Assembly: GCF_020524285.1 (NCBI RefSeq)
Contig: NZ_JAIVKX010000009.1
Coordinates: forward strand, 62,001-126,000
Source of the DNA: Alloyangia pacifica
Lineage (GTDB): Bacteria > Pseudomonadota > Alphaproteobacteria > Rhodobacterales > Rhodobacteraceae
Length of the DNA stretch: 64,000 nt
Reading direction: 5' to 3'
The notes under the pieces are model-generated. The model did not search any database, had not been told where the DNA came from, and saw only the letters and a list, made by a program, of their open reading frames with translations. Shown one piece after another: positions 1 to 64,000 of this stretch (position 1 is its first letter; the number at the start of each line of letters is the position of its first letter). The position numbers and the translations under genes were made by a program.

Positions 1-1832
1 TGCGCGAGTTCATGCGCGCCGAGGCTTTCATTTCGGCCAAGGTCGCGCCGGGCAAGGAGCAGGAGGGCGCCAAGTTCTCCGACTATTTCGACCACCGCGA
101 GAAATGGGCCGATATCCCCTCGCACCGCGCGCTGGCGATCCTGCGCGCCTCGAAGGAGGAAGTGGTCACCGTCGACATCGCCCCCGACCCCGAGACCTCG
201 ACGCGCCGCGGTGAGGACATCGTGGCCACCGCCATCGGAATCCCCGGCAATGCCCCCGGCGACCAGTGGCTGCGCGGCGTTGCCGAGTGGACGTGGCGGG
301 TGAAGCTGAGCCTGTCGATGTACGTCGACCTGATGACCGAGCTGCGCCGCCGCGCCCATGAAGAGGCGATCAACGTCTTTGCCCTCAACCTCAAGGACCT
401 GCTGCTCGCCGCCCCGGCTGGCTCGAAGGCGACGCTGGGCCTCGATCCGGGCATCCGCACCGGAGTGAAATGCGCCGTGGTGGATGCCACCGGCAAGCTT
501 CTGGATACGGCGACGATCTACCCGTTTCAGCCGAAGAACGACACGCGCGGCGCCACCGCCACGCTGATGGAGCTGATCGCCCGCCACAAGATCGAGCTCA
601 TTGCCATCGGCAATGGCACCGCCAGCCGCGAGACCGAGCGCCTCGTCGGCGACGTGCTGAAACTGCTGCCCGCCGCGGTGAAGAAGCCGACAAAGGTGGT
701 GGTGTCCGAGGCCGGCGCCTCGGTCTACTCCGCCTCCGAAACAGCGGCCAAGGAATTCCCCGATCTCGACGTCAGCCTGCGCGGCGCCGTGTCCATTGCC
801 CGCCGCCTGCAGGATCCGCTGGCCGAACTGGTGAAGATCACGCCCCAGAGCATCGGCGTCGGCCAGTACCAGCATGACGTCGACCAGCGCAAACTGGCGC
901 AGTCGCTCGAGGCGGTGGTCGAGGACGCGGTGAACGCCGTGGGGGTCGATCTCAACACCGCCTCCGCGCCGCTGCTGGCCCATGTCGCGGGCCTCGGCCC
1001 GTCGTTGGCGCAGTCCATCGTCAGCCACCGCGACAGCACCGGCGCCTTTCCCTCGCGCAAGGCGCTGCTGAAAGTGGCGGGGCTGGGGCCGAAGGCCTTC
1101 GAGCAATGCGCCGGCTTCCTGCGCATCCGCGACGGCATCGAGCCGCTGGATGCCTCCTCGGTGCACCCGGAAGCCTACGGCGTGGCGCGCAAGATCGTCG
1201 CCGCCTGCGGCCGCGACATCCGCCAGATCATGGGCCAGCCGCAGGCGCTCAAGGGCCTGCGCGCCGAGGAGTTCGTCGACGGCGCCTTCGGCCTGCCCAC
1301 CGTGCGCGACATCCTGTCGGAGCTGGAAAAGCCCGGCCGCGATCCGCGCCCCGACTTCGTCACCGCCAGCTTCACCGATGGCGTCGAGGAGATCACCGAC
1401 CTGCGTCCCGGCATGATGCTCGAGGGCACGGTGACCAACGTCACGGCCTTCGGTGCCTTCGTCGACATCGGCGTGCACCAGGACGGGCTGGTGCATGTCA
1501 GCCAGCTTGCCGACCGTTTCGTGAAGGATCCGCACGAGGTGGTGAAGGCCGGCGACGTGGTGAAGGTCCGCGTCACCGAGGTCGACGTGCCGCGCAAGCG
1601 GATCGGCCTGTCGATGCGCAAGGATGGCAGCGGCCGCGAGGCCGCGCAGGAACGGCGTGGGGCGCCCGACAGGGGCGCGCAGGGCAAGGGTGGCCCGAAG
1701 GGCGGGCCTGGTGGCGGCCGGGGCGGCAAGGGCCCGCGGGGACCGATGAACGCCGGGCCGAAGGACGGCTCGGGCGGCGGTCAGGGCGCGCTCGGCGCGG
1801 CGCTGATGGACGCGATGAAGAAAAAGCACTGA
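1..1832 (+). CDS. tex: Tex family RNA-binding transcription accessory protein (5' end missing)
   Basis: This is the C-terminal three quarters or so of Tex, a cytoplasmic RNA-binding protein linked to transcription. The reading frame is open to the left edge, so the true start lies outside the window; family members are about 770 residues and about 610 are seen here. Counting from the first in-window Met (base 12), the YqgF/RNase H-like domain begins near 141 ([11 protein letters not shown]). A helix-hairpin-helix region with two AGLGP motifs lies near 325-370. An S1 RNA-binding domain near 470-540 carries [16 protein letters not shown]. The last 60 residues or so form a Gly/Arg/Lys-rich basic tail, common in alphaproteobacterial Tex. 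The identification is firm; only the N-terminal domain cannot be judged. Confidence 0.95.
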
Positions 1833-1842
1833 TCTCGGGACT

Positions 1843-1879
1843 CCGCGCGCCGGGTGGGCAACCGCCGTTCGGCGCGCGG
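1843..1879. terminator. Inverted repeat downstream of tex
   Basis: CCGCGCGCCG (1843-1852) is perfectly repeated in inverse at 1870-1879 with a 17-nt loop, starting 11 nt after the tex stop. There is no T-run after it, so intrinsic termination is only a possibility; it may be a 3' stability hairpin. Confidence 0.4.
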
Positions 1880-1944
1880 TACACCATGGGGCTTTCGCCG
1901 TGCCCCCGCGTCTGCCGTCTTGACTTGCGCGCGGAACTGGGCGC

Positions 1945-1977
1945 AAGGCAGGCGCGGGGCTCCTTTGCGCCTGCCTT
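1945..1977. promoter_or_regulatory. 11-bp stem just upstream of the methyltransferase GTG start
   Basis: AAGGCAGGCGC (1945-1955) pairs perfectly with 1967-1977 across an 11-nt loop. It ends 18 nt before the GTG at 1996, which has only a weak ribosome binding site. It could be the second half of tex termination or a translational control hairpin; no T-tract follows. Confidence 0.35.
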
Positions 1978-1995
1978 CCCTGGAATCATCAGATC

Positions 1996-2664
1996 GTGTC
2001 CACCAACCCCTATGAACTGGCCGGGTTCTACGCGTCGGCCATCGCCGCGGGCCGGCACCGCGCCATCGTCGGCGGACGCTGGGAAGAAACCGGGCGGATC
2101 GAGATGTCGATCCTGCAGGACGCCGGCCTGCTGCCGCACCACCACCTGCTCGACATCGGAGCGGGATCGCTGCGGCTCGGCTGCAAGGCCGTGCCCTATC
2201 TCGACCCCGGCCATTACTGGGCCACGGATGCCTCGCGCGAGATCCTCCTGGCCGGGCACGGGGCGGAGCTCGGGGATCCGGCGCGGCTCGATCCCGCGCG
2301 GTTGATCGAGGACGCGCGCTTCGATTTCCCCGGTGTGCCGGACAGCATCACCCATGCCATCGCCTTCGCGGTCTTCCCGCATCTGCCCATGGCCTACCTG
2401 CGCCGCGCGCTGATCAACCTGCGCCGGTTCGAACGGCTGGAGCAGTTCTTCTTCACCGTCTTCCTCGCCCCCGACCCGGTGAGCGCGATGCGGCCCTATC
2501 GCCAGCCCGACGGCGTGGTGACCCATGACATCCGTGCGCCCTACCACATCCTCGCCGAGGACGTGGTGCACCTGGCGCAGGGCAGCGGCTGGACGGTCGC
2601 GCGCGGCGCGGTGATGCTGCCGCGCGGCCAGGTGCTCTTCACCGCGCGGCCCCTGCGGGCCTGA
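1996..2664 (+). CDS. Class I SAM-dependent methyltransferase-like protein
   Basis: The 222-residue product looks like a cytoplasmic Rossmann-fold methyltransferase. The SAM-binding motif I is LLDIGAGSLRLG at residues 51-62, followed by an acidic strand (ATDAS). The rest of the fold is plausible but I do not recognise a substrate-specific family. The GTG start is chosen because it is the first in-frame start giving the full N-terminal helix region; no ATG occurs before motif I except well inside the domain. The Shine-Dalgarno match is poor. It stands alone, between tex and a convergent M20 hydrolase. The substrate is unknown. Confidence 0.7.
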   Translation: MSTNPYELAGFYASAIAAGRHRAIVGGRWEETGRIEMSILQDAGLLPHHHLLDIGAGSLRLGCKAVPYLDPGHYWATDASREILLAGHGAELGDPARLDPARLIEDARFDFPGVPDSITHAIAFAVFPHLPMAYLRRALINLRRFERLEQFFFTVFLAPDPVSAMRPYRQPDGVVTHDIRAPYHILAEDVVHLAQGSGWTVARGAVMLPRGQVLFTARPLRA

Positions 2665-2684
2665 GTCGACAGCGGCACAAAGTG

Positions 2685-2708
2685 GCCTGCCCGGCTCGCC
2701 GGGCAGGC
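2685..2708. terminator. Bidirectional terminator-like hairpin between convergent genes
   Basis: GCCTGCCCGGC (2685-2695) and its perfect complement (2698-2708) form an 11-bp stem between the methyltransferase (+) and the M20 hydrolase (-), whose stop codons face each other. The minus-strand exit reads CACTTTG, a weak U tract. Confidence 0.6.
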
Positions 2709-2714
2709 GCGTCC

Positions 2715-3884
2715 TCAGGCGGCCAGCTCGCGCTGCACCAGTTCGACCCAGTAGCGCATGCCCGGCAAGATCGCCTCGTCGTTGAAGTTGTAGGCGGCAT
2801 TGTGCAGTTCAGCGCTGTCGCCGTTACCGTACCAGACGATGGCGCCGGGGCGTGCCTCGAGCATGTAGGAGAAATCCTCGGAGCCCATCATCCGGTCGCA
2901 ATCGTCGTCGACATTCTCGGCCCCCGCAACCGCCGCCGCCGCGCCCACGGCCACGGCCGCCTTGGCCGGATCGTTGGCGGTCACCGGATAGCCCGGACGC
3001 CAGTCGAGCTCGGCCTCGCAGCCGAACTGCTCAGCGCCGGCGTTGAGCATGCGGCGCAGGTGTCCCTCGATCTCGGCACGGGTGTCGGAATTCATCGTGC
3101 GGATGGTGCCGCCGAAGACCGCGGTGTCGGGGATCACGTTCAGCGCCCCGCTTGAACCGGCATCAAGATAGGTGATCGAAACAACCACCTGGTCGAAAGG
3201 GTCCGAAAAGCGCGAGACCAGCGTCTGCGCCGAGGCAATGAGATGCGCCGCCGCGACCACCGGGTCAATCGACATGGTCGGCGCCGAGGCATGGCCACCG
3301 CGCCCGGAGACGGTCACCATGAAGCGATCGCCGCCCGCCATCAGCGGGCCGGGCCGGGTGGCGAACTGGCCGACCGGCAGGCCCGGCTTGTTGTGCATGG
3401 CGTAGACGCTGTCGATGCCGAAGCGCTCGAGCAGCCCCTCCTCGATCATCGTGCGCGCGCCCGCGCCGCCCTCTTCGGCGGGCTGGAAGATCAGCGCCAC
3501 GGTGCCGGCGAAGTCGCGGCTCTGGCAGAGGTACTGCGCGGCGGCGAGCAGCGTCGCCGTGTGCCCGTCGTGGCCGCAGGCATGCATCATGCCGGGCACC
3601 TTCGAGGCGTAGGGAAGGTTGGTCTTCTCGTCCATCGGCAGCGCGTCCATGTCGGCGCGCAGGCCGATCACCGGGCCGTCGCCCCTGGCGCCCTTGATCA
3701 GCGCCACGATGCCGGTCTTGGCAATGCCGGTCGCGATCTCGTCGACACCGAAGCCCTTCAGCTTCTCCTCGACGAAGGCGGCGGTCTTGTGCAGCTCGTA
3801 GAGCAGTTCGGGCTGCTCGTGGATGCTTCGTCGCCAGTCTTTCGCGTCTTCTGCGATGCGGGCCATGTCTTCTGCGTGGGTCAC
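2715..3884 (-). CDS. M20 family metallopeptidase / amidohydrolase (hippurate-hydrolase type)
   Basis: A 389-residue cytoplasmic metal-dependent amidohydrolase of the M20D group (IAA-amino acid, hippurate and N-acyl-amino acid hydrolases). Seen: RADMDALP (residues 76-83), HACGHDGH (101-108, with the metal-ligand Cys typical of this subgroup), AEEGGAGA (136-143), a dimerisation domain with GRGGHAS, and a C-terminal MGSEDFSYM. I chose the GTG at 3884 because AGGAG lies 7 nt upstream; an upstream extension to 3947 reads as basic non-protein-like sequence. The exact acyl-amino acid substrate cannot be read from sequence. It is transcribed alone. Confidence 0.85.
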   Translation of the reverse strand: MTHAEDMARIAEDAKDWRRSIHEQPELLYELHKTAAFVEEKLKGFGVDEIATGIAKTGIVALIKGARGDGPVIGLRADMDALPMDEKTNLPYASKVPGMMHACGHDGHTATLLAAAQYLCQSRDFAGTVALIFQPAEEGGAGARTMIEEGLLERFGIDSVYAMHNKPGLPVGQFATRPGPLMAGGDRFMVTVSGRGGHASAPTMSIDPVVAAAHLIASAQTLVSRFSDPFDQVVVSITYLDAGSSGALNVIPDTAVFGGTIRTMNSDTRAEIEGHLRRMLNAGAEQFGCEAELDWRPGYPVTANDPAKAAVAVGAAAAVAGAENVDDDCDRMMGSEDFSYMLEARPGAIVWYGNGDSAELHNAAYNFNDEAILPGMRYWVELVQRELAA

Positions 3885-4072
3885 GCGGTCTCTCCTGTTG
3901 TCCCGATCCGGCAGGGGCGCCACGGGCGGGCGGCGGCATCGCGGCACGCGGCAGAAGCATCGGGAGGACGGCTCCGCAAGGACGTGGGGATGCGCGCGAC
4001 CGGGCGCCCGTTTCGGGAGCCCGCCGGATCACCCGCGCACGGTCGCAGAAACCGGACGCGAGGCCAAGGTGC

Positions 4073-5125
4073 TCAGAGAGAATCTTCGACCCGGAACCCC
4101 TCGGGAATGGCATCGCGCCCGTCGAGCAGCAGGTCGGCCATGACCTGCGCCACCTTGGGGCCCATGCCAAAGCCGATCTTGAAACCGCCATTGGCGATGA
4201 AATGCCCCTCGCGCCCCGGCCAGGCGCCGAGCATCGGCGCGCGGCTGCGGGCGCGCGGACGCACCCCGGCCCAGCGTTCGATCACCTCCGCGCCTGCCAG
4301 CGCCGGGACCGCCAGCGCGGCGCGCGCGACGAGGTCGTCGCATTGCTCGTCAGTGGCCGCAGGGTCGTCGAAGTCGCGCTCCGAGGTCGATCCGATCGCC
4401 ACGGTGCCATCGGCGTGCGGCACCACGTGCAGCCCCTCGGCGTAGATCTGCGGTACCGCGCCCGCGTCAAAGCGCAGGCTCACCGACTGCCCCTTCACGC
4501 CGGTGCCGACGGTCTTGCCAAGCACCCGCGACAGCTCCTGCAGGCCGCGCCAGCCGGTGGCCCAGAGCACCCGTCCCGCGTCCTCGGCCTCGGGCTGCAC
4601 CTCGACCCCGCGCGCCGCAAGCGCCGCGACCAGCGCCGCGCAGGCCCGGCGCGGGTTCATCCGGGCGGTGAGCGTGTCGCGCACCAAAAGGCCCGAGGGC
4701 GACACCGGCGCCCACGGGCCGGCCTGGGTCGCCTCGATCACCTGCCAGACCGCATTGTCGCCCCAAAGCTCGCGCGCCGTGACCTCGCGCCCGCGCGCCA
4801 GCGCCACCGCCTTGTCGTCCGTCAAAGGCTGCAGCCGCCCGAGCCTCCCGTAGCCCGCCGAAACGCCGCCCGCCGCCTCGACGCTCGCCCAGAACTCGCC
4901 GGCCATCAGCAGGCTGTCGAGCTGGAAGGCCTTCTTCGGGTTCCAGTTCTCGGGCACATGCGGGGCCAGCGCGCCGACCTGCCCGCCGCTCGATCCGGAG
5001 CCCGCGCCAAAGGGGTCGACCACCTGCACGCGTGCGCCGCGCTGCACGCAGGCCCAGGCGATCGACAGGCCGAAAACCCCCGCCCCGCGCACCGTCACAT
5101 CCACGCCGTTCTGCCCGCTTGCCAT
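4073..5125 (-). CDS. FAD-dependent oxidoreductase (DAO family), possible MnmC1-type partner of MnmD
   Basis: A 350-residue D-amino-acid-oxidase-family flavoprotein. The dinucleotide-binding motif RGAGVFG is at residues 13-19, a VVDP strand follows, and a flavin-contacting segment SGGQVGALAP lies near 46-55. The C-terminus has a typical FAD cap with GGFKIGFGMGPK. It lies head-to-head with mnmD, with 51 nt between the starts. In E. coli MnmC, the FAD domain oxidatively removes the carboxymethyl group of cmnm5U34 in tRNA before the methyltransferase domain acts, so this gene may be the detached oxidase half. Glycine-oxidase (ThiO)-like activity is the alternative; sequence alone does not decide. 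Confidence 0.75.
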   Translation of the reverse strand: MASGQNGVDVTVRGAGVFGLSIAWACVQRGARVQVVDPFGAGSGSSGGQVGALAPHVPENWNPKKAFQLDSLLMAGEFWASVEAAGGVSAGYGRLGRLQPLTDDKAVALARGREVTARELWGDNAVWQVIEATQAGPWAPVSPSGLLVRDTLTARMNPRRACAALVAALAARGVEVQPEAEDAGRVLWATGWRGLQELSRVLGKTVGTGVKGQSVSLRFDAGAVPQIYAEGLHVVPHADGTVAIGSTSERDFDDPAATDEQCDDLVARAALAVPALAGAEVIERWAGVRPRARSRAPMLGAWPGREGHFIANGGFKIGFGMGPKVAQVMADLLLDGRDAIPEGFRVEDSL

Positions 5126-5176
5126 TCTGCCGTCTCCGCTTCATGTAGGATCACAGTTCTAGGACAGGTGCGCAGA

Positions 5177-5845
5177 ATGAGCCAGCCCGACACCCCGGAG
5201 TGGCGCGACGGAGACGTTCCGGTCTCGCCGCGCTTCGACGACCCCTACTACTCGCTGGAAAACGGCCTGTCGGAGACCCGGCACACCTTTCACGCGGGCA
5301 ACGATCTGCCCGCGCGGCTGCGCGACGGCTTCCACGTGGCCGAGCTCGGTTTCGGCACCGGGCTCAACCTGCTGGCGACGCTGGCGCTGTGGCGCGTGGC
5401 GGGCATTCCCGGCACCCTGCGCTTCACCAGCTTCGAGGCCTTCCCGCTCACGGCGGATGACATGCTGCGCGCGCAGGCGGCCTTCCCCGAGCTGTCGGAG
5501 ATCGCCGCAGAGCTGGCGCCCTTCTGGCAGCAGAACGCTCGGGAGATCGCCCTGCCCGACCTGCAATTCACGATGGTCGAGGGCGATGCCCGGCAGACCC
5601 TGCCCGCCTGGAAGGATCACGCCGATGCCTGGTTCCTCGACGGCTTCTCGCCTGCCAAGAATCCCGAGCTCTGGGGGCCGGACCTGATGACCGAGGTCGC
5701 CCGCCACACCGCCCCCGGCGGCAGCGCCGCGACCTATACCGCCGCGGGCCACGTGCGCCGCGCACTGACCGAGTCCGGCTTCGAGGTCGAACGCCGCCCC
5801 GGCCACGGCCGCAAGCGCCACATGACCGTCGCAAGGAAGCCCTGA
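5177..5845 (+). CDS. mnmD: tRNA (5-methylaminomethyl-2-thiouridine)-methyltransferase, MnmD
   Basis: A 222-residue stand-alone version of the methyltransferase half of MnmC, which methylates the aminomethyl group of U34 in tRNAs using SAM. Seen: the early substrate-contact segment RFDDPYYS (19-26), SAM motif GFGTGLN (58-64), and the diagnostic WFLDGFSPAKNPELW block near 151-165. The ATG at 5177 is chosen because the family begins a few residues before PVSP.FDD; the frame is open further upstream, but that lies antisense to the oxidoreductase. The FAD oxidase domain fused in E. coli is absent; a DAO-family gene lies divergently next to it. The stop abuts the next gene's ATG. Confidence 0.9.
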   Translation: MSQPDTPEWRDGDVPVSPRFDDPYYSLENGLSETRHTFHAGNDLPARLRDGFHVAELGFGTGLNLLATLALWRVAGIPGTLRFTSFEAFPLTADDMLRAQAAFPELSEIAAELAPFWQQNAREIALPDLQFTMVEGDARQTLPAWKDHADAWFLDGFSPAKNPELWGPDLMTEVARHTAPGGSAATYTAAGHVRRALTESGFEVERRPGHGRKRHMTVARKP

Positions 5846-6718
5846 ATGGCCCAGCAGGACACCCGCCTCGGCATCTGGCTGATGGTGCTCACCACCTTCA
5901 TCTTCGCGCTGCAGGACGGCCTGTCGCGGCACCTGTCGGAGGCCACCAACGTCTACATGGTGACGATGGTGCGCTACTGGTTCTTCGCGGTCTTCGTGCT
6001 GACCATCGCGGCGCGCAGCAAGGGCGGGCTGCGGGCCGCAGCGAAGAGCGGCCAGCCGTTCCTTCAGGCCTTCCGCGGCGTGCTGCTGGTGCTCGAAATC
6101 TGCGTGATGGTGACCTCCTTCGTCTACCTCGGGCTGGTCGAGGCGCATGCGGTCTTTGCCTGCTACCCGCTGCTGATCGCCGCGCTCTCCGGCCCTGTGC
6201 TGGGCGAGAAGGTCGGCTGGCGGCGCTGGACCGCGATCGGCATCGGCTTTGTCGGCATCCTCATCATCCTGCAGCCTTCGGGCGGCGTGTTCTCGCCGCT
6301 CTCGGCGATCCCGCTGCTGGCGGCGCTGATGTTCGCCCTCTACGGGCTGCTCACCCGCCGCGTCGCGCGCACCGACAGCGCGGCGACCTCCTTCTTCTGG
6401 ACCGGCGTGGCGGGCGTTGTGACGGCGACGCTGATCGGCATGTGGTTCTGGGAGCCGATGAGCCTGCCGGACTGGGGCATGATGGCGCTGCTCTGCCTGA
6501 GCGGGGCCACCGGCCACTACACGCTGATCAAGTGCTACGAGGTCGCCGAGGCCTCGGCGGTGCAGCCCTTCGCCTACCTGCAGCTGGTCTTTGCCTCGGC
6601 GCTGGGGATGCTGGTCTTCGGCGAGACGCTGCGGCCCAACGTGGCGCTCGGCGCCGGGATCATCGTCTGCGCGGGCATCTTCACGCTGATCCGGGCGCGC
6701 AAGGCCGCGCAGGGCTGA
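5846..6718 (+). CDS. DMT superfamily (EamA) transporter
   Basis: A 290-residue inner-membrane protein with about ten hydrophobic helices in two EamA repeats. The first is roughly residues 10-140, and the second begins after the ILQPSGG turn near 150. EamA proteins are typically small-metabolite exporters; the substrate is not readable. Its ATG immediately follows the mnmD stop (TGAATG), so it is translationally coupled to mnmD, though I know of no functional link to tRNA modification. The conserved GE..GW.RW..IG..G motif between helices 4 and 5 supports the family. Confidence 0.88.
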   Translation: MAQQDTRLGIWLMVLTTFIFALQDGLSRHLSEATNVYMVTMVRYWFFAVFVLTIAARSKGGLRAAAKSGQPFLQAFRGVLLVLEICVMVTSFVYLGLVEAHAVFACYPLLIAALSGPVLGEKVGWRRWTAIGIGFVGILIILQPSGGVFSPLSAIPLLAALMFALYGLLTRRVARTDSAATSFFWTGVAGVVTATLIGMWFWEPMSLPDWGMMALLCLSGATGHYTLIKCYEVAEASAVQPFAYLQLVFASALGMLVFGETLRPNVALGAGIIVCAGIFTLIRARKAAQG

Positions 6719-6723
6719 GCCCG

Positions 6724-6740
6724 GCGGGCCCGCGGCCCGC
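6724..6740. terminator. Short GC-rich hairpin after the DMT transporter gene
   Basis: GCGGGCC (6724-6730) and GGCCCGC (6734-6740) form a 7-bp stem just after the stop. No T-run follows. The remaining spacer to 6963 turns AT-rich (about 6835-6900) and probably holds the promoter of the DUF3604 unit. Confidence 0.35.
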
Positions 6741-6963
6741 TGCAGCCGCCGCGCATGGCGCAGACGGAGAGGCGCCGCCCGGCGATGACCGGGCCCGGCG
6801 CACTCCGGCCGTGTCGGCGGCGTCTCGGCAATTTATCCTTGATTACGCTAGGTAAATGGCGACGATGATACACGTAAAGGTAGCAGGTGACTCGATTTTC
6901 AGCCTGCGCCGGACTTTGAGAGATCGATTCTGACATAGCCCTTCGACCCAGAAAGGCCTCTTC

Positions 6964-8883
6964 ATGGCACGCCATTTCGCCTCCGTCCTGCTCTCCACCA
7001 CATTGCTCGCGACGCCGCTCGCCGCCCAGGTGACCACCGACGCCGGGACCATCGACCCCGAGAAGATCGAGCGCTTCTTCAACCAGCCGGGCTATTCGCC
7101 CTATGCCGGGCGCAGCTTCCCGACCCGCCCGCTCTGGGGCGAACAGCACCTGCACACCTCCTGGTCGCCGGACGCCTTCGCGGGCGGGACGCGAGTCGGG
7201 CCGGACGACGCGCTGCGCTATGCCGAGGGCGAGGAGATCACCTCGAGCACCGGCCAGCAGGTCAGGCTGTCGCGCCCCTACGACTGGATGGTGGTCGCCG
7301 ACCACTCGGACGCGCTCGGGATCGTGGCCAGCATATACGAAGGGGATCCCGCCCTGCTCGCAGATCCTGTCCTCAAGCGCTGGCACGACGGCATGCAGCA
7401 GGGCGGCGAGGCAGCCACCGCGGTGGTGATGGAGATGATCACCGCTCAGGGCGAGGGCAACGTGCCCGAGGCGATGACCGACCCCGAGACCCAGATGGAC
7501 ATGTGGACGAACATGACGGGCATCGTGGAGAGCCACAACAAGCCCGGCCAGTTCACCGCGCTCATCGGCTACGAGTGGACGTCGAACTACGGCGGCGGCA
7601 ACAACCTGCACCGCAACGTCATCTATCGCGACGACAAGTATTTCGCCGACCAGGTGCGGCCGCTGACCACCTTTGACACCGAGCAGCCGCGCGAGCTCTG
7701 GGACTGGATGCAGGCCTATGAGGACAAGACCGGCGGCCGCCTGCTGGCCATCCCGCACAACGGCAACCTGTCGAACGGGCTGATGTTCGCTACGGAAACT
7801 CCGGACGGCAATCCAATCGACGCCGAATGGGCCGAAAAGCGCGCCCGCTGGGAGCCGCTCTACGAGGTGACCCAGAGCAAGGGCACCTCGGAACAGCACC
7901 CCTCGCTCGCGCCATCGGACGAATTCGCCAACTTCGAGCTCTGGGACAAGGGCAACCTCAACGTGGTGCCGAAAGAGCCCGGTATGATCGAATATGAATA
8001 CGCCCGCCAGGCGCTGAAGCGCGGCCTGCTGCTCGAGGACGAATTCGGCACCAACCCCTTCAAGTTCGGCCTCGTCGGCTCCACTGACGATCACACGGGG
8101 GTCTCGTCGGCCGAGGAGAACAACTTCTGGGGCAAGTTCCCGGCCAGCGAACCGGGGCCGGAGCGATCGACCGGCAACGCCTTCGACTTCGAGGGCCGCA
8201 CGGTGAAGGACTGGCAGCTCGGCGCCTCGGGTCTGACCGCGGTCTGGGCCCGCGAGAACACCCGCGCGGCGATCTGGGACGCGATGAAGCGCAAGGAGGT
8301 CTACGGCACCACCGGCACGCGCATCGGGCTGCGCTTCTTCGGCGGCTGGGAATTCGAGGAGGCCGACGCTCTGGGCCGGAACCCGGGCACCGTCGGCTAC
8401 GGCAAGGGCGTACCCATGGGCGCCGACCTGATGCCCGCGCCGGAGGGGGCCGAGGCGCCGAGCTTCCTCGTCGCGGCGCTCAAGGATCCCTTCTCGGGCA
8501 ACCTCGATCGCATCCAGATCATCAAGGGCTGGGTCGACGCGGACGGCGCGATGCAGGAGAAGATCTTCGACGTCGTCTGGTCCGGCGACCGCACGCCCGG
8601 CGAGGACGGAAAACTGCCATCGGTCGGCAACACCGTCGATGTGCCGACCGCCACCTTCACCAACACCATCGGCGCGCCCGAGCTGATCACCGTCTGGACC
8701 GATCCCGAGTTCGACCCGGCGCTCGACGCCTTCTACTACGCCCGCGTGCTGGAGATCCCGACACCGCGCTGGACGGCCTATGACGCCGCCTACTTCGAGG
8801 AGTCGAACTTCCCCGAGGATACGGTGATGGAGGTGATCGAACGCGCCTATTCCTCGCCGATCTGGTATTCTGCGGGCGAGTGA
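6964..8883 (+). CDS. Secreted DUF3604 protein (PHP-like metal-binding fold)
   Basis: A 639-residue exported protein with a Sec signal peptide (residues 1-21, AAQ cleavage). DUF3604 has no established role. The conserved histidine/aspartate motifs look like a PHP/amidohydrolase-type metal site: QHLHTSWSPD (61-70), ADHSD (112-116), IPHNGN near 263 and GSTDDHTG near 372. Family length is about 600-700, so it is full-length. The ATG has AAAGG upstream. It opens a four-gene unit with DUF302, a parvulin-like protein and HupE; the next start lies just past its stop. A periplasmic metal-dependent phosphoesterase or hydrolase is a reasonable inference, nothing more. Confidence 0.85.
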   Translation: MARHFASVLLSTTLLATPLAAQVTTDAGTIDPEKIERFFNQPGYSPYAGRSFPTRPLWGEQHLHTSWSPDAFAGGTRVGPDDALRYAEGEEITSSTGQQVRLSRPYDWMVVADHSDALGIVASIYEGDPALLADPVLKRWHDGMQQGGEAATAVVMEMITAQGEGNVPEAMTDPETQMDMWTNMTGIVESHNKPGQFTALIGYEWTSNYGGGNNLHRNVIYRDDKYFADQVRPLTTFDTEQPRELWDWMQAYEDKTGGRLLAIPHNGNLSNGLMFATETPDGNPIDAEWAEKRARWEPLYEVTQSKGTSEQHPSLAPSDEFANFELWDKGNLNVVPKEPGMIEYEYARQALKRGLLLEDEFGTNPFKFGLVGSTDDHTGVSSAEENNFWGKFPASEPGPERSTGNAFDFEGRTVKDWQLGASGLTAVWARENTRAAIWDAMKRKEVYGTTGTRIGLRFFGGWEFEEADALGRNPGTVGYGKGVPMGADLMPAPEGAEAPSFLVAALKDPFSGNLDRIQIIKGWVDADGAMQEKIFDVVWSGDRTPGEDGKLPSVGNTVDVPTATFTNTIGAPELITVWTDPEFDPALDAFYYARVLEIPTPRWTAYDAAYFEESNFPEDTVMEVIERAYSSPIWYSAGE

Positions 8884-8885
8884 TC

Positions 8886-9290
8886 ATGAGCGGGTTTGGA
8901 ACCGAGGTCTCCCTCGACCGCCCGTTTGACGAGGCGGTCGAGGCGGTGACCGCGGCGCTGGCCGCCGAGGGCTTCGGGGTGATCTCGCGGATCGACCTCG
9001 ACAAGGCCTTCGCGGAGAAGCTGGGCACGGCGTTTCGCCGCTACACCATCCTCGGCGCCTGCAACCCGGCGCTGGCGCATCGGGCGGTCACCGCACGCCC
9101 CGACGTGGGGCTGCTGCTGCCCTGCAACGTCACCATCGAGGAGGCGCCGGGTGGCGCGCTGGTGCGGCTGGTGGACGCCGGGCAGATGATGGCGATGGGC
9201 GATCTCGGCGACGTGCCCGAGATCGCCGAGCTCGCCGCGGACGCGGGCGCCCGGCTGGACCGGGTCGCGACGGCGCTGCGCGGCGGCTGA
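8886..9290 (+). CDS. DUF302 domain protein
   Basis: A 134-residue cytoplasmic protein matching DUF302. The N-terminal half has the typical SLDRPFDEAVEAVTAAL pattern, followed by VISRIDLDKAF and a YTILGACNP segment. The C-terminal half has LLLPCNVTI, then VRLVDAG. DUF302 proteins are small alpha/beta proteins often found near metal- or sulfur-related genes; their biochemical role is unknown. No signal peptide is seen, unlike the second DUF302 protein of this window at 38804. The ATG at 8886 is preferred, although an in-frame GTG at 8880 overlaps the upstream stop. The short spacing indicates an operon with DUF3604. Confidence 0.82.
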   Translation: MSGFGTEVSLDRPFDEAVEAVTAALAAEGFGVISRIDLDKAFAEKLGTAFRRYTILGACNPALAHRAVTARPDVGLLLPCNVTIEEAPGGALVRLVDAGQMMAMGDLGDVPEIAELAADAGARLDRVATALRGG

Positions 9291-9317
9291 CGGCGGAAGG
9301 ACCAGGAAGGCAGGACC

Positions 9318-10160
9318 ATGAAGATCGGCACCATTCTCCGCTCCCCGCTGTTGCACTTCTTCGTGCTGGGCGGGTTTGTCTTCGCCCTCTACACCGTGAT
9401 GACCCCGCCCGAGGCCCGCGCGCCGCGCGATGATCTGCTGAAGCTCACCGAGACCGATATGAACCGCATGGCCGACGGCTTCCTCGCCGCCTGGGGCCGT
9501 GCGCCGACCGAAGCGGAATCCCGGGGCCTCGTGCGCGACTGGGCCATCGAGGAGGCGATGGTGCGCGAGGCGCTGGCGCTCGGGCTCGACAAGGGCGACG
9601 CGATGATCCGCAACCGCCTGCGCGCCAAGATGGAATTCCTCGCCGAGGCGCCCGCCGCTGCCATGGTGCCGGAGGACTCGGTGCTCGAGGCGTATTATTC
9701 CGACAACGCCGACGCCTACGCCCGCCCCGCGCAGCTCAGCTTCACCCAGGTGCTGCTTCCGCAGGACGCCGCCCCCGAGGCGGTGGCCGCGCTGCGCGCC
9801 GAACTGGAAGAGGGGGCGGATCCCAGGGTCCTGGGACAGGCGACGATGCTGCCGCCACGGCTCGAGGCGATGGCCGCCCCGGCGGTCGAGCGCGTCTTCG
9901 GAGGCGGCTTCGGCGCGGCGGTGGCCGAGCTGCCACGCGATCAATGGTCCGGCCCGGTGGACAGCGGCTACGGGCAGCACCTCGTCCGGCTCGAGGCCAT
10001 CGAAGCGCCGCGCCTGCCGCCGCTCGACGCGCTGCGCGAAAAGGTCATCGCCGACTGGCGCTCCGCCGAGGCGCGCAGGATGCGCGGCGCCTTCACCGAC
10101 GACCTGCTCGGCCGCTATACGCTGGAGTTGCCCGAGGGCAGCGCGGAGCCGCAGCCATGA
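9318..10160 (+). CDS. Membrane-anchored PpiC/parvulin-like peptidylprolyl isomerase
   Basis: A 280-residue protein with one N-terminal membrane anchor (about residues 9-28) and a periplasmic part resembling SurA/PpiD-type chaperone proteins. The N-terminal chaperone-like helices contain a RGLVRDWAIEEAMVREAL segment, and a parvulin-like domain near 130-245 begins at ARPAQLSFTQVLLPQ. The predicted role is folding help for an exported partner, probably the secreted DUF3604 protein or the HupE periplasmic domain. AGGA lies before the ATG. Its last codons overlap the hupE start (ATGA), so the pair is translationally coupled. Catalytic residues of the isomerase domain are poorly conserved to the eye, so it may be chaperone only. 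Confidence 0.78.
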   Translation: MKIGTILRSPLLHFFVLGGFVFALYTVMTPPEARAPRDDLLKLTETDMNRMADGFLAAWGRAPTEAESRGLVRDWAIEEAMVREALALGLDKGDAMIRNRLRAKMEFLAEAPAAAMVPEDSVLEAYYSDNADAYARPAQLSFTQVLLPQDAAPEAVAALRAELEEGADPRVLGQATMLPPRLEAMAAPAVERVFGGGFGAAVAELPRDQWSGPVDSGYGQHLVRLEAIEAPRLPPLDALREKVIADWRSAEARRMRGAFTDDLLGRYTLELPEGSAEPQP

Positions 10161-11155
10161 GGCAGCTCCTTGCCCTGATCTTTCTGCTGCTCACGTCATT
10201 GCAGCCCGCCCCCGTCTCGGCCCATGCGCTCGACCCGGGGTTCCTCGAGCTGTCGGCGATGGACGGCGCGCAATGGCGGGTGAGCTGGCGCATGCCCGAC
10301 GTGACCGGCCGGCCAATGCCGATCATGCCGCGCCTGCCCGAGAGCTGCCAGCAGACCCCGCCGCCCGCACCGGCCTTCGACGGGCGGGCCTGGGTGACCT
10401 CGTTCCTTGCCACCTGCCCCGAGGGTCTTGCCGGTGGCCGCATCGGCATCGACGGGCTGGAGCGCACGCGCACCGACGTGCTGGTGCGCTACGAGCTGGA
10501 GCCGGGCGAGGCCCAGACCCAGCGGCTCACCGCGGGCTCGCCGGAGTTCACCGTGCCCGCCGAGCTTGGCCCCGGCGCGGTCTTTGCCAGCTACGTCGCG
10601 CTGGGGGTCAGCCATATCCTCGAGGGGGTCGACCACCTTCTCTTCGTCTTCGCCCTGCTGCTGCTCGTCCGTCAGCCGCGGCGGCTGCTCTGGGCGATCA
10701 CCGCCTTCACGCTAGCGCACAGCCTGACGCTGGCCGCCGCCACGCTGGGCTGGCTGCGCCTGCCCTCGGCGCCGGTCGAGGTGGTGGTGGCGCTGTCGAT
10801 CGTCTTCCTCGCCTACGAGCTGGCGCTGCCGCCCGAGCGCCGCGATCCGGTCTCGGAACGCTTTCCGGCGCTGGTCTCCTTCGGCTTCGGGCTGGTCCAT
10901 GGGCTCGGCTTCGCAGGCGCGCTGCGCGAGATCGGTCTGCCGCAGGCCGACATTCCCCTCGCGCTGCTGTCGTTCAACGTGGGCGTCGAGCTGGGGCAGT
11001 TGCTGTTCATCGCGCTTGCGCTGTTGCTGGGCTATCTCGCGCGCCGCATGGCGCCGGTGCTCGCCGTGCACGGCGCGCGGCTGAGCCGGATCAGCAGCTA
11101 TGGGATCGGCACCATTGCCGCCTTCTGGGTGTTCGAGCGCATCGCGGCGTTCTGA
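10157..11155 (+). CDS. HupE/UreJ family protein with periplasmic N-terminal domain
   Basis: A 332-residue inner-membrane protein. A signal peptide (1-22) exposes an N-terminal His (HALDPGFLE), a common feature of this HupE_UreJ_2-type group. A soluble domain runs to about 140, then about six membrane helices carry VSHILEGVDHLLF, HSLTLAAA and GLVHGLGFAGAL. HupE/UreJ relatives transport nickel or cobalt, but this long form is not tied to hydrogenase or urease here; neither enzyme is in the window. The start is set by the ATGA overlap with the upstream gene. It closes the DUF3604-DUF302-PPIase-HupE unit. Metal ion or metal-complex transport is an inference. Confidence 0.82.
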   Translation: MRQLLALIFLLLTSLQPAPVSAHALDPGFLELSAMDGAQWRVSWRMPDVTGRPMPIMPRLPESCQQTPPPAPAFDGRAWVTSFLATCPEGLAGGRIGIDGLERTRTDVLVRYELEPGEAQTQRLTAGSPEFTVPAELGPGAVFASYVALGVSHILEGVDHLLFVFALLLLVRQPRRLLWAITAFTLAHSLTLAAATLGWLRLPSAPVEVVVALSIVFLAYELALPPERRDPVSERFPALVSFGFGLVHGLGFAGALREIGLPQADIPLALLSFNVGVELGQLLFIALALLLGYLARRMAPVLAVHGARLSRISSYGIGTIAAFWVFERIAAF

Positions 11156-11174
11156 CCCGGCGCGGGCTGTCGCG

Positions 11175-12542
11175 TCACGCGGGTTCGACCTGCGCCTCGC
11201 TCCGGGTCAGTTGCAGCTTTTGGTAGGACGGCGGGCGGATATCCAGCACCCGCCCCTCGCGCACCAGAACCCGATCGGACTGCGGGCGGGCGATGAGCTG
11301 GTCGAGGCTCCATGCCTCGAGCACCATGAAATCGGCCCGCCGCCCCACACCGAGGCTGCCCGCCTCGACGCCGCAGATCGCCGCCGGGGCACTGCCCGCG
11401 AGACCGGCGCTGTCCCCGAACGGATGGTCGAGATGGCAGATCCGCACCGCTTCGCGCCAGGTGTCGAGCATGTCGTGATCGCCGTAGGCATAGAAGGGAT
11501 CGCGGCAATTGTCCCCGGCCACCGCCACCGGCACGCCCGCGGCGCGCAGCTCGTGGATCGGCATCACCCCGCGCCAGCGCGGCGTGCGGCCGGGAACCCG
11601 GTCCTGCAGGTACATGTTGACCGTCGGCAGGGTGATCAGCGAAAGCCCCGCCTCTTTCACCAGCGCGATGGTGGCGTCCATCTCCGCCTCGGGCAGACGC
11701 GCCAGCGAGCAGCAATGGCCGCAGGTCACCCGGCCCTCGTAGCCGTGGCGGATCGTGGCACGGGCCACCTGCGGAAGGGCATCGGCCTCGGCGGCCTCGT
11801 CGACGTGCAGGTCGAGATCGAGGTCGCGCTCCTTGGCCAGCGTGAACACGCGGTCGAGCAGAGCGTCGATGTCATCGAGCGAACCATGCGTGCCGCCCGA
11901 GGCGCGGGTGACGCCGCCGAGCAGCCCGCCATGCTGCGCGACGATATCCGCCAGCTTGGGTGCGTAGTCGGTGCCCCAGGCGTCGAAGGGCACCAGCGCC
12001 GAGGCTTGCAGCGCGACACGGCCCTTCCATGCCTCGCGCACCTCGGAGAAAGCCCCCCAGACGGTTTCGCCCTGCCCTTCGTGGCTGTCGAGATGGGTGC
12101 GGATCGCGGCGACGCCATGCGCCTCGGCGCAGGACAGGCCGAAGTCCATGCGGTGGATCAGGTCGTCGTGCCGCCAATGGGCGATGCGGTCGCGGGTGGT
12201 GGCCTCGCGCGCGCCGGGATGGGTGCCGCCGGAGCTGGGCGCGCGGCCCAGCACGTGGCCCTTGTCGAGATGGGTGTGCGCATCGACCAGCATCGGCCAG
12301 ACGTGGCGCCCGCCGAGGCTCAGCCGCGGGACATCCGAGGCGATCCCTCCCGGCGCGGCGACGGCGGCGATGCGCCCCGCGCGGAGCAGCAGCTCGACGC
12401 AAGCGGTGCCGTCGGCATCCACCGGCGCGCCCGCGGGCGCGCCCTCGGGCAGCAGCGCGGCGGGGCAGCGCAGGTCGGTGAGCAGCAGGTCGGCGCCTGC
12501 CGCGAGCGCCTCGGCGAGGCGGCGGTGCATGTGGTTGGTCAT
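11175..12542 (-). CDS. Cytosine-deaminase-family amidohydrolase
   Basis: A 455-residue metal-dependent deaminase of the CodA type. The metal and catalytic residues are in place: HTHLDKG (residues 89-95), HVDE (246-249), GHC (275-277) and AGDN (342-345), corresponding to the HxH, E, H and D of E. coli CodA. The N-terminus is longer than CodA and has a cysteine near 26. It is the last gene of a minus-strand set with a LysR regulator, an oxygenase and an NMT1-type ABC importer that carries two purine-riboswitch-like RNAs. Cytosine is therefore not necessarily the substrate; an aminopurine or other amino-heterocycle is possible. The start has GGAAAG about 8 nt upstream. Confidence 0.82.
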   Translation of the reverse strand: MTNHMHRRLAEALAAGADLLLTDLRCPAALLPEGAPAGAPVDADGTACVELLLRAGRIAAVAAPGGIASDVPRLSLGGRHVWPMLVDAHTHLDKGHVLGRAPSSGGTHPGAREATTRDRIAHWRHDDLIHRMDFGLSCAEAHGVAAIRTHLDSHEGQGETVWGAFSEVREAWKGRVALQASALVPFDAWGTDYAPKLADIVAQHGGLLGGVTRASGGTHGSLDDIDALLDRVFTLAKERDLDLDLHVDEAAEADALPQVARATIRHGYEGRVTCGHCCSLARLPEAEMDATIALVKEAGLSLITLPTVNMYLQDRVPGRTPRWRGVMPIHELRAAGVPVAVAGDNCRDPFYAYGDHDMLDTWREAVRICHLDHPFGDSAGLAGSAPAAICGVEAGSLGVGRRADFMVLEAWSLDQLIARPQSDRVLVREGRVLDIRPPSYQKLQLTRSEAQVEPA

Positions 12543-12601
12543 CTGGGGTCTTTCCGTATCTGGTCTGGGCAGTGTCCTTCGGGGCGTCCGGCGCCGGGGC
12601 G

Positions 12602-13498
12602 TCAGCTCTCGCCCTGCCCGAAGTGGTCCTTGATCGCCTGCATGAAACCGTCCGCCGCCGAACTGAGCGCGCCGCGGCTGCGGTGCACAAGGCTCAGCCG
12701 CTGCCGTCCGGCGGCGGCCATCAGCGGCAGGAAGGCCAGATCGCCGTCGCGCAGTTCCTGGTCGACGTCGACGCGGTTGAGAAAGGTCACATGCGGCGGG
12801 CGGCGCACGAGGCGCTTCATCATCTCCGTCGAATTGGTTTCCACCACCGGCCGCAGGTCCGCATTGGCCGGGGCGAGATTCTCGATCAGCGGCCGCAACG
12901 ACAGCTGCTGCGAGGCCAGCACCAGCGGGTAGATCAGGCAGTCTGCGACGCGCACGTTGGGCTTGGCGGTGAGCGGGTGGCCGGGCGCGACCACCGCGCC
13001 GAGCCGGTGCTGGAAGACCGCCGAAAGCTGCATGCGGTTGTCCTCGGGCAGGTTGTAGCCAAGCCCGATCTCGGCCTCGCCCGAGGCCACCATTTCCATC
13101 AGCTCGGAGCGGTTGCAGACGGTCACCTTCAGCTCGACCCGCGGGTGGCGCTCGCAGTAGTCGGCCACCACATCGCCGAGCCGCCCTGCGGCGAGCGTCG
13201 CCATGGTCGCGACGGTCACCTCCCCATGCGACAGGCCCTTCAGCGCGTGGATGCGCGCCTGCAGCCGGTCGTGGCCCCTCAGCGTCTCGCGGATATGGGC
13301 GATCAACAGCTCGCCCGGGGCGGTCAGCTTGAGGCCGCGCGGCAGTCGCTCGAAGATCTGCACGCCGAAATCGGCCTCGACCTCGAGCACCTGGCGGTTG
13401 ACCGCGGAGGCGGCGACATTGAGTTCGCGCGCCGCCTTGCGGATAGAGCCCTGGCGGGCGACCTCGTCGATGTAGCGCAGAGCGCGGCCGTGCAGCAT
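12602..13498 (-). CDS. LysR-type transcriptional regulator
   Basis: A 298-residue LysR regulator. The N-terminal winged helix-turn-helix contains GSIRKAARELNVAASAVNRQ (about residues 17-36) and FERLPRGLKLT. The effector domain starts near 90 and has YNLPEDN and NSTEMM.RL motifs. The ATG at 13498 is preferred over an upstream frame opening at 13579 because GGAAGG precedes it and it gives the usual short N-terminus before the helix-turn-helix. It sits inside the minus-strand unit between the oxygenase and the deaminase, so it probably controls this pathway, perhaps in response to a pathway intermediate. No clear operator was found. Confidence 0.88.
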   Translation of the reverse strand: MLHGRALRYIDEVARQGSIRKAARELNVAASAVNRQVLEVEADFGVQIFERLPRGLKLTAPGELLIAHIRETLRGHDRLQARIHALKGLSHGEVTVATMATLAAGRLGDVVADYCERHPRVELKVTVCNRSELMEMVASGEAEIGLGYNLPEDNRMQLSAVFQHRLGAVVAPGHPLTAKPNVRVADCLIYPLVLASQQLSLRPLIENLAPANADLRPVVETNSTEMMKRLVRRPPHVTFLNRVDVDQELRDGDLAFLPLMAAAGRQRLSLVHRSRGALSSAADGFMQAIKDHFGQGES

Positions 13499-13583
13499 GG
13501 ACCTTCCGAAGCTGGGTCTCGCAGGGATCGAGGCCCTGCCCTTTTTCGTGATGTTGTCACCCGGAAGGCCCATGCTCAACGCC

Positions 13584-14585
13584 TTACTTCTTGGCAGCCT
13601 TGGCGGCGGCGAAGTTGGCGTTGATCCGCATAGTCAGGTAGTCGCCCGCGGTGATCGGCTCGTACTTGCCCAGCGGGCCCTGCATGACCGCGTCGCGGTT
13701 GGCCTGACAGAAGAACGGCAGCGACAGGCGGCGGCCCTTGTATTCGCCCTCGGCGGGCATGCGCACCCGGTGCAGGGTCGACTGCAGCTGGTCGTCCGAC
13801 CAGCGCATCAGCATGTCGCCGATATTGCAGGTGATGTAGCCGCGGCGCGGCGGCACGTCGGTCCAGGCGTTGGAGCCGGCGTCCTTGCCGGGGCAGACCT
13901 GCAGGCCACCTTCACCTTCCTTCTGGTGCAGGATGGTGAGGCAGTCGAAATCGCTGTGCGCCCCGGCGCGCCATGCCTCGAAGTCCTCGGGCTTGGCGTC
14001 CTCCATCGACATGTAATGGATGAGGCGCAGGGTCGACTGGTACTGGTCGGACTCCGGGTCATGCGCATGGGTGAAGAAGTCCTCCGGGAAGCCCATCTTC
14101 AGCGCGAAGCACGACAGGATCCGCATGCCCAGCTCCCAGTTCTGGCGCTCGAACTTCAGTGCACGCTCCTTGAAGCGGGGCAGTTCCTCTTCGGTCGGCC
14201 ATTTGCCCTCCATCAGCGGGCGGGTGACCTGGTAGCTTTCCTTGTTGTCCGGCGTACCGGTGGAGGGGCGCACCTGCGCCTTGAATTCCCAGCCCGCGTT
14301 GGTGCCCTTGGGCATCGGGTATTGCGCCTTCACCTCGGTCGGCAGTTCGAAGAACTCCCAGGCGGTGTCGAAGGCGGCGTCGATGTCTTCCTCGGGGATG
14401 CCGTGGTTGTAGACCTGGAAGAAGCCGATGCCGGTGGAAGCCTCCCAGAGCGCATCGGCGATCTCGTGCTTGCGGGTCTCGAAGTCCGACAGGTCGATGG
14501 CGGGGACTTCACGCTCGACGGTGCTGCCCATGCCGCCGATGGTGGTTTCCTTGTTCAGCTCGGCAAGGTCGTAGTTGGTGCTCAT
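13584..14585 (-). CDS. Isopenicillin-N-synthase-family 2-oxoglutarate/Fe(II) oxygenase
   Basis: A 333-residue non-heme iron oxygenase of the DIOX_N/2OG-FeII fold. The iron facial triad is visible as H210-x-D212 (GAHSDFD) and H272 (LHRVRMP); R286-x-S288 (RLSLP) fits the 2-oxoglutarate-binding RxS. Despite the family name, penicillin synthesis is unlikely. Fungal thymine-7-hydroxylase belongs to the same fold and works on a free nucleobase. Here the leader carries a copy of the same structured RNA that precedes the importer operon (14628-14666), followed by a 7-bp hairpin and GGAGAAAGC before the ATG. I infer a nucleobase (purine or pyrimidine) oxidation step; the actual substrate is unknown. 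Confidence 0.85.
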   Translation of the reverse strand: MSTNYDLAELNKETTIGGMGSTVEREVPAIDLSDFETRKHEIADALWEASTGIGFFQVYNHGIPEEDIDAAFDTAWEFFELPTEVKAQYPMPKGTNAGWEFKAQVRPSTGTPDNKESYQVTRPLMEGKWPTEEELPRFKERALKFERQNWELGMRILSCFALKMGFPEDFFTHAHDPESDQYQSTLRLIHYMSMEDAKPEDFEAWRAGAHSDFDCLTILHQKEGEGGLQVCPGKDAGSNAWTDVPPRRGYITCNIGDMLMRWSDDQLQSTLHRVRMPAEGEYKGRRLSLPFFCQANRDAVMQGPLGKYEPITAGDYLTMRINANFAAAKAAKK

Positions 14586-14604
14586 TGCTTTCTCCAAAGT
14601 AGGG

Positions 14605-14621
14605 TGCCGGAGGGTCCGGCA
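14605..14621 (-). promoter_or_regulatory. Hairpin between the riboswitch-like RNA and the oxygenase start
   Basis: On the minus strand TGCCGGA, loop CCC, TCCGGCA form a perfect 7-bp stem located between the aptamer-like element (14628-14666) and the ribosome binding site. It is a candidate expression-platform element. No U-run follows, so translational rather than transcriptional control is more likely. Confidence 0.45.
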
Positions 14622-14627
14622 GGGTGG

Positions 14628-14666
14628 GGAGCAATGTCCGGGCCAGGGCCTGACTGCTTCTACTCC
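14628..14666 (-). promoter_or_regulatory. Candidate NMT1-motif (xanthine-class) riboswitch, copy A, before the oxygenase gene
   Basis: Reading the minus strand: P1 GGAG/CTCC; an internal loop with 8 nt (TAGAAGCA) on the 5' side and 4 nt (ATTG) on the 3' side; P2 GTC/GAC; a second internal loop (A opposite CG); P3 GGC/GCC; and tetraloop CCTG. Copy B at 17540-17579 has the same loop nucleotides (R at one position) but a changed P1 pair (CGAG/CTCG) and a different P3 (GGAT/ATCC). This is covariation expected of a conserved RNA. The size of about 40 nt and the link to an NMT1/THI5-type importer fit the NMT1 motif, reported to bind xanthine-type purines. The class assignment is from memory of that motif, not a covariance-model search. 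Confidence 0.65.
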
Positions 14667-14676
14667 GGGGGATGCA

Positions 14677-14696
14677 CCGGGCGGCTCGGCGCCCGG
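14677..14696 (-). terminator. GC-rich hairpin just after the ABC permease gene
   Basis: CCGGGCG (14677-14683) and CGCCCGG (14690-14696) form a 7-bp stem with a 6-nt loop. It sits 11 nt past the permease stop and just before riboswitch copy A. It could weaken read-through from the transporter genes into the oxygenase gene; no T-run is present. Confidence 0.4.
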
Positions 14697-14707
14697 CACG
14701 GATAGGG

Positions 14708-15535
14708 TTATCGCTTGCGCGGCAGGCTCCACGGGAAGAGCAGCTTCTGCGCCCAGCTCACCGCCTGGAACAGCGCCAGCGACATGGCGGCGAGCACGAA
14801 GAGCCCGGCCCAGGCCTGCGGCAGCTTGAACATCGAGGTCGAGAACTGGATGAAGTAGCCGACGCCCGCGTCCGAGGCGCAGAACTCGGCCACCACCGCG
14901 CCGATCACCGCCAGCGTCACCGAGATCTTCAGCGCCGAGAAGATGTAGGGCACGGCGAAGGGAAGCCGGATCTGGGTGATCTCTCGGAAGGCCGGGGCAC
15001 GCAGGCTGCGCGACAGCTCGATGAGTTCCGGCGGCGTGGCGGCAAGGCCGGTGGCGGTGGAGACCACCAGTGGGAAGAAGCAGATCAGCGTGGTGATGAC
15101 GATGCGCGGCGCGTCGCCGGCGCCCAGCACCACGATGATGATCGGCGCGATGGCCACGACCGGCGTCGACTGCACGATCACCAGCAGCGGGTAGAGCGTG
15201 CGGTTGAGCGCGGGCGACCGCACCAGCGCGATGGCCAGCGGGATGGCGATGGCGATGGCCAGCGCGAAGCCCAGCAGGGCCACCCGCAGCGTCGCCCAGA
15301 CGTGGCCGGCCCAGCGTTCCGCCCCGATGCTGGGAAAGGTCGAGAAAATCGAGCTCGGCGCGGGCAGCAGGTAGCTCGGGATGTTCAGCGTGCGCGCGGC
15401 AAGCTCCCAGAGCGCCACCGTGCCGAGGATGGTCAGGATCGCCGCGACACCCGGCGCTGCGAGGATGCGGCGCAGGTCGGGGCGTCTGCCCTTCGTGCTT
15501 TCGGGCTTGGAAAAATCTGGCATCGAAAGGCTCAT
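14708..15535 (-). CDS. ABC transporter permease (SsuC/TauC type)
   Basis: A 275-residue inner-membrane permease with about six helices and the cytoplasmic coupling-helix (EAA-like) motif SLRAPAFREITQIRLP near 195. It belongs to the BPD_transp_1 group that works with NMT1/THI5-like binding proteins (nitrate, sulfonate, taurine and nucleobase-precursor importers). Its ATG overlaps the stop of the ATPase gene (TGATG), so the two are co-translated. With the purine-riboswitch-like RNAs in this operon, a xanthine-type purine is my favoured substrate, but this is inference. Confidence 0.88.
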   Translation of the reverse strand: MSLSMPDFSKPESTKGRRPDLRRILAAPGVAAILTILGTVALWELAARTLNIPSYLLPAPSSIFSTFPSIGAERWAGHVWATLRVALLGFALAIAIAIPLAIALVRSPALNRTLYPLLVIVQSTPVVAIAPIIIVVLGAGDAPRIVITTLICFFPLVVSTATGLAATPPELIELSRSLRAPAFREITQIRLPFAVPYIFSALKISVTLAVIGAVVAEFCASDAGVGYFIQFSTSMFKLPQAWAGLFVLAAMSLALFQAVSWAQKLLFPWSLPRKR

Positions 15536-16311
15536 CAGGCGGCGTCCTTTTGCAGCAGCAGGTCCCGCAGGTGGGCGGCAAGCTCGGTCACGGCGGGATC
15601 CTTGATCGTCTCGCGACCGCGCGGGCGGGCGACGGGGACCGGCAGCTCGGTCAGCACAGAGCCGGGGCGGCCGGTCATCACCAGCACGCGGTCGGCCAGC
15701 AGCGCCGCCTCGCTGACGGAATGGGTGATGAAAACCACGGTCTTCGGCCGCTCGCCGAAGATGCGCAGCAGATCGAAGCCCATCTCCTCGCGGGTCAGCG
15801 CGTCGAGCGCCGAGAAGGGCTCGTCCATCAGCAGGATATCGGGGTCCATGTGCAGCGCGCGGGCGATGCCGACGCGTTGCTGCATGCCGCCCGACAGCTC
15901 GTCCGGCAGACGCTTGCCGAACCCCTCGAGCCCGACCATGCGCAGCAGCTCATGCGCGCGGTCGCGGTCGTGGCTGCCCACCCGTCCGCGCTTGTGGCGG
16001 ACGGGGAACATGACGTTGTCTTCGATGGTGGCCCAGGGCAGCAGCGTCGGCTTCTGAAAGACAATGCCGATGTCCTCGCGCGGGCCGGTGACCCGCCGTC
16101 CGAACACCTCGACCGTGCCCAACGTGGGCTCGAGCAGTCCGGCGATCATGCGCAGCAAGGTGGACTTGCCGCAGCCCGAGGGGCCGAGCACGGCAAGAAA
16201 CTCGTGCCGGGCGACCTCGAAGCTGACGTTGCGCAGGGCCTCCAGCCGGCCCGAGCCGGTCTCGAAGACCTGGCCCAGCCGGTCGAAGCGAATGGCGGCG
16301 GGTGTTTGCAT
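15535..16311 (-). CDS. ABC transporter ATP-binding protein (SsuB/TauB type)
   Basis: The 258-residue ATPase subunit of the same importer. Walker A is GPSGCGKST (residues 43-51), the signature is [15 protein letters not shown], and Walker B is [12 protein letters not shown], followed by a switch-region THSVSEA. Length and composition match nitrate/sulfonate-type ATPases. Both ends overlap the neighbouring genes by one base (TGATG), the tightest coupling in this operon. Confidence 0.92.
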
Positions 16312-17303
16312 CAGCCTTCCCCGCCGGGCTGGAAGCTGCGGGTGACGAAGACCTCGGGGTCATGCGCGGCCTCGTCGAGCCCCTGCGCGGCGGCAACGCG
16401 GGTCCAGGTCGCGGCAAGACGGCCCGGCTCGAAGACGCCGAGACCGTCGTCTTCGGTCACCTCGTTGAACACCAGCCCCAGCATGTCGTTCAGCGAGCCG
16501 AGCACATCGCCATGCTCCAGCTCGGGCACCATGTTGACCACCGATTGCGCGGCCTCGTCGGGGTTGGTCCGGCAAAACTCGATCGACTTCTTGAAGGCGG
16601 CGACGAAGCGCGCGGCCACCTCGGGGCGCTCCGCGAGGAATGCGTCATTGGCATTCAGCGAGGCGGAGTAAAGCTCGAGCCCGGCGGCAGACCACGGCAG
16701 CGCGATGATTTCCTTGCCCGCGTCCTTGCCCTGCCCGGTGTAGCGCGAGAGGTCGGTCATCCAGGCGACGATGCCGTCGACCTGCCCGGTCATCAGCATC
16801 GGCCCGAGCGCGCCTGCGTCGGCCTTGGTCAGTTCGAAGTCGTCCTCGGTCAGCCCCACGTCCTTCAGCACCAGCGGAAGGTAGACGTTGGACGAGGTGA
16901 AGGGCGAGGTCGCGATCTTCTTGCCCTTCACGTCGGCAACGCTGTCAAAGCCGCTGTCCTTGACGGTGTAGAACGCGTGCGGGCCCTTGTTGAACACCGA
17001 CAGCACCGAGGTGACGCCGACGCCTTCCTGCGCCTTGGCGGCCATCAGCGCGCCGATGTCGGCCATGCCGATATCCGACGAACCGGCGGCAAGGCGCGAG
17101 ATCGCATCCGACGAGCCGCGGCCCGAGGCGATGGTCACGTCGAGACCCGCGTCGGCGCAGAACCCCTGGTCGACGCAGACGTAGATCGGTGCCTTGTCGC
17201 CGCCGGGCAGCCAGTCGAGCTGGTAGGTGACCGGATCGCCGGCCAGCGCGGTGCTCGCGGTGAGCGCGAAACCGAGGGCCGTGAGCGTGGTGGATTTGGT
17301 CAT
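16311..17303 (-). CDS. NMT1/THI5-like ABC transporter substrate-binding protein
   Basis: A 330-residue periplasmic binding protein with a signal peptide (residues 1-20, ALA cleavage). The mature start [17 protein letters not shown] is typical of NMT1/THI5 (COG0715) proteins; [18 protein letters not shown] follows, with a hinge-region segment APG-like around 170. The ATG at 17303 is chosen for its signal peptide and the GGGAGAGG about 9 nt upstream; the frame extends further but reads as non-protein. Proteins of this group bind varied heterocycles, including pyrimidine precursors and probably xanthine. A candidate xanthine-class riboswitch lies upstream (17540-17579), with a small Cys-rich ORF in between. 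Confidence 0.88.
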
Positions 17304-17320
17304 AATGAAGGGGCCTCTCC

Positions 17321-17509
17321 CTAGTGTGCTGTTTTGTTGGACAGTTGCAGGTGGTCGATCTCGGCCTCGCGGACACCCTCGGAGAGCATCCGCGCCCGGG
17401 CACAGCGCCGCCGTTCCGGATCCGCGCACATCAGGCAGGCCCGGCACTTATGCGCCAAGAGATCATGGTTTTGTATTTTATCGTTACCGAGCAGGTGGTT
17501 GCTGGTCAT
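17321..17509 (-). CDS. Small Cys-rich protein (62 aa), hypothetical
   Basis: A 62-residue ORF whose stop lies 17 nt before the binding-protein start and whose ATG lies 31 nt after riboswitch-like copy B. That is where the first gene of a riboswitch-controlled operon would be. The middle holds KCRACLMC followed by a further Cys eight residues on, a pattern suggesting zinc or iron-sulfur binding, flanked by basic residues and a charged C-terminal helix. Upstream is only a weak GAGG. I do not recognise a family; short Cys-rich proteins of this sort are common in Rhodobacteraceae. It may instead be a non-coding leader. Confidence 0.45.
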   Translation of the reverse strand: MTSNHLLGNDKIQNHDLLAHKCRACLMCADPERRRCARARMLSEGVREAEIDHLQLSNKTAH

Positions 17510-17539
17510 GTCTGGCCTCGTCAGAGTCGGAACTACTGG

Positions 17540-17579
17540 CGAGCAATGTCCAGGATCGGATCCAGACCGCTTCTACTCG
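17540..17579 (-). promoter_or_regulatory. Candidate NMT1-motif (xanthine-class) riboswitch, copy B, before the importer operon
   Basis: Reading the minus strand: P1 CGAG/CTCG; internal loop TAGAAGCG opposite ATTG; P2 GTC/GAC; second internal loop T opposite TG; P3 GGAT/ATCC with loop CCG. Compared with copy A, all loop bases that should contact a ligand are kept while P1 and P3 change in a compensatory way. It is the leader of the unit that includes an NMT1/THI5-type binding protein, the gene type for which the NMT1 motif was named. The ligand is inferred; the sign of regulation cannot be read from the sequence. Confidence 0.68.
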
Positions 17580-17902
17580 TGGCCTCATTTATGGAACGCG
17601 CAAACCCGGCCAATCAACGGGTTTTTCGCAGATCTCACAGCGCATGTTTTTTGAACAATTCCCGAGGAGCAAATACACCATTCTCGAGCCAAGGCGGACA
17701 ATCTGTCAAAAATAGCTGGTTTTCAGACCTTGTTGCGGCGCCGCTCGGCAAAGCGCGCGTCGCGAAGTATGCCCGAATTTCATGCGTACGCATTTTCAGA
17801 ACGCTTTTGGCGACAAATTCTCGCGCCGCAGGTCGTTTCCGAGGGTCGCTGGAAGCAGGCTGAAAATGCGCACACCCGTGCCGGGCCGCGGCAGAATCCG
17901 GG
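17580..17902. other. Intergenic leader/promoter region, no gene seen
   Basis: These 323 bases lie between the end of the AEC transporter gene and riboswitch copy B. They are clearly less GC-rich than their surroundings (T-runs near 17640-17720) and must hold the promoter of the minus-strand importer operon. I see no protein-like frame, and no TPP-riboswitch core boxes. Confidence 0.6.
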
Positions 17903-18811
17903 CTAGCCCAACCCCAGCGCCAGCAGGACGAGGGGAATCGTCAGCACCCCGAGCAGCGTCTGCGCGGTGACCAGCCCCGCCATCAGCGTGCCGTCACCGC
18001 CCAACTGGCGCGTCAGCACGTAGGCCGTGGGCGCGGTCGGGATGGCCGAGAAGACCACCAGCACCAGCGCCTCCACCGGGCCGAGGCCGAAGCCCGCCCC
18101 GACCAGCGCCGCGATCCCCGGCACCACGAGCAGGCGCAGCGCCGACGTGCCCGCAAGCGCCGCAAGATCCCCGCGCAGCGCGGAGGGACGCAGCGCCGCC
18201 CCCACGCAGAGCAGGCCCAGCGGCAGGCTGCCGCGCGCGAGTAATTCGAGGACGCGATCCGCACCGAAGGGCAAGCCGGTGCCCGCCAGGGCCAGCGCGA
18301 CGCCTACGAGGCAGGCGAGGATCAGCGGGTTGCGCAGCATGGTTGTCAGCAGCGCGCCGGGGCGGCGCAGCACCTCGGCCTCGCTCAGCGCGACAATCGA
18401 CAGCACGTTGACCAGAGGCACGGCGATGGCAAGGTAGACCGCCGCGCGAGAGACTCCCTCGGGCCCGACCAGGCTCGCGGTGATCGCCAGCCCCAGGTAC
18501 GTATTGAAGCGCACCGCACCCTGCAGCGCCGGCCCGAAGCGCGCGGCGGGCATGGGCCGGATGCGCCGCGCCAGCGCCATGCCGAACGCCACGAGGCAGA
18601 TCGTCGCCACTGCCGCCCCGCCAAGCCGGAGGATTTGCGGATCGTTCAGCGGCGCCCGGAGCAGGCTCGAAACGAGCAGCGCCGGGAACAGCACGAAATA
18701 GTTCAGCCGCTCGGCGGCGGGCCAGAAACCGGGATCCGGGAAGCCCTTGCGGGACAGGACGAACCCGAGGCAGATCAGCCCGAACAGGGGCCAGATGGTG
18801 ATGAACAGCAC
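17903..18811 (-). CDS. AEC family transporter (auxin efflux carrier-like)
   Basis: A 302-residue inner-membrane protein with about ten helices in two five-helix halves, matching the Mem_trans/AEC family. Seen are the early FPALLVSSLL helix, NTYLGLAI in the first half, and LGLLCVGAALRP and SAIPTAPTAYVLTRQLGGD in the second half; the latter is the family's conserved C-terminal region. AEC proteins export or import organic acids, amino acids or related small molecules. The start is GTG. The gene is divergent from an Lrp-type regulator (175-nt gap), which is its likely controller. The substrate is unknown. Confidence 0.87.
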   Translation of the reverse strand: MLFITIWPLFGLICLGFVLSRKGFPDPGFWPAAERLNYFVLFPALLVSSLLRAPLNDPQILRLGGAAVATICLVAFGMALARRIRPMPAARFGPALQGAVRFNTYLGLAITASLVGPEGVSRAAVYLAIAVPLVNVLSIVALSEAEVLRRPGALLTTMLRNPLILACLVGVALALAGTGLPFGADRVLELLARGSLPLGLLCVGAALRPSALRGDLAALAGTSALRLLVVPGIAALVGAGFGLGPVEALVLVVFSAIPTAPTAYVLTRQLGGDGTLMAGLVTAQTLLGVLTIPLVLLALGLG

Positions 18812-18985
18812 GCCGCGACTTCCCTCCTGCCGCGTCGGCTTCGTCCTGCGCGGCTCGCTCCCCTATATCGCGCCGCCCGCGCGGCGTCAGCGGTCTTCGC
18901 ACCATCTCTCGAAGGAGCCGCGCGGCCTACCCCGGCCGGCAAAGGTGGGATAGAATGCTACAAAATGATCCCATTGGAGAACTTC

Positions 18986-19447
18986 ATGCTGAATTCCTAC
19001 GACCGGAAGATCCTCGCGCTGCTCCAGCGCAATGCCGAGATGCCGGTCGCCGAGATCGCCGCCGAGATTGGCCTGACCACCACGCCCTGCTGGCGGCGCA
19101 TCCGCAAGCTCGAGGAGCGCGGCTACTTCAAGCGCCGGGTGGCGCTGCTCGACGAGGAGAAGCTGAACGTCGGGGTCTCGGTCTTCATGGCGATCCGCAC
19201 CAACCAGCACAGCCGCGAATGGGCCCGCGCCTTCGTAAAGGCAGCCGAGGAGATCCCCGAGATCGTCGACATCTTCCGGCTGGCGGGCGAAGTCGACTAC
19301 ATGCTGCGGGTGGTGGTTCCGGATATCGCCACCTTCGACCGGGTCTACCAGCGGCTGATCCAGAAGGTCGAGATCCACGACGTCTCGTCGATGTTCGCCA
19401 TGGAGACGATCAAGTCGAGCACCGAGCTGCCGCTCGACTACGCCTGA
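18986..19447 (+). CDS. Lrp/AsnC family transcriptional regulator
   Basis: A 153-residue Lrp-type regulator. The N-terminal helix-turn-helix (LNSYDRKILALLQ, then AEIGLTTTPCWRRIRKLE) is followed by a RAM-type effector domain (about 65-153) with the expected GEVDYMLRVVV strand. The ATG at 18986 is chosen because GGAGA lies 7 nt upstream; another in-frame ATG at 18965 lacks a site. It is divergent from the AEC transporter and convergent with the class V aminotransferase gene, so it probably controls amino-acid-related transport here. Confidence 0.9.
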   Translation: MLNSYDRKILALLQRNAEMPVAEIAAEIGLTTTPCWRRIRKLEERGYFKRRVALLDEEKLNVGVSVFMAIRTNQHSREWARAFVKAAEEIPEIVDIFRLAGEVDYMLRVVVPDIATFDRVYQRLIQKVEIHDVSSMFAMETIKSSTELPLDYA

Positions 19448-19502
19448 GCGCCGCGCCTGCCCGGCCTGCGCGAGGTGAAGCGCCCCGCATGCCGGGCGGT
19501 TC

Positions 19503-20933
19503 TCAGGCCGCGCTGGCCGAGAAGATCGCCCTTGCGTCGTCGACCTCGTAGCCATCCACATAGGCCACCGCGTCACGCGATAGTGTCGCCACGCCCTGCA
19601 GGATGAAATCCACCTCGGCCTCGCTCATCAGCACCGACAGGTTGAGCCGCACGAAGCCCGGTTTTTCCAGTTCCTGCCCCGAGAGGATTGCCGCGCGGGT
19701 CTCTGCCGCCGCCTCAGTGTCATAGCCCAGTAGACGCAACACATAGGGACCGGCGCAGGCGCAGCCGCCGCGGGCCTGGATACCGAAGCGGTCGCTGAGC
19801 ATTTTCGTCGCCAGTTGCTGGTGAATGTAGCCGCCGCGCGGATCGCGCAGGCGGAAGGAGAGCACCGGAATCCGCGCGGCCTCGGTGTTGCCCAGCAACT
19901 CGATGCCCGGCACGTCCCGCCAAATTGCGATGGCGCGGGCCGAAAGCTCGGCGTTGCGCTGTGCCATGTAAGCGGCACCGATCTCCTCCTTGACGATCAC
20001 CGCCAGCGCGGCGCGGATGTCGCCGACGACATTGGGCGTGCCGGCCTCCTCGCGCGCCTCGAGGGCGCCGGAATAGTCATGCCCTTCCGAGGACACGAAA
20101 CGCACGGTGCCGCCGCCAACCCACGTGGGGCGCTCGGAGACCACCGCGTCGCGGCGCAGGACCATCACGCCCGACGCCCCCGGCCCGCCGATGAACTTGT
20201 GCGGCGAGAAGACCAGCGCGTCGATGCCCGCGCCGTCCTGATCCATCTGCATCGGCAGGTAAGGTCCGCCCCCGGCGTAGTCCCAGACCATCAGCGCGCC
20301 CGCCTCCTTCACCCGGCGGGTGAGCCCCGCCACGTCGGCGATGATGCCCGAGACGTTCGAGGCCGCCGAGAAGGCGCAGATCACCCGGTCGTACTGTGCG
20401 GCATCCGCCAGCGCCGCATCCAGCGCGGCAAGGTCCGGCCCGCCTTTCGCGGCCTCGGGCAGTTCGGCCACCTCCGCCCCGCTCTCGCGCCAGGGCAGGA
20501 TATTGGAGTGATGCTCGTAGGGGCCGATGATCACCTTGGCCCTGCCCCGATCCGCGCCGAGCAGCTGCACGAGACGGTTGAGCCCCGCCGTCGCCCCGCT
20601 GCCCGCGAAGACCACGGCGTGTTCCGGCCCGGCGCCGCAATGGGCGGCGACGGTGGCGCGCGCTGCATTGCGCAGGCGGGTCATGAAACCGCCGCAGAAA
20701 GACGCCTCGGTGTGGCTGTTGGCATAGTAGGGCAGCACATGCTCGAGCACGAACATCTCCAGCGTCTTCAGCGCCCGGCCCGAAGCGACGTAATCGGCGT
20801 AGACCAGCGGCTTCGGCCCGAACGGCCCGTCGATCATCGCGCCCTTGCCCACGAGGTCCTCTCCCATCTGCGCGGCGGGCGGCAGCGCGGCGCGGAAGGA
20901 GGTCAGCAGGGCGGCGGGATCGGTGACGGGCAT
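19503..20933 (-). CDS. Class V aminotransferase-fold PLP enzyme (cysteine-desulfurase-like)
   Basis: A 476-residue PLP enzyme of the class V aminotransferase fold. The Schiff-base lysine is K246 in FSPHKFIGG; ASNVSG and VWDYAGGGPY precede it in the cofactor pocket. A late RGGCACAGPY loop places cysteines where SufS/CsdA-type desulfurases and related epimerases have theirs. It is longer than SufS (about 406) and has no suf or isc neighbours, so a housekeeping desulfurase role is doubtful. Similar stand-alone proteins are usually annotated only as aminotransferase class V. The ATG at 20933 has AAGAGGA upstream. It shares a divergent promoter region with a LysR gene. Confidence 0.8.
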   Translation of the reverse strand: MPVTDPAALLTSFRAALPPAAQMGEDLVGKGAMIDGPFGPKPLVYADYVASGRALKTLEMFVLEHVLPYYANSHTEASFCGGFMTRLRNAARATVAAHCGAGPEHAVVFAGSGATAGLNRLVQLLGADRGRAKVIIGPYEHHSNILPWRESGAEVAELPEAAKGGPDLAALDAALADAAQYDRVICAFSAASNVSGIIADVAGLTRRVKEAGALMVWDYAGGGPYLPMQMDQDGAGIDALVFSPHKFIGGPGASGVMVLRRDAVVSERPTWVGGGTVRFVSSEGHDYSGALEAREEAGTPNVVGDIRAALAVIVKEEIGAAYMAQRNAELSARAIAIWRDVPGIELLGNTEAARIPVLSFRLRDPRGGYIHQQLATKMLSDRFGIQARGGCACAGPYVLRLLGYDTEAAAETRAAILSGQELEKPGFVRLNLSVLMSEAEVDFILQGVATLSRDAVAYVDGYEVDDARAIFSASAA

Positions 20934-21243
20934 TGGGGGTCCTCTTGTCTTGCGCGAAGCGCCCCGGTGCGGTGCCGGGAGCGCGGTTGCCCGAAAGCTA
21001 GCACCGGGGCGCTGGCAGTGGTTTCCAAAGTCCCGCGACATTCGCGGGATAGTGCGCAAACAAATGCTACCCTTTCCGACCTATGAGCAAATTTTTCCTA
21101 CTCGTACTCCTTCAGCGGACTCTGATTGCTCTTTAGGCGGCGCCAATAGATACGCCGACCTCTCCGAAGCTTTCCGCGAGGACCGGTCTTGCGCCATGCG
21201 CGAAATCCGCCCTTCAATGCGCGTGAGCCCCGGGGAGAGCGTC
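20934..21243. other. Divergent intergenic region between the aminotransferase-fold and LysR genes
   Basis: These 310 bases separate two divergent starts and should carry both promoters. The clearest element is the perfect palindrome at 21031-21049. The stretch 21050-21160 is AT-rich compared with the surroundings. No gene is seen. Confidence 0.6.
21031..21049. promoter_or_regulatory. Perfect 8+3+8 palindrome, candidate operator
   Basis: TCCCGCGA, spacer CAT, TCGCGGGA. It lies about 100 nt upstream of the aminotransferase-fold gene and 195 nt upstream of the LysR gene, inside their shared divergent region. It has no T-tail and no transcript ends here, so an operator is more likely than a terminator. 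Confidence 0.5.
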
Positions 21244-22158
21244 ATGTCCTTCACCTTGAAACAACTTCGCTATTTCGTCGCCGTGGCCGAGAAAGGCTCG
21301 GTGATCGGCGCAGCGCAGACGCTGTCGATCTCGCAATCGGCGGTGACCGAGGCGCTGAAGAACCTCGAGGCCGATCTCGGCGTTCCGCTCTTCGAGCGCC
21401 ACGCGCGCGGGCTCGACATCACGCACAGCGGCCACCAGTTCCTGCGCCACGCGACGAAGATCCTCTCCGACGTCTCGGGCGCGCGGCGGGCGTTCCAGCA
21501 CGCGCCGGGCACCACGCAGGGACGGCTCAACATCGGGGTGACCTCGCTGATGGCGGGCTACGTCATGTCGGACCTGCTGTCCCGCTACCGGCGGATGAAC
21601 CCGGCAGTGGAAGTCTCGGCGCTGGAGGATCAGGGCGAGTATCTCGAGCACCTGCTGGTCGGCGGCGAACTCGACGTGGCGGTCATGGTGATCTCGAACC
21701 TGCGCGACCGCATGGCGCTGCAGTCCGAGATCCTCGACGTCTCCGCTTTCCGCCTCTGGCTGCCGCTAGGTCACAAGCTGACCGCCCGCGAGAGCATCGG
21801 CCTTGACGATGTGGCCCGCGAACAGCTCATCATGCTGAACGTCGACGAGATGGAGGAAGAGGCGGTGAAGCTGCTCTCGGCCTTCGGGCGCAAACCGCAG
21901 ATCGCCTTCCGCACCCGCTCGGTGGAGGCCGTGCGCAGCCTCGTCGCCACCGGCGCGGGCGTGGCGCTGCTGCCGGACCTCGTGTACCGGCCGTGGTCGC
22001 TCGACGGCGACCGCATCGAGAGCCGCGACGTCTCGGGCAGCCTGCCGATCGTCCAGGTCGGCATGGTCTGGCGCAAGGGGCTGCCGCTGTCGGAGGCGGT
22101 GCAGGATTTCCTCTCTCTGGCTCGAATGGGACAGGCCGAACGCCCGGCGCGCTTCTGA
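21244..22158 (+). CDS. LysR-type transcriptional regulator
   Basis: A 304-residue LysR regulator. The helix-turn-helix (FTLKQLRYFVAVAEKGSVIG, then SISQSAVTEALKNLE) lies within residues 3-50. The effector-binding domain has the usual LNIGVTSLMAGYV opening strand and TGAGVALLPDLVY near the end. The ATG at 21244 is supported by GGGGAGA 5 nt upstream; an earlier ATG at 21196 lacks a site. It lies 250 nt upstream of, and in line with, the ydcSTUV-patD-like operon. In E. coli a MocR-type regulator (YdcR) occupies that place, so this LysR is a candidate replacement. Confidence 0.9.
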   Translation: MSFTLKQLRYFVAVAEKGSVIGAAQTLSISQSAVTEALKNLEADLGVPLFERHARGLDITHSGHQFLRHATKILSDVSGARRAFQHAPGTTQGRLNIGVTSLMAGYVMSDLLSRYRRMNPAVEVSALEDQGEYLEHLLVGGELDVAVMVISNLRDRMALQSEILDVSAFRLWLPLGHKLTARESIGLDDVAREQLIMLNVDEMEEEAVKLLSAFGRKPQIAFRTRSVEAVRSLVATGAGVALLPDLVYRPWSLDGDRIESRDVSGSLPIVQVGMVWRKGLPLSEAVQDFLSLARMGQAERPARF

Positions 22159-22408
22159 CCGGCCGAGCTATCGGTTTTTCCGAATGACCATTTCTGAATA
22201 ATGAATTTGCGAACGCAGCAAAGCCGTCACATGGTTTTGATGCGGACCCAAGGGAGCGAGGCCAACGGCCGGAAAGACTCCCACCGCGCCGCGGCGCCTG
22301 TCGCTGCGGGCACGACAACCAACAATGATTTTCGGGCTGCCGCCCGCGCCTCCGGACGTGCGCCGCACGGCCAGCGGCCTCCTGCGGCCTGCCCGCAGGG
22401 AGAGTGCA

Positions 22409-23566
22409 ATGACCAACCGTTTCATCACCGCCGCAGTGAGCGCGATCACCGCCGCCTCGCTTGCGACGAGCGCCGTGGCGCAGATGACCGAGATCGGCGA
22501 GGGCGAAGGCGAGCTGTCGATCGTCGCCTGGGCCGGCTACATCGAGCGCGGCGAGACCGATGCCGCCTTCGACTGGGTGACCAAGTTCGAGGAAGCGACT
22601 TCCTGCAAGGTCTCCGTCAAGACCGCCAACACCTCGGACGAGATGGTGGCGCTGATGAACGAGGGCGGCTTCGATCTGGTCACCGCCTCCGGCGATGCCT
22701 CGCTGCGGATGATCGCGGGCAAGCGCGTGCAGCCGATCAACATCGACCTGATCCCCTCGTGGAGCACCGTCGACGACCGCCTCAAGGAAGCCCCCTGGCA
22801 CTACGTGAACGGCGAGCACTACGGCACGCCCTACATGTGGGGCCCGAACGTGCTGATGTACAACACCGAGGCTTTCCCCGAGGCGCCGACCTCGTGGAAC
22901 GTGGTGTTCGAGGAGATGACCCTCGCCGACGGGTCGAGCAACACGGGCCGCGTGCAGGCCTATGACGGGCCGATCCACATCGCAGATGCCGCCAACTACC
23001 TGATGGCGCATCAGCCCGAGCTCGGCATCACCGACCCCTACGAGCTGACCGCCGACCAGTACGCCGCCGCGCTCGACCTGCTGCGCGGCCAGCGGGAGCT
23101 GGTCAGCCGCTACTGGCACGACGCCTTCATCCAGATCGACGACTTCAAGAACGAGGGCATGGTCGCCTCCGGTTCCTGGCCGTTCCAGGTCAACCTGCTG
23201 CAGGCCGACGGCGTGCCCGTCGCCTCGGTGATCCCCGAGGAAGGCGCCACCGGCTGGGCCGACACCACCATGCTGCACGCAGAAGCCGAGCACCCGAACT
23301 GCGCCTACATGTGGATGGAGCACACGCTGTCCTCCAACCTGCAGTCCGATCTTTCGGTCTGGTTCGGCGCGGTGCCCTCGGTGCCCGCGGCCTGCTCGGA
23401 TGGCTCGGGCATGCAGACCCAGGAGGGCTGCGATGCCAACGGCCTCGCCCAGTTCGAGAAGATCAAGTTCTGGAAGACCCCGGTGGCCAACTGCAAGAGC
23501 CAGGACGAATGCGTGCCCTACTACCGCTGGGTGTCCGACTACATCGGCGTGATCGGCGGCCGCTGA
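22409..23566 (+). CDS. ydcS: Polyamine-type ABC transporter substrate-binding protein, YdcS-like
   Basis: A 385-residue periplasmic binding protein with a signal peptide (residues 1-25). It follows E. coli YdcS almost segment for segment as I remember that protein: GYIERG, DLVTASGDASLR, GKRVQPIN, GTPYMWGPN, GRVQAYDGPI.IADA and GWADTTMLH. YdcS is the binding component of a putrescine/spermidine-type importer and has also been linked to polyhydroxybutyrate. Extra cysteines (about four in the last 60 residues) probably form disulfides, as in YdcS. AGGGAGA lies 6 nt before the ATG. It is followed by a stable hairpin and then the transporter genes. Confidence 0.9.
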   Translation: MTNRFITAAVSAITAASLATSAVAQMTEIGEGEGELSIVAWAGYIERGETDAAFDWVTKFEEATSCKVSVKTANTSDEMVALMNEGGFDLVTASGDASLRMIAGKRVQPINIDLIPSWSTVDDRLKEAPWHYVNGEHYGTPYMWGPNVLMYNTEAFPEAPTSWNVVFEEMTLADGSSNTGRVQAYDGPIHIADAANYLMAHQPELGITDPYELTADQYAAALDLLRGQRELVSRYWHDAFIQIDDFKNEGMVASGSWPFQVNLLQADGVPVASVIPEEGATGWADTTMLHAEAEHPNCAYMWMEHTLSSNLQSDLSVWFGAVPSVPAACSDGSGMQTQEGCDANGLAQFEKIKFWKTPVANCKSQDECVPYYRWVSDYIGVIGGR

Positions 23567-23585
23567 TCGCCCTCCCCTGACCTTC

Positions 23586-23611
23586 CCCGCGCCGCCGCCT
23601 CGCGGCGCGGG
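23586..23611 (+). promoter_or_regulatory. 10-bp intercistronic hairpin after the binding-protein gene
   Basis: CCCGCGCCGC (23586-23595) pairs perfectly with 23602-23611 across a 6-nt loop, between ydcS and ydcT. Such hairpins often protect the upstream binding-protein message or reduce read-through, giving excess binding protein. No T-run. Confidence 0.55.
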
Positions 23612-23632
23612 CACAAGAACCGGAATACTCCC

Positions 23633-24643
23633 ATGCCAGCCGTGAGCTTCGACCACGTCTCCCGCCATTTCGGCGCGGTGAAGGCGGTGGATGACGTCAT
23701 CCTCGACATTGCCGAAGGCGAGTTCTTCGCCATGCTGGGCCCCTCGGGCTCGGGCAAGACCACCTGCCTGCGGCTGATCGCCGGCTTCGAGCGCCCGACC
23801 GCGGGCGACATCCGCATCTTCGGCGAACCCGTCGCCGATCTGCCGCCCTACAAGCGACAGGTGAACACGGTGTTCCAGGATTACGCACTCTTCCCGCATC
23901 TCAACGTCCGCGACAACGTCGCCTACGGGCTGATGATCGCCGGACGCGGCAAGCGCGAACGCCACGCCGAGGCCGAGGCGGCGCTCGAGATGGTGCGGCT
24001 CGGCGGCTACGGCAGCCGCAAGCCGTCGGAGCTGTCGGGCGGTCAGCGCCAGCGCGTCGCGCTGGCCCGGGCGCTGGTCAACAAGCCGCGCGTGCTGCTG
24101 CTCGACGAGCCGCTGGGGGCGCTCGATCTCAAGCTGCGCGAGCAGATGCAGGAAGAGCTGAAGACCCTGCAGCGCCAGCTCGGCATCACCTTCGTCTTCG
24201 TCACCCACGACCAGGGCGAGGCGCTGTCGATGGCCGATCGTGTCGCCGTGTTCAACGAGGGCAGGATCATCCAGGTCGGCAGCCCCGAGGACATTTACTT
24301 CCGCCCCGAGGTGCCCTTCGTCGCCGATTTCGTCGGTTCGTCGAACGTGCTGCCCGAGGCGCTGGTGGCAAGGCTCGCCGGCGAGACCTGCCCCGCCGCG
24401 ATCCGCCCCGAGCGGCTGCGGCTGACCTCCGAGGGGCCGCTGAAGGCACGGGTGACCGGGCTCAGCTTCCTCGGCCTCAGCACGCGGGTCAGCTTCGACG
24501 CGGAGGGCACGCGGCTGACCGCCCTGCTGCCGCAGGACGTGGCCCGCCCGCGCGAGGGCGACGAGGTGGCGCTGAGCTGGGCGGCCGAGGACCTGCACCT
24601 GATGCGGGCAGGTCAGCGGGCGAACCCGCGCGCCGGGGCATGA
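23633..24643 (+). CDS. ydcT: ABC transporter ATP-binding protein, YdcT-like
   Basis: The 336-residue PotA-type ATPase for the importer. Walker A is GPSGSGKT (residues 36-43), a Q-loop follows with VFQDYALFPHL, the signature is LSGGQRQRVALARAL, Walker B is VLLLDEPLGALD, and the switch His is in VTHDQGEA. A C-terminal TOBE-type regulatory domain (about 240-330) starts after the PFVADFVGSSN segment. The stop overlaps the next ATG (ATGA). It is co-transcribed with the binding protein and two permeases. Confidence 0.9.
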   Translation: MPAVSFDHVSRHFGAVKAVDDVILDIAEGEFFAMLGPSGSGKTTCLRLIAGFERPTAGDIRIFGEPVADLPPYKRQVNTVFQDYALFPHLNVRDNVAYGLMIAGRGKRERHAEAEAALEMVRLGGYGSRKPSELSGGQRQRVALARALVNKPRVLLLDEPLGALDLKLREQMQEELKTLQRQLGITFVFVTHDQGEALSMADRVAVFNEGRIIQVGSPEDIYFRPEVPFVADFVGSSNVLPEALVARLAGETCPAAIRPERLRLTSEGPLKARVTGLSFLGLSTRVSFDAEGTRLTALLPQDVARPREGDEVALSWAAEDLHLMRAGQRANPRAGA

Positions 24644-25596
24644 CGATGGCTCAGACGACCGCCTCCGCGCAGATCGGCCCCTCCGAGGGGGTGCTGACGC
24701 GGCTCTCGGACACGCTCTGGCGGCGGCCGACGCTGCTTCTGCTGATCCTGCTAACGCCGCCGGCGCTCTGGCTGGGGATCATCTACCTCGGCTCGCTCTT
24801 CGCGCTGCTGCTGCAGAGCTTCTTCTCGATCGACCACTTCACCGGGCTGATCAACCACGAGTTCACGCTGGCCACCTACGCCGAGCTTTTCACCCCGGCG
24901 AACTTCGACATCATCCGCCGCACCGTCGGCATGGCGGCGCTGGTCACGGTGGCCTCGGCGGTGATCGCCTTCCCCATCGCCTATTACGCGGCGCGCTACG
25001 CCAAAGGCGCGTGGCGGGCGCTTTTCTACCTCGGGATCATGATGCCGCTGTGGTCGAGCTACCTGGTGAAAGTCTACGCCTGGAAACTGATCCTCGCCAA
25101 GGAAGGCATCCTCACGTGGATTTTCGAGGGGCTGCACCTGACATGGCTGCTCGACGCCTATCTGGCGCTGCCGGTGATCGGGGGCAACTCGCTTTCGGTC
25201 AGCCCCACGGGCACCTTCCTCGTCTTCGTCTACGTCTGGCTGCCCTACATTGTGCTGCCCATTCAGGCCGCGCTGGAGCGCGTGCCGACCTCGATGCTCG
25301 AGGCCAGCGGCGATCTCGGTGCCAAGCCCGCGCAGACCTTCCGCCACGTGCTCTTGCCGCTGGCGCTACCCGGGGTGATCGCGGGCTCGATCTTCACCTT
25401 CTCGCTGACCCTCGGCGATTACATCATCCCGCAGATCATCGGCACCTCGCGGCTCTTCATCGGGCAGGCCGTCTATCAGCACCAGGGCATCGCCGGGAAC
25501 ATCCCGCTGGCTGCGGCCTTCGCCGTGGTGCCCATCGTGATCATGGGCGTCTATCTCTGGATCGCCAAGCGAATGGGGGCCTTCGATGCACTCTGA
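24640..25596 (+). CDS. ydcU: ABC transporter permease, YdcU-like
   Basis: A 318-residue inner-membrane permease with about six helices. It closely resembles E. coli YdcU: FGSL..LL.QSFF and NFDIIRRT early, then VGGNSLS in a periplasmic loop, and the coupling motif [20 protein letters not shown]. It ends with an [10 protein letters not shown] tail like YdcU's. It belongs to the PotB group and pairs with the YdcV-like permease, whose start overlaps its last 11 bases. Confidence 0.9.
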
Positions 25597-26392
25597 CCAC
25601 GCCTCGCTCAAGCTGAAGATCGCCGCCGCTGCGGGGCTGCTGTTCCTGCACCTGCCGATCGCGCTGATCTTCGTCTACGCCTTCACCACCGAAGAGAAAT
25701 CCTTCCAGTGGCCACCACCCGGCTACACGCTGAAATGGTTCGCGGCGACATGGGACCGGCCCGACGTCTGGGAGGCCATGGCCCTCAGTCTGAAGGTCGC
25801 GGCGATCTCGACGCTGCTGGCGATGCTCCTCGGCACGCTCTGCGCCGCCGCCGTGAGCCGCACGAAGTTCTTCGGCCGGGAGAGCATCTCGCTGCTGGTG
25901 ATCCTGCCCATCGCCCTGCCCGGCGTGGTGACCGGGATCGCCCTGCGCTCGGCCTTCTCGATCGCCGAGGTGCCCTTCAGCACCTGGACCATCGTGCTCG
26001 GCCACGCGACCTTCTGCGTGGTGATCGTCTACAACAACGCCGTCGCCCGCTTTCGCCGCACCAGCGGCAGCCTGATCGAGGCGTCGATGGATCTTGGCGC
26101 CAACCTCTTCCAGACGCTGCGCCACGTGATCCTGCCCAATATCGCCACGGCGCTCGTGGTGGGCGGCATGCTCGCCTTCGCGCTCAGCTTCGACGAGGTC
26201 ATCGTCACCACCTTCACCGCCGGACAGCAGCAGACGCTGCCGATCTGGATGCTCGAGGAACTGGTGCGCCCGCGCGAACGCCCGGTGACCAACGTGGTCG
26301 CCATGGTGGTGGTGCTGGTCACCCTGCTGCCCATCCTGGGCGCCTATTATCTCACCCGCGGGACCGAAGCGGTCGCGGGCCAGGGCAAGTAA
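25586..26392 (+). CDS. ydcV: ABC transporter permease, YdcV-like
   Basis: The 268-residue second permease of the importer (PotC group) with about six helices. Diagnostic segments shared with E. coli YdcV are [33 protein letters not shown], the coupling motif [19 protein letters not shown], and [13 protein letters not shown]. Its ATG lies inside the end of ydcU. The next gene, an aminoaldehyde dehydrogenase, starts 25 nt later, giving the same order as ydcSTUV-patD in E. coli. Confidence 0.9.
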
Positions 26393-26417
26393 AGAACGGA
26401 AAATGACGGAGGACATC

Positions 26418-27842
26418 ATGCAGACCAAGATGCTGATCGGCGGCGCTCAGGAAGCCGGGACAGAGACCGAGGAAGCGGTGCTCAACCCGCGCACCGGCGA
26501 GCTGATCGTGAAGATGCCCGAGGCAGACATGGACCAGGTGAACCGCGCCGTGGCGGCCGCCCGCGGCGCCTTTCCCGGCTGGGCCCGCACCACGCCCGGG
26601 CACCGCTCCGGTCTTCTGCTGGCGCTCGCCGACGCCATCGAGGCGCGGGCCGAGGAGTTCGTGACGCTCGAGTCGCTCAACTGCGGCAAGCCGATCAACG
26701 AGGTGCGCAACGAGGAGGTCCCCGCCGTCGCCGACTGCTTCCGCTACTTCGCGGGCGCGGTGCGCAACATGCACGGGCCGCTCGCCGGCGAGTACATGGA
26801 GGGCCACACCTCGATGATCCGCCGCGACCCCATCGGCGTCGTCGCCTCCATCGCGCCGTGGAACTACCCGATGATGATGATGGCCTGGAAGCTGGCCCCG
26901 GCTCTGGCGGGCGGCAACACGGTGGTGATGAAACCCTCCGAGCAGACCCCGCTCACCGCGCTGCTGATGGCCGAGATCATCGCCGGCATCTTCCCGGAGG
27001 GCGTGGTCAACGTGATCGTCGGTCAGGGCGCCACGGTGGGCAATGCGCTGATCAACCACCCGCAGGTCGACATGGTCTCGATCACCGGCGACGTGGCGAC
27101 CGGGCGCAAGGTGCTGCAGGCGGCCTCCAAGTCGGTCAAGCGCACGCACCTGGAGCTGGGCGGCAAGGCCCCGGTGATCGTCATGGACGATGCCGATCTC
27201 GGCCGCGTGGTCGAGGGGCTGCGCGCCTTCGGCTATTACAACGCCGGGCAGGACTGCACCGCCGCCTGCCGCATCTACGCCGGGCCGAAGGTCTACGAGA
27301 ACCTCGTGGCCGACCTCTCCTCCGCCGTCTCCTCCATCGTCTTCGACAATGCCGACGACACGAAGAACGAGATCCCGCCACTGATCTCACAGCGCCAGCG
27401 CGACCGGGTGGCGAGCTTCGTGCAGCGCGCCTCGGAGCTCAAGCACATCGAGGTGACCACCGGCGGCGCTCAACACGAGGGCTCGGGCTTCTACTACCGC
27501 CCCACCGTCATCGCGGGCGCCCTGCAAGAGGACGAAATCGTCCAGCGCGAGGTCTTCGGCCCCGTCGTCTCGGTCACCCGCTTCGATGATCCGGACACCG
27601 CCGTCGCCTGGGCCAACGACAGCCAGTACGGGCTCGCGTCGTCGGTCTGGACCGAGAACATCGGCCGGGCGCTCGATATCTCGTCGCGGCTGCAATACGG
27701 CTGCACCTGGGTGAACACGCACTTCATGCTGGTCAACGAGATGCCGCACGGCGGGCTCAAGCAGTCGGGCTACGGCAAGGACATGTCGATGTACGCGCTC
27801 GAGGACTACACCGTCGCGCGCCACGTGATGATCGCGCACTGA
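26418..27842 (+). CDS. patD: Gamma-aminobutyraldehyde dehydrogenase (PatD/YdcW type)
   Basis: A 474-residue NAD-dependent aldehyde dehydrogenase that would oxidise 4-aminobutanal, from putrescine transamination or oxidation, to GABA. The general base E246 is in THLELGGKAP and the nucleophile C280 in GQDCTAACR; that Cys context matches E. coli PatD, and APWNYP lies in the cofactor site. Operon position after a polyamine-type importer supports the role. I chose the ATG at 26418 because GGAGG lies 5-6 nt upstream; an in-frame ATG at 26403 would add five residues. No putrescine aminotransferase is in the window. Other omega-aminoaldehydes or betaine aldehyde are alternative substrates. Confidence 0.9.
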   Translation: MQTKMLIGGAQEAGTETEEAVLNPRTGELIVKMPEADMDQVNRAVAAARGAFPGWARTTPGHRSGLLLALADAIEARAEEFVTLESLNCGKPINEVRNEEVPAVADCFRYFAGAVRNMHGPLAGEYMEGHTSMIRRDPIGVVASIAPWNYPMMMMAWKLAPALAGGNTVVMKPSEQTPLTALLMAEIIAGIFPEGVVNVIVGQGATVGNALINHPQVDMVSITGDVATGRKVLQAASKSVKRTHLELGGKAPVIVMDDADLGRVVEGLRAFGYYNAGQDCTAACRIYAGPKVYENLVADLSSAVSSIVFDNADDTKNEIPPLISQRQRDRVASFVQRASELKHIEVTTGGAQHEGSGFYYRPTVIAGALQEDEIVQREVFGPVVSVTRFDDPDTAVAWANDSQYGLASSVWTENIGRALDISSRLQYGCTWVNTHFMLVNEMPHGGLKQSGYGKDMSMYALEDYTVARHVMIAH

Positions 27843-27851
27843 AGTCTGGCA

Positions 27852-27870
27852 GGGGCGGCCCGGCCGCCCC
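27852..27870. terminator. Bidirectional hairpin between convergent patD and metallohydrolase genes
   Basis: GGGGCGGCC, one base, GGCCGCCCC: 9-bp complementary arms lying between the facing stop codons at 27842 and 27876. The stem is very GC-rich; no strong T-run on either side. Confidence 0.6.
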
Positions 27871-27875
27871 CCGCT

Positions 27876-28784
27876 TCAGAGCGGGACGAAGCGGTAGGCA
27901 TGCCCGGCGCGCTCCACATGGCCCATGCCGCCCTGCGAGAGGTGGAAGCCGATCACCGGCATCTGCTCCTGCGCCAGGCGCTCCATCAGCGCGACGCGGG
28001 TGCGCGCCGCCAGTTCCGGCTCCTGATCCGAGTTCGCCTCCCAGCCCGGACGGGCAAAGGCCACGTGGTCATTGCCGATGGAGTCCCCGACGATCAGCGC
28101 CGCCTCGTTGCCCTGCCGCAGTTCGAAGGCCATGTGGCCCGGCGTGTGGCCCGGCGTGAGAATCGACGCGAGGCCGGGCAGGATCTCGGCGCCGTCCTCG
28201 AAGCGTTCGATCCGGTCCTCGATCACCTCCATCCGCCGCCGCGCACCAACCGCGAAGGCCTGCCGTTCGACGCCGATGGTCTCGGCAGTCGCCGGATCCC
28301 ACCAGTAGTCCCATTCCTCGCGGCCCATCAGGTAGCGCGCTTGGGGGAAAACGAGATCGTCGAAATCGTCGAGCAGCCCCCAGATGTGATCGGGGTGGGC
28401 ATGGGTGAAGACAATCGCCGTCACCTGATCGGGCGAGACCCCGACGGCTTCCAGGTTGCCCAGAAGCTCTCCCGCGCTGTCCATGAAGGTGCTGCCCGCG
28501 CCGACATCGAAGAGCACGGTCTGGTCGCCGTCCTGCCAGAGCGTCACGTTGCACTCGGGCGTCAGGCGCTGGCGGTCGACGCCCTGCGCGGCAAGGATAT
28601 CGGTCAGCTCGGCCTCGGGCATGCCGGCGAAGATGAAATCGCCGGGCAGCACGAGGTTGCCGTCGCTCACGGTGATCAGCCGGCCCGAGCCGATCGTGGT
28701 CTCGGCGATCAGCCGGCGGGGCAGCAACGGCGCAAGGCCGGCGGCCGCGGCGGTTTGCAGCAGGTGCCTGCGGGTCAGTGGCAT
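27876..28784 (-). CDS. Tat-exported metallo-beta-lactamase-fold hydrolase, SoxH-like
   Basis: A 302-residue protein with a twin-arginine signal (LTRRHLLQ, cleavage near 28) and a metallo-beta-lactamase domain: HAHPDH (128-133), GHTPGH downstream, then a GDS strand and a final FH-containing loop. In Paracoccus, soxH at the end of the sox cluster encodes an exported member of this fold whose function is unproven and which is dispensable for thiosulfate oxidation. Here it is the last gene of the soxS-soxR-soxT minus-strand set. The ATG at 28784 has GGAGGAGA just upstream. The SoxH label rests on fold, export and position. Confidence 0.8.
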   Translation of the reverse strand: MPLTRRHLLQTAAAAGLAPLLPRRLIAETTIGSGRLITVSDGNLVLPGDFIFAGMPEAELTDILAAQGVDRQRLTPECNVTLWQDGDQTVLFDVGAGSTFMDSAGELLGNLEAVGVSPDQVTAIVFTHAHPDHIWGLLDDFDDLVFPQARYLMGREEWDYWWDPATAETIGVERQAFAVGARRRMEVIEDRIERFEDGAEILPGLASILTPGHTPGHMAFELRQGNEAALIVGDSIGNDHVAFARPGWEANSDQEPELAARTRVALMERLAQEQMPVIGFHLSQGGMGHVERAGHAYRFVPL

Positions 28785-28859
28785 GGTCTCTCCTCCCATT
28801 CACACATTCGCATCCTATGATGTAAATGCCGTGGCGGGAAGGATTGATTGTGCAGACCG

Positions 28860-29897
28860 CTACTCGGCGGGCGCGAAGCCGACGATGAGCTGCCGCAGCC
28901 CGATGGCCGCCCCGGCGAAGATCGACAGCAGTGCGACGGGCGCGCTGAAGGTCAGCAGGGAAAAGGCGCTCAGCCCCTGCCCGACGCTGCAGCCCGCAGC
29001 CAGAACCGCGCCCGGCCCCATCAGCGCCGCGCCGAGAATCTGGCGCTTCAGCTCGCGCGGGTCCTCGCAGGCCTCCCAGCGGAAGTGCCCCTTGCTCAGC
29101 GAGCCGAGGAAGGCCCCGAGCAAAACGCCCGTGACCGATCCCACGGCAAAGCCCGGAGCTGCCGCCGAGGCGGTCATCAACCACAGCAGGCTCTCCCCCA
29201 GCGGGCGGGCAAAGGAATGCCCCTCGACCATCACCGCTCCGAAGCTCCGGGTCGCGGCAACCTGCGTGCCGATCCAGGCCGAGGTCACAGCGAAGCCGAC
29301 CACCGCCCCCCAGACCACGTGCCGCGGCGAGCGGACCATGCCGCCGCCCGCGAGCGCGACGAGGATCAGCAGCGCCCCGGCGGCGAGCCCGGTCAGCAGC
29401 GGCGCCCCGGTGATCTGCGACAGGGCCTGCGGCGCGGTGGCCGGCGTGTCCGGGAAGATGGCCACCCGCGCCAGCGCAAGCGGCCCGGAGATGGTGATAT
29501 AGGCGGTCAGCCCCATCACCACGACGATCACCAGAGAGCGCAGGTCACCGCCCCCGAGCCGCGCCAAGGCGCCGTAGCCGCAGTTGCCCGACAGCGCCAT
29601 GCCGTAGCCGAAGATCAGACCGCCGAGCACGGTGCCCGGCAGCGACCATTGCCGCGCGATATAGAAGGTCTGTGCTGGATCGAGCCAGCCAGCGGCGATG
29701 GCGGCATGGGTGGTGATCACGGCAATGCCGATCGCCAGCCCCCACATCCGCAGCCGCCGCGTATCAGAGGAATAGAGCGCGTCCTCGATCGCGCCGAGCG
29801 TGCAGAAACGCCCGATCCGGGCGGCCAGGCCAAGCACCACGCCCCCGATCAATCCCACGAGCGCCGCAAGCGCGGCGCCGTCTCCAAAGTCGAACAT
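28860..29897 (-). CDS. soxT: YeeE/YedE-family sulfur transporter, SoxT
   Basis: A 345-residue inner-membrane protein with about nine to ten helices in two repeats of the YeeE/YedE (sulf_transp) family. Conserved thiosulfate-relay-type cysteines are present: C32 in GRFCTLG, C106 in SGNCGYG and C303 in AGCSVGQG, matching the positions used for thiosulfate uptake in characterised YeeE proteins. SoxT is typically encoded next to soxR/soxS and supplies sulfur compounds for sensing or metabolism. The ATG at 29897 has GGGAGCGA upstream. It is transcribed with soxR and soxS. Confidence 0.88.
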   Translation of the reverse strand: MFDFGDGAALAALVGLIGGVVLGLAARIGRFCTLGAIEDALYSSDTRRLRMWGLAIGIAVITTHAAIAAGWLDPAQTFYIARQWSLPGTVLGGLIFGYGMALSGNCGYGALARLGGGDLRSLVIVVVMGLTAYITISGPLALARVAIFPDTPATAPQALSQITGAPLLTGLAAGALLILVALAGGGMVRSPRHVVWGAVVGFAVTSAWIGTQVAATRSFGAVMVEGHSFARPLGESLLWLMTASAAAPGFAVGSVTGVLLGAFLGSLSKGHFRWEACEDPRELKRQILGAALMGPGAVLAAGCSVGQGLSAFSLLTFSAPVALLSIFAGAAIGLRQLIVGFAPAE

Positions 29898-29939
29898 TCC
29901 GACTGTCGCTCCCTTTCGACCGTCGGCTCGCGCCGCCGG

Positions 29940-30296
29940 TCACTCCTCCCGACAGAACAGGTCGTATATGACCTCCATGATCTTCTTCGGCCGGTCGTCC
30001 GTCAAGGAGTAGTAGATCGTCTTGCCGTCACGCCGGGGCGTGACCAGCCCCTCGAGCCGCAGCCGCGAGAGCTGCTGCGAGACCGCCGACTGCCGCGCCG
30101 AGAGCAGATCCTCGAGCTCGGTCACCGATTTCTCGCCCGAGGCGAGATGGCACAGGATCATCATCCGCCCGCCGTGGCTCATCGCCTTGAGCAGGTTAGA
30201 AGCCTCTTCGGCCTTTTCCATGAACCGGTCCATCTCCGGCTCGCTCATGCCCTCGTCGAAGACGGGGAGGTGGGCAGCGTTCTGCATCGGCATCAT
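29940..30296 (-). CDS. soxR: SoxR, ArsR-family repressor with a persulfide-sensor cysteine pair
   Basis: A 118-residue ArsR/SmtB winged-helix repressor. The recognition helix region is ARQSAVSQQLSRLRLEGLV and the wing is RRDGKTIYYSL. The cysteines are C49 (ILCHLA) and C115 (LFCRE), 66 residues apart. R. capsulatus SqrR senses persulfides through C41 and C107, the same spacing, so this protein probably senses sulfane sulfur rather than metals. It would repress sox promoters; matching palindromes lie before soxX and soxB. I chose the ATG at 30296, which overlaps the soxS stop (ATGA); the next codon is also ATG. Confidence 0.9.
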   Translation of the reverse strand: MMPMQNAAHLPVFDEGMSEPEMDRFMEKAEEASNLLKAMSHGGRMMILCHLASGEKSVTELEDLLSARQSAVSQQLSRLRLEGLVTPRRDGKTIYYSLTDDRPKKIMEVIYDLFCREE

Positions 30297-30664
30297 CCGT
30301 TTATCTGCGCGGGAGGGTGCGCGGGTGAGGCAGGAGCCTCCTCGATCAGGCGGGCAAGCAGCGCCCAGAAAAAGTCTTCTCCAGGATAGCCTTCGATTCG
30401 CCCGGTTTCCATCCCGTCCGTCACGAGAATGAAGGTCGGGGTGAAGGCCACCGGCCGGGCGAGCTCGATATCTTGCGGCAAGGCGCGAATATCGGCCCGG
30501 CGCAGCGGCGCGGCCTGGCCCTCGGGAGTCTTGGGGTAGATCGGCGCGATCTGCGCATCCCAGGCCTCGCAATAGGCGCAGCCCGCCTGCTCGGCCATGA
30601 GCAGCAGGGTCTCGGCGCGCAGCGGCAAGGGCAGCAGCAGAAGCAGGCAAAGAAGAAGGCGCAT
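30293..30664 (-). CDS. soxS: SoxS, periplasmic thioredoxin-like protein
   Basis: A 123-residue exported thioredoxin-fold protein. A signal peptide (about residues 1-17) is followed by C29-AY-C32 in AGCAYCEAWD and a cis-Pro region VAFTPTFIL. In Paracoccus pantotrophus SoxS is needed to keep the SoxYZ carrier cysteine active. It starts the minus-strand soxS-soxR-soxT set, divergent from soxV across an AT-rich regulatory region. The frame extends upstream into that region, but the Met at 30664 gives the expected signal peptide; its ribosome binding site is weak. Confidence 0.88.
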   Translation of the reverse strand: MRLLLCLLLLLPLPLRAETLLLMAEQAGCAYCEAWDAQIAPIYPKTPEGQAAPLRRADIRALPQDIELARPVAFTPTFILVTDGMETGRIEGYPGEDFFWALLARLIEEAPASPAHPPAQING

Positions 30665-30694
30665 CGAAGGTGTTCCACAGTGGATTGACCGGAA

Positions 30695-30733
30695 GCATAT
30701 CACATACGTAACGTAATATGCGAATATGTATTC
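30695..30733. promoter_or_regulatory. soxS-soxV divergent regulatory region with nested palindromes
   Basis: Outer arms GCATAT (30695-30700) and ATATGC (30716-30721) enclose TACGT-A-ACGTA (30705-30715). GAATA-TG-TATTC lies at 30722-30733, directly before the soxV ribosome binding site. The region is AT-rich in a GC-rich genome and sits between divergent genes of the sox regulon, so it is the expected SoxR site. It lacks the exact ATTC-N8-GAAT form seen before soxX and soxB. Confidence 0.55.
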
Positions 30734-30752
30734 ACGGGAGGAGCGTCGCTGC

Positions 30753-31487
30753 ATGTTCGATGTCACATTTCTGGGCGCTTTCCTGGCGGGGCTGCTGTCC
30801 TTCCTGTCGCCCTGCATCCTGCCGATCGTGCCCTTCTACCTGTCCTACCTGGCCGGACAGGGCGTGCACGTGGTGGCCGAGACCGGCGTGGTGCCGCCCG
30901 GATTGCGCCGCCGTGCAGTGATCGGCGCGCTGCTTTTTGCGCTCGGGGTGATCACCGTCTTCGTCGGGCTGGGAGCGACGGCCACGGTCTTCGGCCAGAT
31001 GGTGCGCGAATGGTTCGGCGTGCTGCGCTGGGTCGCCGCCGCGATCATCATCCTGATGGGGCTGCATTTCCTGGGCGTGCTGCGCATTCCCCTGCTCTAC
31101 CGGCAGGTGCGCTCCGAGGCCCGGGGCGCCACCGGGTTCGTCGGCGCCTATGTGATCGGGCTGGCCTTCGCCTTCGGCTGGACGCCCTGCGTCGGCCCGG
31201 TGCTGGCGGCAATCCTCTTCACCGCTGCCGGGCAGGACACCGCGCAGCATGGCGCGCTGCTGCTGCTCACCTATGGCATGGGCATGACCCTGCCCTTCGT
31301 GCTGGCCGCTGCCTTCATCGGCCCGTTCCTGCGCTTCATGGCCCGCTTCCGGCGCCACCTCGGCGGCGTCGAAAAGGCGATGGGGCTGCTGCTCATCCTG
31401 TTCGGCGTCCTGATCGCGACCAACAGCGTCAACCTGATCGCCGCCTGGCTCATCGACACCATCCCGTGGTTCAGCCGCATCGGCTGA
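30753..31487 (+). CDS. soxV: SoxV, CcdA-type membrane electron conduit
   Basis: A 244-residue inner-membrane protein with six helices of the CcdA/DsbD-beta family. It carries the two redox cysteines: C21 in SFLSPCILPIVPFY and C146 in GWTPCVGP. It passes electrons from cytoplasmic thioredoxin to periplasmic SoxW/SoxS and so keeps SoxYZ active. GGAGG lies about 11 nt before the ATG at 30753; an earlier in-frame ATG at 30726 sits inside the palindromic region and lacks a site. First gene of the plus-strand sox set; soxW follows after 27 nt. Confidence 0.92.
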   Translation: MFDVTFLGAFLAGLLSFLSPCILPIVPFYLSYLAGQGVHVVAETGVVPPGLRRRAVIGALLFALGVITVFVGLGATATVFGQMVREWFGVLRWVAAAIIILMGLHFLGVLRIPLLYRQVRSEARGATGFVGAYVIGLAFAFGWTPCVGPVLAAILFTAAGQDTAQHGALLLLTYGMGMTLPFVLAAAFIGPFLRFMARFRRHLGGVEKAMGLLLILFGVLIATNSVNLIAAWLIDTIPWFSRIG

Positions 31488-31514
31488 CCCGGCCCCATCG
31501 GAAGGAGGAGACCG

Positions 31515-32093
31515 ATGACACGATTGTTCCCCACGCTGGCGACGTCCGCGCTGCTCGCGCTGGCCGCAGCCCTGCCCTCGCCCGCCGCCCAGCTTGGCGA
31601 CGACGGGCTGCACAAGGCGCCCTGGATGCATGACACCTTCAAGGACCTGCGCGAGGATCTGGCCGAGGCGAACGCCGCCGGTCAGCGCCTGCTGATTCTC
31701 ATCGAGCAGCGCGGCTGCATCTACTGCACCAAGATGCACGAGGAGGTCTTCCCGCAGCCGGAGATCGCCAAGCTGCTCTCGGAGGACTTCTTCGTCATCC
31801 AGATCAACATGTTCGGCGACGTCGAGGTGACCGACCTCGACGGCACGGTGCTGCCCGAGAAAGACATGGTGCGGCGCTGGGGGATGCTCTTCACCCCGAC
31901 CATGATCTTCCTGCCGGAGGATCTGAAAGAGCTGCCCGCGCCACAGGCCGCGGTGGCCGTCATGCCCGGCGCTTTCGAGAAAGGCACCACCCGCCACATG
32001 CTGCAATGGGTGCTCGAAAAGGGCTACGACGGCGACGAGCCATTCCAGAAGTACCACGCACGCAAACTCGAAGAAGATCGCGCAAAGAACTGA
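31515..32093 (+). CDS. soxW: SoxW, periplasmic thioredoxin
   Basis: A 192-residue exported thioredoxin-fold protein with a signal peptide (residues 1-25) and active site C68-IY-C71 (RGCIYCTKMH). It has a cis-Pro loop LFTPTMIFL. SoxW is reduced by SoxV and is usually the next gene, as here. AAGGAGGAG lies just before the ATG. A small hairpin and a regulatory palindrome follow before soxX. Confidence 0.92.
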   Translation: MTRLFPTLATSALLALAAALPSPAAQLGDDGLHKAPWMHDTFKDLREDLAEANAAGQRLLILIEQRGCIYCTKMHEEVFPQPEIAKLLSEDFFVIQINMFGDVEVTDLDGTVLPEKDMVRRWGMLFTPTMIFLPEDLKELPAPQAAVAVMPGAFEKGTTRHMLQWVLEKGYDGDEPFQKYHARKLEEDRAKN

Positions 32094-32160
32094 CAAATCG
32101 GGAGAGTTCCTGCGGCTCTGTCACGCGGCACGCCGCCGCGACATCACCACGCGGGGAGGC

Positions 32161-32180
32161 TGTCGGCCCGCCGACATATC
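32161..32180 (+). terminator. Weak hairpin after soxW
   Basis: TGTCGG, loop CCCG, CCGACA (32161-32176), followed by TATCTTT. A short stem with a few Ts; it could partly end the soxVW transcript before the soxX promoter. Confidence 0.4.
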
Positions 32181-32183
32181 TTT

Positions 32184-32203
32184 AAATTCACGGCTATGAA
32201 TTT
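32184..32203. promoter_or_regulatory. Candidate SoxR operator before soxX
   Basis: AAATTCA, six bases, TGAATTT: a perfect 7-bp inverted repeat. Its core is ATTC-N8-GAAT (32186-32201), the half-site spacing I recall for SqrR/BigR-type persulfide repressors. It lies about 60 nt before the soxX start in an AT-rich stretch. The same core with the same flanking ACG recurs before soxB. Confidence 0.65.
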
Positions 32204-32261
32204 GTTGTTGCAAAAAGTGCAATGTGTGCCGTAGCATTCAAGACATGGAAGGGGAGGAGAC

Positions 32262-32741
32262 ATGAAAACCACGGTCGCACTAGCGTCCGTCATCGGGATC
32301 GTTGCATCCGCCGCACTGGCCGGCAGCACCGTCCCGGATGACGTCAGCTTCACCGAATACGGCGAGGTCGAGGCTTCGTTGACCGGCACCCCGGGAGATC
32401 CTGACCGGGGCGCCGAGATCATGACCACCAGGTCGAAGGGCAACTGCGTGGCCTGCCACGCGGTCACCGCGCTCGCCGACGCGCCGTTCCACGGCGAGGT
32501 CGGCCCGCCGCTCGACGGCGTCGGCGGCTATCGCTCCGCGGCGGAGCTGCGCGGCATCGTCGCCAACGCCAAGAAGATGTTCGACGGCACGGTGATGCCC
32601 GCCTTCTACAAGACCAGCGGCTTCATCCGGCCCGGCGACGGCTACACCGGCAAGGCCGCGAACGGAGACCTGCCGCCGATCCTTTCCGCCCAGGAGGTGG
32701 AGGACGTGGTGGCCTTCCTGATGACCCTTCAGGACAGCTGA
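32262..32741 (+). CDS. soxX: SoxX, monoheme cytochrome c
   Basis: A 159-residue periplasmic c-type cytochrome, partner of SoxA in the SoxAX complex, which attaches thiosulfate to the SoxY cysteine. Signal peptide residues 1-20; the single heme site is C62-VA-CH (62-66). A distal Met candidate is in VMPAFYKT, and a C-terminal VAFLMTL helix is typical of class I cytochromes. GGGGAGGAG precedes the ATG. It opens the soxXYZA unit. Confidence 0.93.
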   Translation: MKTTVALASVIGIVASAALAGSTVPDDVSFTEYGEVEASLTGTPGDPDRGAEIMTTRSKGNCVACHAVTALADAPFHGEVGPPLDGVGGYRSAAELRGIVANAKKMFDGTVMPAFYKTSGFIRPGDGYTGKAANGDLPPILSAQEVEDVVAFLMTLQDS

Positions 32742-32754
32742 GAGAGGAGACGGC

Positions 32755-33171
32755 ATGCGCCTGACCAGACGAGATACATTCGGGCTTGCCCTCGGCGCCA
32801 TGGCGCTGACGGTTCTGCCCTTCCGCGCCAACGCCTCAGTCGAGGACATGATCGCCGAGTTCACCGGCGGCGCGGACATTGGAGACAGCGGCGTGGATCT
32901 GACCGCGCCGGAGATCGCCGAGAACGGCAACACCGTGCCGATCAGCGTGGACGCGCCCGGCGCGTCGGAAATCCTGGTGCTCGCCGCCGGAAACCCGACC
33001 CCGGCGGTTGCCACCTTCGCCTTTGGCCCCCTCGCGGGCTCGCGCATGGCATCCACCCGCATCCGGCTTGCCGGAACGCAGGAGGTGATCGCGGTGGCGA
33101 AGCTCGAGGACGGCAGTTTCGCGCGCACCGCCAAGACCGTGAAGGTCACCATCGGCGGCTGCGGCGGCTAA
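32755..33171 (+). CDS. soxY: SoxY, sulfur carrier subunit
   Basis: A 138-residue Tat-exported protein (LTRRDTFG signal, cleavage after ANA). The C-terminal swinging arm ends in GGCGG; its cysteine carries sulfur intermediates between SoxAX, SoxB and SoxCD. It pairs with SoxZ, encoded 15 nt downstream. AGAGAGGAG lies before the ATG. Full-length and intact. Confidence 0.95.
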   Translation: MRLTRRDTFGLALGAMALTVLPFRANASVEDMIAEFTGGADIGDSGVDLTAPEIAENGNTVPISVDAPGASEILVLAAGNPTPAVATFAFGPLAGSRMASTRIRLAGTQEVIAVAKLEDGSFARTAKTVKVTIGGCGG

Positions 33172-33186
33172 GAGGAGACAAGACAG

Positions 33187-33516
33187 ATGGCATCCGGAGT
33201 GAAACCCCGCGTCAAGGTTCCCAAGTCCGCTGCGGCGGGCGAGGTGGTCACCCTCAAGACGCTGATCAGCCACCCGATGGAAAGCGGCCAGCGCAAGGAC
33301 AAGGACGGCAACGTCATCCCGCGCTCGATCATCAACCGCTTCACCTGCGACTTCAACGGCCAGAACGTCATCGACGTGAAGATGGAGCCGGCGATCTCGA
33401 CCAACCCCTACTTCGAGTTCGAGGCGCTGGTGCCGGAGGCCGGTGAGTTCACCTTCACCTGGTACGACGACGACGGCTCCACCTACACGGAGACCAAGCC
33501 GATCGAGATCGGCTGA
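33187..33516 (+). CDS. soxZ: SoxZ, SoxY partner
   Basis: A 109-residue immunoglobulin-like protein without its own signal; it is exported as a complex with SoxY. Typical blocks are KPRVKVPKSA at the start, ISHPMESGQRKD, INRFTCDFNGQ and FTWYDDDG near the C-terminus. AGGAGA precedes the ATG. The gap to soxA contains a 10-bp hairpin. Confidence 0.95.
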   Translation: MASGVKPRVKVPKSAAAGEVVTLKTLISHPMESGQRKDKDGNVIPRSIINRFTCDFNGQNVIDVKMEPAISTNPYFEFEALVPEAGEFTFTWYDDDGSTYTETKPIEIG

Positions 33517-33525
33517 CACACGGCG

Positions 33526-33552
33526 GGTGGTCCGGAGAGGAGCCGGGCCACC
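33526..33552 (+). promoter_or_regulatory. Intercistronic hairpin between soxZ and soxA
   Basis: GGTGGTCCGG (33526-33535) and CCGGGCCACC (33543-33552) pair over ten positions, one as G-U, with a 7-nt loop. No T-run follows, so an mRNA-stability or ratio-setting element is more likely than a terminator. Confidence 0.45.
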
Positions 33553-33608
33553 TCGAACCGTCTCGCCCGACCTCTTGCACGGCCGGGCCAACTAGAGGGA
33601 GGAGACAC

Positions 33609-34463
33609 ATGACACGCAAGGCGATTGCGCTCACCGCGCTCGCCCTGCTGGCCGCACCGCTGGTGGTGCAGGCCGGCGGGCCCGATGACGACGAACTGGT
33701 CATCAACGGCGAGATCGAGATCACTACCAAGGCCCCCGCCCCCGGTTTCCTGTCGGACACGATGGACGAGGTGATGTCGGGCTGGCACTTCCGCTCGGAC
33801 GAGACCCAGGCCTTGGAACTCGACGACTTCGACAACCCCGGCATGATCTTCGTCGACCAGGCGCGGGATCAGTGGGAGATGGTCGAGGGCACCGAGGGCG
33901 AGAGCTGCGCCTCCTGCCACGGCGCCCCCGAGGAGATGGCCGGCGTCAAGGCCAGCTATCCCAAGTGGAACGACGAGGCCGAGGAAGTCCGCACCCTGCA
34001 GATGCAGGTCAACGGCTGCCGCACCGAGCGCATGGGCGCCGAGCCTTGGAAATACGACAGCGCCGACGCGATCAACATGGAGGCGCTCTTGGCCTCGGTG
34101 TCGCGCGGGATGCCGGTCGACGTGGCCATCGACGGTCCGGTCGAGGCGGTCTGGGAGCAGGGCAAGGAACTCTACTACACCCGCACCGGCCAGCTCGAGC
34201 TGTCCTGCGCCAACTGCCACGAGCAGAACTACGGCAACTACATCCGCGCCGATCATCTCAGCCAGGGCCAGATCAACGGCTTCCCGACCTACCGGTTGAA
34301 GAACGCGCAGCTCAACGGGGTGCAGTCGCGCTTCAAGGGCTGCGTGCGCGACACCCGCGCCGAGACCTATTCGCCGGGCAGCCCCGAGTTCATCGCTCTG
34401 GAACTCTACGTCGCGTCGCGCGGCAACGGCCTGTCAGTCGAAGGCCCCTCCGTCCGCAACTGA
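33609..34463 (+). CDS. soxA: SoxA, diheme cytochrome c
   Basis: A 284-residue periplasmic subunit of SoxAX. Signal peptide residues 1-22. Two heme sites are present, CASCH (100-104) and CANCH (200-204), so this is the diheme form as in Paracoccus and Rhodovulum. C245 in FKGCVRDTR is the expected modified active-site cysteine ligand, and C137 (NGCRTER) is the other conserved cysteine. AGGGAGGAG precedes the ATG. A strong terminator follows immediately. Confidence 0.95.
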   Translation: MTRKAIALTALALLAAPLVVQAGGPDDDELVINGEIEITTKAPAPGFLSDTMDEVMSGWHFRSDETQALELDDFDNPGMIFVDQARDQWEMVEGTEGESCASCHGAPEEMAGVKASYPKWNDEAEEVRTLQMQVNGCRTERMGAEPWKYDSADAINMEALLASVSRGMPVDVAIDGPVEAVWEQGKELYYTRTGQLELSCANCHEQNYGNYIRADHLSQGQINGFPTYRLKNAQLNGVQSRFKGCVRDTRAETYSPGSPEFIALELYVASRGNGLSVEGPSVRN

Positions 34464-34470
34464 TCCCTGC

Positions 34471-34502
34471 CCCGCGCGAGTTGCTCGCGCGGGGTTTCTC
34501 TT
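34471..34502 (+). terminator. Strong intrinsic terminator after soxA
   Basis: CCCCGCGCGAG (34471-34481), loop TTG, CTCGCGCGGGG (34485-34495), then TTTCTCTT. An 11-bp perfect stem with a T-rich tail starts 8 nt after the soxA stop. It should end most soxXYZA transcripts. Confidence 0.8.
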
Positions 34503-34511
34503 CCCAAACGA

Positions 34512-34531
34512 ATTCACGCATTTGAATGCGT
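34512..34531. promoter_or_regulatory. Candidate SoxR operator before soxB
   Basis: ATTC-N8-GAAT at 34512-34527, with the same inner ACG as the site before soxX. It is overlapped by a second perfect palindrome, ACGCATT-TG-AATGCGT (34516-34531). It lies between the soxA terminator and the soxB ribosome binding site, which supports a separate SoxR-controlled soxBCD unit. Confidence 0.62.
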
Positions 34532-34545
34532 ATGAGGATAACCCG

Positions 34546-36243
34546 ATGATCTCCCGACGTGATTTCCTCCAGGTCTCCATGGCTGCCGCGGCGGCCTACG
34601 GCGGCTCCGGCTTCGGCAACTGGGCGCGGCTCGCGGCGCAGCAGCGCCTGACGCAGGACGACCTTCTGGCCATGCCAGCCTTTGGGAACGTCTCGCTGAT
34701 CCACATCACCGACATCCATGCGCAGCTCAAACCGATCTACTTCCGCGAGCCCTCGGTGAACATCGGCGTCGGCGGCAACCGCGGCGAGGTGCCCCATCTC
34801 ACCGGCGCCGAGTTCCGCAAGATGTACGGCATCGAGGACGGCTCCCCCTCCCATTACGCCCTCTCCTCGGGCGATTTCACCGCCCTCGCCCGCGGCTATG
34901 GCCGTGTCGGCGGCATGGACCGGGTGGCGACCGTGGTAAAGCAGATCCGCTCCGAACGCCCTGATGCACTGCTGCTCGATGGCGGCGACACCTGGCACGG
35001 CAGCTACACCTGCTACCAGACCGCCGGGCAGGACTGCGTCAACGTGATGAACCTGCTGAAGCCCGACGCGATGACCTTCCACTGGGAGTTCACCCTCGGC
35101 TCGGAGCGGGTGCGCGAGATCGTCGAGGGGCTGCCCTTCGCCGCACTCGGCCAGAACATCTTCGACGCCGAGTGGGACGAGCCCGCCGAGCTGTTCCAGC
35201 CCTACAAGTTCTTCGAGCGCGGCGGCGTGAAGATCGCTGTGATCGGCCAGGCCTTCCCCTACATGCCGATCGCCAACCCCTCGTGGATGTTCCCGGAATA
35301 CTCGTTCGGCATCCGCGACGAGCGCATGCAGGAAATGGTCGACGAGGTGCGCGCGGGTGGCGCCGAGCTGGTGGTGGTGCTGAGCCACAACGGCTTCGAC
35401 GTCGACAAGAAGATGGCCGAGAAAGTCACCGGCATCGACGTGCTGCTCTCGGGCCATACCCATGACGCGCTGCCCGAGCCGGTGCTGGTGGGCGAGACGA
35501 TCATCATTGCCTCGGGCTCGAACGGCAAGTTCGTCTCCCGCGTCGATCTCGACGTGCAGGGTGGCCGGATGATGGGCTTCCGCCACAAGCTGATCCCGAT
35601 CTTCTCGGACGTGATCGCCCCCGATCCCGAGATGACCGCCCTGATCGACGCCGAGCGCGCGCCCTATGCCGACAAGCTCTCCGAAGTCATCGGCCACACC
35701 GACACCACGCTCTACCGCCGCGGCAACTTCAACGGCACCTGGGACGACCTGATCTGCGACGCGTTGCTCACCCAGAGAGACGCGCAGATTGCCCTGTCGC
35801 CCGGCGTGCGCTGGGGGCCGTCGCTGCTCGAGGGCGATCCGATCACCCGCGAGGATCTCTGGAACGTCACCTCGATGAGCTATCCCGAGGCGTACCGTTC
35901 CGAGATGACCGGGGAATTCCTGAAGATCGTGCTCGAGGACGTGGCCGACAATATCTTCAACCCCGATCCCTACTACCAGCAGGGCGGCGACATGGTCCGC
36001 GTCGGCGGCCTCGGCTACCGCATCGACGTCACCGCCCCGGCGGGCCAGCGCGTCTCGGACATGGTTCTGCTGAAGACCGGCGAGGCGATCGACCCGGCCA
36101 AGAGCTACACTGTCGCCGGCTGGGCCAGCGTGAACGAGGGCACCGAGGGCCCGCCGATCTGGGACGTCGTCGAAAGCCACATCCGCAGCCTTGGCCGCGT
36201 GCAGCTCGGCGAGAACACCTCGGTCGAGGTCGTGGGCGCATGA
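34546..36243 (+). CDS. soxB: SoxB, sulfate thioesterase/thiohydrolase
   Basis: A 565-residue Tat-exported (SRRDFLQVS) dimanganese enzyme of the 5'-nucleotidase fold that releases sulfate from SoxY-bound sulfonate. Metal-site motifs: ITDIHAQ (D56, H58), DGGDTWHG near 145, LSHNGFD and GHTHD near 303. A C-terminal 5'-nucleotidase domain follows from about 390. I chose the ATG at 34546 with GAGGA 7 nt upstream; a longer frame beginning in the operator region is not used. Confidence 0.95.
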   Translation: MISRRDFLQVSMAAAAAYGGSGFGNWARLAAQQRLTQDDLLAMPAFGNVSLIHITDIHAQLKPIYFREPSVNIGVGGNRGEVPHLTGAEFRKMYGIEDGSPSHYALSSGDFTALARGYGRVGGMDRVATVVKQIRSERPDALLLDGGDTWHGSYTCYQTAGQDCVNVMNLLKPDAMTFHWEFTLGSERVREIVEGLPFAALGQNIFDAEWDEPAELFQPYKFFERGGVKIAVIGQAFPYMPIANPSWMFPEYSFGIRDERMQEMVDEVRAGGAELVVVLSHNGFDVDKKMAEKVTGIDVLLSGHTHDALPEPVLVGETIIIASGSNGKFVSRVDLDVQGGRMMGFRHKLIPIFSDVIAPDPEMTALIDAERAPYADKLSEVIGHTDTTLYRRGNFNGTWDDLICDALLTQRDAQIALSPGVRWGPSLLEGDPITREDLWNVTSMSYPEAYRSEMTGEFLKIVLEDVADNIFNPDPYYQQGGDMVRVGGLGYRIDVTAPAGQRVSDMVLLKTGEAIDPAKSYTVAGWASVNEGTEGPPIWDVVESHIRSLGRVQLGENTSVEVVGA

Positions 36244-36275
36244 CGCAGGGCCCCAAGAGAACAAAGGAGGACAGA

Positions 36276-37529
36276 ATGAGCGAACCGAAGACTTCGCGCC
36301 GCGCCTTCCTGCAGGGGGCCGCCACGGTGGCGGTGACCGCAGGGGCCGCGCGTGCCGCAGAGCCCGATCCGCTGATCACCGAGGTGCAACCCTGGGCGCA
36401 GGGCCTCGGCGACGGCGTCGATGCCACCCCCTATGGGATGCCGATCCGCTTCGAGGACGATGTGGTGCGCCGCAACGTGCCGTGGCTGACCGCCGACCCG
36501 ATCAGCTCGATCAACTTCACGCCGATCCACGCGCTCGACGGCACGATCACCCCGCAGGGCTGCGCCTTCGAGCGGCACCACTCGGGCGCGATCGAGCTCA
36601 GCAAGAGCGATTACCGGCTGATGATCAACGGGCTTGTCGATAAGCCGCTGGTCTTCACCTACGAGGATCTCGAACGCTTCCCGCGCGAGAACCACGTCTA
36701 CTTCTGCGAATGCGCCGCGAACACCGGCATGGAATGGGCCGGCGCGCAGCTCAACGGCGCGCAATTCACGCACGGCATGATCCACAACATGGAATATACC
36801 GGCGTGCCGCTGCGCACTCTGCTGCGCGAGGCGGGCCTGCCCGCCACCACCGACAAGTGGGTCTACGTCGAGGGGGCCGATGCCTCCTCCAACGGCCGCT
36901 CGATCCCGATGGAGAAGGCGCTCGACGACGTGCTCGTCGCCTTCAAGGCCAACGGCGAGGCGCTTCGCAAGGAGCACGGCTACCCGGTGCGCCTCGTGGT
37001 GCCCGGCTGGGAAGGCAACATGTGGGTGAAATGGCTGCGCCGCATCGAGGTGATGGACGGCCCCGTGGAAAGCCGCGAGGAGACCTCCAAGTACACCGAC
37101 ACGCTGGCCGACGGCACCTCGCGCAAGTGGACCTGGGTGATGGACGCAAAATCCGTGGTCACCTCCCCCAGCCCGCAATCGCCGATCAAGCACGGCCACG
37201 GCCCGCTGGTGATCACCGGTCTTGCGTGGTCGGGTCATGGCAAGATCACCCGCGTCGACGTCTCCACCGATGGCGGCAAGACCTGGCAGACCGCGCGGCT
37301 CGCGCGCGAGGGCGAGAACAAGGCGCTGACCCGCTTCTATCTCGACACCGAATGGACGGGCGAAGAGATGTTCCTGCAGTCCCGCGCCATGGACGAGACC
37401 GGCTACGTGCAGCCCACCAAGGCGCAGCTGCGCGACGTGCGCGGAGAGAACTCGGTCTATCACAACAACTGCATCCAGACCTGGTGGGTCAAACCGAACG
37501 GGGAGGCCGAAAATGTCGAAGTCTCTTAA
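36276..37529 (+). CDS. soxC: SoxC, molybdopterin sulfur dehydrogenase subunit
   Basis: A 417-residue Tat-exported ([10 protein letters not shown]) sulfite-oxidase-family protein. The molybdenum-ligand cysteine is in FCECAANTG (C144 or C146), and a Mo-co dimerisation domain follows (about 290-410) with [11 protein letters not shown]. With SoxD it oxidises the sulfane sulfur on SoxY, a six-electron step absent from organisms that store sulfur globules. AAAGGAGG precedes the ATG at 36276. Its end overlaps the start of soxD by 17 bases. Confidence 0.95.
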
Positions 37530-38748
37530 ACTCTACGGCAGCGTCTTCGGCGGCATCGCGGTCACCCTGACCTTCGCGGTCAACATGGCCGACCGCTTCG
37601 TGGCCGAGGCGCCCGAAGGGCTGCGGACGCTGACCCCGCTCGAGGTCGCCGCAGCGCCTGCCCCGGCGGGCGGGCTCGTCGCCGCCGCCCATGCGGACGA
37701 GGCGCCCAAGGACGGCCCCCTCGGCATCGGGCGCGAGGCGCTGCCCGAGGAGGTCGCCGCCTGGAACCTCGATGTCTCTCCCGACGGCACCGGCCTGCCG
37801 CCCGGCAGCGGCTCGGTCGAGGATGGCGAGATGCTGTTCTCGGAAAACTGCGCGGTCTGCCACGGCGAGTTCGCCGAGGGCGCGGGCAACTGGCCGAAGC
37901 TGGCCGGCGGCGAGGACACGCTGGCCAACAAGGATCCGGTGAAGACCGTGGGCAGCTACTGGCCGCACCTGTCGACCGCCTGGGATTACGTGCATCGCTC
38001 GATGCCCTTCGGCAACGCGCAATCGCTGGAGCCCGACGAGGTCTACGCGATCACCGCCTACATCCTCTACTCGAACTTCATCGTGGACGAGGATTTCGTC
38101 CTGTCGAACGAGAACTTCACCGAGGTCGACCTGCCCAATGCCGAGGGCTTCATCATCGATGACCGGCCCGAGACCGAGTACCCGCAGTGGACTGGCGAGC
38201 CCTGCATGACCGACTGCAAGGACAGCGTCGAGATCACCATGCGCGCCACGGTGCTCGACGTGACCCCGGACCACGGCGCGGACGAGGCGGCGACTGACCC
38301 CGCTGCCGAGGCCCCTGCCGAAACGGTCGAGGTGGCCTCCGCCGAGACCGGCACCGATGCCGCCGCGGTCGCCACGGATGCCGCCCCCGCCGCGGCCGAG
38401 CCCGCCCCGGCTCCGGCCGCTGCCGACCCTGAACTGGTCGCCGCCGGCGAGAAGGTGTTCAAGAAGTGCATGTCCTGCCACGCGGTGGGCGACGGCGCGA
38501 AGAACAAGTCCGGCCCCGAGCTCAACGGCGTGGTCGGGCGCGGTATCGGCTCGGTCGACGGCTTCCGCTACTCGAAGGTTTTCGAGGAGGCTCACGGCGC
38601 CGGCGACACCTGGACCCCGGAGCGCCTGCACGCCTTCCTCGAGAAGCCGAAGGACGCGATGAAGGGCACCAAGATGTCCTTCGCCGGCCTGCGCAAGCCC
38701 GAGGATATCGACGCGGTCATCGCCTACCTTTCGACCTTCGCCGAATGA
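37513..38748 (+). CDS. soxD: SoxD, diheme cytochrome c
   Basis: A 411-residue periplasmic electron-accepting subunit of SoxCD with an N-terminal signal-anchor (about 8-27). Heme sites are CAVCH (113-117) and CMSCH (319-323). An Ala/Glu/Pro-rich linker (about 255-300) joins the two cytochrome domains, and the second resembles a mitochondrial-type cytochrome c. Both domains are complete, as in Paracoccus. With intact SoxC this predicts full oxidation of thiosulfate to sulfate. Confidence 0.94.
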
Positions 38749-38803
38749 CAGACGGCCCGGCCGCGGCGTACCGCGGCCGGGCAACGCACAACGGAGGCCC
38801 GCC

Positions 38804-39229
38804 ATGCTCAAGACCCTCGCCTTGCTGACCACCCTGCCCGCCGCCGCCGTGGCGCAGGAGGTCGTCACCCAGCCCTATGACGGCTCCTTCGACGAGGCGA
38901 CCTTTGCCCTCGAGAACGCGATCATCGGCGAGGGGCTGGTGGTCGATCACGTCAGCCGCGTCGGCGAGATGCTGGCCCGCACCGGCGCCGACATCGGCGC
39001 CGAAACCCATCTCTACGACGCCGCCGACGTCTACCTGTTCTGCTCCGCCACCACCTCGCGCGAGGTGATGGAGGCGGACCCCGAGAACCTCGCCTTCTGC
39101 CCCTATGCAATCTTCGTCGAAAGCCGCGAGGGCGAGACCGCCATCGGCTACCGCAGCTACGCGCGCGAGAGCATGGCGCCGGTCAACGCGCTGCTCGCCC
39201 GCATTGTCGCCGCCGCCACGGAGTTCTGA
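38804..39229 (+). CDS. Exported DUF302 protein linked to soxCD
   Basis: A 141-residue protein with a short signal peptide (residues 1-17, VAQ). The mature part matches DUF302: [21 protein letters not shown], then HVSRVGEML in the first half, and [12 protein letters not shown] and [10 protein letters not shown] in the second, with two cysteines (about 84 and 99). It follows soxD by 55 nt and is followed by the 5-aminolevulinate synthase after only 2 nt. A periplasmic DUF302 protein between cytochrome genes and a heme-synthesis gene suggests a role in heme, metal or sulfane handling, but none is known. Confidence 0.8.
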
Positions 39230-39231
39230 CC

Positions 39232-40446
39232 ATGTATGACGCCCTTTTCCGCGCGCAGCTCGACGCGCTCAAGGCCGACGGCAACTACCGCCACTTCGCC
39301 GAACTGGAACGCCACCGCGGGGCCTTCCCCGCCGCCACACACCACGGCGAGCACCGCGAGGTGACCGTCTGGTGCTCCAATGACTACCTCGGCATGGGGC
39401 AGCATCCGGAGGTTCTGGAAGCGATGCACACCGCGCTCGACACCTGCGGCGCGGGCGCGGGCGGCACGCGCAACATCTCGGGCACCACGCATGAGCACGT
39501 GCTGCTCGAGGCAGAACTGGCCGACCTGCACGGCAAGTCGGCGGCGCTGCTCTTCACCTCGGGCTACGTGTCGAACTGGGCGAGCCTCGGCACGCTCGGC
39601 GCGCGCATCCCGGGTCTGGTGATCCTGTCGGACGCGCTCAACCACGCCTCGATGATCGAGGGCATCCGCCAGTCCAAGGCCGAGCGGATCATCTGGAAGC
39701 ACAACGACCTCGCGGACCTCGAGCGCCGTCTCGCCGCCCTGCCCCTCGACCGGCCCAAGCTGATCGCCTTCGAGAGCGTCTACTCGATGGATGGCGACAT
39801 CGCCCCGATCGCCGAGATCTGCGATCTGGCCGAGCGCTACAACGCCATGACCTACCTCGACGAGGTGCACGCGGTCGGCCTCTACGGCCCGCGCGGCGGC
39901 GGCATCGCCGAGCGCGAGGGGCTGATGCAGCGGATCGACCTCATCCAGGGCACGCTGGGCAAGGCCTACGGCGTGCAGGGCGGCTACATCGCGGCCTCGG
40001 CCACGCTCTGCGACTTCATCCGGAGCTTTGCCTCGGGCTTCATCTTCACCACCGCGCTGCCCCCGGCTGTCGCCGCAGGCGCCCGTGCCGCCGTGGCACA
40101 CCTGAAACGCTCGCAGCTCGAACGCGCCGCGCAGCGCCGGGCGGTGGCCAGCGTGCGCGAGGCGCTCGACCGCATCGGCGTGCCGCATCTGCCGAACCCC
40201 AGCCATATCATCCCGGTGATGGTCGGCTGCCCGCAGAAGTGCCGCTACATCTCGGATCGGCTGCTCGAAGAGCACGGCATCTACATCCAGCCGATCAACT
40301 ATCCCACGGTGCCGCGCGGCACCGAGCGGCTGCGCATCACCCCCTCGCCGGTGCATTCCGCCGAGGACATCCGGCGGCTGGTGCTGGCGCTCGAAGCGCT
40401 CTGGGCCGAATGCCAGCTCGCGCGGAGGCCGATGGCGGCGCAGTAA
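39232..40446 (+). CDS. hemA: 5-aminolevulinate synthase (ALAS)
   Basis: A 404-residue PLP enzyme condensing glycine and succinyl-CoA to 5-aminolevulinate, the first step of heme synthesis in alphaproteobacteria. Seen: [23 protein letters not shown], a [12 protein letters not shown] cofactor segment, and the Schiff-base lysine K244 in [11 protein letters not shown]. Rhodobacter HemA (407 aa) is of the same length. It is separated from the DUF302 gene by 2 nt, so it belongs to the soxBCD transcript and is probably an isozyme (HemA/HemT type) that raises heme supply when SoxX, SoxA and SoxD are made. A terminator follows. Confidence 0.93.
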
Positions 40447-40470
40447 CGCGCCGACCGCACCGGACGAGGG

Positions 40471-40492
40471 CGCCGCGCCGCGCGCGGCGTTT
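40471..40492 (+). terminator. Terminator after hemA
   Basis: CGCCGCG, loop CCGCG, CGCGGCG, then TTT. A 7-bp GC stem 24 nt after the ALAS stop; it marks the likely end of the sox transcript. Confidence 0.6.
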
Positions 40493-41056
40493 CCTGCATG
40501 TGCGGGCCTGCCCTCGGGCAATTCTGCGCGCGGCCCAACAGCACGCCCGGCATGTGCCTGTGCTCGCGGACCTTTGCCGAAATTGTCCGTGGAAAGATGA
40601 TGGAGGACATAGGCCCGCCACCCTACCATCGCAGCCATCGGGAGGCGCGCTGCAAGTCGCCCGCGGGGGACGGAAGCGCTCGTGCGCAGGGCGCGACCAC
40701 GCAGGCGCCCATCCGGCGCGACCGAACTGGCCGGGTGGTTTCGGGCTGACCAGTTTGCCCCAAACCACTTTAAGTGCACGCCCTAAGCAAATATATTTCA
40801 AGTAAATTACCTCGCAGATGCGGCGCGACGACGTGTATTCCCGCCCCTGCCATGTCAGCCCGCGCCGCGGGTAAGGGCGTATCCTTAGGGCGCGGTTGCT
40901 CTGGACATTCCCGGCACGATCCGTTTCCTGCTAGGCGCGGTGGCTGACCCGAGGGGCGGATCCGGTCTCCGCAGGCCCGCGCATCGACCGGCAGGCGCGC
41001 AGCGCCTGCATCGGCCGTCCGGCCGCTGCGCCATCCCAGTCCCGAGCGGAGGCTTC
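40493..41056. other. Long intergenic region, no convincing gene
   Basis: These 564 bases lie between hemA and the AbrB-family gene. The first part is GC-rich, with short frames of unnatural composition. An AT-rich patch at about 40770-40815 may be a promoter. I see no riboswitch core, tRNA or repeat. Confidence 0.55.
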
Positions 41057-42151
41057 ATGGCCCGTCTCACCTCTGCCCGCCTCCCGGCGTGGCTCGCACT
41101 CTTCCTGCTCTCGGCGCTGCTCGGCACCGGCCTCGAACTGGTGCACTTCCCAGCGGCGCTGCTGCTGGGGCCGATGCTCGCCGCCATCGCGCTGGCCGCG
41201 AGCGGCTTGCTCTCTGGCCGGCGGGCCATCTCCACGCCGCGCCCGCTCTTCGAGCTGGCGCAGGCGGCGGTGGGCACGATGATCGCCGGGCAGATCCCGG
41301 CCTCGGTGCTGCCCGAGATCGCGCGCGACTGGCCGCTCTTCGCTGCCGGGGTGGTCTCGGTGATCATCGCCGCCGCGCTGCTTGGCTACGTGCTGGCGAT
41401 CCGGCAGGTGCTGCCGGGCAGCGCCGCGGTCTGGGGCTCCTCCCCCGGCGCGGCGCAGGCAATGGTCTTCCTTGCAGAGGCGCATGGCGCCGACATCCGG
41501 CTCGTCGCGGTGATGCAATACCTGCGCGTCGTCATGGTCGCGGCGGGCGCCTCGCTGGTGGCGCGCCTCTGGGTCGGCGCCCCCGAGCTCGCAAGCACGC
41601 CGGTCCCGTGGTTCCCCGCGCCCGACCGGGGCCTGCTCGATGCGCTGATCCTCATCGTCCTCGGCATCGGCCTGACCCGGCTCACCCGCATGGCGGCGGG
41701 CACCTTCCTGATCCCGCTGCTGCTCGGCGCCCTCGCCAACGGACTTGGCTGGCTGACCCCGGTGACACCGGCGTGGATGATGGCGCTGGCCTATGCGGTG
41801 ATCGGCTGGACCATCGGGCTGCGGTTCAGCCGGGACATCCTGCGCCACACCGCGCGCGCCCTGCCGCGGCTGATCCTGTCGGTGCTGCTGCTGATGGGCC
41901 TTTGCGGGCTGATGGCAGTAGCGCTGGTGGTCTTCGCCGAGGTCGACCCGCTCACCGCCTATCTCGCCACCAGCCCCGGCGGCGCGGATTCCGTCGCGGT
42001 GATCGCCGCCGCGAGCAATGTCGACATGGCCTTCGTCATGGCAATGCAGACGCTGCGCTTCATCATCGTGCTGGCGACCGGGCCGATGATCGCCCGCTTC
42101 GTCGCCGCGCGGGTCGAGGCCCGGCGCCCCGCTTTCGAGCCGGACGCCTAG
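41057..42151 (+). CDS. AbrB-family (PF05145-type) integral membrane protein
   Basis: A 364-residue protein with about ten membrane helices in two similar halves, each with a conserved segment: FLLSALLGTGLELVHFPAAL.LGPML and VGTMIAGQIP in the first, GRFS/GLRFS-type and TSPGGADSVAVIAA in the second. This family is often mislabelled as a transcriptional regulator because E. coli AbrB affects aidB expression; it looks like a transporter. GGAGG lies 5 nt before the ATG at 41057. It stands alone. Function is unknown. Confidence 0.82.
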   Translation: MARLTSARLPAWLALFLLSALLGTGLELVHFPAALLLGPMLAAIALAASGLLSGRRAISTPRPLFELAQAAVGTMIAGQIPASVLPEIARDWPLFAAGVVSVIIAAALLGYVLAIRQVLPGSAAVWGSSPGAAQAMVFLAEAHGADIRLVAVMQYLRVVMVAAGASLVARLWVGAPELASTPVPWFPAPDRGLLDALILIVLGIGLTRLTRMAAGTFLIPLLLGALANGLGWLTPVTPAWMMALAYAVIGWTIGLRFSRDILRHTARALPRLILSVLLLMGLCGLMAVALVVFAEVDPLTAYLATSPGGADSVAVIAAASNVDMAFVMAMQTLRFIIVLATGPMIARFVAARVEARRPAFEPDA

Positions 42152-42164
42152 ACGGCCCGGCCGG

Positions 42165-43124
42165 TCAGTACCCGGCGGCGCGGTCCACCGCGAGCGCCGG
42201 ACGCCGGCCCTGCCGTGCCTCCCGCGCCGATTGCAGCAGCTGCTCGGCCACGCTGCGCGCCGTGGCGGCGCTGGCCACATGCGGGGTGATGCGCAGGCGC
42301 GGGTCGCCCCAGAACGGATGCGTGTCGGGCAATGGTTCGACCCGGGCCACGTCGAGGCTCGCGCCCGCCAGCAGGCCCGCATCCAGCGCCGCCATGAGGT
42401 CTGCCTCCACCAGATGCTCGCCGCGCCCGATCTGCACCAGCCAGCCTCCCCGCGCCATCCTGTCAAAAAGCGCGAAGTCGAGGATGCTCTCGGTCTGTGC
42501 GGTCAGCGGCAGCACGTTGACGAGGAAATCCGCGCCCTCGGCGGCGGCGGGAACGCTGCCCGCGCCGTGAAGGTATCGGACGCCGGGCAAGGGATCCTCC
42601 GGCGCCCGCCGGGTGGCGACGCGTGCCGAGAACCCCAGCGCGGCGACGCCCTGCGCCACCGCCCGCCCCATGCTGCCACCGCCGAGCACCGCGACCTGCA
42701 CATCGCCCGGCACCCGCAGCGGCGGCTCCTTCCAGAGGCGCGACGCGGCGTTGCGGGCCATCCACGGGAAGCGGCGCTCCACGTGCAGGATCTCGTGCAG
42801 CGCGTAGCCCGCCATCTGCTGACCCTGGTGCGGATCGCGGACCCGGCAGACCGGCAGATCCGCGGGCAGCCCCGGATGCGCCAGCAGCGCGTCTACCCCG
42901 GCCCCGACCGCCATGACGAACTTCAGGTTGGGATAGGCGGCAAAGGCCTCCGGCGCGGGCTGCCAGCACAGGGCGAACTCCACCTCTTCCGGAGCGTCGA
43001 TCCCGGCCGGGGTCGCAATGCGAAGGTCTCCCTGTGCCGCCGCGGTGATCGCCGGACCGTAGAGGGCCGACAGATCATACTGATCCGAAAGATAAACCCC
43101 TTGCATCGCGCGATGTGCCGTCAT
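42165..43124 (-). CDS. D-isomer-specific 2-hydroxyacid dehydrogenase (GhrA-like)
   Basis: A 319-residue NAD(P)-dependent dehydrogenase of the glyoxylate/hydroxypyruvate reductase A type. The dinucleotide motif is VAVLGGGSMGRA (145-156), the substrate-binding Arg is in QIGRGEHL, and the catalytic His is in RITPHVAS. The N-terminal substrate domain has FVMAVGAGVDALL. The ATG at 43124 is chosen since AAGGA lies about 9 nt upstream and the protein aligns from here; an ATG six codons later is possible. A 9-bp tandem repeat lies just upstream. It probably reduces glyoxylate or hydroxypyruvate. Confidence 0.85.
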   Translation of the reverse strand: MTAHRAMQGVYLSDQYDLSALYGPAITAAAQGDLRIATPAGIDAPEEVEFALCWQPAPEAFAAYPNLKFVMAVGAGVDALLAHPGLPADLPVCRVRDPHQGQQMAGYALHEILHVERRFPWMARNAASRLWKEPPLRVPGDVQVAVLGGGSMGRAVAQGVAALGFSARVATRRAPEDPLPGVRYLHGAGSVPAAAEGADFLVNVLPLTAQTESILDFALFDRMARGGWLVQIGRGEHLVEADLMAALDAGLLAGASLDVARVEPLPDTHPFWGDPRLRITPHVASAATARSVAEQLLQSAREARQGRRPALAVDRAAGY

Positions 43125-43140
43125 GCTCCTGCGTCCTTCT

Positions 43141-43173
43141 CCACCGTCTCCACCGTCTCCACCGTCTCCACCG
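43141..43173. repeat. 9-bp tandem repeat (CCACCGTCT x 3.7)
   Basis: Three exact copies of CCACCGTCT followed by CCACCG, in the leader of the hydroxyacid dehydrogenase gene (minus strand). A short simple repeat prone to slippage; it lies outside coding sequence if the start at 43124 is correct. Confidence 0.85.
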
Positions 43174-43322
43174 CGCTTATCACGGGGCCGGCAGGGGAGT
43201 TCAACGCCTCCACCGCGGCAGGAGGGCGCGGCGTGGCCCGCCTGCGCCGCTTTCCCCGTGACGGCGCCGCCGCCGCGCGCTAACCTCGGCAGCGACCAGA
43301 AAATGCCTCCCGGACCGCCCCC

Positions 43323-43625
43323 ATGGACCACCCGCTCATCGATCTGATCAACGCGCGCATCGCCAAGGCCGAGGCCGAGGGCGCCTTTGAGAACCTGCCA
43401 GGGGCCGGGAAACCGCTGCCGGATTGCGACGACCCCGAGAACGCGGTGCTCAACCGCATCCTCAAGGACAATGGCGCCGTGCCGCAGGCGGTGGCGCTCT
43501 CGCGACAGCTTTCGGCCCTGCGCGAGGAGCTGCGCGAGACCTCGGACCGCGATGCCCGGCGCCGCCTCATCCAGGACATGTCGCTGCTCGAGGCCCGGCT
43601 CGAGATCGAGCGCAAGTCGCGCTGA
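43323..43625 (+). CDS. DUF1992 protein (DnaJ-homologue C28-like)
   Basis: A 100-residue cytoplasmic protein matching DUF1992 throughout: LINARIAKAEAEGAFENLPG, then GKPLPDCDD and NRILKDNGAVPQ, ending in a charged helix. The family includes the conserved domain of eukaryotic DNAJC28; its function is not established. Typical bacterial length. It precedes a methyltransferase gene by 55 nt on the same strand. Confidence 0.88.
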   Translation: MDHPLIDLINARIAKAEAEGAFENLPGAGKPLPDCDDPENAVLNRILKDNGAVPQAVALSRQLSALREELRETSDRDARRRLIQDMSLLEARLEIERKSR

Positions 43626-43680
43626 GGCTTGGCCTTTCCGCCCCGCCGTGCCAGAACTTCCGGCAACGAGAGGACGAGGC

Positions 43681-44874
43681 ATGGTCACGGTCAAAGAGCA
43701 GTACGAAAGCTATCCCTATCCCGAGCGTGACCCGCAGGACGAGAAGACCCGGCTGATCACCGGCTCGCCCTCGCATCCACTGGAAATGGATCACTGGCTC
43801 TGGCGCGGCGCGCGCGACTGGTCCAAACCGCTGCGCGTGCTGGTGGCGGGCGGCGGCACCGGCGACGGCCTGATCCAGCTCGCTACGCTACTGACGGCCG
43901 CAAAGAAGCCCTACGAGATCACCTATCTCGATCTCTCGACCGCCTCGCGCGCGGTCGCCGAAGGCCGCGCGAAGGTCCGCGGCCTCACCGGCATCACCTT
44001 CCACACCGCCAGCCTGCTCGACGCGCCGGACTACGGCAGCTTCGACTACATCGACTGCTGCGGCGTGCTGCACCACCTGCCCGAGCCCGAGGCGGGATTT
44101 GCCGCCCTGCGCGCCGCCCTCGCCCCCGGCGGCGGGCTCGGCTTCATGGTCTACGCGCCCTATGGCCGGTCCGGCGTCTACCCGCTGCAGGAGGCCTTCG
44201 GCGCGCTCTTCGACGGGCAGCCGCCGCAGGAGCGGCTGGCCCGCGCGCAGCGCCTCGTTGCCGAGCTGCCCGAGGGGCACCCCTTCGCCGCCAACCGCAA
44301 CCTCGGCGATCACCACACCTCGGACGCGGGCTTCTACGACCTGCTGCTGCATGGGCAGGACCGCAGCTACGCGGTGCCCGAACTGCTCGCCACGCTGGCG
44401 CAGACCGGCTGGCGGCTGGCGGGATTCACCACCCCCGCGCTCTACGATCTGGCACAGATCACCGAGGTGCCCGAGGGCATGGACGCCGCCACCCAGATGG
44501 CCACGGCGGAAAAGCTCCGCGGCACGATCCGCATGCACACCGCCTATGCCGTGCCCGCAGGCTCCGAGGACACCAAGGCCACCCCGTCGGACCGCAGGCT
44601 GGTGCCGCACCTGCGCGGCGTGCAGCGCGCGGCGCTGGCCAAGGCGGTGGCGCAGGGCCGACCGCTGCCGGTGAAGATGGGCGGGGCGCAGGCCACGCTG
44701 ACGCTGCCCAAGGGCACCGCGCCGCTGCTCGCCGGGATCGACGGGCGCCGCAGCCTGAACGAGATCGCGCAGGCCGCGAGGATCGATCCGATCACCTTCG
44801 GCACCGGCTGGGCGCAGGTCCACAAGGCGCTGGAGCCCTGGGGCCTGCTGCTCTACTCCGCGCTGCTGCGCTAG
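43681..44874 (+). CDS. Class I SAM-dependent methyltransferase with C-terminal winged-helix-like extension
   Basis: A 397-residue protein. It begins KEQYESYPYPERDP, a motif of a methyltransferase group often annotated only by fold; the SAM motif LVAGGGTGDG is near 53-62 and the post-motif VLHHLPEP near 140. After about residue 300 a second domain ends with ILG/IDGRRSLNEIAQAA and a helical tail, resembling the PqqD-like or winged-helix domains of radical SAM and peptide-modifying systems. The substrate is unknown. GAGAGGA precedes the ATG. A bidirectional terminator follows. Confidence 0.8.
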   Translation: MVTVKEQYESYPYPERDPQDEKTRLITGSPSHPLEMDHWLWRGARDWSKPLRVLVAGGGTGDGLIQLATLLTAAKKPYEITYLDLSTASRAVAEGRAKVRGLTGITFHTASLLDAPDYGSFDYIDCCGVLHHLPEPEAGFAALRAALAPGGGLGFMVYAPYGRSGVYPLQEAFGALFDGQPPQERLARAQRLVAELPEGHPFAANRNLGDHHTSDAGFYDLLLHGQDRSYAVPELLATLAQTGWRLAGFTTPALYDLAQITEVPEGMDAATQMATAEKLRGTIRMHTAYAVPAGSEDTKATPSDRRLVPHLRGVQRAALAKAVAQGRPLPVKMGGAQATLTLPKGTAPLLAGIDGRRSLNEIAQAARIDPITFGTGWAQVHKALEPWGLLLYSALLR

Positions 44875-44877
44875 GGC

Positions 44878-44899
44878 CAAATCCCTTTGAAGGGATTTG
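44878..44899. terminator. Bidirectional terminator between convergent genes
   Basis: CAAATCCCTT-TG-AAGGGATTTG: 10-bp perfect arms immediately after the methyltransferase stop and facing the stop of the PaaK-like gene at 44904. AT-rich ends give U-rich tails in both directions. Confidence 0.7.
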
Positions 44900-44903
44900 C
44901 GCC

Positions 44904-46136
44904 TCACTCGTAGCTGCGCGCGTCCTCGATCACCACGCCGTCGCGTGGCAGCCCGCCCGGCGCCACCAGCTCGACCTTGCCCTTGAGCTTCAGCAGCTCC
45001 GCCACGCTGGCCTCGAAGGCCCCGGCATCGGGCGCGCTGCCCTGCCCCGAGGTCTCGATCCGCACGGTCATCACGTCCATCTCGCCCTCGCGGCTGGCGA
45101 CGACCCGCGCCCGGCCGATCTCGACATGGCGGGCCACAAGCGCCGCCACCTGCTCGGGGCGCACGAACATGCCCTTGATCTTCGTGGTCTGGTCGGCGCG
45201 ACCCATCCAGCCCTTGATCCGCATGTTCGACCGCCCGCAGGGGCTCGCCCCCGGCAGCACGGCGGACATATCGCCGGTGGCAAAGCGGATCAGCGGGTAG
45301 TCGGGGTTGAGCGATGTCACCACCACCTCGCCGACCTCGCCCTCGGCCACCGGGTCGCCGGTGCCGGGGGTGACGATCTCAACGATCACTTGCTCGTCGA
45401 CGATCATCCCCTCCATGCTCGGCGTCTCATAGGCGATGAGCCCCAGGTCCGCGGTGGCATAGCACTGCAGGCAGGCGATGCCGCGTTCGGCGTAGAACTC
45501 CCGCAGCGAGGGAAAGAGCGCCCCGCCCGAGACCGCCGCCTTGGTGATCCCCAGCTCGACCCCCATGGCCTCGGCCTTGTCGAGGATGATCTTCAGGTAA
45601 TCGGGCGTCCCGGCATAGGCGGTGACGCCGATATCCGCCGCCGCCTGCACCTGCAGCTCGGTCTGGCCGGTGCCGGCGGGCAGAACCGCCGCACCCACCG
45701 CGCGGGCACCGCTCTCGAAGATCATGCCGGCGGGCGTCAGGTGGTAGCCGAAGCAATTCTGCACGATATCGCCCGCACCGATCCCGGCCGCGTGCAGGAA
45801 GCGCCCGAGCCGCCACCAGTCGTGCTCGGTCCCGCCCGGCTCGTAGATCGGCCCCGGCGACTGGAAGACATGCGCAAAGCCCGAGGCGGGCCGCGTGGTG
45901 AAACCGCCGAAGGGGGCGGCGCGCTTCTGCGCGGCGCCAAGCTCCGACTTGCGCAGCACCGGCAGTGCGGCCAGCGCCTCGCGCGAGGTGATGGCGCCGG
46001 CATCGACACCTGCCAGAAGCGCCGCATAGCCCGGCAGCGCCTGCGCGCGGGCGACCTGCGCCGGCAGCGCCTCGGCGAGCGCGGCGGCACGGTCAGCCGT
46101 GCTGCGGGTCTCCAGATCGTCGTAGTAACTGCTCAT
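44904..46136 (-). CDS. PaaK-like phenylacetate-CoA ligase family protein
   Basis: A 410-residue adenylate-forming enzyme of the PaaK group. Seen: the PGGTEHDWW segment where PaaK has its phosphate-binding SSGT loop (altered here), YAGTPDYL, YATADLGLIAYE (A5-like acyl-adenylate site), RFATGDMSAV (A7/A8) and IKGMFVRPEQV near the C-terminal domain. The deviating phosphate loop deserves attention. The ATG at 46136 has GGGAGG upstream. It is the last gene of an ABC-transporter operon that begins with another CoA ligase, suggesting activation of an imported aromatic or aliphatic acid. Confidence 0.82.
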   Translation of the reverse strand: MSSYYDDLETRSTADRAAALAEALPAQVARAQALPGYAALLAGVDAGAITSREALAALPVLRKSELGAAQKRAAPFGGFTTRPASGFAHVFQSPGPIYEPGGTEHDWWRLGRFLHAAGIGAGDIVQNCFGYHLTPAGMIFESGARAVGAAVLPAGTGQTELQVQAAADIGVTAYAGTPDYLKIILDKAEAMGVELGITKAAVSGGALFPSLREFYAERGIACLQCYATADLGLIAYETPSMEGMIVDEQVIVEIVTPGTGDPVAEGEVGEVVVTSLNPDYPLIRFATGDMSAVLPGASPCGRSNMRIKGWMGRADQTTKIKGMFVRPEQVAALVARHVEIGRARVVASREGEMDVMTVRIETSGQGSAPDAGAFEASVAELLKLKGKVELVAPGGLPRDGVVIEDARSYE

Positions 46137-46161
46137 CCGAGCCTCCCTTTTCAGCCCAGTC

Positions 46162-46737
46162 CTATCCTGCCCCGTTCCCGGCATCGCCGGACGGGGATGG
46201 CAGCCCGTAGGCTGCCAATGTGTCGTAAACCGCCCCCTCGGGGGTCAGCGTCGAGGCGACGAGCCGCAGCTCCTCCGCCGCCTCCGCCCCGCTGGTCAGC
46301 GCAACCTGCGCCGCCACCGCCCGCTCAAGCCGCGCCAGTCCCTCGCCGCGCAGACCCGCGCCGAAACGCTGCAGTGTCACATGCGGCCGGAACCGCCGCC
46401 GCTCCAGCGCGATGCCGGCGGCGCGGCAGGCCCGCACCATGCGCCCGTGCAGCGCCGAGAGCCCCGGCTCGGGCGCGATCGCGGCCGCCAGAAGCTTCGG
46501 CGATCGCCCTCCGAAGCTCTCCAGCCCCGCCAGCCGCAACCAGCACCCCGGCAGCGCTTGCCCCTCCAGCTCGAAATGCAGTTCCCGCAACTCCGGCTCC
46601 TCCACGTCTCCGAGGAAGGCGAGGGTCACGTGAAGGTTCTCCTCGGGCACCGCGCGCCCCACCGGCACCGCCTCCTGCACCGCCAGCAGCGACGGGATCA
46701 GCGGCTCGGGCAGCGGCAGCGCGAGAAAGGCACGCAT
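46162..46737 (-). CDS. thpR: RNA 2',3'-cyclic phosphodiesterase (ThpR/LigT)
   Basis: A 191-residue two-histidine (2H) phosphoesterase. The paired catalytic motifs are H36-V-T38 (NLHVTLAFLG) and H119-V-T121 (RPHVTLQRF). It hydrolyses 2',3'-cyclic phosphates at RNA ends; LigT can also join tRNA halves in vitro. Its ATG directly follows the stop of the LivF-like ATPase gene, so it is in the transporter operon, probably without a functional tie. Confidence 0.9.
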   Translation of the reverse strand: MRAFLALPLPEPLIPSLLAVQEAVPVGRAVPEENLHVTLAFLGDVEEPELRELHFELEGQALPGCWLRLAGLESFGGRSPKLLAAAIAPEPGLSALHGRMVRACRAAGIALERRRFRPHVTLQRFGAGLRGEGLARLERAVAAQVALTSGAEAAEELRLVASTLTPEGAVYDTLAAYGLPSPSGDAGNGAG

Positions 46738-47592
46738 TCACGCGAGCCACCGCTTGCGGCGGCGGTAGGAGCGCACGTCGCGGAACGACTTCCGCCCCTC
46801 GTCGGACATGCCGAGGTAGAACTCCTTCACGTCCGGGTTCTCGCGCAGCGCCTGCGCCGGCCCGTCCATCACCACCCGACCGTTTTCGAGGATGTAGCCG
46901 TAGTGCGCATAGCGCAGCGCCACGTTGGTGTTCTGCTCGGCCAGCAGGAACGATACGCCCTCGCCCTCGTTGACCGCCTTCACGATCTCGAAGATCTGCT
47001 CCACAAGCTGCGGCGCCAGCCCCATCGAGGGCTCGTCCAGCAGCACCATCTCGGGGCGCGACATCAGCGCCCGGCCGATGGCGCACATCTGCTGCTCGCC
47101 GCCCGAGGTATAGCCCGCCTGGCTTTTCCGCCGCTCCTTCAGGCGCGGGAAATAGTCGTAGACCATCTCCAGATCGCGCTGCACGGCGGCCTTGCCATCG
47201 CGCCGGGTGAAGGCGCCGGTCATCAGGTTCTCTTCCACCGTCAGGTGCTCGAAGCAGTGCCGCCCCTCCATGACCTGGATCACCCCGCGCTTGACCAACG
47301 CCGCCGGGTCCAGATCCTGCACCCGCTCGCCGCGATAGGAGATCGTGCCCTTGGTGACCTCGCCGCGCTCCGAATGCAGCAGGTTGGAGATCGCCTTGAG
47401 CGTGGTGGTCTTGCCCGCGCCGTTGCCGCCGAGCAGCGCGGTGATCCCGCCCTGCGGCACCGCCAGCGACACCCCCTTCAGCACGAGGATCACGTGGTTG
47501 TAGATCACCTCGATATTGTTGACCTCGAGCAGGCTCTCGCGCGCCGCGCCGTCGCGGGAAGAGGTCTCGTCGCTTCGCACTCCGTCCAGCAT
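46738..47592 (-). CDS. ABC transporter ATP-binding protein (LivF type)
   Basis: A 284-residue ATPase of a hydrophobic/branched-chain amino acid (HAAT) type importer. Walker A is LGGNGAGKTT, the signature YTSGGEQQMCAIGRAL, Walker B MVLLDEPSMGLAP, followed by LAEQNTNVAL. A C-terminal extension ending in basic RRRKRW is longer than E. coli LivF (237). HAAT ATPases of this long type usually accompany importers for aromatic acids or urea-like compounds rather than leucine. Co-transcribed with the other subunits on the minus strand. Confidence 0.9.
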   Translation of the reverse strand: MLDGVRSDETSSRDGAARESLLEVNNIEVIYNHVILVLKGVSLAVPQGGITALLGGNGAGKTTTLKAISNLLHSERGEVTKGTISYRGERVQDLDPAALVKRGVIQVMEGRHCFEHLTVEENLMTGAFTRRDGKAAVQRDLEMVYDYFPRLKERRKSQAGYTSGGEQQMCAIGRALMSRPEMVLLDEPSMGLAPQLVEQIFEIVKAVNEGEGVSFLLAEQNTNVALRYAHYGYILENGRVVMDGPAQALRENPDVKEFYLGMSDEGRKSFRDVRSYRRRKRWLA

Positions 47593-47622
47593 CTTCTTCT
47601 CTTTCCAAATACGCAGGATCCC

Positions 47623-47643
47623 GGCGGCGACACCCGCGCCGCC
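47623..47643 (-). promoter_or_regulatory. Intercistronic hairpin after the HAAT binding-protein gene
   Basis: GGCGGCG (47623-47629) and CGCCGCC (47637-47643) form a 7-bp stem just downstream (minus strand) of the binding-protein stop. Position and strength fit an element that keeps binding-protein mRNA in excess. Confidence 0.4.
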
Positions 47644-47658
47644 GCCGGTGGTGTCAGC

Positions 47659-48951
47659 TCAGCCGCCGCAGGCCTCGTTCACCGGCCAGGGCTGGTTGGC
47701 GTCGGCGTAGTCCATCGCCGCCTTCTTCTCGAGCGGCGCGATCATGTCGGAGTCCGGCATGATGAGGTCCGAAGCCTTGACGAATTTCTCGCCGTCCCAT
47801 TCGAGGATCCAGCCGCCCGAGTGGCCGGTGTGGTTGTCGCAGGACGTGCTGAACGGCGGCACCATGCCGGTCATTCCCAGCTCTTCGAGCCGCGCCTCGG
47901 AGATGTCGAGGTTCTCCAGCCCCCAGCGGAGGTCGGCCGGCGAGATCTCCGCCTTGCCCGCATGCTCCTGGGCAACCCGGATGCCCTCGCCGAGGATCAT
48001 CGAGATGACCAGCCCGCGCGAGTAGAAGACGCCGGACATTTCCTCGGGGTTGCTCAGCGTCTTGCCCGGCTCGACCACGTATTTCTGCAGGTCGGCCATG
48101 ATCGGCGCCTCGGGGTTCGGGAAGGACCAGCTGACAGACTTGTAGCCCTTGCCGTCCTCGCCGACGATCTTGAGGTCGGCGTCATGCCCGGCCCACCAGA
48201 CTCCCAGCATGTTCTCCATCGGGAATTTGGTCTTCACCGCTTCGGTGATGGCCCCGGCGTTCATCGCGCCCCAGCCCCACATGATCACGTAATCGGGGCG
48301 TTCGCGGCGGATCTGCAGCCATTGCGCCGACTGGTTCTGCATCTCCTTAAGGCCGACGGGGATCGGCACCAGTTCGAAGCCCTGCGCCTCGGCCGCGGCC
48401 TCGAGGAACGGCAGCGGCTCCTTGCCGAAGGGGTGGTCGAGGTGCAGGAAGGCGATCTTCTTGCCGCTCAGGTCCCCCTGCGATCCGAGGTACTTGACCA
48501 GGATCGACGCGCCGTCCCAGTAGCTCAGCGGCGTGTTGAAGGCCCATTGGAACACCTTGCCGTCGGCCATCGGCGAGAAGCCGTAGCCAGGCGCGAGGAT
48601 GGGGATCTCGTCAACGTTGGTCTTGGGCAGGACCTGCAGCGTGATGCCGGTGGACCAGGGCTGGGTCACGATCGCCTTGCCCTTGGTCTTCTCGTAGCAC
48701 TCGACGCCCTTCTCGGTGGAATAGCCGGTCTCGCACTCGTCGAAATCGATGGCGATGCCGCCGATGCCGCCGTCGCGGGCGTTCATCAGCTCCATGTAGT
48801 CCTTCTGCCCGTTCATCAGCGGAATGCCGGTGGCGGCAAACGGCCCGGTCCGGTAGGCGAGGTTCGGTGCATAGAGCCCTTCGGCCATCGCGCCCCCGGC
48901 CATCAGCGCCCCAAGCGCCGCGGCCCCCGCCAGTTTGGTCAACATTTTCAT
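47659..48951 (-). CDS. ABC transporter substrate-binding protein (LivK-like, Peripla_BP_6)
   Basis: A 430-residue periplasmic binding protein with a signal peptide (residues 1-23, AMA). Segments typical of HAAT binding proteins: MNGQKDYMELMNARDGGIGG, AIDFDECETGYSTEKGVECYEK, and a later MWGWGAMNAG. Several cysteines (about five) suggest disulfides. It is longer than LivK (about 370), as seen in the subgroup linked to CoA ligase genes. GGAGGAGACAGG precedes the ATG at 48951. Substrate not determined; an acid that is activated by the flanking CoA ligases is inferred. Confidence 0.9.
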   Translation of the reverse strand: MKMLTKLAGAAALGALMAGGAMAEGLYAPNLAYRTGPFAATGIPLMNGQKDYMELMNARDGGIGGIAIDFDECETGYSTEKGVECYEKTKGKAIVTQPWSTGITLQVLPKTNVDEIPILAPGYGFSPMADGKVFQWAFNTPLSYWDGASILVKYLGSQGDLSGKKIAFLHLDHPFGKEPLPFLEAAAEAQGFELVPIPVGLKEMQNQSAQWLQIRRERPDYVIMWGWGAMNAGAITEAVKTKFPMENMLGVWWAGHDADLKIVGEDGKGYKSVSWSFPNPEAPIMADLQKYVVEPGKTLSNPEEMSGVFYSRGLVISMILGEGIRVAQEHAGKAEISPADLRWGLENLDISEARLEELGMTGMVPPFSTSCDNHTGHSGGWILEWDGEKFVKASDLIMPDSDMIAPLEKKAAMDYADANQPWPVNEACGG

Positions 48952-49004
48952 CCTGTCTCCTCCCAAAGGACTTCGATGATGTAGAAAGCCCGGCCCGCGC
49001 CTCC

Positions 49005-50081
49005 TCAGTGCGGGAAGGGCCAGATGATCAGTTTCTCCCGGATCAGCGCCCAGAGGCGGGCGAGCCCGTGCGGCTCGATGATCAGGAAGAAGACGATAAG
49101 CGCGCCGACGATCATGATGTTGAGATGCTCGACCATGGCCGAGCTGATCGGCAGTCCCAGCGCCTGCGGCACCGTGCCCAGCACCACCGGCAGGCCGACG
49201 ATCAGGATGGCGCCCAGGTAGTTGCCGAGGATCGATCCCAGCCCGCCGATGATGGCGATGAACAGGATGCGGAAGCTCAGCGGAATGTCGAAGAGGTTGG
49301 GCTCCGCCGCGCCGCGCCACATGAAGACGAAGAGCGCGCCCGCCACCCCCACCACGTAGGACGAGACGGCAAAGGCGGTCAGCTTCGAGCGCATCAGGTT
49401 GATGCCGATCAGCTCGGCGGCGATGTCCATGTCGCGCGTCGCCTTCCAGCTGCGCCCGAGGTTGCCGCGGGTGAGATTGATGCAGAGCAGGGTCATCAGC
49501 GTGACCACCGCCAGCACCACGTAGTATTGCACGATCGAGCTGGCCTGCGGCCCGGCCACGTAGAGCCCGAACATGTCGAGGTTCGGCACCTGGATCGCGC
49601 CCGAGGCGTTGTAATTGTAGAGCCAGCCCCATTTCTCGAACAGCCAGACCAGGAAGAATTGCGCCGCCAGCGTGGCAATTGCGAGGTAGAACCCCTTGAT
49701 CCGCAAAGAAGGAATTCCAAATGCCACGCCGACCCCCGCGCTGAAGAATCCAGACAGCAGGATCGCCAGTACCGGGTTCATCCAGGGAAACAGCGTCACC
49801 AGCTTGTAGCAGGCATAGGCGCCGACCCCCATGAAGGCCGCGGTGCCGAGCGAGAGCTGCCCCGCGTAGCCGGTCAGGATGTTCAGCCCCTGCGCCGCCA
49901 GCGCGTAGATCAGGATCGGGATCAGCAATGTCTGGAAAGCAAACTCGCTGGCCGTGAGCGGAAAGACCACCCAGGCAAAGCCGAGGATCACCATCAGCAG
50001 CACCGCGTCCTGGCGGACCGGGAACAGCGCCATGTCCGACTTGTAGCTCGTCTTGAATTGCCCCGCCGTGCGATAGAGCAT
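49005..50081 (-). CDS. ABC transporter permease (LivM type)
   Basis: A 358-residue inner-membrane permease with about eight to nine helices, of the LivM branch. Seen: LNILTGYAGQLSLGTAAFMGVGAY and the coupling-loop region GRSWKATRDMDIAAELIGINL, followed by GVAGALFVF. An added loop between helices (about 150-185) with an aromatic patch is unlike E. coli LivM. Same operon as the LivH, LivG, LivF and binding-protein genes. Confidence 0.9.
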   Translation of the reverse strand: MLYRTAGQFKTSYKSDMALFPVRQDAVLLMVILGFAWVVFPLTASEFAFQTLLIPILIYALAAQGLNILTGYAGQLSLGTAAFMGVGAYACYKLVTLFPWMNPVLAILLSGFFSAGVGVAFGIPSLRIKGFYLAIATLAAQFFLVWLFEKWGWLYNYNASGAIQVPNLDMFGLYVAGPQASSIVQYYVVLAVVTLMTLLCINLTRGNLGRSWKATRDMDIAAELIGINLMRSKLTAFAVSSYVVGVAGALFVFMWRGAAEPNLFDIPLSFRILFIAIIGGLGSILGNYLGAILIVGLPVVLGTVPQALGLPISSAMVEHLNIMIVGALIVFFLIIEPHGLARLWALIREKLIIWPFPH

Positions 50082-50188
50082 CCGTCTCTCCCTCTCCCGG
50101 CGCCTCTGCGCCGCTCCTTCAGGTCCTGCCGCGGGATCGGGGCTCCTCTTCCCCGGTCACGCGACCCTGTCTCTCTGCCGGACCGGCG

Positions 50189-50422
50189 TCAGGCGGGTCC
50201 GTGCGTCTCTTCGGGGTAGGCGCGCTTCGGCGGCACGGCGTAGCCGGTCGCCTCCGAGTGCCGCACCAGCCAGAACCAGGCCCAGAGGCCCGCCGCGCCC
50301 CCCGCCGCCGCCAGCAGCAGCGCCGGCAGTATGCGCCCCTCGCTGCCGGTCAGTGCGAGGTAGCCGAAGGCCCAGAAGCCCGCCCAGGCCACCACGTTCA
50401 GGATCGCCACAAGTTTCGCCAT
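50189..50422 (-). CDS. Small two-helix membrane protein in the HAAT operon
   Basis: A 77-residue protein with two membrane helices (about 3-24 and 30-53), WAWFWLVRHS at the membrane edge and a short polar tail. It lies between the LivH and LivM permease genes with about 100 nt on each side. I do not recognise a family. Its position suggests an accessory subunit or an unrelated small membrane protein. GGGGAGGAC upstream of the ATG supports translation. Confidence 0.65.
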   Translation of the reverse strand: MAKLVAILNVVAWAGFWAFGYLALTGSEGRILPALLLAAAGGAAGLWAWFWLVRHSEATGYAVPPKRAYPEETHGPA

Positions 50423-50491
50423 GTCACCGTCCTCCCCTCGGTTTCCGTCCTGTCAGCCCGCCTCCCGCGGGCCGTCATCTGTCGCCGCATA

Positions 50492-50520
50492 CTCCCGGCG
50501 GAGGCGCACTCCGCCGGGAG
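50492..50520 (-). promoter_or_regulatory. 12-bp intercistronic hairpin after the LivH-type gene
   Basis: CTCCCGGCGGAG (50492-50503), loop GCGCA, CTCCGCCGGGAG (50509-50520): a perfect 12-bp stem starting 5 nt past the LivH stop on the minus strand. Without a T-run it looks like a processing or stability element, or a partial terminator before the small membrane-protein gene. Confidence 0.55.
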
Positions 50521-50525
50521 CCGGT

Positions 50526-51479
50526 CTACACCCTTTCGATGATGCGCTCTCCGAACAGCCCCTGCGGACGGAACAGCAGCACGATCAGCGCCAGCACGAA
50601 GGCGAACCAGGTCTCGGTATTGCCGCCCATCAGCGGCTGGCCCCAGTAGATCTCGAAGAGCTTTTCCAGCATGCCGATCATCAGCCCGCCGATAATCGCC
50701 CCGGTGATGCTTTCGAGGCCGCCGAGCATGAGAACAGGAAGCGCTTTGTAAGCAATGACTTCCAAGGCAAAGCTCACCCCGGCCCTTGCGCCCCAGGCAA
50801 TGCCGGTGACCAGAGCGATGATGCCCGCGATGAACCAGACCAGCACCCAGATCGTCTGCAGCGAGATGCCCACCGACAGCGCCGCCTGGTGATCGTCGCC
50901 AAGCGCGCGGATGGCGCGGCCCATGCGGGTCTTGCCGAGGAACAGCAGCAGCGCCACCACCAGAAGCGCCGCGACGAGGACCGCCGTGATGTCCTTCTGC
51001 TCGAGGATCAGCAGTCCACCCCAGGGCTCGAGCACCACCGAGTCCGTCGGGATTCCGAGTTCCTCGGTGATCATCACTTTGTTCTCGCCGCCGAAGATGA
51101 TCTCGCCGAGGCCGATCAGGAACAGCGTGATGCCGATGGTGGCCATGAAGAGGATGATGTCCGGCTGGCCAACCAGCGGTCGCAGCACCACCCGCTCGAT
51201 GCTCACCGCGAGCACGAACATCACCGCCAGCGTCAGCACGACGCTGACCCAGGCCGGAATGCCCATGGCGTGCAGCCCGACGAGCGTCAGCGCGGCAAAG
51301 ACCACCATGATGCCCTGCGCGAAGTTGAAGATCCGCGAACTGCGGAAGATCAGCACGAAGCCGAGCGCGATCAGCGCGTAGAGGATACCCGAGACGAGCC
51401 CCTCCCAGAGCACCTGCAGCAGGAAGTCCGGCGCCGCGAACATGTCGGCAAAGGGCTGGATGAAGATGTCGTTCAGCAT
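50526..51479 (-). CDS. ABC transporter permease (LivH type)
   Basis: A 317-residue inner-membrane permease with about eight helices. Seen: SGILYALIALGFVLIFRSSR, FNFAQG.MVVF, the RALGDDHQAALSVGI coupling region, and GGLESITGAIIGG near the end, all standard for LivH. The ATG at 51479 is preferred (GGAG about 9 nt upstream) over one ten codons earlier. It overlaps neither neighbour; livG-type ATPase precedes it by 13 nt. Confidence 0.9.
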   Translation of the reverse strand: MLNDIFIQPFADMFAAPDFLLQVLWEGLVSGILYALIALGFVLIFRSSRIFNFAQGIMVVFAALTLVGLHAMGIPAWVSVVLTLAVMFVLAVSIERVVLRPLVGQPDIILFMATIGITLFLIGLGEIIFGGENKVMITEELGIPTDSVVLEPWGGLLILEQKDITAVLVAALLVVALLLFLGKTRMGRAIRALGDDHQAALSVGISLQTIWVLVWFIAGIIALVTGIAWGARAGVSFALEVIAYKALPVLMLGGLESITGAIIGGLMIGMLEKLFEIYWGQPLMGGNTETWFAFVLALIVLLFRPQGLFGERIIERV

Positions 51480-51492
51480 GAAGCCTGCTCCC

Positions 51493-52368
51493 TCAATGCG
51501 CCACGCCAAGATAGGCGTCGATCACGTCCTGGTTTTGCCGCACCTCGTCGGGCGGCCCGTCGCCGATCTTCTTGCCGTAGTCCATGACCACCACCCGATC
51601 CGAGAGGTCCATCACCACGCCCATGTCGTGCTCGATCAGGCAGATGGTGGTGCCGAACTCGTCGTTCACGTCGAGAATGAAGCGGCTCATGTCCTCCTTC
51701 TCTTCCACGTTCATCCCCGCCATCGGCTCGTCGAGCAGCAGCAGCGAAGGCTCGGCGGCCAGCGCCCGCGCCAGTTCCACCCGCTTTTTCAGGCCATAGG
51801 GCAGCCGCCCCACCGGCGTCTTGCGGATGTTCTGAATCTCGAGGAAATCGATGACCTTCTCGACGATCTCGCGGTTGGCGATTTCCTCGTCGCGGGCTTT
51901 GCCCCACCAGATCGCCTGGCTGGCGATGCCCGCCTTCATGTGGGTGAGCCGCCCGGTCATGACGTTGTCGAGCACCGTCATCCCCTCGAAGAGCGCGATG
52001 TTCTGGAATGTCCGCGCGACGCCGAGCCGCGCCACCTCGTAGGGTTTCATCGGCGGGCGCTTGGAGCCCTTGTACCAGAGCTCGCCCTCGGACGGCGTGT
52101 AGAAGCCCGAGATGATGTTGAGCATCGAGGACTTGCCCGCCCCGTTCGGTCCGATGATCGCCCGGATCTCGCCCTCGCGGATGTCGAAGGAGATGTCCTT
52201 GATCGCGACAACCCCGCCGAATTTAAGGGTAATGTTCCGCAGCTCCATCAGCACGCCGCCGATCTGCCGCCCATCCTCGGTGACGTAGCCCACCTCTTTG
52301 CTGGCATCCTTCACGGCGTCCTGCCTTTCATCTTTCCCCAGAATTCCCAGATCCGACCCGTCCATCAT
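51493..52368 (-). CDS. ABC transporter ATP-binding protein (LivG type)
   Basis: A 291-residue ATPase with a 40-residue N-terminal extension before the usual MELRNITLKFGGVVAIKDIS start. Walker A is GPNGAGKSS, the signature is modified to VGRLPYGLKKRVELARAL (a YG in place of SG, common in LivG), and Walker B is LLLLDEPMAGM, with LIEHDMGVV as switch. An internal start near 52248 would remove the extension, but the ATG at 52368 overlaps the ligase stop (ATGA), favouring the longer form. Confidence 0.88.
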   Translation of the reverse strand: MMDGSDLGILGKDERQDAVKDASKEVGYVTEDGRQIGGVLMELRNITLKFGGVVAIKDISFDIREGEIRAIIGPNGAGKSSMLNIISGFYTPSEGELWYKGSKRPPMKPYEVARLGVARTFQNIALFEGMTVLDNVMTGRLTHMKAGIASQAIWWGKARDEEIANREIVEKVIDFLEIQNIRKTPVGRLPYGLKKRVELARALAAEPSLLLLDEPMAGMNVEEKEDMSRFILDVNDEFGTTICLIEHDMGVVMDLSDRVVVMDYGKKIGDGPPDEVRQNQDVIDAYLGVAH

Positions 52369-54338
52369 TCCGCCGCCACCTTCATCGGCGCCGCCGGCAC
52401 CACCTGCGCGTCGCGGATCTGCAGCGTTGCCTTGATCCGTCCCTTGCGCCCGTCCTCGTAGGTGACCTCGGTCTCGGTGTAGATGCTCTCCGAGCCGTCA
52501 TAGAGCGCGGTCAGCAGGTCGGCGTATTTCTCGGCGATGATATTGCGGCGCACCTTGCGGGTGCGGGTCAGCTCGCCGTCATCGGCGTCCAGTTCCTTGT
52601 GCAGCACGAGGAAGCGGTGGACCTGGCAGCCCGAGAGCATCTCGTCCTGCGCCACGCTCGCGTTCACTTCCTCGACGTGGCTCTGGATCGTGTCGAGCAC
52701 CTGCGGGTGTCCCGCCAACTCCTGGTAGGAGGCATAGGCGATATTGTTGCGCTCGGCCCAGTTGCCCACCGCCGTCAGGTCGATGTTGATGAAGGCGGTG
52801 CAGCGGTCGCGCCCATTGCCGAAAACCACGGCCTCGAGGATATTTGGGTAGAACTTGAGCTTGTTCTCCACGTATTTCGGCGCAAAGAGCGCGCCGTCGG
52901 CCATCTTGCCCACGTCCTTGGCGCGGTCGATGATCCGCAGGTGGCCGGTGGCCTCCTCGATGAAGCCCGCATCGCCCGTGGCGACCCAGCCCTCGGCATC
53001 CTTGGTGCCAGCGGTGCTGTCGGGGTTCTGGTAGTATTCCACGAAGACGCCGGGCGAGCGGTAGAAGACCTCGCCGCTCTCGGCGATGCGGATCTCGACG
53101 CCGGGCGACGGCACGCCCACGGTGTCGGGCCGCACCTCGTTGTCCGGCTGTTGGGTGATGAAGACCGAAGCCTCGGTCTGGCCGTAGAGCTGCTTGAGGT
53201 TGATCCCCAGCGCCCGGTAGAAATCGAAGATCTCCGGCCCGATCGCCTCGCCCGCGGTGTACCCGACACGCACCCGGCTGAAGCCCAGCGTGTTCTTCAG
53301 CGGCCCGTAGACCATGAACTCGCCGAGGGCATACTTGAGCCGCTCGAACATCCCCACCGGCTTGCCGTCGAGGATCTTCGGACCGACCACCTTGGCGTGG
53401 TTGAGGAAGTGGTGGAAGAGCTTGCGTTTGAAGCCGCCCGCGTCCTCCATCCGGATCATGATCTGGGTGAGCTGCGTCTCGAAAACCCTTGGCGGGGCGA
53501 AGTAATAGCTCGGTGCGATCTCGCGCAGATCGGTCATCATCGTCTCGGCGGACTCGGGGCAGTTCACGCAGAACCCGTTCCAGTATGCCTGGCCGATCGA
53601 GAAGATGAAATCGCCGACCCAGGCCATCGGCAGGTAGGCAAGAACCTCCTCGCCGGGGGTCAGGTGGTCGAACTCCGACGAGGACTTGGCGGTCTCGATG
53701 ATGTTGCGGTTCGACAGCACCACGCCCTTGGGCTTGCCGGTGGTGCCTGAGGTGTAGAGCATCACGCAGGTGTCGTCGTAGCCGAGGGCATCGCGGCGGC
53801 GGTCGAGCTCGCCGATCAGCTCGTCACGGGCGGCGCGACCCTGCGCCTGCACATGGGCGTAGTCGTGCAACGCGCGATGGTCGTATTTCCGCATGCCGCG
53901 CGGATCGACGTAGATCATGTGCTCGAACTGATGCAGGTCGTCCTGAATCTCGATGACCTTGTCGACCTGTTCCTGATCGGCGGCGATGACGAAACGCGCG
54001 CCGCAGTGCTGCAGCACGTATTCCATCTCTTCGGCCACCGCGTCCTGGTAGAGCGGCACCGGCACCGCCCCGGCCATCTGCGCCGCCACCATCGACCAGT
54101 AGAGCGTCGGTCGATTGCGGCCGATCACCGCCACATGGTCGCCCGGCGCCACGCCGAGGTTCAGCAGGCCAAGTGCAAAGGCCTCGATCTCCTCTTGCGT
54201 CTCGGCCCAGCTCCAGCTCTGCCAGATGCCGAACTCCTTTTCCCGATAGGCGGGACGGCCGGCAAAGCGCGACGCATTGCGCTGCAACAGGGCCGGCACG
54301 GAGCGCAGCCCTGCTGCGCCCTCGGACATGTAAGCCAA
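52365..54338 (-). CDS. AMP-dependent acyl-CoA synthetase (long-chain type), TTG start
   Basis: A 657-residue adenylate-forming ligase of the long-chain acyl-CoA synthetase (FadD15-like) type. Seen: the phosphate loop MLYTSGTTGKPKGV, an AYLPMAWV segment, YGQTEASVF (A5) and ATGDAGFIEE (A7), with IIDRAKD (A8). A TTG at 54338 is chosen as start because GGAGGAG lies 7 nt upstream; the ATG three codons on is too far from it. First gene of the HAAT transporter operon, so it probably activates the imported acid; substrate unknown. Confidence 0.88.
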   Translation of the reverse strand: MAYMSEGAAGLRSVPALLQRNASRFAGRPAYREKEFGIWQSWSWAETQEEIEAFALGLLNLGVAPGDHVAVIGRNRPTLYWSMVAAQMAGAVPVPLYQDAVAEEMEYVLQHCGARFVIAADQEQVDKVIEIQDDLHQFEHMIYVDPRGMRKYDHRALHDYAHVQAQGRAARDELIGELDRRRDALGYDDTCVMLYTSGTTGKPKGVVLSNRNIIETAKSSSEFDHLTPGEEVLAYLPMAWVGDFIFSIGQAYWNGFCVNCPESAETMMTDLREIAPSYYFAPPRVFETQLTQIMIRMEDAGGFKRKLFHHFLNHAKVVGPKILDGKPVGMFERLKYALGEFMVYGPLKNTLGFSRVRVGYTAGEAIGPEIFDFYRALGINLKQLYGQTEASVFITQQPDNEVRPDTVGVPSPGVEIRIAESGEVFYRSPGVFVEYYQNPDSTAGTKDAEGWVATGDAGFIEEATGHLRIIDRAKDVGKMADGALFAPKYVENKLKFYPNILEAVVFGNGRDRCTAFINIDLTAVGNWAERNNIAYASYQELAGHPQVLDTIQSHVEEVNASVAQDEMLSGCQVHRFLVLHKELDADDGELTRTRKVRRNIIAEKYADLLTALYDGSESIYTETEVTYEDGRKGRIKATLQIRDAQVVPAAPMKVAAE

Positions 54339-54734
54339 AGTGTCTCCTCCCTAGGCTCCCGGGATCTTGTGATTTCCCGGACGCCCCAAGCCACCTCCTC
54401 CGCAGCTTGAGACGCGCTATTTCGCGAGTCAGCCCCATTAAGGGGTTCGGTCAGACTGAGCGTCAATGTTTTCGTGATCTTTGCCCGAATGTAACGAATT
54501 GTAACCGGCAGGCGTGACCTCGGGGCATGGCCTGGAGGGCAGCGGTCGCCTCCGCCGAATTTCGCTCTGACCCTGCGATCGCGTGGCGCGCGCCTCCGAC
54601 TGCCCCCCGCGTCCGGATGCGCGGACCCGCGGCGGGCGCAGATTTTCGTGGACTCGCGTGGGGGAATTTGACCTTATGTGGCCAAAAAAACCTTCCTTTA
54701 CCGACACATCAATTGATCCAACAGGGAAAATGCC
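54339..54734. other. Divergent intergenic region between the CoA-ligase operon and the second polyamine-type ABC operon
   Basis: These 396 bases hold promoters for both directions. Around 54490-54504 TGTAAC occurs twice ten bases apart (TGTAACGAAT then TGTAAC). CCCCATTAAGGGG at 54434-54446 is a small inverted repeat. The 40 bases before the binding-protein start are AT-rich. No gene is convincing here. Confidence 0.5.
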
Positions 54735-55796
54735 ATGAAACATCCGCTGCTCGCATCGCTTGTCGCGACAACCGCCCTGACCGCGCAAATGGCCTCGGCA
54801 GACACGCTGCGCCTGCTGACCTGGGGCGGGTACGCCCCCGAGGAGGTCATCGCGAAATTCGAGGAGGAGACCGGCCATACCGTCGAGGTGACCACCTCGA
54901 ACAACGAGGAAATGATCGCCAAGCTGCGCGCCACGAACGGCGGTGGCTTCGATCTGGCGCAACCGAGCCAGGACCGGATCACCAGCGCGCAGGAAGAGTT
55001 CGGCATCTACAAGCCGATCGACATGTCCCGCGTCGAGAGTGATCTCTTCATCCCCTCGATGCTGAGCGCGACGGCGGAGAACACCACCTACGAAGGCGAG
55101 GTCTACGGGCTTCCGCACATCTGGGGTACCAGCGGGCTGGTGGTGAACACCGCCGAAGCCGGCGAGGTCACCGACTACACCGACCTCTGCGACGATGCGG
55201 TGGCCGGCAAGGTCTCTTACCGCCTCAAGCGCCCGACGCTGATCGGCTTTGCCTATTCCATGGGGCTCGACCCCTTCGCCGCCTACGGCGACACCGAGGC
55301 CTACCAGGGCATCCTCGACAAGGTCGAAGAGGCGCTCACCGCCTGCAAACCCAACGTGAAGACCTATTGGGACGGCGGCGACGAGATCAAGAATCTGCTG
55401 CGCTCCGGCGAGGTCGTCGCCGCCATGGCCTGGGACACCGGCGGCTGGCAGCTCAACGCCGACAACCCCGACATCACCTTTGTCGCCCCCGAGGCCGGGG
55501 CGCTCGGCTGGATCGACACCTTCGTCCTGCCCGCGCGTGGCCGCGCCGATGATGCCGCCTACGACTGGATCAACTTCGTGATGCGTCCAGAGATCGCCGC
55601 CATGATCACCAATTCGGCGGGCAACTTCACCGCCGCGGTGGGAGGCGATGCCGGTGTCGATGCCGATCTCAAGGCCCGCTACCAGGGCAGCTTCGACCAG
55701 GCGGCCATCGACAACATCAAGTGGTATCCGCCGGTCCCCGCCGGCCTCGAGGCGCTCGAAGGCGAAACGCTCGACCGGATCAACGCGGCGAACTGA
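54735..55796 (+). CDS. Polyamine-type ABC transporter substrate-binding protein
   Basis: A 353-residue PotD/PotF-type periplasmic binding protein with a signal peptide (residues 1-22, ASA). The mature start TLRLLTWGGYAPEEVIAKFEEETG is typical; also GFDLAQPSQDRI, LPHIWGTSGLVVN and MAWDTGGWQL. Four cysteines suggest disulfides. AGGGAAA precedes the ATG. Related proteins bind putrescine, spermidine or other cationic compounds. It is not a close copy of the YdcS-like protein at 22409. A hairpin follows before the ATPase gene. Confidence 0.9.
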   Translation: MKHPLLASLVATTALTAQMASADTLRLLTWGGYAPEEVIAKFEEETGHTVEVTTSNNEEMIAKLRATNGGGFDLAQPSQDRITSAQEEFGIYKPIDMSRVESDLFIPSMLSATAENTTYEGEVYGLPHIWGTSGLVVNTAEAGEVTDYTDLCDDAVAGKVSYRLKRPTLIGFAYSMGLDPFAAYGDTEAYQGILDKVEEALTACKPNVKTYWDGGDEIKNLLRSGEVVAAMAWDTGGWQLNADNPDITFVAPEAGALGWIDTFVLPARGRADDAAYDWINFVMRPEIAAMITNSAGNFTAAVGGDAGVDADLKARYQGSFDQAAIDNIKWYPPVPAGLEALEGETLDRINAAN

Positions 55797-55815
55797 GCCC
55801 GAGCATGGAATTTGG

Positions 55816-55840
55816 AAGGGCGCCCTAGGGTGCCCTTTCT
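55816..55840 (+). terminator. Partial terminator/attenuator between binding-protein and ATPase genes
   Basis: AAGGGCGCCC, TA, GGGTGCCCTT pair over ten positions (one G-U) and are followed by TCTTGCC. It starts 19 nt after the stop and should cut read-through, favouring binding-protein synthesis. Confidence 0.6.
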
Positions 55841-55858
55841 TGCCTGAAAGGTTGACTT

Positions 55859-56989
55859 GTGACCGAGACCTCCCCCGATCTTGCCCCGCCCGATCTTGAG
55901 TGCCGCGCGCTGGTGAAGGCGTTCGACGGCTTCCGCGCCGTGGACGGCGTCAGCTTCGACGTCCCGCAGGGCTCGTTCTTCTCCATCCTCGGCCCGTCGG
56001 GCTGCGGCAAGACAACGCTGCTGCGCATGATCGCCGGCTTCCAGTCGCCGACCTCGGGGGACCTGCTGATCAAGGGGCGCTCGATGATCGGCGTGCCGCC
56101 GAACAAGCGGCCGGTGTCGATGGTCTTCCAGCACCTCGCGCTGTTTCCGACGATGAACATCGGCGAGAACGTCGGCTTCGGCCTGCGGCAGCGCGGGGTG
56201 TCGAAACCCGAGATCCGGCGCCGCGTCGGGGAGGCGCTCGAAAGGGTCGGCCTGCCGAACGTGTCGAAGCGCCGGGTCGACCAGCTCTCGGGCGGGCAGA
56301 AGCAGCGCGTGGCGATCGCCCGCTGCATGGTTCTCGAGCCGGACGTGCTGCTGCTGGATGAGCCGCTCGGCGCGCTGGACCTGAAGCTGCGCGAGCACAT
56401 GAAGGTGGAACTCAAGGCGCTGCAGGCGGCGTTCAACACCACCTTCGTCTACATCACCCACGACCAGTCCGAAGCGCTGGTGATGAGCGACAATATCGCC
56501 GTGATGAACAAGGGCCGCTTCGAGCAGATCGGCACGCCGCAGGAGGTCTACCACGCGCCGCGCACCGCCTTCGTTGCCGGCTTTGTCGGCGATGCCAACC
56601 GGATCCCGGTGCAGGTGGTCGAACAGAGCGGCGGCACGCTTACCCTGAAGACGGGCGGCGGCGCGCAGCTGAAGCTCGACGCCGCGGCGCAGGGCGCGAC
56701 GGACTGGCGGCCGGGACAGAAGGCCGAGGTCTTCCTGCGGCCCGAGGCGGTGGACCTGCTGCCCGCCAGCGAGGACCAGACCGGCACGGTGAACATGGTG
56801 CCCGGCGTGGTCGATGCGGTGCTCTTCAACGGCGCCAACAGCACGGTCACGGTGCGAGCGGCGGACGGCTCGCTGATGACCGCCGCGCTGCCGCAGACCG
56901 GCGCGCTGGCTGCCCTGCGCAAGGGCGACGCGGTCACCACGCGCTGGCACCCGGCGCAGGCGCGCTGCTACCCCGCGGCGGAGGGCTGA
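55859..56989 (+). CDS. ABC transporter ATP-binding protein (PotA type)
   Basis: A 376-residue ATPase starting at GTG. Walker A is GPSGCGKTT, signature LSGGQKQRVAIARCM, Walker B VLLLDEPLGALDLK, and switch ITHDQSEA. A C-terminal TOBE-type domain spans about 250-376. An AAAGG lies about 10 nt upstream of the GTG. It is followed by two permease genes with 3-nt spacing and an ATGA overlap. Confidence 0.9.
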   Translation: MTETSPDLAPPDLECRALVKAFDGFRAVDGVSFDVPQGSFFSILGPSGCGKTTLLRMIAGFQSPTSGDLLIKGRSMIGVPPNKRPVSMVFQHLALFPTMNIGENVGFGLRQRGVSKPEIRRRVGEALERVGLPNVSKRRVDQLSGGQKQRVAIARCMVLEPDVLLLDEPLGALDLKLREHMKVELKALQAAFNTTFVYITHDQSEALVMSDNIAVMNKGRFEQIGTPQEVYHAPRTAFVAGFVGDANRIPVQVVEQSGGTLTLKTGGGAQLKLDAAAQGATDWRPGQKAEVFLRPEAVDLLPASEDQTGTVNMVPGVVDAVLFNGANSTVTVRAADGSLMTAALPQTGALAALRKGDAVTTRWHPAQARCYPAAEG

Positions 56990-56992
56990 GCC

Positions 56993-57859
56993 ATGGCCTC
57001 CGACACGTCGAAACTCGGGTTCTACCTGCTGCTTGCGCCGATCCTGCTGTGGCTGACCTTGCTGATCCTCCTGCCGCACATCGGGCTCTTCGTCGTCTCG
57101 ATCAGCGAAAAGGTCGGGCCGCGCGACTACGAGACCGGCTTCGGCAACTACGCGGCCTTCTTCACCGAGCCGCTCTACTGGCGCACCTTCGCCCGCACCG
57201 CGATCATGTCGATCCTCGCGACGGCGCTGACGCTGCTGCTGGGCTTTCCGATCGCCTATTACATCGCGAAGATCACCAAGGGCCGCACCAAGACCACGCT
57301 TTTCCTAATGTGCATGATCCCCTTTTGGGTCTCGGAGCTGGTGCGCACCTTCGGCTGGATGATCCTGCTGCGGGAAACCGGGGTCTTCTCGCAGGTCCTG
57401 CAGTGGGCGGGGCTGGTGAGCGGCCCGGTGGAGATGCTCTACAACGACGCGGCGATCATGGTGGGCCTCGTCTATACCTCGATCCTGTTCATGGTCGTGC
57501 CGCTGGTGACGACGCTCGACAGCCTCGATGACAGCCTGATCGAGGCGGGCTACGACCTTGGCGGCACGACCTCGGCCATCCTGCGCGAGATCGTCATCCC
57601 GCACGCCATGCCCGGAATCGTGTCGGGCTGCATCGTGGTCTTCATGCTGTCGCTGGGGAACTACCTGACGCCGATCCTGCTGGGCGGCAAGGACAGCCTG
57701 TGGTTCACCGGGATGATCTACACGCAGTTCATCACCCGCTTCAACTGGGAGCTCGGCTCCGCCTTCGGCTTCTTGCTGCTGGCGCTGTCGTCGCTGGTCG
57801 TCTTCTTCGGGCTCAGGCTGTCCGGCCGGTCGCTCGCCGAGACCATGGGGCGCTCATGA
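56993..57859 (+). CDS. ABC transporter permease (PotB/PotH type)
   Basis: A 288-residue inner-membrane permease with about six helices. The coupling motif is EAGYDLGGTTSAILREIVIPHAMPG, and SLGNYLTPILLGG is typical of the polyamine/opine branch. It begins 3 nt after the ATPase stop, and its own stop overlaps the next ATG (ATGA). Confidence 0.9.
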   Translation: MASDTSKLGFYLLLAPILLWLTLLILLPHIGLFVVSISEKVGPRDYETGFGNYAAFFTEPLYWRTFARTAIMSILATALTLLLGFPIAYYIAKITKGRTKTTLFLMCMIPFWVSELVRTFGWMILLRETGVFSQVLQWAGLVSGPVEMLYNDAAIMVGLVYTSILFMVVPLVTTLDSLDDSLIEAGYDLGGTTSAILREIVIPHAMPGIVSGCIVVFMLSLGNYLTPILLGGKDSLWFTGMIYTQFITRFNWELGSAFGFLLLALSSLVVFFGLRLSGRSLAETMGRS

Positions 57860-58710
57860 TCCCCAGCCTGCCCCGCTCGAACGTCGCCAAATGGGCCTAC
57901 CGCGCCTATGTGACGCTGTTCTTCGTCTACCTCGGGCTGCCGCTCGCGGTGGTCTCGGTCTTTGCCTTCAACGACAGCCTCTTCCCGTCGCTGCCCTGGG
58001 AGGGCTTCACCCTGGCGTGGTTCTTCGGGGACGAGTCGCCCTTCATCGGCGTCTTCCACGAGCGCGCCATCCTGCGCTCGATCGGCACCTCGGCCTTCGT
58101 CGCGGCCTGGGTCTCGGCGCTCTCGGTCTTCGTCGGAACCTGCAACGCCTTCCTCTTCGTGCGCCACGACTTCCGCGGCAAAGCGCTGCTCTACATGATG
58201 ATGCTGCTGCCGCTGATCATCCCGGGCGTGATCCTCGGCATCTCGATCCTCGTCTTCACCAGTTCCGTCGCCAACACGCTCGAGGACGCCACCGGGCTCT
58301 GGTTCGACGGGCTGCGGCCGGGGCTGATCCTGGTCATCCTCGGCCAGTTCTCCTTCATCACCACCTTCGCGACGCTGGTGATCTCGGCGCGGCTGCAGAA
58401 GTTCGATCCGAGCCTGGAAGAGGCGGCGCTGAACCTCGGCGCAACCCGCGCCGGGGCGATCCGCCAGATCACCCTGCCGTTCCTGCTTCCGGCGATCATC
58501 GCCTCGGCGGTGGTCTCGATGCTGATGAGCTTCGAGAACTTCAACACGACGCTGATGCTGGTCGGCTCGGACTCGCCGCTGACGATCACCATGTTCGACA
58601 AGCTCAAGCAGGGCTCCACGCCGGTGCTGAACGCGGTCTCGCTGCTGCTGATGCTGGCCTCGGCGGTGCTGGGGCTGCTCTCCCTGCTCTTCCAGAAGAA
58701 GCGGGAGTGA
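57856..58710 (+). CDS. ABC transporter permease (PotC/PotI type)
   Basis: A 284-residue second permease with about six helices. Seen: VVSVFAFNDSLFPSLPWEGFT near the start, PLIIPGVILGISILVF, and the coupling motif EEAALNLGATRAGAIRQITLP. The start at 57856 is set by the ATGA overlap. Last gene of the importer; a sensor kinase gene follows in the same direction after 251 nt. Confidence 0.9.
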   Translation: MIPSLPRSNVAKWAYRAYVTLFFVYLGLPLAVVSVFAFNDSLFPSLPWEGFTLAWFFGDESPFIGVFHERAILRSIGTSAFVAAWVSALSVFVGTCNAFLFVRHDFRGKALLYMMMLLPLIIPGVILGISILVFTSSVANTLEDATGLWFDGLRPGLILVILGQFSFITTFATLVISARLQKFDPSLEEAALNLGATRAGAIRQITLPFLLPAIIASAVVSMLMSFENFNTTLMLVGSDSPLTITMFDKLKQGSTPVLNAVSLLLMLASAVLGLLSLLFQKKRE

Positions 58711-58961
58711 GCCGGCCGAGGGCCCCATGCTCTCCGATATTGCAGCCCCCTGGCACCCCGCTGCCGCGGACGGTCCGGTCAGTTCGCCGCACAGTCGGCC
58801 CGCAGGCCCCGCAGGAAGCGGGGGCGCTGCCCCTCTTGCCGCTGCGCGGCAATTCACCCCGGCGTATTGGGAAAGAGAAGAAGCGGCCGGCGCGGTGCAT
58901 CGTCGCGGCGGGCTTCTCTCCGGCGCGGCGCGGTGCTAGCCCTTGGGGTGGAGGAGATTTC

Positions 58962-60845
58962 ATGGACAAGGATGCGCTGACACAGGCGGGGTTGAACCTG
59001 ATCCAGCAGGCACTCTCGATCTACGATCGGGAGCTGAAGCTGGCCGTCTGCAACCGGCCCTTCGCGCAGATGTTCGACCTGCCCGAGCGGCTGACCCGCC
59101 CCGGGGCCAGCTTCGAGGACACGGTGCGGCACCTGATCGAGGCGGGGGAATACGGCGAGGTCGAAGACCCCGAGGGCTTCCTGCGCATACGGGTCGAGCA
59201 GGCCCGCGCCTTCGCCCCGCATTACATGGAGCGCAGCCGCGCCAACGGGCGGACCATCTCGGTCGAGGGGGCGCCGCTGCCGCAGGGCGGCTGGGTGACG
59301 GTCTACACCGACATCACCGCGGTCAAGGCGCAGGAAGAGCTGCTGCGCACCCGCTCCGAGCTGCTGTCGGAAGAGGTGATCCGCCGCGCCGAGGCTCTGG
59401 CCGCCAGCAACCGGCAGCTGGCCGCCACCAATGCCGCGCTGGAAGAGGCGCGGCGCGAGCTGACCGAGATGGAGGCGCGCACCCGCCTCACCACGGAGAT
59501 GATGCCCGCCCATATCGCCCGCGTCGATGCCGACGGGCGCTACACCTATTCCAACCGCCGCCTGTCGCAGGTGATGCCCGGACGCCCGTCCGAGATCTCC
59601 GGGCTGCACGTCTCCGAGGCGCTGGGGCCCGCCTACACCAAGGTCCGCCCGCACCTGCAGCGCGCGCTGGACGGCGAGCAGAGCATCTTCGAATTCACCG
59701 ATGATGGCTCCTCGCGGCGCATCCGCGCGGTCTTCACCCCCGATCCCGCCGAACGCGGGGTCTATATCCTCTCGCTCGACGTGACCGAGGAGACCCAGGC
59801 GCGCGCCGCCCTGCAGCACGCGCGGCGGCGCGAGCTGGCCACGCAGCTGACCTCGGGGCTGGCGCATGACTTTTCCAACCTGCTGACCATCATCCTCGGC
59901 ATGCAGTCGAAGCTGGCGCGGATGGACCTGCCGCCCGAGGCGGCGGAGCTGGCTGCGGGCACCCTGCAGGCGGCGCGGCGCGGCGGCGACCTCCTGGACC
60001 GCATCGCCGGGATCACCTCGCACCGCGCCTGGACCCCCGAGGCCGTGGCGCCCGCCGAGTTCCTCCGCGACCTGCAGGTGCTCACCGGCCCCACCCTGCC
60101 GGAGACTGTCACGCTGGAGATCGCTCCGGCCCCCGAGGGCGCCTTCCTGCTCGACCGCGGCCTCCTGCAGGACGCGGCGCTGAACCTCGTGCTCAACGCG
60201 CGCGACGCCTGCGGCGCAGCCGGCGGGCGGATCCGGGTGGAGATGCGCGCCATCAAGGACACCTGGCTCGAGCTGGCGGTGTCCGACAGCGGCCCGGGCT
60301 TCTCGCCCGAGGCGCTGAAACACGGGCTCGATCCCTTCTTCACCACCAAGGGCGGCTCCGGCTCGGGGCTGGGGCTGGCGATGGTCTACGACATGGTCAA
60401 GCTGGCCGGCGGCACGATCAAGCTCGGCAATTCCGAGACCGGCGCGCGCGTCACCCTGCGCCTGCCGCTGCGCCGCGCGCCGCGCGTGCAGGACGGGCCG
60501 CGGGGGCTGGTGCTGCTGGTCGAGGACGACACCGAGCTGCGGGCGCAGCTGCGCGATATGCTCACCGGGCTCGGTCACGCGGTCGTCGAGGCCAGTTCGG
60601 TGGCCGAGGCCCGCGCGCTGGCCGAGGGGCTCTCGCTCGACCTGGTGCTCTCGGACCTGATGCTGGAGGGGGACGAGCCCGGCTCGGCCCTGCCCGCCGC
60701 CCTGCCCGGGCTCGACGTGCGGCTGATGACCTCGCTGCCGCCGGGAGATCCGCGCCGCGCCGCCGCCGAGGCCGTGGCGCCGGTGCTGGCCAAACCCTTC
60801 ACCGAGGGCCAGCTCGCCGCCTTCCTGTCCGGAGTGCCCGCATGA
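58962..60845 (+). CDS. Hybrid PAS sensor histidine kinase with C-terminal receiver domain
   Basis: A 627-residue soluble sensor kinase without membrane helices. A PAS_7-type domain (about 7-115) is followed by a helical linker (about 120-175) and a second PAS (about 175-285). The dimerisation/phosphoacceptor helix has H302 in GLAHDFSNLL. The ATPase has LNLVLNARDAC, DSGPGF and a GSGLGLAMVYD G-box; a receiver domain follows from about 510 with D565 in LVLSDLML. Receiver acidic residues EDD are present. GGAGGAG precedes the ATG. It is coupled by ATGA overlap to a response regulator gene. The receiver may act as a phosphate sink. Confidence 0.9.
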   Translation: MDKDALTQAGLNLIQQALSIYDRELKLAVCNRPFAQMFDLPERLTRPGASFEDTVRHLIEAGEYGEVEDPEGFLRIRVEQARAFAPHYMERSRANGRTISVEGAPLPQGGWVTVYTDITAVKAQEELLRTRSELLSEEVIRRAEALAASNRQLAATNAALEEARRELTEMEARTRLTTEMMPAHIARVDADGRYTYSNRRLSQVMPGRPSEISGLHVSEALGPAYTKVRPHLQRALDGEQSIFEFTDDGSSRRIRAVFTPDPAERGVYILSLDVTEETQARAALQHARRRELATQLTSGLAHDFSNLLTIILGMQSKLARMDLPPEAAELAAGTLQAARRGGDLLDRIAGITSHRAWTPEAVAPAEFLRDLQVLTGPTLPETVTLEIAPAPEGAFLLDRGLLQDAALNLVLNARDACGAAGGRIRVEMRAIKDTWLELAVSDSGPGFSPEALKHGLDPFFTTKGGSGSGLGLAMVYDMVKLAGGTIKLGNSETGARVTLRLPLRRAPRVQDGPRGLVLLVEDDTELRAQLRDMLTGLGHAVVEASSVAEARALAEGLSLDLVLSDLMLEGDEPGSALPAALPGLDVRLMTSLPPGDPRRAAAEAVAPVLAKPFTEGQLAAFLSGVPA

Positions 60846-61543
60846 GCGCGCCGCTGGTCTCCATCCTCGACGACGAGCCGGCGATCCGGGCGATCCTGTC
60901 CGACGCCCTGACAGAGGCGGGCTTCCGCACCATGGCCTTTGCCCGCGCCACCGAGTTCGAGGCGGCCCTGAAGCGCGCCACCCCCGATGTCTGCCTTGTC
61001 GACCTCAGCCTTCCGGACCGCGACGGGCTGAGCCTCGTGCACCGGCTGGCGCTGGAACAGGGGGCGGTGGTGATCATCGTCTCGGGCCGCGCGCAGGTGC
61101 AGGACCGGGTGACCGGGCTGGAGCTCGGCGCGGATGATTACATCATCAAGCCCTTCGATCCGGCCGAGGTGGTGGCCCGGGTCCGCGCCCGGCTGCGCAG
61201 CCCGCGCGCCGCGCCCACGCGCGGCGACACCGCCCGCTTCGCCGGCTGGACCGCGCATTTCGACCGTTACGCGCTGGAAGACGCCAAGGGGCAGGAAACC
61301 CCCTTCTCCCATGCCGAGGGCGAGGTTCTGCGGCTGTTTCTGGAAAGCCCGAAACGGCTCATCACGCGCGCGCACATGCAGGAAAGCCTCGGCGGCGCGG
61401 CGGGAGAGAGTTTCGACCGGGCGATGGACGTGCGCATCTCGCGGCTGCGCACGAAGCTGCGGGAGGATCCGAAAAACCCGCGCCTGATCAAGACGATCTA
61501 CGGCGCGGGCTATATCTTTCTGGGGGATGTAGAGTGGGTTTGA
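60842..61543 (+). CDS. OmpR-family response regulator
   Basis: A 233-residue response regulator. The receiver domain has acidic D10/D11, phospho-acceptor D54 in CLVDLSLPDRDG and a YIIKPFDP lysine near 104. The C-terminal winged helix (about 140-230) ends with the usual KTIYGAGYIFLG. The start overlaps the kinase stop (ATGA), so the pair forms one system. The signal is unknown; the position after a polyamine-type importer suggests that it regulates or senses the transported compound. Confidence 0.92.
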   Translation: MSAPLVSILDDEPAIRAILSDALTEAGFRTMAFARATEFEAALKRATPDVCLVDLSLPDRDGLSLVHRLALEQGAVVIIVSGRAQVQDRVTGLELGADDYIIKPFDPAEVVARVRARLRSPRAAPTRGDTARFAGWTAHFDRYALEDAKGQETPFSHAEGEVLRLFLESPKRLITRAHMQESLGGAAGESFDRAMDVRISRLRTKLREDPKNPRLIKTIYGAGYIFLGDVEWV

Positions 61544-61562
61544 CCGCGGGGCGAAGCCGAGC

Positions 61563-62051
61563 TCACTCCTCCTTCGGCCTCTCCGGAAGCGAGCGCTCTT
61601 CGCCCTGGACCGCCTGAAGCAGATCCTGCAGCTCGGCCTGCATCTGCACCAGCTCGTCGCGGTAGCGCGAGGGCTCCATCGCCTTGATCACCTCGGTGAA
61701 GCCGGCCAGCACCTTGGCCTCGGACTCGCGAATGCGCGCCATCATGTCGCCGTCGATGCCGCCGAACACCGCGCGCACCGAGAGGCCCGCGCGCTTGAGC
61801 GCCGCGCTCATGTTGTCGGACGGGTCGGCATCGCCGCCGACGGCGGTGATCAGCGCGGTCAGGCGCTGGACCTGCTCGACGTGCAGCCCGTGGAAGCGCA
61901 CCGCGACGAAGCGGAACTCGGGATCGGCCTTCTCGACCATCTCGTCGAACCAGCCGCGCGCGCCGATGCTGCGTGCAAGCAGGTGCTGCAACTGGTCGAG
62001 CTGACGCGGGCTGGCGGTCACCGCCTCGGGCTGTCTGGGAACATCCTTCAT
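61563..62051 (-). CDS. DUF2383-like four-helix-bundle protein
   Basis: A 162-residue cytoplasmic protein rich in amphipathic helices (LQHLLARSIGARGWFDEMVEKA, HVEQVQRLTALI, IRESEAKVLAGFTEVIKAM). The pattern of paired helices with E/H spacing resembles DUF2383 (ferritin-like) proteins, sometimes called PA2169 family; function unknown. GGAGG lies 8 nt before the ATG at 62051. It is convergent with the response regulator gene and 75 nt downstream of an M20 amidase gene. Confidence 0.65.
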   Translation of the reverse strand: MKDVPRQPEAVTASPRQLDQLQHLLARSIGARGWFDEMVEKADPEFRFVAVRFHGLHVEQVQRLTALITAVGGDADPSDNMSAALKRAGLSVRAVFGGIDGDMMARIRESEAKVLAGFTEVIKAMEPSRYRDELVQMQAELQDLLQAVQGEERSLPERPKEE

Positions 62052-62126
62052 GACAGGGTCCTCCGGTCTGTTGTCCTGCAACAAACGCCCCTGCCCCGCG
62101 CCGGTTCCCGCAGCCATGCGCCGCCG

Positions 62127-63332
<1,206 letters not shown>

Positions 63333-63405
63333 CGGTGTCTCCTTCTGTGTGCCAGGACGGCGCCCGGCCATATCTCAGGCGCTGTTTCCGGCGCTGGCGC
63401 GCGCC

Positions 63406-63843
63406 TCAGCCGCCCCGCAGGATGGCTTCGATCACCGGGCGGAAGCGCTCCGGAATCGGCTCGGGCCGGGCCTGCGCGTCCACCAGGACGTGCACGATGA
63501 ATCCCTCGGCGCAGGCGCGGTCTTCATCGTTGCGAAAGAAGCCCACCTCGAAGCGCGCGGAACTGCGTCCGAGGTGGCCGCAGCGCACCCCCGCGTGCAG
63601 CACGTCCGGAAACCGCGCCTCGGCATGGTAGGTGCAGCCGTTCTGCACCGCAAGAAAGCGCAGCCCGCCGGGCTGGTCGATCTCCATGCCGGCCGCGAGC
63701 TGCCAGAGCGTCACCGCCGTATCGAGATAGGACAGGTAGGACGCATTGTTCAGGTGCCCGTAGGCGTCCATGTCCTTCCACCGGGTGGCGATCGGGTAGA
63801 AGGCGCAATAGTCGGCGCGGGTTGCGGGGGGCGTGCGGCTCAT
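63406..63843 (-). CDS. Hotdog-fold acyl-CoA thioesterase
   Basis: A 145-residue hotdog-fold protein of the 4-hydroxybenzoyl-CoA thioesterase type I group. The active-site segment is WKDMDAYGHLNNASYLSYLD, with D26 (nucleophile/base position) and H30 visible. Substrates for such proteins are varied acyl-CoAs. Its ATG overlaps the stop of the upstream membrane-protein gene (ATGA), so it is the second gene of a unit that runs in from the right edge. Confidence 0.85.
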   Translation of the reverse strand: MSRTPPATRADYCAFYPIATRWKDMDAYGHLNNASYLSYLDTAVTLWQLAAGMEIDQPGGLRFLAVQNGCTYHAEARFPDVLHAGVRCGHLGRSSARFEVGFFRNDEDRACAEGFIVHVLVDAQARPEPIPERFRPVIEAILRGG

Positions 63844-64000
63844 GCGGATCGGATCGCCCGGAACAGCGCCGAGGCGCCCCAGCCCGCCAGCGCGGCAATT
63901 GCCAGCGACAGCAACCCGTAGGCCAGCGGCATCTGCCGCGAGAGGGTGAAGAGCCAGCGCTCGAGCCCGACCTTGCCGACCTGGATCTCGCTTTCGTGCA
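63840..64000 (-). CDS. C-terminal end of a membrane protein (possibly TIGR02186 / Alph_Pro_TM family)
   Basis: The last 52 codons of a gene entering from the right edge. The tail reads as a short polar segment (QVGKVGLERWLFTLSR), one membrane helix (PLAYGLLSLAIAALAG) and a basic end (RAIRSA). This layout resembles the C-terminus of TIGR02186 family membrane proteins, which in Rhodobacteraceae lie next to a TSUP-type sulfite exporter gene. The rest is outside the window, so the family is a guess. Confidence 0.45.
   Translation of the reverse strand, partial: HESEIQVGKVGLERWLFTLSRQMPLAYGLLSLAIAALAGWGASALFRAIRSA

Follow-up and report, generated by a model that had tools for sequence, protein, structure and literature searches.

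Two diverged xanthine (NMT1) riboswitch aptamers in a likely purine import-and-oxidation operon of Alloyangia pacifica

Genes and features of the locus

The window, that is, the whole 64,000-nucleotide stretch of Alloyangia pacifica DNA that was analysed, carries on its minus strand two short RNA elements separated by 2.9 kb, each before its own start codon, together with genes for an ABC importer, an oxygenase, a regulator and an amidohydrolase (Table 1). The nearest solved relatives of the substrate-binding protein were THI5/THI13 and a formylaminopyrimidine-binding protein, and those of the oxygenase included an ethylene/succinate-forming enzyme (116 bits) and thymine dioxygenase (102 bits); on the function of this oxygenase nothing on point was found among the literature matches listed. 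An earlier note on this DNA had claimed that copy 1 of the RNA leads the NMT1/THI5-type importer and copy 2 the oxygenase gene, all in a single operon. Copy 2 does lead the oxygenase gene, and the importer does lie downstream of copy 1, but a small ORF comes first. The single operon is likely, though unproven, because of the gene order, because no minus-strand terminator-like site was found between the permease and the oxygenase, and because no conserved promoter-like block was seen by eye before copy 2; that both copies lie on one transcript is what we infer. The promoter-like block directly 5' of copy 1 is nearly invariant across 7 genus members. A TTGACA promoter-like site at 17680-17709 was dismissed as it is not conserved.

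Table 1. Features of the locus, in the order in which the minus strand is read
Feature	Position	Strand	Basis
Promoter-like block CGTTG...CGTTCCATAAATGAG directly 5' of copy 1	17584..17619	-	by eye, not a tool prediction
Xanthine (NMT1) riboswitch aptamer, copy 1, subtype G12/A37	17536..17583	-	RF03054, 44.5 bits
Candidate strand-exchange hairpin CTCGCCAG / CTGACGAG	17517..17543	-	base pairing, related leaders
Small ORF, 62 aa, HxCxxC...C	17321..17509	-	no Pfam or NCBIfam match
NMT1/THI5-like ABC substrate-binding protein	16311..17303	-	PF09084, 132.9 bits
ABC transporter ATPase	15535..16311	-	PF00005
ABC transporter permease	14708..15535	-	PF00528
Xanthine (NMT1) riboswitch aptamer, copy 2, subtype A12/A37	14624..14670	-	RF03054, 44.5 bits
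Copy 2 leader: P1 3' strand CTCC, inner hairpin, ribosome-binding site	14592..14631	-	sequence reading, modelling
Isopenicillin-N-synthase-like 2OG-Fe(II) oxygenase	13584..14585	-	DIOX_N + 2OG-FeII_Oxy
LysR-type regulator	12602..13579	-	profile match
Amidohydrolase, NCBIfam name cytosine deaminase	11175..12542	-	PRK07583, 582 bits, cut-off 403

The 62-residue protein encoded first after copy 1 carries a CxxCL...CA pattern, and in alignment A1 the pN/pS of its ORF was 0.63 in frame compared to 1.22 and 1.11 in the shifted frames. It had no match in Pfam, NCBIfam or the PDB sequences, and in the plasmid records listed, 30 of a total of 42, it is annotated as hypothetical or left unannotated, and therefore we call the family undescribed. 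When 385 genomes of the class were searched, the window itself gave the one strong match and the other 12 were weak. The predicted structure is helical with a mean pLDDT of 71.9, and no fold match to it was found in the PDB at E <= 0.001. By sequence comparison the small ORF represents a family of small proteins, which the locus would link to the uptake of purines.

Two members of the xanthine (NMT1) riboswitch class

Both RNA elements lie where the earlier note had put them, and the identity that it had proposed, the NMT1-motif or xanthine riboswitch, is supported by matches of both copies to the covariance model RF03054 (E-value 1.4e-6 for each; curated gathering cut-off 36 bits). RF03054 was the only Rfam family above its gathering score in the window, the two copies were its sole matches in the whole genome, and 0 of 14 control genomes had a match. 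A crude search for the core plus P1 found 2 instances in the window versus 1 in total across 200 dinucleotide shuffles. By the shuffle search, the Rfam E-values and the control genomes the two elements exceed chance, and by sequence and predicted structure both are further members of a class that has already been published (PMC7373994, PMC8266621). The secondary structure was also as described before: in both copies the core TAGAAGC(G/A) stands opposite ATTG, followed by P2a (GTC/GAC) and a 1-nt/2-nt second loop, and the changes from CGAG/CTCG to GGAG/CTCC in P1 and from GGAT/ATCC to GGC/GCC in P2b are compensatory, as judged from the model alignment and from reading both copies and the relatives' aptamers rather than from a formal covariation count.

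The crystal structure (PMC8266621) assigns U5 A6 G7 A8 A9 G10 C11, G35 and A39 U40 U41 G42 to the pocket, and with the numbering checked against the sequence of the crystallised construct all of these nucleotides were found in both copies. G10, U40, A39 and the C11-G35 pair, which contact or surround the ligand in the crystal structure, are identical in the two copies. Since the ligand pocket is identical, both copies probably sense xanthine (or uric acid); the ligands reported for the class are xanthine, uric acid and 8-azaxanthine. Position 12, which is second-shell, is G in copy 1 and A in copy 2. G12 is described as not strictly conserved in the class, and G12A is reported to make xanthine binding 7-fold weaker (PMC8266621), but the crystallised RNA has U13 where the window copies have G13, and the factor of 7 may therefore not apply to them.

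Loss of the internal loop from related leaders, which the earlier note had named as evidence against the motif, was absent: the RNA was found in 7 of 20 same-genus genomes and all 7 keep two copies, the second copy of G015 scoring 32.6 bits, below the cut-off, with a P2a mismatch. Among the same-strand pairs found in the loci and the window (n=18), 14 are ordered importer-side then oxygenase-side and 15 have a G12 copy upstream and a non-G12 copy downstream, and so, by sequence comparison, the two-copy layout recurs, although these counts, like the subtype counts below, are all inflated by shared ancestry. The locus resembles the published class in score, secondary structure, pocket nucleotides, translational-type leader and gene context, namely an NMT1/THI5-like transporter and an isopenicillin-N-synthase-like oxygenase, and the gene families appear to fit the purine transport or oxidation genes found downstream in that class. 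It differs in having two copies in what is likely one operon, with position 12 diverged, and in that copy 1 would control the small ORF first and is predicted to be ON as against the reported OFF. The two NMT1 elements of Hydrogenophaga intermedia also lie close together but, according to PMC7373994, in opposing orientations, whereas here they are on the same strand and serial. Beyond PMC7373994 and PMC8266621, no tandem or ON xanthine riboswitches were found among the literature matches listed.

In tandem riboswitches in general, two aptamers lie in one transcript. The present pair would share this feature, but there the aptamers are stacked in one leader and here they are not.

Subtypes at positions 12 and 37

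A nucleotide other than G at position 12 was found in 39 of 59 oxygenase-side aptamers versus 6 of 87 others, and after clustering in 20 of 28 versus 5 of 39 (Fisher p 1.6e-6). In a second, partly overlapping sample the figures were 15 of 21 and 0 of 17. There are exceptions, as G12 is present in 20 of the 59 oxygenase-side aptamers and absent from 4 of 40 importer-side ones. None of 26 U37 instances in the first sample had G12; in the second sample 2 of 14 did, both of doubtful register. On this comparison of sequences the importer-side and oxygenase-side copies are diverged subtypes. As G12A is reported to bind xanthine 7-fold more weakly, two response thresholds in one operon are plausible by analogy.

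The leaders and the direction of control

In the copy 1 leader a hairpin can form that takes the P1 3' strand and covers the GAG of the ribosome-binding site GAGG. In the window 7 of its 8 positions pair, a number reached by 3% of sequences when its own spacer is shuffled, and there is a C-A mismatch that is also present in the genus relatives. By a script count at least 7 of 8 pairs can form in 18 of 20 related leaders chosen by hand, and 2 of the 20 are without the hairpin. Because this hairpin and P1 have one strand in common and the hairpin masks the ribosome-binding site, copy 1 is predicted to be an ON switch. In modelling, aptamer formation raised the accessibility of the ribosome site by 0.42 in copy 1 of the window and by more than 0.1 in 11 of the 14 leaders that precede the small ORF; when more upstream sequence was included, bound copy 1 could still pair part of the ribosome-binding site in the model. 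In the copy 2 leader the inner hairpin TGCCGGA/TCCGGCA lies at 14605-14621 and the ribosome-binding site GGAG at 14592-14595, and there the modelling was flat, with a mean accessibility change of +0.04 over 7 leaders.

Across the class, complementarity between P1 and the ribosome site was significant by permutation in 33 clusters of 69 short leaders (p = 2.5e-4; extension only, p = 0.011). However, the P1 3' strand was no more complementary to its own gene's ribosome-binding region than to those of unrelated genes (p = 0.27, 36 clusters; 150 regions drawn per cluster from 698). An ON mechanism for the whole class by this complementarity was dropped after the control, and the complementarity is therefore retained for copy 1 alone, as an argument at the level of its clade. 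The conserved TTGCTC was likewise rejected as a general anti-ribosome-site, as native and control means were equal. In the modelling, 14 of 32 leader clusters shifted by more than 0.1 towards ON, 2 towards OFF, and 16 lay between. Nine locus-strands (8 from duplicate genomes and 1 likely false) were left out before the permutation and the modelling, the latter also omitting 1 of 33 clusters whose site is too near the aptamer; the unrelated-gene control also omitted L034, L075, L081 and L125 (uncertain starts), leaders longer than 130 nt and 1 of 37 clusters. The start codons of the leaders were assigned by script, and some of these assignments are uncertain.

The reading that we favour, with a probability of roughly 80%, is that both elements are xanthine (NMT1) riboswitches that regulate translation initiation at two sites within a single purine import-and-oxidation operon. 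Copy 1 would govern the start of the small cysteine-containing protein and, by translational coupling, the ABC importer behind it, and copy 2 would govern the oxygenase. Copy 2 probably needs a higher concentration to respond, since binding in the crystallised homologue is weakened by G12A. Copy 1 would be an ON switch in which P1 and the hairpin over the ribosome site compete for a shared strand. That the elements are chance or vestigial hairpins, as the sub-threshold second copy of G015 might suggest, is highly improbable and is already contradicted by their conservation within the genus and beyond, and the E-values and the compensatory changes in P1 and P2b also argue against it.

A serious contender, to which we give somewhat less than even odds, is that both copies are ordinary OFF switches in which xanthine or urate lowers translation of the importer and the oxygenase as product feedback, the nearby ribosome-binding site being buried or sterically blocked. 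The class has been reported as OFF at translation initiation from an E. coli reporter, in which the Hydrogenophaga intermedia element gave low expression as wild type and high expression as a binding-dead mutant (PMC7373994), and both the negative unrelated-gene control and the lack of an ON preference in the copy 2 modelling agree with this. Against it stand the copy 1 hairpin, which is incompatible with P1, overlaps or borders the ribosome-binding site and is kept in 18 of 20 related leaders, and the modelled excess of shifts towards ON; moreover, the reporter test compared the wild type with one mutant in two media, and the results and methods of PMC7373994 describe no ligand titration. It is quite unlikely that the copies are tuned to different ligands, the non-G12/U37 form before the oxygenase preferring uric acid or another oxidised purine. 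Positions 12 and 37 do covary systematically with the adjacent gene, and U37 and G12 are nearly exclusive as counted above, but the nucleotides that contact or enclose the ligand are unchanged between the window copies, position 12 is second-shell, and copy 2 of the window is A12/A37 and not U37.

A more speculative extension of the favoured reading, which we regard as rather doubtful, is that the class has two subtypes (G12/A37, and non-G12 with often U37) that are combined per operon as staged two-threshold control, such that the importer and the small Cys protein would be turned ON first through the tighter aptamer and the oxygenase later through the weaker one. If true, staged ON control would overturn the view of the class as uniformly OFF, and the copy pair offers a clean test of ON action in it. 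The riboswitches themselves were to be expected; what could matter is that a small aptamer of solved structure occurs here in two naturally diverged versions, each placed before a different gene, and as one operon appears to hold both diverged aptamers, the role of nucleotide 12 is directly testable in vivo.

The two elements and their probable operon

The class of RNA studied here is already known, and what deserves experiment is how the paired aptamers have diverged, what the small protein is, and whether copy 1 switches ON as predicted. An earlier note had read two copies of one structured RNA from the minus strand and had named them as probable NMT1-motif (xanthine-class) riboswitches. A fresh reading of that strand confirmed both elements, and the naming was supported by a search with the Rfam covariance models. 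In the whole window cmscan returned two matches above any gathering score, both to RF03054, and in the whole genome the RF03054 model yielded these two elements only, while 0 of 14 control genomes had a match. In a crude core-plus-P1 search, 200 dinucleotide shuffles gave one match in total as against two in the window. The pocket nucleotides named in the available text of PMC8266621, the source of the crystal structure and mutants for the xanthine riboswitch, were all found in both copies and therefore membership of both in this class is supported by their sequence.

Elements and adjoining features in the window
Feature	Position	Strand	Evidence
Xanthine (NMT1) riboswitch copy 1	17536-17583	-	RF03054, 44.5 bits, E 1.4e-6
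Xanthine (NMT1) riboswitch copy 2	14624-14670	-	RF03054, 44.5 bits, E 1.4e-6
Small ORF, 62 aa	17321-17509	-	
Promoter-like block	17584-17619	-	by eye
GC-rich palindrome	14671-14707	-	by eye

The minus-strand order is copy 1, the small ORF, an NMT1/THI5-like binding protein, an ABC ATPase, a permease, copy 2, a DIOX_N/2OG-FeII oxygenase, a LysR regulator and an amidohydrolase. Copy 2 leads the oxygenase gene as claimed, and copy 1 does precede the three importer genes except that the small ORF comes first. According to the available text of PMC7373994, the main neighbour genes of the class are NMT1/THI5-like, isopenicillin-N-synthase-like and ABC-transporter genes, and xanthine is bound at about 3.7 uM and uric acid at about 25 uM. 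Heading the solved relatives of the oxygenase are an ethylene/succinate-forming enzyme at 116 bits and, at 102 bits, thymine dioxygenase; those of the binding protein are the pyrimidine-synthesis enzymes THI5/THI13 together with a protein that binds formylaminopyrimidine; therefore the operon looks like one for nucleobase uptake and oxidation. The amidohydrolase is a cytosine deaminase by its NCBIfam name (PRK07583, 582 bits, cut-off 403). Elsewhere in the genome two XdhB-type xanthine dehydrogenase subunits scored above cut-off, and uricase (PF01014) had no match in the genome.

By eye, the promoter-like block, which ends in CATAAATGAG and adjoins the 5' end of copy 1, is nearly invariant in seven genus members, one of which has ATCAG, and most of the seven carry a second TTGTTCAAAA-like block further upstream. 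The palindrome that follows the permease stop and precedes copy 2 (GGGCGGC..GCCGCCC-like) is kept in genus relatives and is without a T run behind it.

Recurrence and divergence of paired aptamers

Two copies per operon are not confined to the window. The RNA was present in 10 of the 148 relatives searched and, as read from the search listing, in 7 of 20 genomes of the genus, all seven with two copies. In the family and phylum-wide searches, whose stricter filters can let weak matches drop out, it was found in 15 of 394 genomes (two copies in 5) and in 17 of 398 (two or more copies in 12, of which 9 had close opposite-strand copies). Scanning named genomes with a sequence pattern yielded at least 118 loci, false hits among them; in 137 loci plus the window a script then counted 157 aptamer instances, duplicates among them, and none in 17 of the loci. 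There were 18 same-strand pairs including that of the window, and in 14 of them the importer-side copy was followed by the oxygenase-side copy; on the Rhizobium plasmid pRL11 the gene order was the same as in the window, amidohydrolase included.

Judged by sequence, the paired copies are diverged subtypes. Positions are numbered after the crystallised RNA. When 11 rows were taken out (8 same-genome duplicates and 3 likely false), 146 instances were left, and non-G12 was found in 39 of 59 oxygenase-adjacent aptamers and 6 of 87 others; after clustering it was 20 of 28 and 5 of 39, respectively (Fisher p 1.6e-6). Importer-adjacent aptamers had G12 in 36 of 40, the remaining four being among the six non-G12 others. 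In a second sample drawn by the Rfam model and not by our own pattern (45 loci scanned, 38 usable, at least one genome in common with the first), a hand count gave non-G12 in 15 of 21 oxygenase-adjacent aptamers and 0 of 17 others. All 26 U37 instances of the first sample were non-G12, but our pattern demanded A37 there, so U37 copies came only as neighbours or via the Rfam search; in the second there were 2 exceptions among 14, both of doubtful P2a register. Among the same-strand pairs, 15 of 18 had upstream G12 and downstream non-G12 and 3 had G12 in both. The window obeys this rule with G12 in copy 1 and A12 in copy 2, and PMC8266621, in the text available, reports that G12A lowers xanthine affinity 7-fold; hence we propose that the two copies may provide two-threshold control. 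All the counts above are inflated by shared ancestry, and the crystallised RNA is unlike the window copies at position 13.

U37 (e.g. L025:6082-6115, L034, L039 and L042) goes together with A or U at position 12, and it would leave P2a with a U-U mismatch at its centre. The second copy of genome G015 of the genus (L019, 1501-1547 (-)) has a GAC/GAC mismatch in P2a and scored 32.6 bits, below the Rfam cut-off. Paired aptamers stand before one oxygenase gene in Roseomonas (L073, L133; spacing 258 nt) and Tardiphaga (L033; 213 nt). By eye, loci L028 and L136 have an extra aptamer-like element GGAGTAGAAGCGGCAG...GGCATTGCTCC downstream of the first aptamer and ahead of the oxygenase, so that a single oxygenase gene is preceded by two stacked aptamers, the last of which has a hairpin over the ribosome-binding site behind it.

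Direction of switching

We judge it slightly better than even that copy 1 is an ON switch. Eight bases behind ATTG pair with eight bases covering the GAG of the ribosome-binding site, and this hairpin and P1 are mutually exclusive. In the window 7 of 8 pairs form, a number reached by 3% of spacer shuffles, and of 20 related leaders picked by hand 18 form at least 7 of 8; in these the loops are of 5 to 11 nt, and changes at four positions preserve the pairing. The window's genus has a C-A mismatch at position 5, three leaders leave position 1 unpaired, and in Paracoccus leaders the hairpin lies beside and not over the ribosome-binding site. When the aptamer was imposed on small-ORF leaders, modelled accessibility of this site rose by more than 0.1 in 11 of 14 and fell in 1, and in copy 1 of the window it changed by +0.42; the outcome for this copy depends on the amount of upstream sequence included. 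Modelled short leaders, in 32 clusters, shifted towards ON in 14, towards OFF in 2 and lay between in 16, and their mean accessibility shift was +0.12 compared to +0.03 with shuffled spacers (p = 0.018).

The alternative is that these RNAs act as OFF switches, as reported for the class; in the available text of PMC7373994, OFF control was inferred from the wild type compared with one binding-dead mutant in E. coli in two media. This published result counts against ON, as do the dependence on upstream sequence and the negative control in which P1 complementarity to the ribosome-binding site was compared with that to unrelated genes. The shift in seven copy 2 leaders was flat (mean +0.04), which also counts against ON, although copy 2 folded without constraint does hide GG of its ribosome-binding site within CCGGAGUAG/CUACUUUGG; copy 2 may switch in either direction.

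The small ORF behind copy 1

The small ORF had no match in Pfam, NCBIfam or PDB sequences, and with a profile no strong copy besides the window's own turned up in 385 genomes of the bacterial class. It was found on 42 plasmid records, hypothetical or unannotated throughout among the 30 listed. In 13 aligned sequences including the window (Salipiger/Alloyangia relatives, Poseidonocella, Rhizobium, Agrobacterium and Paracoccus), C22, C25, L26, C36 and A37 are invariant. These sequences were chosen behind aptamers by a pattern requiring HxCxxC and a later C, so neither the position by itself nor H20 counts as an independent finding; indeed, three more Rhizobium homologues (L051, L092, L101) keep CxxCL and CA with the histidine changed to Q or N. 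In eight sequences, one with its start changed, pN/pS was 0.63 in frame vs 1.22 and 1.11 in the shifted frames. The predicted fold is helical, of moderate confidence and without a solved structural match, and our guess is that the product may be a metal-binding accessory protein. In genome G009 of the genus the small ORF (L007:1575-1763 (+)) has ATC at the start codon, where the aligned others have ATG.
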